Shown here in pieces: positions 1-36,743 of a stretch of 36,743 bases of DNA. Origin of the DNA: Acidobacteriota bacterium (GTDB lineage Bacteria; Acidobacteriota; Terriglobia; 2-12-FULL-54-10); assembly GCA_016199675.1 (NCBI GenBank), contig JACQGE010000112.1:1-36743 (forward strand), read 5' to 3'. Below the pieces are notes generated by a model. That model had not been told where the DNA came from. It ran no database searches and worked only from the letters and a program-made list of their open reading frames with translations. Each line of letters opens with the position of its first letter. Position 1 is the stretch's first letter. A program made the position numbers and the translations under genes.

Positions 1-1455
1 CACGACTGGTGCATCTCCCGGCAGCTCTGGTGGGGCCATCGCGTCCCTGCCTGGTACTGCCAGAGGTGCGATGAAATCTCGGTTTCCCGCGAGGACCTCA
101 GCCAGTGTCCCAAGTGCGGCGCTCAAAATCTGCGGCAAGACGCCGACGTGCTCGACACCTGGTTTAGTTCGGCGCTGTGGCCGTTCTCGACGCTCGGCTG
201 GCCGAAGCGAACACGCGACCTGCAAGTCTTCTACCCCACCTCGCTGATGATTACCGGCTTCGACATCCTTTTTTTCTGGGTGGCGCGGATGATGATGATG
301 GGCCTGGAGTTTATGGGTGACGTTCCCTTTCGCCTCGTTTACATTCACCAATTGGTTCGAGACGCCGAGAAGCAGAAGATGTCGAAGACGCGGGGCAACG
401 TCATTGATCCGCTGGTGGTCACTGAGCAATACGGCACTGATGCCGTCCGCTTTACGCTCGCGATCATGGCCTCACCAGGCACCGACATCGCGCTCTCGAC
501 AGACCGCATGGAAGGCTACCGTGCCTTCGCCAACAAGATTTGGAATGCCGCGCGATTCATTTCCATGTCTCTTGAGAAATCGGGTGCAGAACCCTGGAAG
601 CCGCCGAAGGATGGAGACTACCATCCGATTACAGACCCGGACGGTCAACTGTCGCTCGAAGACCGCTGGATTTTCTCGCGTCTTTCGCGGATCGCCGGTG
701 AGATGACTGCTGCCTGGGAAGCCTTCCGTTATCACGAAGCCGCGCACCTGATATACCACTTTTTCTGGCACGAGTTTTGCGACTGGTATCTGGAACTCAA
801 AAAGCTGACCTTCGCGCCCGTCTCCGGCCCGTTGCCTCCGGCTTCAGAAAATCTCTGCCGGGCCTTTGACATTGCCCTGCGCCTGCTGCATCCCATGATG
901 CCCTTCATCACGGAGGAGTTGTGGCAGCGGTTGAGTCCCCGGCAAACCTCTGTCGCGTTATCGCCGTTTCCGGCGCACGATCCGTCCTTGATAAAAGAAG
1001 ATGCCGAGGAGGAGATGAAGCTGCTTCAGGACATCATCGTCAACATTCGCAACATGCGCGCCGAGCTTGGCGATGAGGCACGACAGAAGACCACTGCGAT
1101 ATTCTTCGCGTACCACCCGGGTGTACGCGATCTCGCCGAAAAACACAGGAGAACGATTGAGAGATTGGCGAATCTTTCCGATCTGACCGTTCAGTTTGAA
1201 ACGGTAGATTCTTTCGCGGGTGCCCCGTGGCGGGTTGTTGTACCTGCGATGATCGATGTTCAAATGCAGCGTGGCCTCCTGCAAAGGCAAGAAAAGAAAT
1301 TGTCGGACGAAATGGCTGTCCTCCGAGCGCAGTTAGAAAACCAACAATTCCTTTCGAAAGCGTCACTGCGGATCGTTGCCGAGCGCAGAAAACGTATGGA
1401 AGAAGTGGTCGCTGAGTACGAACAGGTTGTCGAATGGTTGCATCAACTGGGGTGA
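1..1455 (+). CDS. valS: Valine--tRNA ligase, 5'-truncated by window edge
   Basis: Frame 1 is open from base 1 (HDWCISRQLWWGHRVPAWYC, CxxC...CxxC insert), then DTWFSSALWPFSTLGWP, KMSKT-type loop QKMSKTRGNVIDP, anticodon-binding domain and C-terminal coiled coil. ORF track start at 148 is internal. Confidence 0.96.
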   Translation, partial: HDWCISRQLWWGHRVPAWYCQRCDEISVSREDLSQCPKCGAQNLRQDADVLDTWFSSALWPFSTLGWPKRTRDLQVFYPTSLMITGFDILFFWVARMMMMGLEFMGDVPFRLVYIHQLVRDAEKQKMSKTRGNVIDPLVVTEQYGTDAVRFTLAIMASPGTDIALSTDRMEGYRAFANKIWNAARFISMSLEKSGAEPWKPPKDGDYHPITDPDGQLSLEDRWIFSRLSRIAGEMTAAWEAFRYHEAAHLIYHFFWHEFCDWYLELKKLTFAPVSGPLPPASENLCRAFDIALRLLHPMMPFITEELWQRLSPRQTSVALSPFPAHDPSLIKEDAEEEMKLLQDIIVNIRNMRAELGDEARQKTTAIFFAYHPGVRDLAEKHRRTIERLANLSDLTVQFETVDSFAGAPWRVVVPAMIDVQMQRGLLQRQEKKLSDEMAVLRAQLENQQFLSKASLRIVAERRKRMEEVVAEYEQVVEWLHQLG

Positions 1456-1477
1456 ACCTACCTACTCCGGCTATCAG

Positions 1478-1497
1478 GGCATGGCTTCAGCCATGCC
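1478..1497. repeat. Palindrome GGCATGGCT-TC-AGCCATGCC in a repeat-rich intergenic region
   Basis: Perfect 9-bp arms; same style as 1617-1636 and 36624-36643. Confidence 0.8.
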
Positions 1498-1616
1498 AAA
1501 ACAGGGTGCCAATGACTACGGCTTTAGCCCCTGAGGGCTGTCCTTCAGCGGTGCTGCGCCTGCGGCTCCGCTTAGGCCTACGGCAGTGAGGTAGTGATCT
1601 ATCAGTACCGCTCTCC

Positions 1617-1636
1617 GGCACTACTGAAGTCGTGCC
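1617..1636. repeat. Degenerate copy GGCACTACTGAAGTCGTGCC of the GGCACGACTTNAGTCGTGCC family
   Basis: Compare GGCACGACTTTAGTCGTGCC at 36624-36643. Confidence 0.7.
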
Positions 1637-1684
1637 CTGACGCTTTATCACGGCGGAACTGGACCCGGATTACGCGCGTGTAAA

Positions 1685-2674
1685 ATGGCGGAGCGGCAAC
1701 AAGATCGCCAACTCGACCGGCTGGTGGACCTCCTGACGAAAAACGCCACCGTCGTGATGAGCGGCACAAAACTGGCAACCCAATTGGGCGTCTCGCCCTC
1801 CACGCTGTGGGAGTGGATTGAGCGGCTGCGCAGCTTGGGCGTCGAGGTTCGTGGGTTGCCCGGAGCAGGCTACCAATTGAAAAAGGTGCCAGACATACTC
1901 ACTCCCCAGGCTGTGCGCCGCAGCCTCCACCGTGGACAGTTCGGTTGCCAGATTTATCATTTTTATGAGACCGACTCGACGATGACCGAGGCGGAGCGAC
2001 TGGCGGGCAAGGACGCTCCCCACGGTACGCTGGTCATTGCCGAGGAGCAGACGGCTGGGCGGGGCCGCTTTGGGCGGCAATGGTTTTCCGAGCCTGCGGT
2101 GGGCATTTACTTCACCCTGATCCTCCGCCCTCGGCTCGCTCCATCCGCCGCTTCCATTCTGACGCTGCTGGCGGGAGTTGCTCTGGCGGAGATCATCCAT
2201 GAGATCTGCCAGCTTCCCACGGACTTGCGCTGGCCTAATGATGTTTTGATCCGCGAGAAAAAGTGCGCTGGCATTCTGGTGGAAATGACAGCCGAGCCAG
2301 AGCGGATCGCGCACATACTGATGGGCATTGGAGTTAATGTGAACCATCCGCAAATGCCCAAAGATTTAACGGCGGAAGCCACCTCACTCCACCAGGAGGC
2401 GGGGCGCACTTTCTCGCGCCTGGAAATACTGTCGGCTGTTTTAAAGCGATTGGAGCGGTATTATCTTCAGTGCTTGGAGCAGGGACCGGCAGTCATTGTC
2501 CACCGCTTCAGCGAGATTTCTAGCTTCGCTCGCGGCAAGCGCGTTAGGATCACGGATGGGCCACGCCTCCTGACTGGAGAAACGGCGGGCCTTTCCCCGG
2601 AAGGGATTTTGCTGCTGCGCCGCGATGATGGGCAAACAGAAATGATTCTGGGCGGGCAGGTCCGCGCGGAGTGA
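1685..2674 (+). CDS. birA: Bifunctional biotin--[acetyl-CoA-carboxylase] ligase / biotin operon repressor
   Basis: N-terminal HTH (SGTKLATQLGVSPSTLWEWIERLRSLGVEV), catalytic GRGRFGRQWFSEP, LRWPNDVLI, KCAGILVEM motifs. Confidence 0.95.
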   Translation: MAERQQDRQLDRLVDLLTKNATVVMSGTKLATQLGVSPSTLWEWIERLRSLGVEVRGLPGAGYQLKKVPDILTPQAVRRSLHRGQFGCQIYHFYETDSTMTEAERLAGKDAPHGTLVIAEEQTAGRGRFGRQWFSEPAVGIYFTLILRPRLAPSAASILTLLAGVALAEIIHEICQLPTDLRWPNDVLIREKKCAGILVEMTAEPERIAHILMGIGVNVNHPQMPKDLTAEATSLHQEAGRTFSRLEILSAVLKRLERYYLQCLEQGPAVIVHRFSEISSFARGKRVRITDGPRLLTGETAGLSPEGILLLRRDDGQTEMILGGQVRAE

Positions 2675-3450
2675 AGCGAATGCTATTTGTGATTGATGTC
2701 GGCAACACCAACACGGTCTTGGGGGTCTTCGATGAGAAGAAGCTCATTGCCCACTGGCGACTCAGCACGCAGCACAAGCAGACGGTGGATGAATGGGGCA
2801 TCCTTACGCGGAATCTCTTTGCCCTGGAGCAGATCAACCTGGACCAAATCACTGGCCTCATCATTGCCAGCGTAGTGCCCCCGCTCGATTCCATTCTGGA
2901 GCAGATGGCGAGCCGTTATTTCAACTTATCGGCGGTTTTTGTTCGTGCCGGCGAGAACACCGGAATGCCGGTCCATTATGAGTCGGTGCAGGATGTCGGC
3001 GCGGACCGAATCGTCAACAGCGTAGCCGCTTTTGAGAAATACGGCGGCCCCTGCATCATTGTAGACTTTGGCACAGCGACCACTTTTGATGCCGTGTCGA
3101 GTAAGGGTGAATATTTGGGTGGCGTCATTGCGCCCGGCATCGGGATCGCCGCTGAGGCTCTTTTCACGCGAACCGCGCGCCTGCCACGCGTGGACATTCG
3201 CCAGCCCCAGCACGTTATAGGGACCACCACCGTGGGCAGTATCCAGTCCGGTTTGTATTATGGTTATTTGAGTCTGGTGGATGGCATCCTGGAGCGGATG
3301 CTCGCGGAATTGGGATCGGATTGCCACGTGATCGCCACAGGAGGCCAGGCGGAACTGTTGGCCAAGGCATCCCGATATATTCAGAAGACCGACGCGGCAT
3401 TGACCCTGGAGGGGCTGCGAATTCTTTGGGAACACCGGCAGAAGACCTGA
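2671..3450 (+). CDS. coaX: Type III pantothenate kinase
   Basis: DVGNTNTVLGVF, GADRIVNSVAAFEKYGGPCIIVDFGTATTFD, GGVIAPGI. GTG start overlaps birA stop; ATG at 2680 is an alternative. Confidence 0.96.
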   Translation: MKRMLFVIDVGNTNTVLGVFDEKKLIAHWRLSTQHKQTVDEWGILTRNLFALEQINLDQITGLIIASVVPPLDSILEQMASRYFNLSAVFVRAGENTGMPVHYESVQDVGADRIVNSVAAFEKYGGPCIIVDFGTATTFDAVSSKGEYLGGVIAPGIGIAAEALFTRTARLPRVDIRQPQHVIGTTTVGSIQSGLYYGYLSLVDGILERMLAELGSDCHVIATGGQAELLAKASRYIQKTDAALTLEGLRILWEHRQKT

Positions 3451-3488
3451 CCCCAAAATTCTTCGAGACTATCCCGAGTTCCTCTGCT

Positions 3489-3536
3489 GTCATCCTGAGA
3501 AGCGCAGCGGTCCTGAGCGAAGCGAAGGAACTGCTT
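3489..3536 (+). repeat. Dispersed GTCATCCTGAG...CCTGAGCGAAGCGAAGGAACTGC repeat
   Basis: GTCATCCTGAGAAGCGCAGCGGTCCTGAGCGAAGCGAAGGAACTGCTT; related inverted copy at 36484-36511. Confidence 0.7.
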
Positions 3537-3541
3537 GTCGG

Positions 3542-4237
3542 ATGGAGAACTACTTCAACTATTTTACGGAGATTGAAGAATACTTTTGGAAAAAGCGAGG
3601 CACTACGTTGCTCGTCTCCACGCTGGATTGGGCGCTGATTGATTCCTGGAAACAGGCGCAGATTCCCCTGGAAGCGGTTTTGAAAGGCATTGACCGGGCC
3701 TTTGAAAAATTCGAAAAGCGGCGGCAAAAGGTGCGCCAGGTCAACTCCCTGGCCTATTGTCATCAGGAAGTTCTGCTCGCGGCGGAGGAATCACAGCGCA
3801 CCCAATTGCCCCATCCTTCTGGCGCGGAGGCCTTTCCTCGGGAAAACTTAGTGACGTTCCTGGAGGGAAACGCCGAAGCTGTAGGTAGGGCGGCCGGCCA
3901 ATTCGCGGAGCAGGGGAAACCGGAATCGGCAACGAACTTCCAGCAGATTGCCCATTCACTGCGTGAACTGGCGGCGACAGTCCGAGCAGCCAGTACGCTG
4001 GACCTGGAGGAAACCGAACAGCGGCTTACAGTGCTGGAGGAAAAAATGTTTTCTGTTCTTTTCCAAAACGCCGAGGAGCGGGAATTGGTCGCGATCCGTC
4101 AGGAGACGGACCGGGCACTGGCCCCCGTTCGACAAAAGATGAGCAGCGAGCAGATCGCCCATTTGCAAAAACAATTCCTGAATCGAAAGCTGCTCGAAAA
4201 GGCTGGCCTGCCGCGACTCAGCCTGTTCTATTTATAG
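3542..4237 (+). CDS. Conserved-looking hypothetical protein (231 aa)
   Basis: Long ORF between coaX and the methyltransferase on the same strand; charged, helical composition. Confidence 0.75.
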   Translation: MENYFNYFTEIEEYFWKKRGTTLLVSTLDWALIDSWKQAQIPLEAVLKGIDRAFEKFEKRRQKVRQVNSLAYCHQEVLLAAEESQRTQLPHPSGAEAFPRENLVTFLEGNAEAVGRAAGQFAEQGKPESATNFQQIAHSLRELAATVRAASTLDLEETEQRLTVLEEKMFSVLFQNAEERELVAIRQETDRALAPVRQKMSSEQIAHLQKQFLNRKLLEKAGLPRLSLFYL

Positions 4238-4320
4238 AGTCATCATAGCCGCGCCTCCCGAGCGGGGCCGAAGGGACCGGAAAAGGGCGAAGATTCAGTT
4301 CGCGAGCTAATTCAGTTGAG

Positions 4321-5619
4321 GTGATCCCAATGCCGCCGGAAACGGAGACCGCCGAAAAGGTTCTCGATGTGGCCATCGAAAAAATGGTCTATGGCGGGGA
4401 GGGTCTGGCGCGCACCCCTCAGGGAGTTTTGCTCGTAGCCGGTGTTTTGCCGGGTGAGCGGGCCAAAGTGCAAATTGAAGAGAAACGGCAGGGGGTTCTC
4501 CGGGCCCGCCTTTTGGAAGTGCTGGTCGCAAGTCCGGATCGAGTTGTCCCGGAGCATCCGTACTTTTCCCGCTGCGGTGGTTGCGTCTATCAGCACCTCT
4601 CCTACCTTCGTCAGCTTGAAATAAAAAAAGAAGTATTACTGGAATGCCTGGAGCGGATTGGCAAGCTTCATTTGGATATGCCTGTCGTGATGATCCCGTC
4701 CGAGCCTTGGCACTATCGCAATCGCAGCCGCTTTCAGATCAAAAAGGAGGCCTCTGTTTTTCAGATCGGTTATTTTGAGGTTTCCTCGCACCGCCTCTGT
4801 GCTGTTGAGCGTTGCCCGCTCAGCCCTCCTGCCATCAACGCCGCGCTGGAACAATTGAACCAGGGGGTAGGCGCTTCCTGTTTTCCAGAAGGCAGGTCCG
4901 AACTCGAACTCTTTGCTTCCGATTCCGGGCAGGCATTGCTGGCCTCTGTTTATTCTCCGGCGCTTCCACAAGAAAATTTTGGAGAGGTACTGATGACCGC
5001 CATCCCGGGCCTCGAATCCGTTGGCTGGTTTGAGAAGCCTTCGAGGCGGCCAAAGACCTGGGGGGCGGGAGCGATTACATACCATGTCGGCGAATTCCAC
5101 TATCGCATCAGCCACGATTCTTTTTTCCAGCCCAATCGGTTTCTTCCGGAGGCGATGATTTACGCCGTCCTCGGCGACCTGGAGGGAACGCGGGGGCTGG
5201 ACTTGTATGCGGGAGTCGGATTCTTCACCCTTCCCCTAGCGCGGCGATTTGAACAGATGACGGCGGTGGAGGCTCACGGAGCCTCGGCGCAGGACTTGAA
5301 AAGCAACGTGGGAGTCGTCGGAACACGGGCTCGCGCCTATCATAGTAGCGTTGAGAAGTTTCTGTCGGCCACCTCGCGGAATTGGGATGCGCTTGTCGTG
5401 GACCCGCCCCGCAACGGCCTGAATCGCGTTGTGATCGAGCACCTATGCCGCCTGCAGCCAAAACGACTGGTTTATGTTTCTTGCGACCCGACAACTCTGG
5501 CCAGAGATTTGAAAGCCCTGTCCGGGGGCGCCAGGTATCGCATCCGGTCTCTTCATCTGGTCGACCAGTTCCCACAAACATTTCATCTGGAAACCGTGGT
5601 TCACTTGGAGGCTAACTAA
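4321..5619 (+). CDS. RlmD/RumA/TrmA-family RNA (uracil-5-)-methyltransferase
   Basis: TRAM-like N-terminus, FeS-type CGGC cluster (FSRCGGCVYQHL), GLDLYAGVGFFTLPLA, VDPPRNGLN, LVYVSCDPTTLARDL. ATG at 4330 is an alternative start. Confidence 0.93.
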   Translation: MIPMPPETETAEKVLDVAIEKMVYGGEGLARTPQGVLLVAGVLPGERAKVQIEEKRQGVLRARLLEVLVASPDRVVPEHPYFSRCGGCVYQHLSYLRQLEIKKEVLLECLERIGKLHLDMPVVMIPSEPWHYRNRSRFQIKKEASVFQIGYFEVSSHRLCAVERCPLSPPAINAALEQLNQGVGASCFPEGRSELELFASDSGQALLASVYSPALPQENFGEVLMTAIPGLESVGWFEKPSRRPKTWGAGAITYHVGEFHYRISHDSFFQPNRFLPEAMIYAVLGDLEGTRGLDLYAGVGFFTLPLARRFEQMTAVEAHGASAQDLKSNVGVVGTRARAYHSSVEKFLSATSRNWDALVVDPPRNGLNRVVIEHLCRLQPKRLVYVSCDPTTLARDLKALSGGARYRIRSLHLVDQFPQTFHLETVVHLEAN

Positions 5620-5638
5620 CCACCGTTCAAATAGCGCA

Positions 5639-8263
5639 ATGCGCAATCCCCTGCTTCCGATCACTGCTGCCTTTGCCGCCGGCATTTGGACCGCCCCGTA
5701 TTTCTATCTTTCGGCTCCCGAGCAGCTTTTTTTTATGGGCCTGATCCTATTGGGCGCCGCGCTGCTGCTCCGCTGGGAGCGCTACTCGTACGGGCTGGCT
5801 CTGTCCTTGGGAGGCTTCGTTCTCTGCGGGACGTTTCTGGCTGCCGAGGAACATTCTTTTCTTCCTCCCCAACACATCGAATCTCTGGCCCGGCGCGGCG
5901 TGTTCCATCCGGAGCAGCCTTCCCAAGCGGTCGGGTGGGCGCGAACATCGAGCGTGCTCCGCCCCGGAGGAGAGTACTTTGACCTGGAGCTCACGGAAGT
6001 ACGGCAGGCAGGCCGCGTCCTTCTGACAAAGGGCCAGATTCGTTTGTACCGCTTTGCGAATCCTAACAGCGTTCCGCCTCCAAAAATTGCTTATGGAACG
6101 CGGCTGGCGCTATCGTTGCGCGACCTCCGCCGTCCTCGTAATTTCTTAACCCCAGGCTTTTTTGACTATGAAGCCTACCTGCGTCGGCGCGGGATTTACT
6201 TCACGGGCCTGGTGCGCAACATCTCCGAGGTTGAAGTTTTGCCCGGACAAGGCGGGAGCCGCTGGCGAGGCGCTCTGGATGGCTTTCGGGTTCAATTGCT
6301 ATCTCACCTCGATCTCCTCTACCCAGCCCCGCAGTCTTCATCCAATCGGAGGCCGATCTTGAAAGCGATGTTGTTGGGGGATGACAACTGGCTCAGCCCG
6401 GAAACGGAGCTGGCCTTCCAAGAGAGCGGCGCCTATCATGTGCTGGTCGTCTCTGGGTTGCACGTCGGTGCGCTGGCGGTAGGGTTGTTCTGGCTTTTTT
6501 CCGCCCTACGGCTTTCCCATTGGCTCACCATGTTGTTGGTTGCGGTAGCGGTGATCGCCTTTGCGGTCCTGGCCGGGTCGGGCATTCCGGTCATGCGGGC
6601 GGCGCTGATGGTATTGATCTACCTTGCCGCCCGTTTCCTCTACCGCGAGCGAGTGCTACCGAACTCCATTGCCGCCGCGGCCTTAGCCCTCCTGGTTCTG
6701 CATCCCTCCGATTTGAGGGATTCCAGTTTCCAGCTTTCCTTCCTGGCGGTGTTGGTTCTGGCGGCCATTGCGATACCGATTGTCCAGTGGACTCTGTCTC
6801 CCTTTCGATTGGCGCTGCGGGATCTGGAGAACAAGGAACTGGACATGCATCTGAAACCGAAGCAGACCCAATTTCGACAGGACATACGAATCCTTCTGGA
6901 TTTTCTCTTTCCGCCTGTCTCCTTGGATCGCCAACCCAGAAGCCGTCGACGATGGCTGCTTGCTAAAACAATCTCCGGCCTGCTGGCCCTGACGGAAGCA
7001 ATTGTGTTCACCCTCTTTATGCAATTGGGCTTTGCCTTGGTCATGGCGGCTTATTTTCATCGCGTGGCGTGGTCAGGAATCCTGGCGAACCTGGTGGTGC
7101 TGTCCCTCACTTCGGTTCTGATCCCGCTGGGCTTTTTGGTATTGCTGGCTTCGCTGCTGTGGTGGCCCCTAGCTAAGGCAGGAGCCTGGGCATTAGGAAT
7201 TTTAGTTTTCTGGTTGTATAGCGCTGTAGACTGGTCGGCCCAACTCCATGGGCTCAATCTGCGGGTTCCCACGCCGCCTCTCTGGGTGTCCGTTTGTTTT
7301 CTGGCAACATTGTTTCTGCTGGCGCTCGCCATCGAGCGCCGTTCGCGCTGGACGTGGGCAGCAGTGGCTGTGTTGTTTAGCTTAGCGATTGTGCTCACCC
7401 TGTCTCCTTATTCAGCCCGGCTGCCACAAGGAAAGTTGGAAGTCACAACCCTCGATGTAGGGCAGGGAGATTCCTTATTTATTGCTTTTCCGAATGGCTC
7501 AACCATGTTGGTGGATGGAGGCGGAGCTATTCCTGTGTCGCCGGACGTGCCGCCGAGCCTGTATATCGGCGAAAGCGTAGTTTCTCCAGCCCTGTGGTCC
7601 CGTCAGATTCAAACGTTGGATTTCGTTGTCCTGACACATGCCCATTGGGATCACCTCGGCGGCCTGCTCACCGTGCTGCAGAATTTCCGCGTGCGTGAGC
7701 TTTGGATTGGGCCCAGCCCCCGGCCGGAAAATCTCCAACGGCTGCTGGATTTGGCTGCCAGCCGTAGCGTGCGGGTCGTACGGCAGCAGAGCGGCAACCG
7801 GCGGGAGATTGACGGTGTGGAGCTCGAAGTCTTATCTCCTCCGGCGGACTGGAATCCCCGCCGGGTCAGCAACAATGATTCTCTGGTCCTCCGCCTCCAG
7901 TACGGCCAGCGCCGGGTGCTTCTACCCGGCGATGTCGAGTCCCGCATGGAGAGAAGGCTGGTGGAAAATGGAAATTCCATCGCCGGCGACATTTTGAAGA
8001 TTCCGCACCACGGGAGCAAAACTTCCACCACGCCCGCCTTCCTGGCTCGCGTCGCCCCGAGCTTCGGAATAATTTCCGTAGGAGCTTTCGGCCGCTTCGG
8101 GCATCCTCACGCCGAGGTCTTGGAAACTCTCCGGCAGGCCGGAGTGCGCACCATGCGCACCGATCAAGACGGCAGCGTCACCATCCTGACCGATGGCCGC
8201 CGCATCGAACTGGCCACGTTCCGCGAGGCTCTCCGCTCCTGGCCTCCGTTCCCCTTGTTCTAA
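5639..8263 (+). CDS. comEC: DNA internalization-related competence protein ComEC/Rec2
   Basis: Competence domain (ESGAYHVLVVSGLHVGAL), many TM segments, C-terminal metallo-beta-lactamase domain (LDVGQGDSLFIAFPNGSTMLVDGGG, LTHAHWDHLGGL, KIPHHGSKTS). Confidence 0.95.
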   Translation: MRNPLLPITAAFAAGIWTAPYFYLSAPEQLFFMGLILLGAALLLRWERYSYGLALSLGGFVLCGTFLAAEEHSFLPPQHIESLARRGVFHPEQPSQAVGWARTSSVLRPGGEYFDLELTEVRQAGRVLLTKGQIRLYRFANPNSVPPPKIAYGTRLALSLRDLRRPRNFLTPGFFDYEAYLRRRGIYFTGLVRNISEVEVLPGQGGSRWRGALDGFRVQLLSHLDLLYPAPQSSSNRRPILKAMLLGDDNWLSPETELAFQESGAYHVLVVSGLHVGALAVGLFWLFSALRLSHWLTMLLVAVAVIAFAVLAGSGIPVMRAALMVLIYLAARFLYRERVLPNSIAAAALALLVLHPSDLRDSSFQLSFLAVLVLAAIAIPIVQWTLSPFRLALRDLENKELDMHLKPKQTQFRQDIRILLDFLFPPVSLDRQPRSRRRWLLAKTISGLLALTEAIVFTLFMQLGFALVMAAYFHRVAWSGILANLVVLSLTSVLIPLGFLVLLASLLWWPLAKAGAWALGILVFWLYSAVDWSAQLHGLNLRVPTPPLWVSVCFLATLFLLALAIERRSRWTWAAVAVLFSLAIVLTLSPYSARLPQGKLEVTTLDVGQGDSLFIAFPNGSTMLVDGGGAIPVSPDVPPSLYIGESVVSPALWSRQIQTLDFVVLTHAHWDHLGGLLTVLQNFRVRELWIGPSPRPENLQRLLDLAASRSVRVVRQQSGNRREIDGVELEVLSPPADWNPRRVSNNDSLVLRLQYGQRRVLLPGDVESRMERRLVENGNSIAGDILKIPHHGSKTSTTPAFLARVAPSFGIISVGAFGRFGHPHAEVLETLRQAGVRTMRTDQDGSVTILTDGRRIELATFREALRSWPPFPLF

Positions 8264-8323
8264 TCCATTTTTCCGAAATACGATGAAGGCTTTTATTTCG
8301 CGAGGGCTTCTCTGAAAGTCCCT

Positions 8324-8352
8324 TTGACCCACAGGAGAGGCTCTTTTATACT
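8324..8352 (+). promoter_or_regulatory. Putative sigma70 promoter TTGACC-N17-TATACT
   Basis: Near-consensus -35 (8324-8329) and -10 (8347-8352) upstream of the 83-aa ORF at 8403. Confidence 0.6.
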
Positions 8353-8402
8353 CAAATGAGCAAGTATTTAAGGCGCGAATTTCTTTTTAATGGCGGGATG
8401 CG

Positions 8403-8654
8403 ATGTTGCCAGGCAAACCAAGCGAAGCGGAAATCCAGGAAGAAAGCCGCCGGGCACGCCGGCTGCAATTCATGGTGCAACTGGTGATGAGCGTCATCAG
8501 CCAGGGCAATCTGCCCATTGAAGAAGCCGCCGAGTTGGTCGCGTCCACGAAGCGGGCAGCGCTTTCTTTATTCCCGGACAAAGAATTCGCTTACGACTTA
8601 ATCTACCAGCCCCGATTGCAGCGCCTGATGCGGGAGAAATACAGAATCTGCTAG
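8403..8654 (+). CDS. Small hypothetical protein (83 aa)
   Basis: Complete ORF with an upstream promoter candidate; no overlapping better ORF. Confidence 0.7.
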   Translation: MLPGKPSEAEIQEESRRARRLQFMVQLVMSVISQGNLPIEEAAELVASTKRAALSLFPDKEFAYDLIYQPRLQRLMREKYRIC

Positions 8655-8709
8655 AGTAATGCTCATCCGAGCCGCGCGCGTTAGCAAGCGGGTAACTCGG
8701 TCGTTCCCG

Positions 8710-9495
8710 TTAGTGCAGGTCTTCTTGCTCAACCTCGACCAGTGAAGCCGTGATGGTTCCCAGATCGGTCTGCGCTTTCAATTGGACTGGAATGCGGTCG
8801 GCATCGTTGGTGAACCAGACAAACAGGCGGCCTTTCCCCTTGAATAAATTTCCGGAAAAAACATCTGGCTCCACGCGAATCGCCTTGAACTTCCCGATTT
8901 CCGTTTGCACCTCTTCGATGGCCTGCACCTCGGCGCGGATTTGAATGGTCGAGGAGCCGTCGTTCAGCGGGAACTCAAACGTTTGGCCCACTTCCAGGGG
9001 CCGGGTTCGCGCATAGTAAAGAGCGGAGAGAATGTCGTGGACGCAGTTTGGAATGGTGAATTGTTCTTGCTTGGGGGTGGTATTTTCGATGGCATCTTTG
9101 TCGCGCAGCAGGGCGCGCTGGCGGCGCTGGTCAAACTGCACCGTCACTTCCCGGTGCCGGTCTCCCTCGTTGATCACTTTGCGAATTCCTGTGGAGCAGA
9201 ACGTGGAGTTGTGAAAGATCGAAATATATTCGTCCTCGACCTTGTAAAGGTTGGAAACGTAGCCGCTGGAATTGGCTTTGGCCGAGACCTTCCAATGGCT
9301 CGGCAGCGAATCAGTCCCAATCGTGAGTTCGGCTTCCCCCGCCGGGATCATCCGCCAGCGAACCGCATATTTCAATTTTTCTCCGGGTCCAAAAGGCTGC
9401 TTGCCTTCTGCTCCAGCGATGGAATCCCCTGATCCGGTGATCCACACCACTCCCAGAAGCAGCCCCACTGCCCATCGGCTGTATTGAAAGATCAA
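8710..9495 (-). CDS. DUF3108-like exported protein
   Basis: N-terminal signal peptide; FGPGEKLKYAVRWRMIPAGEAELTIG...YVSNLYKVEDEYISIF pattern typical of DUF3108. Confidence 0.85.
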   Translation of the reverse strand: MIFQYSRWAVGLLLGVVWITGSGDSIAGAEGKQPFGPGEKLKYAVRWRMIPAGEAELTIGTDSLPSHWKVSAKANSSGYVSNLYKVEDEYISIFHNSTFCSTGIRKVINEGDRHREVTVQFDQRRQRALLRDKDAIENTTPKQEQFTIPNCVHDILSALYYARTRPLEVGQTFEFPLNDGSSTIQIRAEVQAIEEVQTEIGKFKAIRVEPDVFSGNLFKGKGRLFVWFTNDADRIPVQLKAQTDLGTITASLVEVEQEDLH

Positions 9496-9531
9496 TAAAG
9501 CTCCTTAGCGTCTCTAATTTACTCCTATCCT

Positions 9532-10086
9532 TTAATTCATAGCAAACATTTTGCCGAATAGGAAGAGAAGAATGATAGCGTAAGCGAACAGCGCTTCATA
9601 CTCCCGATTTTGACGATACTGTTTCCAACTGAATCGGGCCTGAACCCGCGTCTCCCGCCACGGAATCAGGCGGGGCACAATCGCCGGAACGGAATCCGCA
9701 TAGGCCGCGAATTCTCCCGGAAATAATTGGCGTAAATGAGCCTCTTCGCGCCGGATCACCGGCCAATAGACAGCCGTCAGAAAAACGCCCAGCAAAACGA
9801 AGAACCACCATCTTCCTCCCGCGATGCAGAAACCGATACCAGCCAGCGCCGAGCCGATATACAGCGGATTGCGCGTGTAGGCGTAAGGGCCGCTAGTGGC
9901 CAGTTGGCGGTTTTTCTCCAGGTGCCCTGCGCTCCACGCCCGCAGCAGCAGACCCGCTAGCGCCACGCCTCCTCCCCACAGCAACCTTGCGGGCGTCGGC
10001 TGTGCGAAGATACCATAAATGGCCGCTAGTAGGAACCCACTCGGAACCCGAATTCGCGCAGCCATCGCGGAATAAGATGATGACAT
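9532..10086 (-). CDS. Isoprenylcysteine carboxylmethyltransferase / phospholipid methyltransferase family membrane protein
   Basis: LATSGPYAYTRNPLYIGSALAGIGF and RREEAHLRQLFPGEFAAY motifs with TM helices. Confidence 0.88.
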   Translation of the reverse strand: MSSSYSAMAARIRVPSGFLLAAIYGIFAQPTPARLLWGGGVALAGLLLRAWSAGHLEKNRQLATSGPYAYTRNPLYIGSALAGIGFCIAGGRWWFFVLLGVFLTAVYWPVIRREEAHLRQLFPGEFAAYADSVPAIVPRLIPWRETRVQARFSWKQYRQNREYEALFAYAIILLFLFGKMFAMN

Positions 10087-10170
10087 TGTTCTAGCAGTTT
10101 GTATTAATCAGGGCCGCATGCGCAAGCAAGCGTGCTGGACCGGCCCGTAAACGATTTCCTGGGCTGCCGA

Positions 10171-10365
10171 TCAAAACTGTTTGGGGATGCCAGCTTGCTT
10201 CAGAACCGCATTAGCCGTGTGGCGTGACAAAATTTTGTGGTCCACCGGGAAACGCCGGTTGGTAGTTGGGCTGTACCAGATTTCGTGATCACCACGACCC
10301 GGGCGTTCAAGGTAGCACCCATGGGCGCGTAGAATTTCTTTAAGCCGGGGCGTATAACTCGCCAT
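10171..10365 (-). CDS. hicA: HicA-family mRNA interferase toxin
   Basis: 64 aa; LKEILRAHGCYLERPGRGDHEIWYSPTTNRRFPVDHKILSRHTANAVLKQAGI; TGATG overlap with upstream HicB-like ORF. Confidence 0.88.
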   Translation of the reverse strand: MASYTPRLKEILRAHGCYLERPGRGDHEIWYSPTTNRRFPVDHKILSRHTANAVLKQAGIPKQF

Positions 10366-10610
10366 CAGGAAGCCGCAGCTACTACGCCCGTGTCCTCATA
10401 CTGGTAGCGAACACTGAATTGCACTGAACCTGAGTTTTTTTGCAGTACTCCATTTAGTTCCAGCAGTTCTGGAATTAGAACCCGAAGTTTTTCTCGGAGC
10501 AAATTCGGCGATTCGGCTTCCGCCACCAGACCGGGCACGTCATCGCTTTCCGCTACCCACACGCCGGCCTCGCTATCCCACTTCGCCAGAACCTGGTAAA
10601 TGTGACTCAT
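10365..10610 (-). CDS. DUF1902/HicB-like antitoxin
   Basis: YQVLAKWDSEAGVWVAESDDVPGLVAEAESPNLLREKLRVLIPELLELNG; directly upstream of hicA. Confidence 0.85.
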   Translation of the reverse strand: MSHIYQVLAKWDSEAGVWVAESDDVPGLVAEAESPNLLREKLRVLIPELLELNGVLQKNSGSVQFSVRYQYEDTGVVAAAS

Positions 10611-10716
10611 GTACTCTCATCATACCGAATCGGGAAGCTTTTCGTAAACTAAACAGCGGTCAATCGCATCGTCATGCTTAATCCCCTGAGCGTCATTCTA
10701 CATCTAACTGGCAAGC

Positions 10717-10756
10717 AAAGCCCACGGCAAGATAGACCCTTCGCCGGGGCTACCCC
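10717..10756 (+). repeat. Hairpin repeat copy A (AAAGCCCACGGCAAGATAGACCCTTCGCCGGGGCTACCCC)
   Basis: Inverted arms CCCACGGC/GCCGGGGC; matches the reverse complement of copy C (12098-12138). Confidence 0.8.
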
Positions 10757-10759
10757 GCA

Positions 10760-11314
10760 TTATCGGGGCAGAGCGGAATCGATCCCGTGGAGGAAATGAT
10801 TGATGGAAAATCCGATGTAGACCGACCACAATGTTAGGAGAGTTTCTTCATTGCGGTCGTTCGCAAATTTCACAAACTCCTGGTTTGGCTCGGTCTTGAA
10901 TTCATCTGGCACGCCGTCTAAATCGGGGTCCCTGAAAGTAAATATGAGCCGCGTTTCGCTCGGCTTCAGTTCCCCAGTCCCTGGGTCTACGCTGCGTAGA
11001 GTTTCACGTGGTGAGTCTGCCGTTAAAATCAGGCCGTCAACGGGTGTTGTAACCAACAATATCTTCACTTCTGTCTGTCCACCAGGGCCGGTTCTGTAAG
11101 AGGCCGACAGCGAACTATTCGGCGAAGTGCCTACGACTCGGACAAGGGCTGGATATTCAGATCGCCACCACAAACCCTGCAATGCAGGAACAGGTCCAGA
11201 ACGACCGCTTGGCGTGGATGTGCCGGAGCCATTATCTGGATTTGGGCCTCTACCGCAGGCGACAGTCAGCATCAGAGCCTGCGTCATGATCAGAAAAAGC
11301 AGATTTCTTTTCAT
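10760..11314 (-). CDS. Putative lipoprotein of unknown function
   Basis: MKRNLLFLIMTQALMLTVACGRG lipobox-like N-terminus with GGAGGG upstream; the ORF-track N-terminal extension to 11443 is translated hairpin repeat. Confidence 0.7.
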   Translation of the reverse strand: MKRNLLFLIMTQALMLTVACGRGPNPDNGSGTSTPSGRSGPVPALQGLWWRSEYPALVRVVGTSPNSSLSASYRTGPGGQTEVKILLVTTPVDGLILTADSPRETLRSVDPGTGELKPSETRLIFTFRDPDLDGVPDEFKTEPNQEFVKFANDRNEETLLTLWSVYIGFSINHFLHGIDSALPR

Positions 11315-11343
11315 CTCGGTCCCTCCATGAGAAAAGGGGAATC

Positions 11344-11384
11344 GGGTAGCCCCGACGAGCGCTTTCTTTCGCCATGGGTTCTCC
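11344..11384 (-). repeat. Hairpin repeat copy B
   Basis: GGGTAGCCCCGACGAGCGCTTTCTTTCGCCATGGGTTCTCC; same family as A, C and D. Confidence 0.8.
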
Positions 11385-11423
11385 TGCACAGAATACGGAA
11401 CAAAAACCCAACACCCGCTAGCG

Positions 11424-12080
11424 TTAAGCGGTCGGCGAACCATGTATTTGCTGCTTCAGGGTGGTGTCGTCACCGAGTATTTGCCTAAACTCTTGCTCCA
11501 GGGCTCGCCTCGCGGCAGGAATCTCTTGCTTCACTGAATCCCATGCCTGTTCTAAAATCTTCCATTTTTTCTGAAGCGTCTCGTTTGTAGGATGCTCGAT
11601 GCTTTCATAAACACCAACTTCAATTGTGAGTTTCCGCAAGTCCGTGAGGAATTTCGCAAGCTTATTGCAGAGCGATTCAGGGAGATAGATTCGGTGTTGA
11701 TCAAGAAAACGTAAGCACTCTACAATTTTGTTCCATGTCGGAACGTATTTCTCTTTTCTACTCGGCTCACCTTCAAAAGGTTGGACGAAATCTTCAATCG
11801 CCCAAGTAGTCTCGGCGAGATACTTATCCAATTGAGCGATTACCTCAGCCCGCTTTTCGTGAAGCTTCGAGAATCGGACCTGATGCTCGTATGCTGCGCG
11901 TTGCAAATCAGCCTTCAATCTCTCGATAGCCGTGTCCGAGGTCGATTTGAGTTCAACCTTGAACTTCTCCACGTCCTTGTCCAACCAAGCCCTGATTACC
12001 GAGCGCGCAAGGAATGCCACAATACCCAAGAGGATGGTGGGGCCACCGAAAGAGATCAGTACTGAAGTCCAAGGATCCAT
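11424..12080 (-). CDS. Hypothetical membrane-anchored coiled-coil protein (218 aa)
   Basis: One N-terminal TM (VLISFGGPTILLGIVAFLARSVI) then long helical region; bracketed by hairpin copies B and C. Confidence 0.7.
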   Translation of the reverse strand: MDPWTSVLISFGGPTILLGIVAFLARSVIRAWLDKDVEKFKVELKSTSDTAIERLKADLQRAAYEHQVRFSKLHEKRAEVIAQLDKYLAETTWAIEDFVQPFEGEPSRKEKYVPTWNKIVECLRFLDQHRIYLPESLCNKLAKFLTDLRKLTIEVGVYESIEHPTNETLQKKWKILEQAWDSVKQEIPAARRALEQEFRQILGDDTTLKQQIHGSPTA

Positions 12081-12097
12081 AAGTATGCCAGTCCAGC

Positions 12098-12138
12098 GGG
12101 TAGCCCCGGCGAACGCTTTCTCGCCGTGGGCTTTCCTC
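12098..12138 (-). repeat. Hairpin repeat copy C
   Basis: GGGTAGCCCCGGCGAACGCTTTCTCGCCGTGGGCTTTCCTC; inverted arms GCCCCGGCG/CGCCGTGGGC. Confidence 0.8.
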
Positions 12139-13225
12139 AGCGGCTTTCGATGAAAACTTGCTTGTCGCGTACGATCTCAGATTCCACAGCCAGCAGTTCA
12201 CGAATTGCAGACAACACCTCTTCGGGGCTGATGCGGCTCATCACCTCGGCGGGCATCGCAGAGTGCTGGTAAGAAGTTGGGGCGTTGTCCGGTCGCAGCG
12301 ATTTCGTGCGCTCGCCGTAGGGGCCATTGCGCTGGGGGTCAGTAGGCCCAAACAAGGCCACCGTCGGAACGCCTAGCGCAGCGGCCAGATGCGAAGGCCC
12401 AGTGTCCGAACCCACCATCAAGCGGCTTCGCCGCAATAAAGCAATCAAACCCAATAGGCCGCCGCCGTACAGAAGCGGCTTCGCGGTTCGGCAAACTGCC
12501 TGCACTTCCGCTGCCAGCGTTTCTTCCCCTGGCCCGCAGTTGAGCACCACGCGAAAACCAATTTCTTTTTCCAGCGCATCCGCCACTTGTCCATAACTTG
12601 CCGCAGGCCAGCATTTGGATCGCCAGCCAGCGCCAGGGTTCAGCACCGCTATATTGTCGCGGGGAAAGCCAGCCGGAAGCTGATCCGGCTCTCCTGCTGG
12701 AAGGGGAAAGCGGATGACCGGATGGCGGGCGCCGAGCGCAGCGGCCAGCGCGAGATTAGCTTCCACGGCGTGGACTGCTCGCGTGGCCACGCGGCGTGTA
12801 TAAAGCACGCTGCCAGCCGCCTCCTTCACCCAGGGGCTGTCAAAGCCGATTACCTCAGAAGCTCCGCTCAACCGGCAGGCCACAGCCGACTTGAGCGAGC
12901 CTTGCAGGTCCAGCGCGCAATCATACCGGCGCTCGCGTAATTCCCGAATCCTTTGCCGGAAGGCAATCCAGGTTTCGTCGGAAAGCAGTCGCCGTCTCCA
13001 AACCAGCGTATCGAGTTCCACGATTCGATGCAGGTCAGGATTTCCTTCCAGCAGAGGCCGCCAGCGGCTTTCTATCAGCCAATCTATCTCCCACTGCGGA
13101 AAGTTTTCTTTGAGCGTGGCCAGCGCCGGAAGGCTGTGGATGATATCACCCATAGAGCCGAATCGCACAATCAGGATTCGCCGGATATTTGACGAATTCG
13201 TGAGAATGCCTATTTGCGGAATCAT
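12137..13225 (-). CDS. waaC: Lipopolysaccharide heptosyltransferase I-like (GT9)
   Basis: RRILIVRFGSMGDIIHSLPALATLKENFP, LNPGAGWRSKCWP, GSDTGPSHLAAALGVPTVALFGPTDPQRNGPYG. Confidence 0.9.
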   Translation of the reverse strand: MIPQIGILTNSSNIRRILIVRFGSMGDIIHSLPALATLKENFPQWEIDWLIESRWRPLLEGNPDLHRIVELDTLVWRRRLLSDETWIAFRQRIRELRERRYDCALDLQGSLKSAVACRLSGASEVIGFDSPWVKEAAGSVLYTRRVATRAVHAVEANLALAAALGARHPVIRFPLPAGEPDQLPAGFPRDNIAVLNPGAGWRSKCWPAASYGQVADALEKEIGFRVVLNCGPGEETLAAEVQAVCRTAKPLLYGGGLLGLIALLRRSRLMVGSDTGPSHLAAALGVPTVALFGPTDPQRNGPYGERTKSLRPDNAPTSYQHSAMPAEVMSRISPEEVLSAIRELLAVESEIVRDKQVFIESR

Positions 13226-14649
13226 ATAGAATTACTTGTCGCTACGTCTGGATACTCACGTTCCATGCCGCGCATCTGTGTCGGGCTAACTAGAATCCCG
13301 AGTTCCTGTTGCAGTGCTCGAGCCGTTCTATCGTTTTCGTCTGTCCAACATCGTGCATTGATATAAACAGCGTCTTCAGAGCGTGATTGGTTGTCTATCC
13401 CAGATTCGGTTGCAATACCAACTATGTCCAAAGCTTCGGGGAACTTTGTTTTCGTTACCTGACAGCAAGCTTTCAAATAGTTTAATCTGGCGGTTCTATT
13501 GGTCTCGTAAGAATGCTTTGGCGAAACCGGAAACAGCAAGAACACGTAATATGGATATCCTATCTTTGAAGGGACGATGACGCGTAGAGCACGAATATTC
13601 GGCGGGGTGCTTGCAAGGATTTCTTCGATAGCCCTTCCGAGCATCCGCCGTCTTGTTCTTGACTCCCGGGCCAAAAAGCGCATCGTAGTTTCGATCGTTG
13701 TGACAGCGGCGGGCCAGCAATATTCTTGTGTTCCATTCAGAGCGTTGTAATTAAATGTCTCGATCAGACGGTCCCAAAGATAACTGACGTCATTTGCTTT
13801 AATTTGGGCCAAACGCTGCGGGTTTTTCTCGAATGCTTTCCAAAAACCTTCCTCCAGAATAATGCAATTGAATTCTTCAGGAAACACAAAGTCGTGCTCG
13901 CCATTTGAATTCATGTCCTTGAGGTAGCAAGCTAATAGCTCTTCCTCACCAGCGGCAGCAATTGTTTTTCCCGAGCGCAGCAATTCCTCTTTCTTTCTCA
14001 GATATGCGGTGAAATCTGAGATAGTATCCAGTGTTTGCAACAGTATGTTTAGCGATGCATCGTCCAAAACGTGGATGAAACTTTTTCTCGGATCAAGATC
14101 GCCTATCATGAAGGGAATGCAATGATTCGAAGCTCCCCTCAGATCGGTATCAATCATCAAACTACCGCTGCCTCCTAATTCCTGTGCACATCTCCTGGCG
14201 ACATCGTGGGCAACAACAACCAAGTGAAATCGCGCTTGTCTGGAGGGCACACTAAAGGGAAATCGCTGCGTGCAGCCACCATCGAGGAATAATCTTTCGG
14301 GATAAGACCTGATCCATCGTTCTGCTCCCCATGCTTGGTGAGCCGACTTGGTGATAGCATGACGAAACCAACGACTCCATTCAAGTTCGAGATTGCCAGT
14401 TTCTGGGAAGCTACAATACTTGTCCGAAAAAATGATGATGTCCTCTCCAAAAACTACCAGAAGGTCACAAACCTCTTTTCCAATGGTATGAGTTCCGGAT
14501 CGCTGGTCTCGATAGACGGTGGGATAACTCCATAGAGTCAGGAATGTGCTGTCGCAAAGCCTCTTTAGATAGCGTTCTGCCGGAGTGACACCTTCTGAAC
14601 GCTTAATTGGCGACCAATGAGGTTTCTCCGATGAGGTCATTTGAGCCAT
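13222..14649 (-). CDS. Unknown protein with nuclease-like N-terminal signature (about 475 aa)
   Basis: ERYLKRLCDSTFLTLWSYPTVYRDQ...GKEVCDLLVVFGEDIIIFSDK; ATGA overlap with waaC. Start set at 14649 because the ORF-track start (14688) lies inside hairpin D. Confidence 0.72.
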   Translation of the reverse strand: MAQMTSSEKPHWSPIKRSEGVTPAERYLKRLCDSTFLTLWSYPTVYRDQRSGTHTIGKEVCDLLVVFGEDIIIFSDKYCSFPETGNLELEWSRWFRHAITKSAHQAWGAERWIRSYPERLFLDGGCTQRFPFSVPSRQARFHLVVVAHDVARRCAQELGGSGSLMIDTDLRGASNHCIPFMIGDLDPRKSFIHVLDDASLNILLQTLDTISDFTAYLRKKEELLRSGKTIAAAGEEELLACYLKDMNSNGEHDFVFPEEFNCIILEEGFWKAFEKNPQRLAQIKANDVSYLWDRLIETFNYNALNGTQEYCWPAAVTTIETTMRFLARESRTRRRMLGRAIEEILASTPPNIRALRVIVPSKIGYPYYVFLLFPVSPKHSYETNRTARLNYLKACCQVTKTKFPEALDIVGIATESGIDNQSRSEDAVYINARCWTDENDRTARALQQELGILVSPTQMRGMEREYPDVATSNSI

Positions 14650-14678
14650 TGCATTTACTCCCTTGCGAAATAGCTGGA

Positions 14679-14709
14679 GCCACGGCAAGCGCTCTTTCTC
14701 GCCGTGGTC
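14679..14709 (+). repeat. Hairpin repeat copy D (CCACGGC-N14-GCCGTGG)
   Basis: Perfect 7-bp stem 14680-14686 / 14701-14707; left arm like copy A, right arm like copy C. Confidence 0.8.
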
Positions 14710-14772
14710 TGTTGCTCTACAAAACTTCCAAGCTGCCGCAGGCCGGAGCGCAGCCGTAGGCGAAGCGACTTC

Positions 14773-15903
14773 TCAATAGCGAATAATCACGCCTCCTGAC
14801 TCATCTACCCGCGCTTCTCGCCGCCCATTTCTCAGCATCGAGCACGCCCTGCGGAAAACTTTTTCCACCGCGATGGAAGTCATACAACGATGGTCAATCG
14901 GGCAGTGCCGCAGCAGGCAGGGGCGGCAGAAGGCCTCGCCCGCCATCAATTCCACGCGCGGGCCTAGTGGCCGCGTTGCCCGCTCATCCGTAGGTCCAAA
15001 GATGGCAAGCGTCGGCACGCCCAGCGCCGCCGCCACGTGCATCGTTCCCGTGTCGTTAGTGAGGTAAAGATCGCAGCCCTGCACCAAGCGCATGAATTCG
15101 GAGAGCGAAGTCTCTCCGGCAAGCGAAACCGCGCCGCCTCCTGTCTTCGGCAACAAGGAATCAACCAGCGGTTTTTCTTCTTTCGACCCGAAGAAGACGC
15201 AATTGGCTCCCAACTCTCTGTGCAGCTTCTCCGCCAATTCAGCGAACTGTTCGCCCGGCCAGCGTTTAGCTGTGCCGAATGTAGCGCCTGGGCTGATCCC
15301 GACGACAAATTTTTCTTCGGTTTGATCCGCTCGGGCTTGTCCGATCAGAGCCAGCAGTTGTGTCCGTGCCGTCGCCCGTTGGTCCTCGTAAGTCGGCAGC
15401 AGAATCTCGCGAACTTTCGCAAACGATTCGATCACTCCCAGCCGCCGCAGAAGCTCCAGGTAGTAGTGTGCTTCGTGCGGAGGAATTTCCCCCTTCCGAG
15501 GCACGGCCATTGGATGCGTCAGGATTGGCCCCCGGCCATGCCGCGCGTAGCCCGCTCGAATAGGGATTTCAGCCAGCAAGGCCAGCAAAGCAGCATCCAG
15601 CGCGTTTTGGAACAGGATGGCAGCCGCGAATTTTTCCTTTCTCAGTTCGGCAGCCAGCCGCCATCGGCCCAAGAAACCCCGGTGCGTTGTGCGCGTGTCG
15701 TACGCAATGATGCGGCAGCGCAACTCGTCGAGCGGAAAAATTTCTCGCACCCAGGGTCGCGCCACCAGAGCCATCTCGGCATCGGGTAGCGCCTTGCGTA
15801 ATTCCCGCAGCGCGGGCAGACACATCACGGCGTCTCCGACCCAATTCGGCACGCGCACCAGTACCTTGGCATCTTGAAGTTGTCCGACTCGCAGTTGCTT
15901 CAT
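14773..15903 (-). CDS. waaF: Lipopolysaccharide heptosyltransferase II-like (GT9)
   Basis: AKVLVRVPNWVGDAVMCLPALRELRKALP, GISPGATFGTAKRWP, TNDTGTMHVAAALGVPTLAIFGPTDERATRPLG. Start at MKQLRVGQ (15903) rather than 16077, which overlaps lpxK. Confidence 0.93.
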   Translation of the reverse strand: MKQLRVGQLQDAKVLVRVPNWVGDAVMCLPALRELRKALPDAEMALVARPWVREIFPLDELRCRIIAYDTRTTHRGFLGRWRLAAELRKEKFAAAILFQNALDAALLALLAEIPIRAGYARHGRGPILTHPMAVPRKGEIPPHEAHYYLELLRRLGVIESFAKVREILLPTYEDQRATARTQLLALIGQARADQTEEKFVVGISPGATFGTAKRWPGEQFAELAEKLHRELGANCVFFGSKEEKPLVDSLLPKTGGGAVSLAGETSLSEFMRLVQGCDLYLTNDTGTMHVAAALGVPTLAIFGPTDERATRPLGPRVELMAGEAFCRPCLLRHCPIDHRCMTSIAVEKVFRRACSMLRNGRREARVDESGGVIIRY

Positions 15904-15907
15904 TTTG

Positions 15908-17059
15908 TCATGCCCCGCCAAACCCGATCTTCGTCGCGACCTTCGCCGGGTCCGTGCCTGCTTGCAAAAATTTGCCATCCATTCCCAGGCGCTCTCCCAG
16001 CCCGTGCAGGAATTCCTCCTCTTGCTCCAGCACCGGTTCAATCGCGGCCCAATAGATTGGCGTCTGTAAGCTGGCATTTTCTGGCAGGTTCACCCAATCC
16101 TTTTCTGTCGTCACCAGGCAGTCGGCTTCATGTTTCCGCGCTAGTTTTTCTAGTATCTCCAGATCGCGCCGCGTATAGCGGTGATGATCTGGAAAGACTC
16201 TTGCGGCGGCTATGCTGAGTTCGTGCGGCTCCACCACGTGAAGCCGATCCGCTGGAAACATCCCCAGAAAGTTTTGTGGACTCCCCAGTCCGCAAAAAGC
16301 CACAGCACGCCGTCCCGCCAATGTATCGGGAGTTGTGATAATTCCCCGTGAGTCCACGAATCCCAGCAGCCGTGTGCTGGCGCTGAAAAACGGTACGTCC
16401 ATATTCAGGCGCAGCACTGCCCCCTTTAATTCGCGCAATGCGGCCGTGCTCTCTTTTGACGTTCTTGCTCGGTCGCAGTGGGTCAGCAGGATGGCATCTG
16501 CCCGCCGCAGCGCCGCCGGTCCCTCCCGCAGCAATTGAGGGAAACTGCCACGGCTGCCCCAAGGATTTCCCGCGTCGACCAGAACCAGATCGAAATCGCG
16601 CGCCAAAGCCATGTGCTGGAAGCCATCGTCCAGCAAATGCACATCCACAGGAAATTGATCTTCCACAGCGCGCCCTGCTTCGTAACGGCAAGAGGCAATT
16701 CCAATCGGGACCTCCAAATGCCGCAGATAGAGTTGCACTTCGTCTCCATCGCACAAGGCATTTCTTGGTGAAGTTCCTGGCGGAAGTACTTCCACTTTTT
16801 CCCGCGAGGTGCGGCCATAACCGCGCGTCAAAATGGAGACGTTTATCCCCGCAGTTTGCAGGCGGCCTGCCAGCCAGATAGTAAAAGGTGTTTTGCCGGT
16901 TCCGCCCCAAGCGATGTTGCCGATGCTAATGACTTTGGCTCGGAGGCGGCGCTGCGCCAGCAGCCCGCGCTGGTACAGTTGCACGCGCACGCTGGCCCCG
17001 GCGCTCCAAAGCGCCACTCCTCCCGATGCTAACTGCGCGATAGGAAACACCGGCCTCAC
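15908..17059 (-). CDS. lpxK: Tetraacyldisaccharide 4'-kinase
   Basis: VISIGNIAWGGTGKTPFTIWLA, ILTRGYGR, VHLLDDGFQHMALARDFDLVLVDA. Confidence 0.95.
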   Translation of the reverse strand: MRPVFPIAQLASGGVALWSAGASVRVQLYQRGLLAQRRLRAKVISIGNIAWGGTGKTPFTIWLAGRLQTAGINVSILTRGYGRTSREKVEVLPPGTSPRNALCDGDEVQLYLRHLEVPIGIASCRYEAGRAVEDQFPVDVHLLDDGFQHMALARDFDLVLVDAGNPWGSRGSFPQLLREGPAALRRADAILLTHCDRARTSKESTAALRELKGAVLRLNMDVPFFSASTRLLGFVDSRGIITTPDTLAGRRAVAFCGLGSPQNFLGMFPADRLHVVEPHELSIAAARVFPDHHRYTRRDLEILEKLARKHEADCLVTTEKDWVNLPENASLQTPIYWAAIEPVLEQEEEFLHGLGERLGMDGKFLQAGTDPAKVATKIGFGGA

Positions 17060-18438
17060 TGAATCTCCCCAGCGCCCATGACGGCTTGTGCCAGGCGCTC
17101 CTGGTCCTGAATTGATGACGAATCTTTGCCCGTCAGCAATTTTCCCAACTCCTCCGCGACCATGCTGGCGCCGCTGGCGTTCTTCTTGACCAACTCCTGG
17201 GCTGCCTCACCCAGTCGGCAACTAAAGTCGGAATTGCGGAATAAAAACCGCAGCGTGGCTGTGAGGTTCCCTGCGTTCTGAACCTGCGCGATAGCTCCGG
17301 TGCGAACCCCTGATACCCTTGGGATTTGCCCCACGCCCGTATCTTCGAGAAATTTGTACTCAATTTCCCGAAAGTTCTTCATGGAAGGGCCGATAACAAT
17401 GGGTCGCCCAAAGTAGGCCGGTTCCAAAACGTTGTGTCCGCCCGTCGGTACCAGCGTTCCTCCCACAAAGGCAACGGTGGCCAATTGATAGACGTCACCC
17501 AACTCCCCAATGCTGTCCAGCAGCAGCACTCCAGGAAGCGGAACCATTGTGCGCCCCTGGAGTTCCGATCGCCGTTGTAGCGGGATTTCCATCCGGCGGA
17601 TTTCTTCTGTCACCTCCGAAAAACGCTCTGGATGCCGAGGGGCTAGGATCATCCACAAATGAGGAAATTCCTGAGCCAACTCTCGGAACGTTGCGAGCAA
17701 ATACGTTTCCTCTCCTGGCATCGTGCTGCCCGCCACCAGCACCGGTCCCGCTGCTGAAGCCTGCACCATTGCCCGTAACGTTTCTACAATTGGCGCTGCA
17801 GCGGGGCGAAAGGCAAATTTAAAATTCCCAGCCACGCGAACTTTCTCCGCTGGAGCGCCCAGGGCCAGGAAGCGTTCGGCGTCGCCCGGGGTCTGCGCGA
17901 ATAAAACGTCCGGCAGAGACAAGACTCGCCGCCAGAGCCAGCGACTGGACCGGTAACGGGGGAAGGCTCTGTCCGAGATGCGTCCGTTGGCTACGAACAA
18001 GATCGCACCGCAACGTTTGACCTCTCGAAACAGGTTCGGCCACAACTCCGTTTCCAGCACGACCAATGCGTTCGGTCGAATCTTCCGCAGGAACCGTCGG
18101 CAAACTCCTTTCAAATCCAGAGGCGGGAACAAAACCTCTTCCGGCGCAAGTCGCCGCCGCGCCTCTTCCCAACCCGTGCGCGTGGAAGTTGTCATCACAA
18201 TGCGAATGCCCGGAACGCGGCTCTTCAATTCTTCCACCAGCACGCTAGCCGCTTTCACCTCTCCCAGAGAGACTGCGTGAAGCCAGACGCAAGGCGTCGC
18301 TGCCAGAGATTCGGAAAGGGAAAGGAACCCCAGCCGCTGTCCTAACCCAGCCAACCGCCCTCGCAGAGCGCGGTAGGCCAGCCAGGGAATCAGCAGCGGG
18401 CTGGCCAGCCACAGCATCAAGTTGTAGAGAAAGTACAT
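17056..18438 (-). CDS. waaA: 3-deoxy-D-manno-octulosonic acid transferase
   Basis: VWLHAVSLGEVKAA, TTSTRTGWEEARR, VLETELWPNLFRE, GGHNVLEPAYFGRPIVIGPSMKNF; start taken as MYFLYNLMLWLASPLL. Confidence 0.94.
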   Translation of the reverse strand: MYFLYNLMLWLASPLLIPWLAYRALRGRLAGLGQRLGFLSLSESLAATPCVWLHAVSLGEVKAASVLVEELKSRVPGIRIVMTTSTRTGWEEARRRLAPEEVLFPPLDLKGVCRRFLRKIRPNALVVLETELWPNLFREVKRCGAILFVANGRISDRAFPRYRSSRWLWRRVLSLPDVLFAQTPGDAERFLALGAPAEKVRVAGNFKFAFRPAAAPIVETLRAMVQASAAGPVLVAGSTMPGEETYLLATFRELAQEFPHLWMILAPRHPERFSEVTEEIRRMEIPLQRRSELQGRTMVPLPGVLLLDSIGELGDVYQLATVAFVGGTLVPTGGHNVLEPAYFGRPIVIGPSMKNFREIEYKFLEDTGVGQIPRVSGVRTGAIAQVQNAGNLTATLRFLFRNSDFSCRLGEAAQELVKKNASGASMVAEELGKLLTGKDSSSIQDQERLAQAVMGAGEIQ

Positions 18439-18501
18439 AAATGCTTCGATTATAGCGTGTCCCGTACTTCTTGCTGTTGGAAATCGTGAGGTGTGGATCA
18501 C

Positions 18502-18529
18502 TTGTCAACGTGGCAATGTCTGGTATACT
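18502..18529 (+). promoter_or_regulatory. Putative sigma70 promoter TTGTCA-N16-TATACT with TGG extended -10
   Basis: Upstream of ATG 18565; implies that the ORF-track start at 18493 is not used. Confidence 0.6.
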
Positions 18530-18564
18530 TTGGTCAAAATTTCAACCAGGGGAACTTCTGGCGC

Positions 18565-20076
18565 ATGCTTAAGTTCTGGCATCCCATTTGGGTCACAGCG
18601 GTGCTGCTCGGCGCGGCAATCGCCCTTCCAGCGCAATCCGTGCGCGTCAGCGATCTCGCTGCCGGTAAGCTGCTGGTAGCGCGGCCTGATGCTACGGACT
18701 CGTCCTTCGCCGAAACGGTGATTTTGCTTGTCGAGTACGACGAGCATGGCGCGTTTGGCCTGGTGATCAATCGCAGGACCAAGGTGCCGATTTCTCGGGT
18801 GCTTCAACAACTGGAGGGCGCTGATAACTGGTCCGACCCGGTCTATGTAGGCGGCCCGGTAGCGATGACAGGGGTGCTCGCCCTGCTCCGCTCACGCGAC
18901 GCCAAGCCGGAGGAGTTGAAACCCGTCCTCGGTGATATTTACTTGGTTTCCAGCAAGCCGCTTCTCGAAAAGTTCCTGGCGGAAGGACCGGCAGCCGCAC
19001 AGTTGCATGTTTACCTGGGATACAGCGGCTGGGGTGCCGGGCAATTGGAAAACGAAGTGAACCTGGGTGCTTGGTACATCTTCGATGGCAAGGCCGATCT
19101 GGTCTTCGATGCCAACCCCGCCTCGCTTTGGGGCAGGCTCATCGCTCGAACGGAACAACGATACGTCAATGCGCCACCACCGCTTCCGAAAACCCTCACT
19201 GGCGTCTCAGCGGACGGCGGCGATTCCATTCCAGGGACATTAAACCTCATGGCCGACTACAAACGAGACACCGACGGTATATACGTTCCAATCGTCGCCG
19301 TAGCCGCAATTGACATCCTCGGAGTAAAGCAACTTCTATTGAAACCGGACTGCTCCCTTTCGGCCATGAAGGTTTTGAGCAAATTTGTATTGAACGCCTC
19401 CTCGCCTGAAATCTTCAAAGACTCAAACGTTTCTGAGAAGGTGGACCAGATGTTTGAAAAGGATCTTTATTTCGGTGATTCTGTCTATCTCTTTGCCGCT
19501 AGTTCACTCGACCCGGAAATACAGATTCAATGGCTGGTAATCCGTGTGGCAACCTTAATAGCTTTGGGTCTTTGGAAGGAACCCCGATTTCTAGTCAGGG
19601 CGGGCATTGCTATTGGTGACCTTCGCAAGCGTGTAGTGAAGGGTGGGGGCAGCCCCCACGAGATCAGAATTGGTTCCTCAATGCTGAAAGCTCATCAGCT
19701 TCAAGAGTGCCAGAATTGGGTAGGAGCCGTCGTTGATGCAGCGGTGCCACAGACACCAGAAGTTGCAAATTGGACATTCGATTATTCGGTGCCTGTGAAA
19801 CCGGGATGCGACGGCCTGCCTTTACCTTTGAATTGGATATGGGAAAATTCTCTGGACGGAGAAGTTGAATCGGAACTCGTACTCGCATCCAATGAAATCA
19901 GTTTGAATCAAGACGCGCAGACGAAGTTGGATAATACCTCGAAATTCGTTCAGTCGATACGTACTGCAAAGAAATTAGCCCCTTTTTTTCGGCCAGATAG
20001 CTCTTCGCAATGGGGGTACAAACGAATTTTCCCTGCCAAGGGAGGGGGTAATGAAGCTGACTTACTGTCGCGGTGA
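18565..20076 (+). CDS. YqgE/AlgH (UPF0301)-family protein fused to a C-terminal class III cyclase-like domain
   Basis: N-terminus: signal-like segment plus LAAGKLLVARPDATDSSFAETVILLVEYDEHGAFGLVINRRTKVPISRVL, VYVGGPVAMTGVLALLRS. C-terminus: IVAVAAIDILGVKQLL, YFGDSVYLFA, FLVRAGIAIGDL, IRIGSSMLKAHQLQECQNWVGAVVD. Confidence 0.85.
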   Translation: MLKFWHPIWVTAVLLGAAIALPAQSVRVSDLAAGKLLVARPDATDSSFAETVILLVEYDEHGAFGLVINRRTKVPISRVLQQLEGADNWSDPVYVGGPVAMTGVLALLRSRDAKPEELKPVLGDIYLVSSKPLLEKFLAEGPAAAQLHVYLGYSGWGAGQLENEVNLGAWYIFDGKADLVFDANPASLWGRLIARTEQRYVNAPPPLPKTLTGVSADGGDSIPGTLNLMADYKRDTDGIYVPIVAVAAIDILGVKQLLLKPDCSLSAMKVLSKFVLNASSPEIFKDSNVSEKVDQMFEKDLYFGDSVYLFAASSLDPEIQIQWLVIRVATLIALGLWKEPRFLVRAGIAIGDLRKRVVKGGGSPHEIRIGSSMLKAHQLQECQNWVGAVVDAAVPQTPEVANWTFDYSVPVKPGCDGLPLPLNWIWENSLDGEVESELVLASNEISLNQDAQTKLDNTSKFVQSIRTAKKLAPFFRPDSSSQWGYKRIFPAKGGGNEADLLSR

Positions 20077-20123
20077 GAGACGGCGAGCCTTTGGCGACGC
20101 TTGACCCAGCCCTTGTGGACGTA

Positions 20124-20411
20124 TCACGCTGCGGCCAATTTCTCCACGCGCAATCGCTTCCGATTCTTTTCTGCGCGCCACAAGTCATATTGAAGCTGCT
20201 GGTTGAGCCAGCTTTCGGCGCTGGTGTTGAGGGCGATGGAGAGACGGACAGCCATTTCGGGACTGATGCCAGCGCGCCCATTTAGGATGCCGGAGAGCGT
20301 CTTGCGGCTCACGCCCAGAGCACGCGCAGCCTCCGTGACGGTTAGATTTAGAGGCTTCAGGCAAAGCTCCCTGAGCACTTCACCCGGGTGTGGTGGATTA
20401 TGCATCTTCAT
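20124..20411 (-). CDS. higA: HigA/VapI-family HTH antitoxin
   Basis: [74 protein letters not shown]. Confidence 0.94.
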
Positions 20412-20420
20412 GGATCACCC

Positions 20421-20702
20421 CTAATGATAGTCTTCGTAGTCCACATGGTCGGCGTTTTTGCCGGCCCAACTAAATGTAACGCGCCAGTTGCCGCTTCCCT
20501 TGACAGCCCACGTATCCTTTCGCCTGCCGCGAAGCTGATGGAGACCTAAAGCGGGCAGGTTCATGTCGCGGGAACTCGTTGCGGCGTTTAGGCGACCAAG
20601 GATCAGTCGGAGCCGGTCAGCGTGTTTCGCTTGAATTCCCGATGTGGCTCCCGTGGCGAAGAACCGTTCGAGTCCTTTGTGTCGAAATCCTTTGATCGCC
20701 AC
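20421..20702 (-). CDS. higB: HigB/RelE-family toxin
   Basis: IKGFRHKGLERFFATG...LGRLNAATSSRDMNLPALGLHQLRGRRKDTWAVKGSGNWRVTFSWAGKNADHVDYEDYH; toxin precedes antitoxin as in higBA. GTG start. Confidence 0.93.
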   Translation of the reverse strand: MAIKGFRHKGLERFFATGATSGIQAKHADRLRLILGRLNAATSSRDMNLPALGLHQLRGRRKDTWAVKGSGNWRVTFSWAGKNADHVDYEDYH

Positions 20703-20710
20703 AGATGCTT

Positions 20711-20739
20711 AGTGTAACCCATATAGTTACAGGTTGCAA
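20711..20739 (-). promoter_or_regulatory. higBA promoter (TTGCAA-N17-TACACT) containing operator-like palindrome TGTAAC-N7-GTTACA
   Basis: Minus strand reads TTGCAACCTGTAACTATATGGGTTACACT; palindrome at 20713-20731 spans the spacer into the -10. Confidence 0.65.
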
Positions 20740-20818
20740 GTCACAGCATCGCCATTCTTTCATGCTGACTTGACATCCTGTTCCCCCTTCAGCCATCCTC
20801 AATTAACGAATAATTGCT

Positions 20819-21583
20819 ATGGAACAACCCCTCGACATTCTAGCCTTTGGCGCGCATCCCGATGACATTGAACTCTGCTGTGGCGGGACGCTGATTCTGC
20901 TCGCGAACCGGGGCTATCGCGTGGGCGCGGCGGACCTGACTCGTGGCGAACTCGGCACGCGCGGGACGGAAGAAATCCGCGCCAAGGAATCACTCGCCGC
21001 CAGTAAAATCCTGAGAGTCTGCGTTCGTGAAAACTTGGGCATCCCGGACGGGCATATCGAGAACAATCAAGAGAACCTCCTGCGCGTGATTCGACTCCTC
21101 CGCCAGTACCGGCCCCGCTTGGTGCTGGTCCATCATTGGGAAGAGAGGCACTACGACCACGTTCATGCCAGCCATCTGGTGGCCGAGGCTTGCTATTATT
21201 CCGGGCTGGCGAAGATCGAAACCGGCCAGGAGAGTTTTCGCCCTTTCCGGGCCTTGTTTTATGCAGGCCGGGTGGCCTTTCACCCCTCATTTATTGTGGA
21301 CATTTCGGAGACTTTCGCGGAGAAGATGCAAGCAGTGCGCGCTCACCGCTCCCAGTTCCATCGCGGAGTGGAGGAGGAAACTGCCGTGGAGCCGGAAACC
21401 TTCATCAGCACCCCTTATGCGCTGGAGGTTTTTGAAACCAAGGCTCGCTACTATGGCGCGATGATCGGGGCAAAATTCGGAGAGCCTTTCGCGATGAGGG
21501 AGGCCATCGAACTACGCGATCCAGTGGCCTTCTTCCGGGAATTCCCCGACACTCGGCTCCCCCATCTGTTTCCTTCTCCCTGA
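20819..21583 (+). CDS. bshB1: Bacillithiol biosynthesis deacetylase BshB1 (PIG-L/LmbE family)
   Basis: LDILAFGAHPDDIELCCGGTL, LTRGELGTRGTEEIRAKE, NLGIPDG, HHWEERHYDHVHASHL. Confidence 0.94.
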   Translation: MEQPLDILAFGAHPDDIELCCGGTLILLANRGYRVGAADLTRGELGTRGTEEIRAKESLAASKILRVCVRENLGIPDGHIENNQENLLRVIRLLRQYRPRLVLVHHWEERHYDHVHASHLVAEACYYSGLAKIETGQESFRPFRALFYAGRVAFHPSFIVDISETFAEKMQAVRAHRSQFHRGVEEETAVEPETFISTPYALEVFETKARYYGAMIGAKFGEPFAMREAIELRDPVAFFREFPDTRLPHLFPSP

Positions 21584-21604
21584 AGAAAGTGACGAGGCGG
21601 GAAG

Positions 21605-22732
21605 ATGAAAATTGGAATCACTTGTTATCCCACCTATGGCGGCAGCGGCGTTGTCGGCACGGAGCTGGGGATGGAACTGGCCGACCGCGGCCATGAAGTG
21701 CATTTCATTGTTTCGTCATTGCCGTTTCGGCTGCGCCTGCCTAATGAGCGTATCTTCTTGCACGAGGTGGAAGCGATGAGCTATCCACTGTTTGAGTATC
21801 CGCCTTACGACTTGGCCTTGGCCACCAAGATGGGCGAGGTTGCTCTGGCCGTCGGTCTGGATTTGCTCCATGTACATTATGCGATTCCCCATTCCGTCAG
21901 TGCCTTTCTGGCTCGGTCCTTGCTGGCTCCTCAAAAACTGCCCTTTGTCACGACATTGCACGGGACAGACATAACGCTAGTGGGTACCAATAGATCTTAT
22001 TGGGGTATTACTCGTTTTGCCATTGAACAAAGCGATGGCGTTACCGCAATCTCCAAATATCTACATGATAAGACCAAAGAAGAGTTTGAGATAGAAAGAA
22101 ATATTGAAGTAATTTATAATTTCGTCAACTGTGATAAATATTGCCGAAAACTGAACCCGGATTATCGACGGCGGTTCGCTACGGACGAAGAGAAGATTTT
22201 GGTCCATCTTTCCAATTTCCGCCCCGTGAAGCGTGTGACCGATGTCGTCGAAATTTTCACGCGTGTCCGCAAGAAAATCCCTTGTAAACTCCTTTTGATT
22301 GGGGATGGTCCCGACCATGCGGCTGTGGAGATGCTCGCCCACCGCAAAGGCGTTCATCCGCACACTTGTTTCCTGGGCAAACAGGAAGACGTGGAGGAAA
22401 CGTTGGGGATTGCCGATGTGTTGTTGTTGCCCAGCGAAATGGAATCCTTTGGGCTGGCTGCTTTAGAGGCTATGGCCTGCGAAACGCCGCCAGTGGCCAG
22501 CCATGTCGGTGGCTTGCCGGAGTTGATTACCCACGGCGTGGATGGATTCCTGGCCGGAGTCGGCGATTTGGAGACCATGGCCGATTATGTGATTCAGTTG
22601 CTGGAAGACCCCGCCCTTCATGCACAACTGGCCCAGGCGGGCCGGCAAACCGCCGAGAAGCGCTTTTGTTCCACTCTGATCATTCCCCAATATGAGAAAC
22701 TTTACCGCAGAGTATTGGAGCAAGCGGGATGA
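21605..22732 (+). CDS. bshA: N-acetyl-alpha-D-glucosaminyl L-malate synthase BshA (GT4)
   Basis: MKIGITCYPTYGGSGVVGTELGMELADRGHEVHFI, LHGTDITLVG, EMESFGLAALEAMACETPPVASHVGGLPELI. Confidence 0.95.
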   Translation: MKIGITCYPTYGGSGVVGTELGMELADRGHEVHFIVSSLPFRLRLPNERIFLHEVEAMSYPLFEYPPYDLALATKMGEVALAVGLDLLHVHYAIPHSVSAFLARSLLAPQKLPFVTTLHGTDITLVGTNRSYWGITRFAIEQSDGVTAISKYLHDKTKEEFEIERNIEVIYNFVNCDKYCRKLNPDYRRRFATDEEKILVHLSNFRPVKRVTDVVEIFTRVRKKIPCKLLLIGDGPDHAAVEMLAHRKGVHPHTCFLGKQEDVEETLGIADVLLLPSEMESFGLAALEAMACETPPVASHVGGLPELITHGVDGFLAGVGDLETMADYVIQLLEDPALHAQLAQAGRQTAEKRFCSTLIIPQYEKLYRRVLEQAG

Positions 22733-25455
22733 GCAGAAGGCGACCACGATCTATGACGGAGAGACCGAAGAGCGGCTGGGAACAGGGGTCCTTTGCGCTC
22801 CGAGTTCTTAATCCATTTGCTTTTATTGCCATTTTGCTGGCGCTGAGCTTTGCGTTTTCCCGAACGCTATTCACAGCGCCCATTGCGCCGCCCGAGACAA
22901 CCCAGCGAACCGACGCAACCGCGATTGCCGAAGCCATCGAAAGGCTCCCGGTGGTCGGCTCCGTTTTGCTTACCGGCGCCCACCCTGATGATGAAAATAA
23001 CGCTTTGCTGGCTTATTTGGCTCGGGGTCTGCACCTGCGCACAGCCTATCTTTCCGAAACGCGGGGCGATGGCGGGCAAAACCTGATCGGCAACGAACAG
23101 TACGAAGCTCTGGGAATGCTGCGCACCGAAGAACTGCTGGCCGCCAGGCGTCTGGATGGCGCCGACCAATATTTCGGCCAGGCCTACGACTTCGGTTTCT
23201 CAAAGAGCGCCGACGAGACTTTGGAGAAATGGGGGCGCGAACAGGCATTGGGCGACTTCGTCCGCGTGATCCGTTCTTTTCGGCCCGACATTGTAATTTC
23301 CCGCTTCACCGGCACCAGTGCTGATGGTCACGGGCATCACCAGGCTTCCGGCATCCTTACAAAAGAAGCTTTCCGTGCTGCCGCCGACTCTGCTCGCTTT
23401 CCAGAGCAGGTAACGCAAGGATTAAGGCCGTGGCAAGCAACAAAATTGTTTGTCAATCTGTTTCGCGCTTCGGGAAATGCTCCAGGCATTCTCACCATTT
23501 CGGAGGGAGTTTTCAGCTCCATTTACGGCCGGACCTACCCGGAAATCGGGCAAGAGGCTCGCAGTAGGCACCGCAGTCAGGGTATGGGGGCTGGAGGTGG
23601 GCAGCGAGGGCCTGTTTTGGCCTCGTTTCGTTTGTCGGATTCTGTTATTCCGGATCAGGAACCGGATAGAGATTTATTTGCTGGCATGGATTTCACGTTA
23701 AACCGCTTCACGACTCTGGCAGGCGGCTCTCCGGCAGTGACCCAGCGTGTAGAAGCTATCCAAAAAGCCATTGAAACAGCGCGAGAAACGCTTTCTCCCC
23801 TGCAGCCGGAAAAGGTTCTTCCTGCTCTGGCGGAGGGGTTAGATCAGTTGCGGGAATTGCGCGCTGCGATCGAGCAAAGCACCGTGGAGCAATCTTCGAA
23901 AGAGCAGGGCATCTTTTTGCTGGAGATCAAAGAAGCGGACTTCGTGCGGGCAATCAGCCTGTCTGGAGGCGTCTCCGTAGAAGCTGTGGTAAACCGTGGG
24001 GAGCTTGTTCCCGGCGAAACATTTCAGGTAACTGTAAATGGTTTGTTACGAACGCGAGAGTATCTCCAGGCAGGCGAGATTACTTTAACGGCCCCGCAGG
24101 GATGGAAGGTTGAAAAGATTGCGTCTGGTGCTGTCTCGGCGAAAGATCCCGGCGAGATGGAAACCAAGTTTAATATTACCGTGCCAGCAGACGCTCTACC
24201 CTCCCAACCTTACTGGCTAGTGAGTCCACGCACAAATGATTACTTCCCTACGCCTGCGGTTCCTTGGATCGGCGCTCCTTGGAACCCTGCTCTCTTAATG
24301 GCAGATTTCAAATTTTCCTTGAAGGCGGGAGGAAAATCCATCCCCGTTGAACAGCAGACCGATGTGATCTATCGCTATGCGGACCGTGTCTATGGGGAGC
24401 GCGAGCAACCGCTGGTAATCGTGCCGCCGCTAGGCGTTTGGATGAATCCGGAGGTCGCCATCTTCCCGACAGGCTCCGCCTCGAAACAGACCCTGCTTGT
24501 AAGGGTCCGCAACAACACAGCCGGGGAGCAGCGGGGAACCGCTCGACTCGACCTGCCCCCAGGATGGAGTTCCAACCCACCGGCGCAGCCTGTTGTCCTA
24601 GCGAAGCACGGGGATGAAGTCTCTGCCCGGTTTGAAGTCTCAGCTCCGAGTGGGGCCTCTGTAAGCAAGCCGGAACGAAACGCAATCAAAGCCGTCGTCC
24701 AGATCGGGGATCAATTGTTCTCGACCGGCTACCAAGTGATCGACTACCCGCACATTCAAGCCCGGTATTGGTTCCGGCCTGCGGAGGCCGACTTTGTAAG
24801 GCTCGACGTAAAGGTGGCTCCGGGACTTCGCGTCGGCTACGTCATGGGCACTGGCGATGAAGTGCCAGAAGCCTTGAAACAGTTGGGAATTTTGGTAGAG
24901 CCAATCGGGCCGGAAGAATTGGCATTCGGGAACTTAGGCAGGTTTGATGCCATTGTCACGGGCATCCGCGCCTATGAAGTCCGTAATGACTTAGTCAGCA
25001 ACCACGCCCGTCTCATGGAATATGTCAAGAACGGCGGGGTGATGATCGTGCAGTACAGCCGCCCGCTGGGGTATAGCCCCCCGTTAGGGCCTTATCCAAT
25101 GAACCTGGGTTCTCAGCCGCGAGTGACTGTGGAGGAAGCGCCCGTGAATATCCTGGAACCTTCGAACCCGATTTTTCAATCACCAAACCGGATCACAGAA
25201 AAAGATTTTGAAGGCTGGGTCCAGGAGCGTGGCGTGTATTTCATGGAGAGCTGGTCGCCCGAATACCATCCTTTGCTCGAAAGCCACGACCCCGGCGAGC
25301 CACCGCAAAAGGGAGGAATGCTGTTCACCCCTTATGGCAAGGGCTTCTATATTTTTACGGGGTATATCTGGTCCCGCCAATTGCCCGCCGGCGTTCCCGG
25401 CGCATACCGCATTTTCGCCAATCTGGTCAGCCTGGGGAATACAAAAAGGCAGTGA
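22729..25455 (+). CDS. Large membrane-anchored PIG-L family deacetylase with C-terminal NEW3-like and ThuA-like regions
   Basis: TM near N-terminus; SVLLTGAHPDDENNALLAYLARG, TRGDGGQN, RFTGTSADGHGHHQASG; C-terminus VGYVMGTGDEVPEALKQLGILVEPI...YVKNGGVMIVQY. ATGA overlap with bshA. Confidence 0.88.
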   Translation: MSRRRPRSMTERPKSGWEQGSFALRVLNPFAFIAILLALSFAFSRTLFTAPIAPPETTQRTDATAIAEAIERLPVVGSVLLTGAHPDDENNALLAYLARGLHLRTAYLSETRGDGGQNLIGNEQYEALGMLRTEELLAARRLDGADQYFGQAYDFGFSKSADETLEKWGREQALGDFVRVIRSFRPDIVISRFTGTSADGHGHHQASGILTKEAFRAAADSARFPEQVTQGLRPWQATKLFVNLFRASGNAPGILTISEGVFSSIYGRTYPEIGQEARSRHRSQGMGAGGGQRGPVLASFRLSDSVIPDQEPDRDLFAGMDFTLNRFTTLAGGSPAVTQRVEAIQKAIETARETLSPLQPEKVLPALAEGLDQLRELRAAIEQSTVEQSSKEQGIFLLEIKEADFVRAISLSGGVSVEAVVNRGELVPGETFQVTVNGLLRTREYLQAGEITLTAPQGWKVEKIASGAVSAKDPGEMETKFNITVPADALPSQPYWLVSPRTNDYFPTPAVPWIGAPWNPALLMADFKFSLKAGGKSIPVEQQTDVIYRYADRVYGEREQPLVIVPPLGVWMNPEVAIFPTGSASKQTLLVRVRNNTAGEQRGTARLDLPPGWSSNPPAQPVVLAKHGDEVSARFEVSAPSGASVSKPERNAIKAVVQIGDQLFSTGYQVIDYPHIQARYWFRPAEADFVRLDVKVAPGLRVGYVMGTGDEVPEALKQLGILVEPIGPEELAFGNLGRFDAIVTGIRAYEVRNDLVSNHARLMEYVKNGGVMIVQYSRPLGYSPPLGPYPMNLGSQPRVTVEEAPVNILEPSNPIFQSPNRITEKDFEGWVQERGVYFMESWSPEYHPLLESHDPGEPPQKGGMLFTPYGKGFYIFTGYIWSRQLPAGVPGAYRIFANLVSLGNTKRQ

Positions 25456-25457
25456 AA

Positions 25458-25515
25458 AGTGACAAGTGATGAGTGATTGCACCGCGGCTGTTCTTGTCAC
25501 TTATCACTGATCACT
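25458..25515. repeat. Imperfect inverted repeat built of AGTGAnn heptamers
   Basis: Left AAGTGACAAGTGATGAGTGAT (25458-25478), right CTTGTCACTTATCACTGATCACT (25493-25515). Confidence 0.75.
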
Positions 25516-25536
25516 CGGCACGGCCGTTGACGGCTG

Positions 25537-25560
25537 TTAAACTTAAACTTAAACTTAAAC
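25537..25560 (+). repeat. Four tandem TTAAAC hexamers immediately 5' of an antitoxin start codon
   Basis: TTAAACTTAAACTTAAACTTAAAC then TT-ATG at 25563. Confidence 0.95.
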
Positions 25561-25562
25561 TT

Positions 25563-25781
25563 ATGAAAGTCATTACAATTCCGAAAACATTATCCAAAGA
25601 GGGCGATCTGGTCGTTATCCCTCGCAGAGAATATGAAAAGCTCCTCCAGCTAAAGAAGATAAGAGAATTTCAACCTACCGCCAAGCAAAAAGACGCCTTG
25701 AGGGGAGCGGAACGAAATCTCAAGAAGGGAAAGACGCTTTCCTACAATGCCGTCGCCAGAGCCTTGGATCTTGCAGATTGA
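25563..25781 (+). CDS. Putative RelB/AbrB-like antitoxin
   Basis: MKVITIPKTLSKEGDLVVIPRREYEKLLQLKKIREFQP...GKTLSYNAVARALDLAD; 3' end overlaps RelE-like ORF. Confidence 0.75.
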   Translation: MKVITIPKTLSKEGDLVVIPRREYEKLLQLKKIREFQPTAKQKDALRGAERNLKKGKTLSYNAVARALDLAD

Positions 25782-26016
25782 TCCGGGCGTGTTGCGGAAA
25801 CTGAAAGAGATTCCGAAGGGTGATGCCAAGAGAATTCTCCGAGCTATCAAAGGGCTTCTGCTCAATCCTTACTACGGAGATATCCAGAAGATGAAAGGGC
25901 AAGAGAACGTTTGGCGGCGACGGATTGGGTCCTACCGCTTCTTCTGCAAGTTGTTCGCCAGTGAAAGAATTATCCTCGTGTTTCACCTTGAAAGAAGGAC
26001 ATCCACTACCTATTGA
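25747..26016 (+). CDS. RelE/ParE-family toxin
   Basis: LQIDPGVLRKLKEIPKGDAKRILRAIKGLLLNPYYGDIQKMKGQENVWRRRIGSYRFFCKLFASERIILVFHLERR. Confidence 0.9.
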   Translation: MPSPEPWILQIDPGVLRKLKEIPKGDAKRILRAIKGLLLNPYYGDIQKMKGQENVWRRRIGSYRFFCKLFASERIILVFHLERRTSTTY

Positions 26017-26056
26017 GGGGGCACTCCCCCCGCTACCATAGCCACTGCTTGCTATG
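26015..26056. terminator. Possible bidirectional terminator: two short hairpins between convergent genes
   Basis: GGGGG-CACT-CCCCC (26017-26030) and CATAGC...GCTATG (about 26037-26055) between relE (+) and HNH (-); no clear T-tract. Confidence 0.35.
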
Positions 26057-26609
26057 AAACATTCTTCCCCTTCTGCCGATTACATTGCTCACATAATAGT
26101 TGAATGTTCCGTTCCGTATTGCTGCCCCCGTCAGCGAACGGAATAATGTGATCGAATTCGAGCTTCTCCTGACTGCCACACTTCACACACTTCCCTTCGT
26201 CCCTCTGCCAGACGAACAGCCGTACCGACTCCATTATCTTTTCCCTCTTCGCGGAGGGGGTGCGTTCCAAATTCTCAAACGCTTCGATCTGCTTTTGCAT
26301 TCGCTTCCAGTTGCTCTCAGCACGAAGAACGCGATGCTTGATGTGAACCAAAAGCTCCTCGTTGGTTATCCCCCCGGTATTTTCAACTATGAGCACTCGG
26401 TTATGAAAGAGCCAATATCCGTCGGGCATGTCCGGGATTGGAATTGGCTCTCGGTTCTGCTTCTCTACATTATATTTGGATACCTGAGCCGTAAACTGGA
26501 TCGTTCTGTCAGAAGCCCCCTTGCCCACGCGGTATGGAATCGCGAAATTGCCTTGGCCATCCAGTTGAACCGTACAAAGCAACTTGATGGTTGGATTTAG
26601 ACTCTTCAT
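26052..26609 (-). CDS. HNH endonuclease with uncharacterized N-terminal region
   Basis: VRLFVWQRDEGKCVKCGSQEKLEFDHIIPFADGGSNTERNIQLLCEQCNRQKG. Confidence 0.92.
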   Translation of the reverse strand: MKSLNPTIKLLCTVQLDGQGNFAIPYRVGKGASDRTIQFTAQVSKYNVEKQNREPIPIPDMPDGYWLFHNRVLIVENTGGITNEELLVHIKHRVLRAESNWKRMQKQIEAFENLERTPSAKREKIMESVRLFVWQRDEGKCVKCGSQEKLEFDHIIPFADGGSNTERNIQLLCEQCNRQKGKNVS

Positions 26610-26741
26610 TTTCAGCTTATTATACGCAAACCGAGCACAAGTTCATTCCGACCGCTAGTCTTGTCGCTCCACCAGCCCCCACCTCCCGGCGTTTTGATCC
26701 ACAGCACGCTGCCTTTGGGTGCCGTGAAGGTGCATTTGAGC

Positions 26742-27233
26742 CTAGTTCGCTACCAGTAGAGCCACGGCATGGGCCGCAGCCATCGGCGAGGAAGAGGGAA
26801 ATAATCCTTCACTGGTTTTTGCTTTTACGTTGACCTGTCCCAACTCTACAGCCAGCGCGGCTGCCAGGCTTTCTTTGATTTGTGGAATGTAGGGGGCTAA
26901 TCTGGGCTGGTCGAGCACCACGACGCTATCCACGTTGAGGATGCTCAGTCCCGTTTCGGCCAAAAGGTGGCGGATCGTATCCAAGAACTTCAGGCTGCTG
27001 GTGTCTTTCCATTGAGGGTCTGAGTCCGGGAAGTAATGGCCAATGTCGCCTAGGCCAGACGCGCCAAGCAGGGCATCCGCAATGGCGTGCGTGAGCACAT
27101 CGCCGTCGGAGTGGCCCAGCAAGCCCAGCGGCGAAGGAATCTCAATCCCTCCCAGCACCAGCTTGCGGCCTTCCACCAGGCGGTGCGTGTCATATCCAAT
27201 GCCGCAGCGCAACCCGTATTGTTCTTTACTCAC
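26742..27233 (-). CDS. ispF: 2-C-methyl-D-erythritol 2,4-cyclodiphosphate synthase
   Basis: CGIGYDTHRLVEGRKLVLGGIEIPSPLGLLGHSDGDVLTHAIADALLGASGLGDIGHYFPDSDPQWK. Confidence 0.95.
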   Translation of the reverse strand: MSKEQYGLRCGIGYDTHRLVEGRKLVLGGIEIPSPLGLLGHSDGDVLTHAIADALLGASGLGDIGHYFPDSDPQWKDTSSLKFLDTIRHLLAETGLSILNVDSVVVLDQPRLAPYIPQIKESLAAALAVELGQVNVKAKTSEGLFPSSSPMAAAHAVALLVAN

Positions 27234-27324
27234 GATTTTGCAACTCCCCGGTGCTCATAACTCTTTTCCCATCTTCTTCCTCTAGCCACAGTTTGGTAAA
27301 GATATTATGGGACCGAGCATGGAA

Positions 27325-28086
27325 TTAGCGATTCCCGGCGGGACGACGCGGCCCGCGGGCCAGGACACCCGTTGCAGTAGAGGCTTCGCCCAATGTGTGG
27401 CGCTCCTGCTCCAGGTAAAAGCGCGCTAGATCTAGATCAGAGGGTTTCGTGATTTTAATATTGCGCTCCGAGCCGGGAACAACCGTGATCTCTTCTCCTA
27501 AATGTTCCACCAGGCTGGCTTCGTCGGTCCCGTGGAAATCCTCCTCACGCGCTTTAGCAAACGCCCGCTTGAGGACGTCATAGCGAAACACCTGTGGGGT
27601 TTGCGCCAAAACGATTCGTTCCCGTGGAAGGGTCCCCAGGATTCGGGTTCGTTCCACCTGTTTGACGGTATCCACGCTGAGGACGCCGAGAATGGCCGCG
27701 CCCGTTTTGGCGGCCTCTTCGATGACCGCCGAGATCAGCGCTGGCGAGACAAAGGGGCGCACGGCGTCATGCACTGCTACCAGGTCCGTGTCCGGCGGCA
27801 CAACACGCAGGCAATTTTCCACGGACTCCTGGCGATGGCTGCCGCCAGGCACCGCCGTCACACTCTTTCCCAAGTCCTCCCGCTTCAGCATGGTTTGAAT
27901 CTCCGCCATGTCTTCGGGCGGGGCGGCGATGAAAATCTCGGTAATGTCCTGGCAGGTGGAGAATTTGCGCAGGGTATGAACCAGGATCGGGGTGTCGTCC
28001 AGCTTTAACAGGGGTTTCTTGTGGAGACCCATGCGGACTCCCAAGCCGGCCGCTGGGAGAATGGCTGCTACTTTCCGTTCTTTCAT
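27325..28086 (-). CDS. ispD: 2-C-methyl-D-erythritol 4-phosphate cytidylyltransferase
   Basis: VAAILPAAGLGVRMGLHKKPLLKLDDTPILVHTL, VAVHDAVRPFVSPALI, GTDEASLVEHLGEEITVVPGSERNIKITKPSDLDLA. Confidence 0.96.
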   Translation of the reverse strand: MKERKVAAILPAAGLGVRMGLHKKPLLKLDDTPILVHTLRKFSTCQDITEIFIAAPPEDMAEIQTMLKREDLGKSVTAVPGGSHRQESVENCLRVVPPDTDLVAVHDAVRPFVSPALISAVIEEAAKTGAAILGVLSVDTVKQVERTRILGTLPRERIVLAQTPQVFRYDVLKRAFAKAREEDFHGTDEASLVEHLGEEITVVPGSERNIKITKPSDLDLARFYLEQERHTLGEASTATGVLARGPRRPAGNR

Positions 28087-28174
28087 AAGTGGCTCCCCAT
28101 CTGGGGGTGCTCAACATTTTCCAGCAAAGCGTTTGCCCCGTCAACAGGGATGGCTATGTGCTTCATCTCGGCCA

Positions 28175-28203
28175 TTGCACGCCGTCCTACAGTCTGCTAA
28201 AGT
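28175..28203 (+). promoter_or_regulatory. Putative sigma70 promoter TTGCAC-N17-TAAAGT
   Basis: Upstream of the Trm112-like gene at 28231. Confidence 0.45.
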
Positions 28204-28230
28204 GAGGGAACTTGCTAAATGGGGTATACG

Positions 28231-28404
28231 ATGGCCATCAGTCAAGAGTTATTGAATATTCTAGTTTGCCCGCTTTGTAAGGCTCCAGTTCACCTGAAAG
28301 CAGATCAGTCCGGGCTCAAATGCGAAAAGTGCCGCCGCGTCTATCCGATCAAGGACGATATTCCCGTCATGTTGATTGATGAGGCAACCATCGAACCAGA
28401 ATGA
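28231..28404 (+). CDS. Trm112/UPF0434-family zinc-ribbon protein
   Basis: MAISQELLNILVCPLCKAPVHLKADQSGLKCEKCRRVYPIKDDIPVMLIDEA. Confidence 0.92.
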   Translation: MAISQELLNILVCPLCKAPVHLKADQSGLKCEKCRRVYPIKDDIPVMLIDEATIEPE

Positions 28405-29507
28405 CAGAGATTGCAGAGCTTGGTTCGCAGTTAGCAGCTGCCGAGGGCTTGGCAGGCCTCCCCGTCGGCGCGCAGGTGCTGGTGATCCGCTTGCGCTCGA
28501 TGGGCGACACGGTGCTGATGACTCCCGCCTTGCGGTTGTTGCATGACTGGCGGCCGGACCTACAGGTATCCGTCTTGGCAGAGTCACCCTGGGATGAAAT
28601 CTTGGAAGGAAACCCCGCGATCCATTCGGTGATCCCTTTGAGGGGAAAGCTCCGGACGGCATACCGAATTTGGCGCGAGAAGTTTGCGGCAGTCGTCAAT
28701 CTTCACGGAGGCCCCACCAGCGCCTTTCTGACACGTTCCAGTCGAGCGAAATTGCGCGCCGGCTTCGACCATTTCCGCCACGCTTCCGCTTATAACCTGC
28801 ATGCCCCGACGGCGCAAGAAGTCTTAAGACGAAAAGGGGCGGTGCACACGGCAGAGCACGCCGCTTCGTTCTTTTTCTGGTTGGGTGTTCCTCCGGCGGA
28901 AATTCCTTCCGCAGAAATTTTTCCTTCCCCCACTGCCATAGAGCGCATGCAAGCCAGATTACGGTCCCAAGGCATTGAGGAAGGGGAAGAGTACGCCGTC
29001 CTCCACCCGTCGGCTTCCTATGCCAGCAAGCAATGGAGGATCAAAGGATTTGCGGAGGTGGGCGATTACCTGGACCGGAAATTTGGTTTGCGGTCTGTTT
29101 TCGCTTGCAGCCGCGCCGAAGCAGAGTTGCTCGACGAATTGGAGTACCATATGTCGTCCCCCTTCTTCCGTGCGGTCGGCTGGCCCATCCGGGAGCTTGT
29201 GGCGCTGACCGCCGGGGCGCGCATCTTTGTCGGCAACGATTCAGGGCCTGCCCATATTGCGGCTGCGGCGCGGATTCCCGTCCTGGTTATTTTTGGCTCT
29301 TCCCACGCGGCGGTTTGGGGACCCTGGAAAGCAGTCAACTCAGCTATCGTCCAAAATTATTTTGATTGCAACCCTTGTCCCGGAGATCGCTGCTACGTTT
29401 ACGACGAACCCCGCTGCATCCTTTCCATTACTACGGAGCAGGCCAAAGTCTATCTGGACGCGTTGCTCCGCCCCCCTTCTTCCAGACCATTTTTACAGTG
29501 GTTGTAG
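28401..29507 (+). CDS. GT9-family (heptosyltransferase-like) glycosyltransferase
   Basis: VLVIRLRSMGDTVLMTPALRLLHDWRPDLQVSVL, LHPSASYASKQW, GNDSGPAHIAAAARIPVLVIFGSS; ATGA overlap with the Trm112-like gene. Confidence 0.92.
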   Translation: MTEIAELGSQLAAAEGLAGLPVGAQVLVIRLRSMGDTVLMTPALRLLHDWRPDLQVSVLAESPWDEILEGNPAIHSVIPLRGKLRTAYRIWREKFAAVVNLHGGPTSAFLTRSSRAKLRAGFDHFRHASAYNLHAPTAQEVLRRKGAVHTAEHAASFFFWLGVPPAEIPSAEIFPSPTAIERMQARLRSQGIEEGEEYAVLHPSASYASKQWRIKGFAEVGDYLDRKFGLRSVFACSRAEAELLDELEYHMSSPFFRAVGWPIRELVALTAGARIFVGNDSGPAHIAAAARIPVLVIFGSSHAAVWGPWKAVNSAIVQNYFDCNPCPGDRCYVYDEPRCILSITTEQAKVYLDALLRPPSSRPFLQWL

Positions 29508-29520
29508 CATTCCCTCTAGA

Positions 29521-29913
29521 TTATGGCGGGAAACTGAGGCTTTTGTCCTTCTTCTCAACCCACAGTCGGATGAGGCGGCGATTGACGATAACACGAACAA
29601 CAACCCCGCTCCCACGGGCCGTGGATCCCGTAATGCGGAAACGCCGGACAAGCCCCTGAGGGCTATTCGACCCCCAGTCTTCCATGAAGTCCTTGAATTT
29701 GTAGTATTCGCTGGGCTGCCATATCCGATATGCTTCCTCAAAGTCTTGGCGTTGCAGCGCCTCGAAAAAATGCAGCGCCTGCCGCTCTTCCGCATAGTTC
29801 TTGAATTGGTAGAGGAGATACGCCGTCAGGAGAACAAAAAACGCCATGCCGCTCACAAGAAGGCGCATTCGTCGAGATTCCTTCGAAACTACTGGCCCGA
29901 GATGTTCAAACAT
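29521..29913 (-). CDS. Small membrane protein, paralogue of the 29986-30537 product
   Basis: TM (LLVSGMAFFVLLTAYLLYQF) plus FFEALQRQDFEEAYRIWQPSEYYKFKDFMEDWG...LWVEKKDKSLSF. Confidence 0.8.
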   Translation of the reverse strand: MFEHLGPVVSKESRRMRLLVSGMAFFVLLTAYLLYQFKNYAEERQALHFFEALQRQDFEEAYRIWQPSEYYKFKDFMEDWGSNSPQGLVRRFRITGSTARGSGVVVRVIVNRRLIRLWVEKKDKSLSFPP

Positions 29914-29985
29914 GGCGAGCTTGCCTCAGTAAGAAGGCAATTCCGGAACTGGAGCGACGCGTTTTCAACTGGTTTGCGGACAGGA

Positions 29986-30537
29986 TTAGCTTTCTCCGGC
30001 AGATCTTCTGAATTCGTAAAACAAGTAACCGGCGAGTAGCAGGGTAAGGGTCAAGGATACCACCGTCCGGCGCCGGTTCCGGTTTTTCCAAAGATTGGCG
30101 AGCGAGGGGAAAAAACGCGATAAGACGCTCACGGGAGGCTCGATTGGAGAAAAACTGAGGCTCTTGTCCCTTTTTTCGACCCATAGCACCGCTTGCTGCT
30201 TTCCATTGATAATCGCCGTGATATTCACTCCGCTCCCTTCAGCCTGGGAGTCGGCAATCTGAAATTCTTGGACGGACCCTTGATATCCGTCAGGCCCCCA
30301 GTCTTCGAGAAAGTTCTTGAACGTGTAGGAATCGCTGGGTTGCCAGATTTGGTAAGCACGCTGATAATCTTGCTGTTGGAGGGCTTCAAAGAAACGGCGA
30401 AGTTGCCGTTCCTCCGGGTAGTTTTTAAATTCGTAGTAAAGATAGGCTGCGCAAATCACCGCAAAAATACTGCCAACAATCAAGAGTCGCTTCCGCCGTT
30501 GTGCTCGCGGATCAATAGCTGGAATATATTCAAACAT
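29986..30537 (-). CDS. Small membrane protein, paralogue of the 29521-29913 product, with extra C-terminal TM
   Basis: LLIVGSIFAVICAAYLYYEFKNYPEERQLRRFFEALQQQDYQRAYQIWQPSDSYTFKNFLEDWG...LWVEKRDKSLSFSP. Confidence 0.82.
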   Translation of the reverse strand: MFEYIPAIDPRAQRRKRLLIVGSIFAVICAAYLYYEFKNYPEERQLRRFFEALQQQDYQRAYQIWQPSDSYTFKNFLEDWGPDGYQGSVQEFQIADSQAEGSGVNITAIINGKQQAVLWVEKRDKSLSFSPIEPPVSVLSRFFPSLANLWKNRNRRRTVVSLTLTLLLAGYLFYEFRRSAGES

Positions 30538-30751
30538 CGCAATCCTTTACTGCTTAGGGAAAATTCCGGGATTTTGAGGCACAAAATTGCATTAATAATC
30601 CTATCATAGCTGATTCTGAGTTATTGTGAATCACCACAGCAAGGAGGATGCCCATTCATCGAAATCAGGACCGCGCATCAGCAAGCAGACACCTCTTTTT
30701 CAACAAACTCTTAGGCTGCACCAAAAGTGAAAAACCGCTCCTTAGTAAGAT

Positions 30752-31960
30752 TTGAGGTCGCCGCAAAAGATGATGATACTGATTGGATCTTTGGCCCTAG
30801 GACTGACATTCTGGCTGGCTGCATTTGCCTGGAATCTTCGCAACAATTGGAGCGTTCCGCGCGTTTCCGGCCAAATGGAGTTTCCTCTCCGTCAGCATCC
30901 GCGTGTTTCGATTTTGATTCCCGCACGAAATGAAGCAAAGATTCTTTTGCAAACTTTACCGGCGTTTCTCATGCAGGATTATGACAACTACGAAGTGATC
31001 TTGGTGGACGATGCCTCCACCGACGGCACAGCGGAAGTGGCGGAACAATGCGCCCATTTGTACCCAGGAAAACTCCGCGTGATTCCCGTGACAAATCTCC
31101 CCTCGGATTGGATTGGGAAAATTCACGCGCTCCATCTGGCCTTCCAGTCTGCTTGCGGAGAATGGGTGCTGGCCACCGATGCCGATATCCTCTTTCACCC
31201 CAAGGCATTGTCTGCCGGATTGTGGCTGGCCGAGCAGCAGCAGGCGGAGTTGGTCAGTATTTATGCCTTTTTGGAATGCAGTTCATTTTGGGAAAAGGTG
31301 ATTTTGCCGGGCTTTGGATTGTTGCTGGCGACTGTATTCCCTCTTCGCAAAATCAATGACCCCAATTCGACGGTAGCCTTGGCGTCCGGCGGATACATCC
31401 TCATGCGTCGCCGGGTTTGGGATCGTCTGGGAGGGTACGAATCCATTAGAACGGAGATGATTGATGATCTCAATACGGCGCGAATCGTCAAGCATAGCAG
31501 CCATCGCATTTTTGCCACAGTGACCAAAGACCTGGTGCGAACGCGGATGTACCATAACCTCGTAGAAATCTGGGAAGGCTTGCGGAAAAATGCCTTTGCC
31601 GGCCACCGCTATTCTGTTGCTCGTTTGTTGGTGGTGGTAACGAGTTCTTTGCTGTGCAACTTATTGCCCCTGTTGTGCCTTGCTTATTTCGGTTGGGAAC
31701 TGGCGGGACAAGGGAAACTGGTCGAAGAAGCCAATGTAGTTCTCACCCTCAGCCTGGCTCAGCTTTTGCTCGCCATCTTGCTTTATGTGCCAGTGTTATT
31801 CTTTTACGAGATTGACCTGGAGTATGCATTCCTCGCCCCGGTCGGCCCCATCATTTATGCCTGCATTTGTTTAGACTCGATGGCGAGGACTCTCTTTGGC
31901 CGGGGCGTTACCTGGAAACTGAGACACTATGGCAGACCGCCCGCTGCTTCAGAAAGTTAA
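30752..31960 (+). CDS. GT2-family glycosyltransferase, HpnB-like
   Basis: RVSILIPARNEAKILLQTLPAFLMQDYDNYEVILVDDASTDGTAEVAE, LPSDWIGKIHALHLAF, TDADILFHPKAL, multiple C-terminal TMs. ATG at 30770 may be the true start. Confidence 0.88.
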   Translation: MRSPQKMMILIGSLALGLTFWLAAFAWNLRNNWSVPRVSGQMEFPLRQHPRVSILIPARNEAKILLQTLPAFLMQDYDNYEVILVDDASTDGTAEVAEQCAHLYPGKLRVIPVTNLPSDWIGKIHALHLAFQSACGEWVLATDADILFHPKALSAGLWLAEQQQAELVSIYAFLECSSFWEKVILPGFGLLLATVFPLRKINDPNSTVALASGGYILMRRRVWDRLGGYESIRTEMIDDLNTARIVKHSSHRIFATVTKDLVRTRMYHNLVEIWEGLRKNAFAGHRYSVARLLVVVTSSLLCNLLPLLCLAYFGWELAGQGKLVEEANVVLTLSLAQLLLAILLYVPVLFFYEIDLEYAFLAPVGPIIYACICLDSMARTLFGRGVTWKLRHYGRPPAASES

Positions 31961-32034
31961 TCCCCGAACGAGATTTTTAGGAGAAAATTGCTTTATAATA
32001 TTTCCCGATTTCCACTCCCGACGAGTGAGGCTGC

Positions 32035-32574
32035 ATGTCCAACGGAACTACACCCTCGGCGGCCACGGAACTGGCCCGCGTGATAGATGAGATTACGAGG
32101 AGCGGCAAAGCTATCGGCGAGGAAGAATGGATTAAGATTGCTCAACAACTCGCCAAAGTCTTCTCCGTCAAGCAGGATGAAGTGGCGATTCTGCAACTTA
32201 CTGATAACGCCTCGCTTCTCCGGTTCCTCTATCCGTTTAAATTGCAAAAGATCGGGAGCATCCCGATGACTACCACGAACTCGCTGGCGGTGCGCACCGT
32301 GCGCGATAAACGCCCGGAGATGATTAACAACTTCCCCGCGCAAAAACACCCCACCGTCTTTGAAGCGGTTACTTTAGACCCGGCCGCTCAGGAAAAACAG
32401 CCAATCCAGAAAATCATGAGCGCGCCGCTGTTGGTGGACGGCAAACCCATCGGGGTTGTCCAAATATCGCGTAAAGGCAAATCTCCGACCACGGTGGGCA
32501 ATGATTTTACAATTCGGGATCTCACCACACTGATCACTACAGCTGGCTTACTGGCTAAATGCTTCAAGAAATAA
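32035..32574 (+). CDS. GAF-domain protein
   Basis: ARVIDEITRSGKAIGEEEWIKIAQQLAKVFSVKQDEVAIL...QPIQKIMSAPLLVDGKPIGVVQISRKG. Confidence 0.8.
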   Translation: MSNGTTPSAATELARVIDEITRSGKAIGEEEWIKIAQQLAKVFSVKQDEVAILQLTDNASLLRFLYPFKLQKIGSIPMTTTNSLAVRTVRDKRPEMINNFPAQKHPTVFEAVTLDPAAQEKQPIQKIMSAPLLVDGKPIGVVQISRKGKSPTTVGNDFTIRDLTTLITTAGLLAKCFKK

Positions 32575-32689
32575 TCTTGGCGTACTTTTGATTCCTTCCT
32601 CGGGAACCCGAACAGCGTTCACGGTTCAGGGCGCTCCGCAGGATCTCCACGACCATCCGCAGTCCCAGGAGCCACGAATGGCGTTTTAC

Positions 32690-32717
32690 TTGACAATAGA
32701 ATCCTAAGTTTTATAGA
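32690..32717 (+). promoter_or_regulatory. Putative sigma70 promoter TTGACA-N16-TATAGA
   Basis: Consensus -35 at 32690-32695, -10 at 32712-32717, close to the dprA start at 32731. Confidence 0.6.
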
Positions 32718-32727
32718 GTCGCTCCAT

Positions 32728-33891
32728 TTGATGAACGACCAACCATTAGCGGCAGCACCAGGCAAAGAGCCAGACGAAGGGTTGCATTGGCTGGCTTTGC
32801 GATTGGTCCCCGGATTGGGAAACAGGCTTGCTAAGCGCTTGGTAGATACACTGGGTTCAGCAACAGAAGTTTTTCGAGCGTCTCCCACGGAACTAGAGTC
32901 ATTGGGAGTGCCGTCGCATGTGATTCGAAGTTTCTCAACTGGCACGTTTTTTGAAGGAGCGATTCAGGAAATTGAACAAGCTCGGCAACAAGGCATACGG
33001 TTTCTGACGATTCGAGAGGCGGACTATCCTCCACGGCTGAGGGAGATTTTTGATCCTCCGTTGGTGCTGTATGTACGAGGCGAGATGGCTTTGCTCCGTG
33101 CGCACGCTGTGGCGATTGTTGGGACGCGCCGGGCGACCCCCTACGGCAGGGCGATGGCGGAGCGGTTGGCAGGGGACTTGGCTTCGCGGGGGCTGGCGAT
33201 CGTCAGCGGCCTGGCCCGGGGGGTGGATTCGGCAGCCCATCGGGCTACCTTGGACGCCGGGGGAAAAACCGTGGCGGTGCTGGGCAGCGGCGCTGACGTC
33301 ATTTATCCCTCGGAAAACAAGAAACTGTTTGAAAGGATTTTGGAGCAAGGGGCGATTGTGTCCGAATTTCCCCTGGGTTCTTTTCCGGCTCCCCAGAATT
33401 TTCCGATTCGGAACCGAATTATCAGCGGCCTGTCGTTGGGCGTGGTAGTCGTTGAAGCGGCTCAGCACAGCGGGGCCCTGATCACCGCGCGGCTTGCGAT
33501 GGAACAAAACCGAGAAGTCTTTGCGATTCCAGGCTCCCTTACTAATCGATTCAGTTGGGGACCCCATATATTAATTAAGCAGGGCGCCAAGCTGATACAG
33601 GATTGGCAAGACGTCGTGGAGGAACTGCCAACGGAAGTGCGCCAACAATTGCTTGTCTCCTCGGATGCAACGAAACCGCACGAGGAAGCATCTCTATTTG
33701 CGGAATCACTTACGGAACAGGAAAGAGCCATCTACAACCTATTGAAAGTGGAAGAGGCGATGCACGTGGACGAAATTTTGGATGCTCTGCCGCAGCTTTC
33801 CTCTTCGGAGATTCTGGTCAGTTTGCTGGAATTAGAGTTCAAGAATCTGGTGCGACAATTAGCCGGGAAAAATTTTCTCAAAACTTTTTAG
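32728..33891 (+). CDS. dprA: DNA-processing protein DprA/Smf
   Basis: YPPRLREIFDPPLVLYVRG, AIVGTRRATPYGRAMAERLAGDLASRGLAIVSGLARGVDSAAH, VAVLGSGADVIYPSENK, SGALITARLAMEQNREVFAIPG. Confidence 0.96.
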   Translation: MMNDQPLAAAPGKEPDEGLHWLALRLVPGLGNRLAKRLVDTLGSATEVFRASPTELESLGVPSHVIRSFSTGTFFEGAIQEIEQARQQGIRFLTIREADYPPRLREIFDPPLVLYVRGEMALLRAHAVAIVGTRRATPYGRAMAERLAGDLASRGLAIVSGLARGVDSAAHRATLDAGGKTVAVLGSGADVIYPSENKKLFERILEQGAIVSEFPLGSFPAPQNFPIRNRIISGLSLGVVVVEAAQHSGALITARLAMEQNREVFAIPGSLTNRFSWGPHILIKQGAKLIQDWQDVVEELPTEVRQQLLVSSDATKPHEEASLFAESLTEQERAIYNLLKVEEAMHVDEILDALPQLSSSEILVSLLELEFKNLVRQLAGKNFLKTF

Positions 33892-33929
33892 AAGGATCCC
33901 CGATCTAATAAAAGGTATATTGGGTTCTT

Positions 33930-36422
33930 ATGGCGAAAGTGAAAAAAGCAGAATTGAAAAAAGAGAAAACCTCTGCCAGGGGCAGCGGCAAGTCACTGGT
34001 GATTGTGGAATCCCCCGCCAAGGCCAAGACAATCAATCGTTATCTAGGATCGAACTACATCGTCAAGGCTTCGCTAGGCCATATCAAGGACCTGCCAAAA
34101 AACGATCTGGGTGTAGACCTGGAGAATAATTTCGCCCCTTCGTACGGACCGATTCCGACGAAAGAAAGAGTGATCCGGGAGCTGAAGGAAGCAGCCAGGA
34201 AAGCGGGCGTGATCTATCTGGCCGCTGATCCAGACCGGGAGGGAGAAGCCATCTGCCAGCACTTGGCAGAAGAATTAAGCGACGGCAAGAAAGTCTACCG
34301 CGTGCTGTTCAACGAGATCACAAAAAATGCCATTCAAGAAGCGTTTCGGAATCCAGGAGAGATCAACGAGCGGCTGGTGGAGGCGCAACAGGCGCGCCGG
34401 ATTCTCGACCGGCTAGTAGGCTACAAGGTCAGCCCCTTATTATGGGACAAAGTTCGTCGCGGACTTTCGGCGGGGCGGGTGCAAACCGTAGCGCTAAGGT
34501 TCATTGTAGAGCGAGAGCGCGAAATCCGCGCATTTCAGAAAGAAGAATACTGGACGATTACAGCTCATTTAAGAGCGACACACCCGCCTGTTTTCGACGC
34601 GCGTCTGATCAAACACGGGAAGCAGGACTTTGTGGTGAGAGGAGAGTCGGTTTCCGGCAGCATTCAGGCGCAGGCTGAAAAAGGAAAGCTCCTCATTGCA
34701 AACGATGCCGAAGCGTCGCAATGGCTGGCGCGCCTACAGAAGGAAAAATTTGTTGTTGCGTCCACGGAAACAAAAGAGGTATCGCGCAGACCCCTGCCAC
34801 CTTTCATTACCAGCACGCTCCAGCAGGAGGCAGCCCGTAAGTTGAACTTCAGTGCGAAGTATACGATGGGGTTGGCGCAGCGGCTCTATGAAGGCGTGGA
34901 ATACGGCGAAGAAGGCCTGGTTGGTCTCATCACCTATATGCGGACAGATTCCATCCGCGTGTCCGAGGTTGCGCTCGGCGAGGTCCGCAAGCTAATTCCC
35001 GAGCAGTATGGCAAGAACTATCTACCCACCGAGGCGAATGTGTACCGGAGCAAGAAGGGAGCGCAAGATGCGCACGAAGCAGTCCGGCCCACTTCCGCTT
35101 TGCGCACCCCGGAACAGGCCGCTCGCTACTTGAGTGAGGATGAAGCAAAACTCTATCGCCTGATCTGGCAGCGTTTTGTGGCCTCGCAAATGACTCCGGC
35201 CCTATATGAGCGGACCACCATTGAGATCGCCGCCGGTGAATTTGGCCTGCGCGCCACCGGATCGGTGTTGAAATTTGATGGATTCCTCAAAGTTTATGAA
35301 GAAGCGAAAGACCAAAGAGGGGAAGAGGACGAAGAATTTGGACGGCGGTTGCCTGCGGTAAAGCCGGGAGAAGAACTGCATTTATCGAAGATCGCACCCG
35401 AACAGCACTTTACCGAACCACCCCCGCGCTATAACGAGGCCAGTCTGGTGAAGATTCTCGAAGAAAAGGGAATCGGGCGGCCTTCCACCTATGCCGCCAT
35501 CCTCGGCACCATCCAGGAACGCGATTATGTGCAAAAGCAAGGGAAAAGCAGAAAATCTCCATTTGTGCCGACCGAACTGGGAGAGATTGTCACGGGGCTG
35601 CTGGTAGATAATTTCGAAGAAATCTTCGATGTGGCTTATACCGCCAAAATGGAAGAAGAACTCGATGAGATCGAGGACGGGAAGAAGGGATGGACCGAAA
35701 CCCTCCATGAGTTCTATCGGGAATTTGAGAAGGAGCTAAAGCAGGCCGAGAAGCACATGGCCGACATCAAGCGCATGGAAGAGCCGACGGAGTTTTCCTG
35801 CGAAAAATGCGGGAAACCCATGGTGATTCGCTGGGGGCGTCATGGAAAGTTTTTGGCTTGCTCCGGCTATCCCGAGTGCACAAATACCAGGGAGCTGGCG
35901 GACCAGAGTGCCCCTGAAATTGAGGAGGAGCCGCTCGAGGAATTTTGTGAAAACTGTGGCCGCCCCATGGTTCGCAAGAGAGGACGCTTCGGGCAATTCC
36001 TGGCATGCAGCGGGTATCCCGAATGCAAAACGACGCGGCAGATCGGCAAGGAGCAAAAAAAGCCGCCCGTTCCGACCGGAGAACTATGCCCTAAGTGCGG
36101 CAGTGAATTGGTCCTGCGCGAGGGGCGCTATGGGGAGTTCACCTCATGCAGCAAATACCCTAAATGCAAGTTCATAAAGCCGAAATTAACGGGTGTTGCC
36201 TGCCCGGAGTGCGGTCAGGGACAGTTGGTGGAGAAGGGGTCAAAGCGCGGGAAATTTTATAGTTGCGACCGCTATCCGGAATGCAAATACAGCCTACGGA
36301 ACAAGCCCGTCGCCGAGAAATGCCCACAATGCGGCTCCGCTTTTTTGGTGGAAAAAACTTCCAGCGCCGGCACAACCTTAGAGTGTCCGACGGAAAACTG
36401 TGATTACAGGCAAGCGGCCTAA
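33930..36422 (+). CDS. topA: Type I DNA topoisomerase with five C-terminal zinc-ribbon repeats
   Basis: LVIVESPAKAKTINRYLG, AADPDREGEAIC, GLITYMRTDSIRVS, GIGRPSTYA; five CxxC...C repeats in the C-terminus. Confidence 0.97.
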   Translation: MAKVKKAELKKEKTSARGSGKSLVIVESPAKAKTINRYLGSNYIVKASLGHIKDLPKNDLGVDLENNFAPSYGPIPTKERVIRELKEAARKAGVIYLAADPDREGEAICQHLAEELSDGKKVYRVLFNEITKNAIQEAFRNPGEINERLVEAQQARRILDRLVGYKVSPLLWDKVRRGLSAGRVQTVALRFIVEREREIRAFQKEEYWTITAHLRATHPPVFDARLIKHGKQDFVVRGESVSGSIQAQAEKGKLLIANDAEASQWLARLQKEKFVVASTETKEVSRRPLPPFITSTLQQEAARKLNFSAKYTMGLAQRLYEGVEYGEEGLVGLITYMRTDSIRVSEVALGEVRKLIPEQYGKNYLPTEANVYRSKKGAQDAHEAVRPTSALRTPEQAARYLSEDEAKLYRLIWQRFVASQMTPALYERTTIEIAAGEFGLRATGSVLKFDGFLKVYEEAKDQRGEEDEEFGRRLPAVKPGEELHLSKIAPEQHFTEPPPRYNEASLVKILEEKGIGRPSTYAAILGTIQERDYVQKQGKSRKSPFVPTELGEIVTGLLVDNFEEIFDVAYTAKMEEELDEIEDGKKGWTETLHEFYREFEKELKQAEKHMADIKRMEEPTEFSCEKCGKPMVIRWGRHGKFLACSGYPECTNTRELADQSAPEIEEEPLEEFCENCGRPMVRKRGRFGQFLACSGYPECKTTRQIGKEQKKPPVPTGELCPKCGSELVLREGRYGEFTSCSKYPKCKFIKPKLTGVACPECGQGQLVEKGSKRGKFYSCDRYPECKYSLRNKPVAEKCPQCGSAFLVEKTSSAGTTLECPTENCDYRQAA

Positions 36423-36483
36423 AGAGTTTTCCCCAATCGAGCGTTTTAATTCAGGAAATTTCACTGTGCATTGGCGAATAAGC

Positions 36484-36511
36484 AGATTCTTCACTAACGC
36501 TCAGAATGACA
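36484..36511 (-). repeat. Dispersed repeat; reverse complement TGTCATTCTGAGCGTTAGTGAAGAATCT
   Basis: Same style as the + strand element at 3489-3536. Confidence 0.7.
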
Positions 36512-36623
36512 CCTCAGACGTATTGGGTTATTTCCGGGTTCCACAAAACAAGCTAAAAAGTCTTTTACACATATTCTATAGCGGTTTCACAAATGGTGTA
36601 GACCGGCCATGTGCAACCGTCAA

Positions 36624-36643
36624 GGCACGACTTTAGTCGTGCC
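36624..36643. repeat. Palindrome GGCACGACTTTAGTCGTGCC
   Basis: Perfect 9-bp arms around TT; same family as 1478-1497 and 1617-1636. Confidence 0.85.
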
Positions 36644-36662
36644 GATTCAGGATTGTTTGCTT

Positions 36663-36729
36663 GGCGCTTCAGCGCCTGAGGTGAGTCTTTCCGTGAGCGT
36701 TGCAAGACAAACCTCAGCGGCTGAAGCCG
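36663..36729. repeat. Inverted repeat GCTTCAGCGCCTGAGGT ... ACCTCAGCGGCTGAAGC
   Basis: Arms 36665-36681 and 36711-36727 are near-perfect reverse complements; related CTTTAGCCCCTGAGGG motif near 1521-1540. Confidence 0.8.
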
Positions 36730-36743
36730 GATTGGCGAGCGAC

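Follow-up and report, generated by a model that had tools for sequence, protein, structure and literature searches.

An apparently incidental joining of algH to a class III cyclase-like gene, and the unnamed family to which that gene belongs

In the window, the whole stretch of 36,743 nucleotides analysed here, an AlgH domain and a class III cyclase-like domain are read in one open frame, and this fusion looks incidental. The explanation that we favour, with some rather than strong confidence, is that two genes read as one. These would be an exported AlgH and a complete, normally stand-alone cyclase-like gene, acquired horizontally in the slot between kdtA and bshB1, which would be translated from its own ATG and act in the cytosol in anti-phage signalling. 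As a working fused protein, AlgH-cyclase probably does not exist. The unnamed family of the cyclase-like half, together with its pairing with SIR2 genes elsewhere, is a more interesting result than the fusion. The features are collected in Table 1.

Table 1. Positions of the features described in the text (window coordinates unless a locus is given)
Feature	Position	Strand	Evidence or remark
kdtA, left edge of slot	17056..18501	-	PF04413; found in 7/7 genomes of the bacterial family
Signal-peptide-like leader of AlgH half, MLKFWHPIWVTAVLLGAAIALPAQ	18565..18636	+	read by eye from translation
AlgH domain, PF02622	18685..19149	+	residues 41-195, E 1.2e-33
Linker, 33 codons	19150..19248	+	where stand-alone AlgH proteins terminate
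Internal ATG, probable own start of cyclase-like gene	19249..19251	+	21 codons upstream of metal Asp 1, as in stand-alone relatives
Class III cyclase-like protein, including stop	19249..20076	+	family profile, AlphaFold2 model, Foldseek, GC3 0.50
Metal-binding Asp 1 codon	19312..19314	+	Asp in 33/33 family members having the column
Metal-binding Asp 2 codon	19477..19479	+	Asp in 36/37 family members
Invariant Arg codon of RAGIAIG	19597..19599	+	Arg in 37/37 family members
SSMLKAHQLQ helix replacing canonical Asn/Arg helix	19675..19704	+	Leu, Gln in window copy
HigA-like antitoxin, in slot	20124..20411	-	HTH_3 E 2.5e-12
HigB-like toxin, in slot	20421..20702	-	PF05015 E 3e-17
PIG-L / BshB1-like gene, right edge of slot	20819..21583	+	PF02585
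kdtA-PIG-L/bshB1 intervals compared	window 18501-20819; L029:3693-6105; L030:1165-4962; L031:7483-7610		
SIR2_2 + cyclase-like pairs	L061:4129-5722, L083:5446-10746, L037:3281-8095	same strand within each	three unrelated genomes

Both the AlgH half and the cyclase-like half are far beyond chance matches. The N-terminal half scored 116.7 bits against PF02622, for which the cut-off is 27, and covered positions 1-155 of the 157 in the domain; a second PF02622 search with this half gave an E value of 1.6e-34. An earlier sequence-only reading of the DNA had placed an AlgH/UPF0301 domain here, and this was confirmed. The half is 42-52% identical to stand-alone AlgH proteins from other genomes of the class, and no AlgH was detectable by PF02622 search in the other six genomes of the bacterial family. 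It begins with a leader resembling a signal peptide, and comparable leaders stand ahead of the domain in several related AlgH proteins (L002-L008, L095, L097 and L109, beside window 18565-19149). Judged from these leaders, the phylum probably has a class of AlgH that is exported, unlike the cytosolic YqgE/AlgH.

The C-terminal half gave nothing meaningful as a single sequence against Pfam, PADLOC or PDB sequences. Its structure was judged from an AlphaFold2 model, built on a nine-sequence alignment (pTM 0.71, mean pLDDT 67). When this model was compared with the PDB by Foldseek, all 50 of the matches listed were class III cyclases, the best with an E value of 4.4e-7, and they included the uridylate cyclases 7r65 and 8jsz. 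A profile of eight family members searched against PDB sequences placed 5o5k first (E 0.087) and 1wc0 third (E 0.49), both class III adenylate cyclases, with Asp aligned on Asp; this profile alignment is weak by itself. The predicted structure thus shows a class III nucleotidyl-cyclase fold, as the sequence-only reading had proposed from motifs. The PADLOC model for PycC matched neither the window copy nor seven relatives at E values up to 10.

The cyclase-like half belongs to a family with the motifs DILGF...FSDT...RGAIAFG...GkALleAYxxE, for which Pfam and PADLOC hold no model; searches of its members with NCBIfam, PADLOC and Pfam gave nothing meaningful. When 399 genomes of the class were searched with the window copy, one clear relative was found (L010, local E 2e-9), in which all motifs aligned. 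Through L010 the family opened to L013/L036, L014, L015, L016, the plasmid L019, the phage contig L020 and others. The window copy matches the family profile over its whole length and carries the invariant Asp, Asp, Arg and Gly. Its profile E value of 2e-68 arises by construction, as it was a seed member; the independent evidence is the pairwise match to L010 and the invariant residues. The family is patchy: members were found in 16 of the 399 genomes of the class and in 17 of 396 from the phylum. Nothing was found with the window copy by tblastn against plasmids and phages or by a scan of GTDB contigs, a kind of scan that is insensitive at this divergence. For pattern scans, the diversity within alignments A1 and A2 proved too great; alignments of two or three rows were usable and yielded few loci. 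A 52-aa match at L011 that contains a stop was discarded as probable chance. The family also has large versions of 737-1020 aa (L036:1113-3326, L037:3281-6343 and L083:8245-10746), in which about 100-190 aa precede the cyclase-like domain and a long C-terminal region follows it. This region had no Pfam match in L036 or L037.

We next consider the active site, which was counted over 37 distinct family members, with columns equated through the profile alignment to 5o5k and not by superposition. The window copy, like the family as a whole, retains the metal Asp and the Arg and Gly positions. RAGIAIGD and SSMLKAHQLQ, which the sequence-only reading had taken for cyclase landmarks, are present and align with the family motifs RGAIAFG and ALLEAYQLE. 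It had also placed both metal Asp at the codons of Table 1 and called the Asn/Arg helix changed, and both statements held. Asn was found in none of 35 members in the transition-state Asn column, and Arg in 9 of 35 in the Arg column. The columns for the base-selecting Lys and Asp/Thr are not conserved in the family and hold Leu and Ile in the window copy. As far as these alignments tell, the family retains the metal site and loses the remainder of the classical catalytic set.

Loss of the canonical class III Asn, Arg, Lys and Asp is what would be expected if the cyclase-like half gave no cyclase product, being either a remnant that has lost catalysis or a protein that only senses nucleotides. 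The window copy also lies on a long branch, with 2.97 changes per column in the tree, and no effector adjoins it. However, the metal Asp, Arg and Gly positions persist in both the window copy and the family, 275 codons are still open, and Pycsar cyclases vary in their base-selecting residues between clades yet keep the two Asp constant (PMC11224242). We consider a dead remnant or sensor possible, though rather unlikely. The placement of the window copy in the tree was without support, and it is not claimed as closest to the SIR2-paired clade.

The in-frame continuity described by the sequence-only reading stood: the frame at 18565-20076 (+) has 503 codons and a sole, terminal stop, and in a genome-wide search this frame extended uninterrupted over 528 aa. 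The openness of the joint is nevertheless not beyond chance. One of the two alternative frames over the 33-codon linker is likewise open, and an open joint is therefore cheap once the algH stop is lost. Among 37 other AlgH proteins, 36 end 7-31 aa past the domain and one ends 81 aa past it; the window frame runs on for about 308 residues, with 33 residues between the domain end and the internal ATG. Most stand-alone relatives of the cyclase-like half start no more than about 25 residues from DILGF. The SD-like AGGGA at this ATG is mediocre (-4.6 kcal/mol). GC3 is 0.70 in the AlgH half versus 0.50 in the cyclase-like half, and the codon-usage score is +0.10 before the joint and -0.08 after it, the latter a level reached elsewhere in the window only in accessory-looking genes. 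Low GC occurs elsewhere too, and part of bshA lies below the cyclase-like half. Two further window genes, 11424-12080 and 13222-14688, are low in GC (0.48 and 0.47) and atypical in codon usage amid otherwise lipopolysaccharide-type genes, and are probably accessory.

A genuine two-domain protein, in which AlgH would be the sensor or anchor for nucleotide signalling within one polypeptide, is very unlikely, even with no stop anywhere through both domains and with a Pro-rich stretch in the linker (19150-19248) that could act as a hinge. The sequence-only reading had raised a link between AlgH and nucleotide signalling through this fusion, and such a link was not supported. The architecture is found in this one genome: a second instance was absent from the 399 class genomes, the 396 phylum genomes and the 37 other AlgH proteins, and in no family locus fetched was AlgH joined to a cyclase-like relative. 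Outside the cytosol there is no NTP supply, and the AlgH leader would export a fused cyclase domain away from its nucleotides. The joint lies where AlgH proteins usually end, the cyclase-like half has its own ATG, the halves differ in composition, and the slot is empty in a related genome. These results indicate why the fusion looks incidental, and the AlgH fusion itself as a working signalling protein is most improbable. Were the AlgH link true, it would give AlgH a pathway, and the evidence speaks against it.

A sequence artefact was also weighed, in which the algH stop would be hidden by a wrong base or a short indel near 19150-19248 and the two genes would be merely adjacent. The source assembly is in draft form (198 contigs, completeness 86.6%), the window being one entire contig, and the +1 frame at the joint holds a TAA at 19241-19243, 5 bases ahead of the ATG, as in many operons. 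A stop so near in some other frame is, however, not rare by chance, and the flanks come from one neighbourhood; we regard such an error as unlikely. A gross assembly chimera was rejected, as both flanks share one neighbourhood in a relative, and gross misassembly is unlikely because both slot edges are in order.

Comparison of the kdtA-bshB1 intervals showed a variable slot in the bacterial family, either empty or with differing accessory genes. In the related genome G002 it is empty, with about 130 bp from kdtA to the PIG-L/BshB1-like gene. A DUF5615 gene occupies the slot of G001, together with small neighbours and a possible CHAT-like gene. G004 has a gene for a large repeat protein there, and the window has algH, the cyclase-like gene and HigBA. 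No cyclic-nucleotide-gated effector was found next to the window copy, whose neighbours are kdtA, HigBA and the PIG-L gene.

Most relatives are encoded by genes standing alone, and they occur in phages, on a plasmid, in conjugative elements and in defence islands. Members lie on the phage contigs L020, L035 and L038 and the plasmid L019, and conjugation-type genes adjoin members at L066 and L068. On the viral contig L038 the member (3857-4720) lies immediately past the terminase large subunit gene, an odd spot for cargo. At three unrelated loci a SIR2_2 gene directly adjoins the member on the same strand, at about 30 bp in L061, 70 bp in L083 and 115 bp in L037. Among defence models, those for ThsA, PDC-S25 and Dsr were matched by SIR2 genes next to relatives. 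Other members have as neighbour the gene of a type I specificity subunit (L087), or directly adjoin a PD-T7-4-like gene (L084:1914-3501) or a PD-Lambda-4_A-like gene (L092:3615-8000); the SIR2-paired locus L083 also carries a DISARM-like methylase. A search of the open-access literature found no published AlgH-cyclase or SIR2-cyclase system.

From these neighbourhoods, the best-supported reading is that the family would be a component of anti-phage nucleotide signalling, and the SIR2_2 and cyclase-like genes form a candidate two-gene defence system. We tentatively suggest, at well short of even confidence, that an undescribed class III-type family with a changed active site acts with SIR2 in anti-phage defence of a Pycsar-like kind, in which NAD depletion would be set off by a nucleotide signal; the window copy would be a solo member captured behind algH. 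Invisible to Pfam and PADLOC, the family combines a predicted cyclase fold and a conserved metal site with unusual catalytic residues, and it is found next to SIR2 and further defence genes; it is thereby an immediate candidate for a nucleotide-signalling defence of a new type.

In the favoured explanation of two genes reading as one, the cyclase-like gene would have arrived by horizontal transfer in the slot behind algH, and loss of the algH stop would have left it following algH in an open frame. Its protein would be translated from the internal ATG and act in the cytosol, where the two metal Asp and the invariant Arg may bind NTP. By analogy with the SIR2-paired relatives, it could then make a cyclic nucleotide, or serve as an NTP-binding switch, for signalling of the anti-phage type, and the fusion would have no function of its own. 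The mediocre SD-like site, the occurrence of low GC elsewhere in the window, the missing canonical catalytic residues, the lack of an adjoining effector and the long branch count against this explanation. Because of the last two, the activity of the window copy itself is less sure; given the long branch and the missing residues, it may be inactive.

We finally compared the frame with known systems. Its N-terminal half is a full AlgH/YqgE domain (PF02622, UPF0301) of the export-leader kind, differing from others of this family in the length that follows the domain. With class III cyclases (CyaC 1wc0/2bw7, mycobacterial 5o5k; PF00211) the C-terminal half shares the predicted fold, the two metal Asp and the motif order DxxGF ... 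D ... RxGIAxG ... GxxL helix, whereas the canonical Asn/Arg and base-selecting Lys/Asp are not conserved in its family and the window copy has no PF00211 match. Pycsar PycC proteins (7r65, 8jsz; uridylate/cytidylate cyclases) differ in that no PADLOC match was obtained, no TIR or transmembrane effector was seen adjoining, and some relatives are paired with SIR2; the predicted fold, the metal Asp and the defence-island setting of the relatives are the same. Compared with the SIR2 defence effectors ThsA of Thoeris and DSR, the partner is cyclase-like instead of a TIR protein and the window copy has no adjacent SIR2 gene, whereas the SIR2 genes near its relatives match the models of these same effectors.
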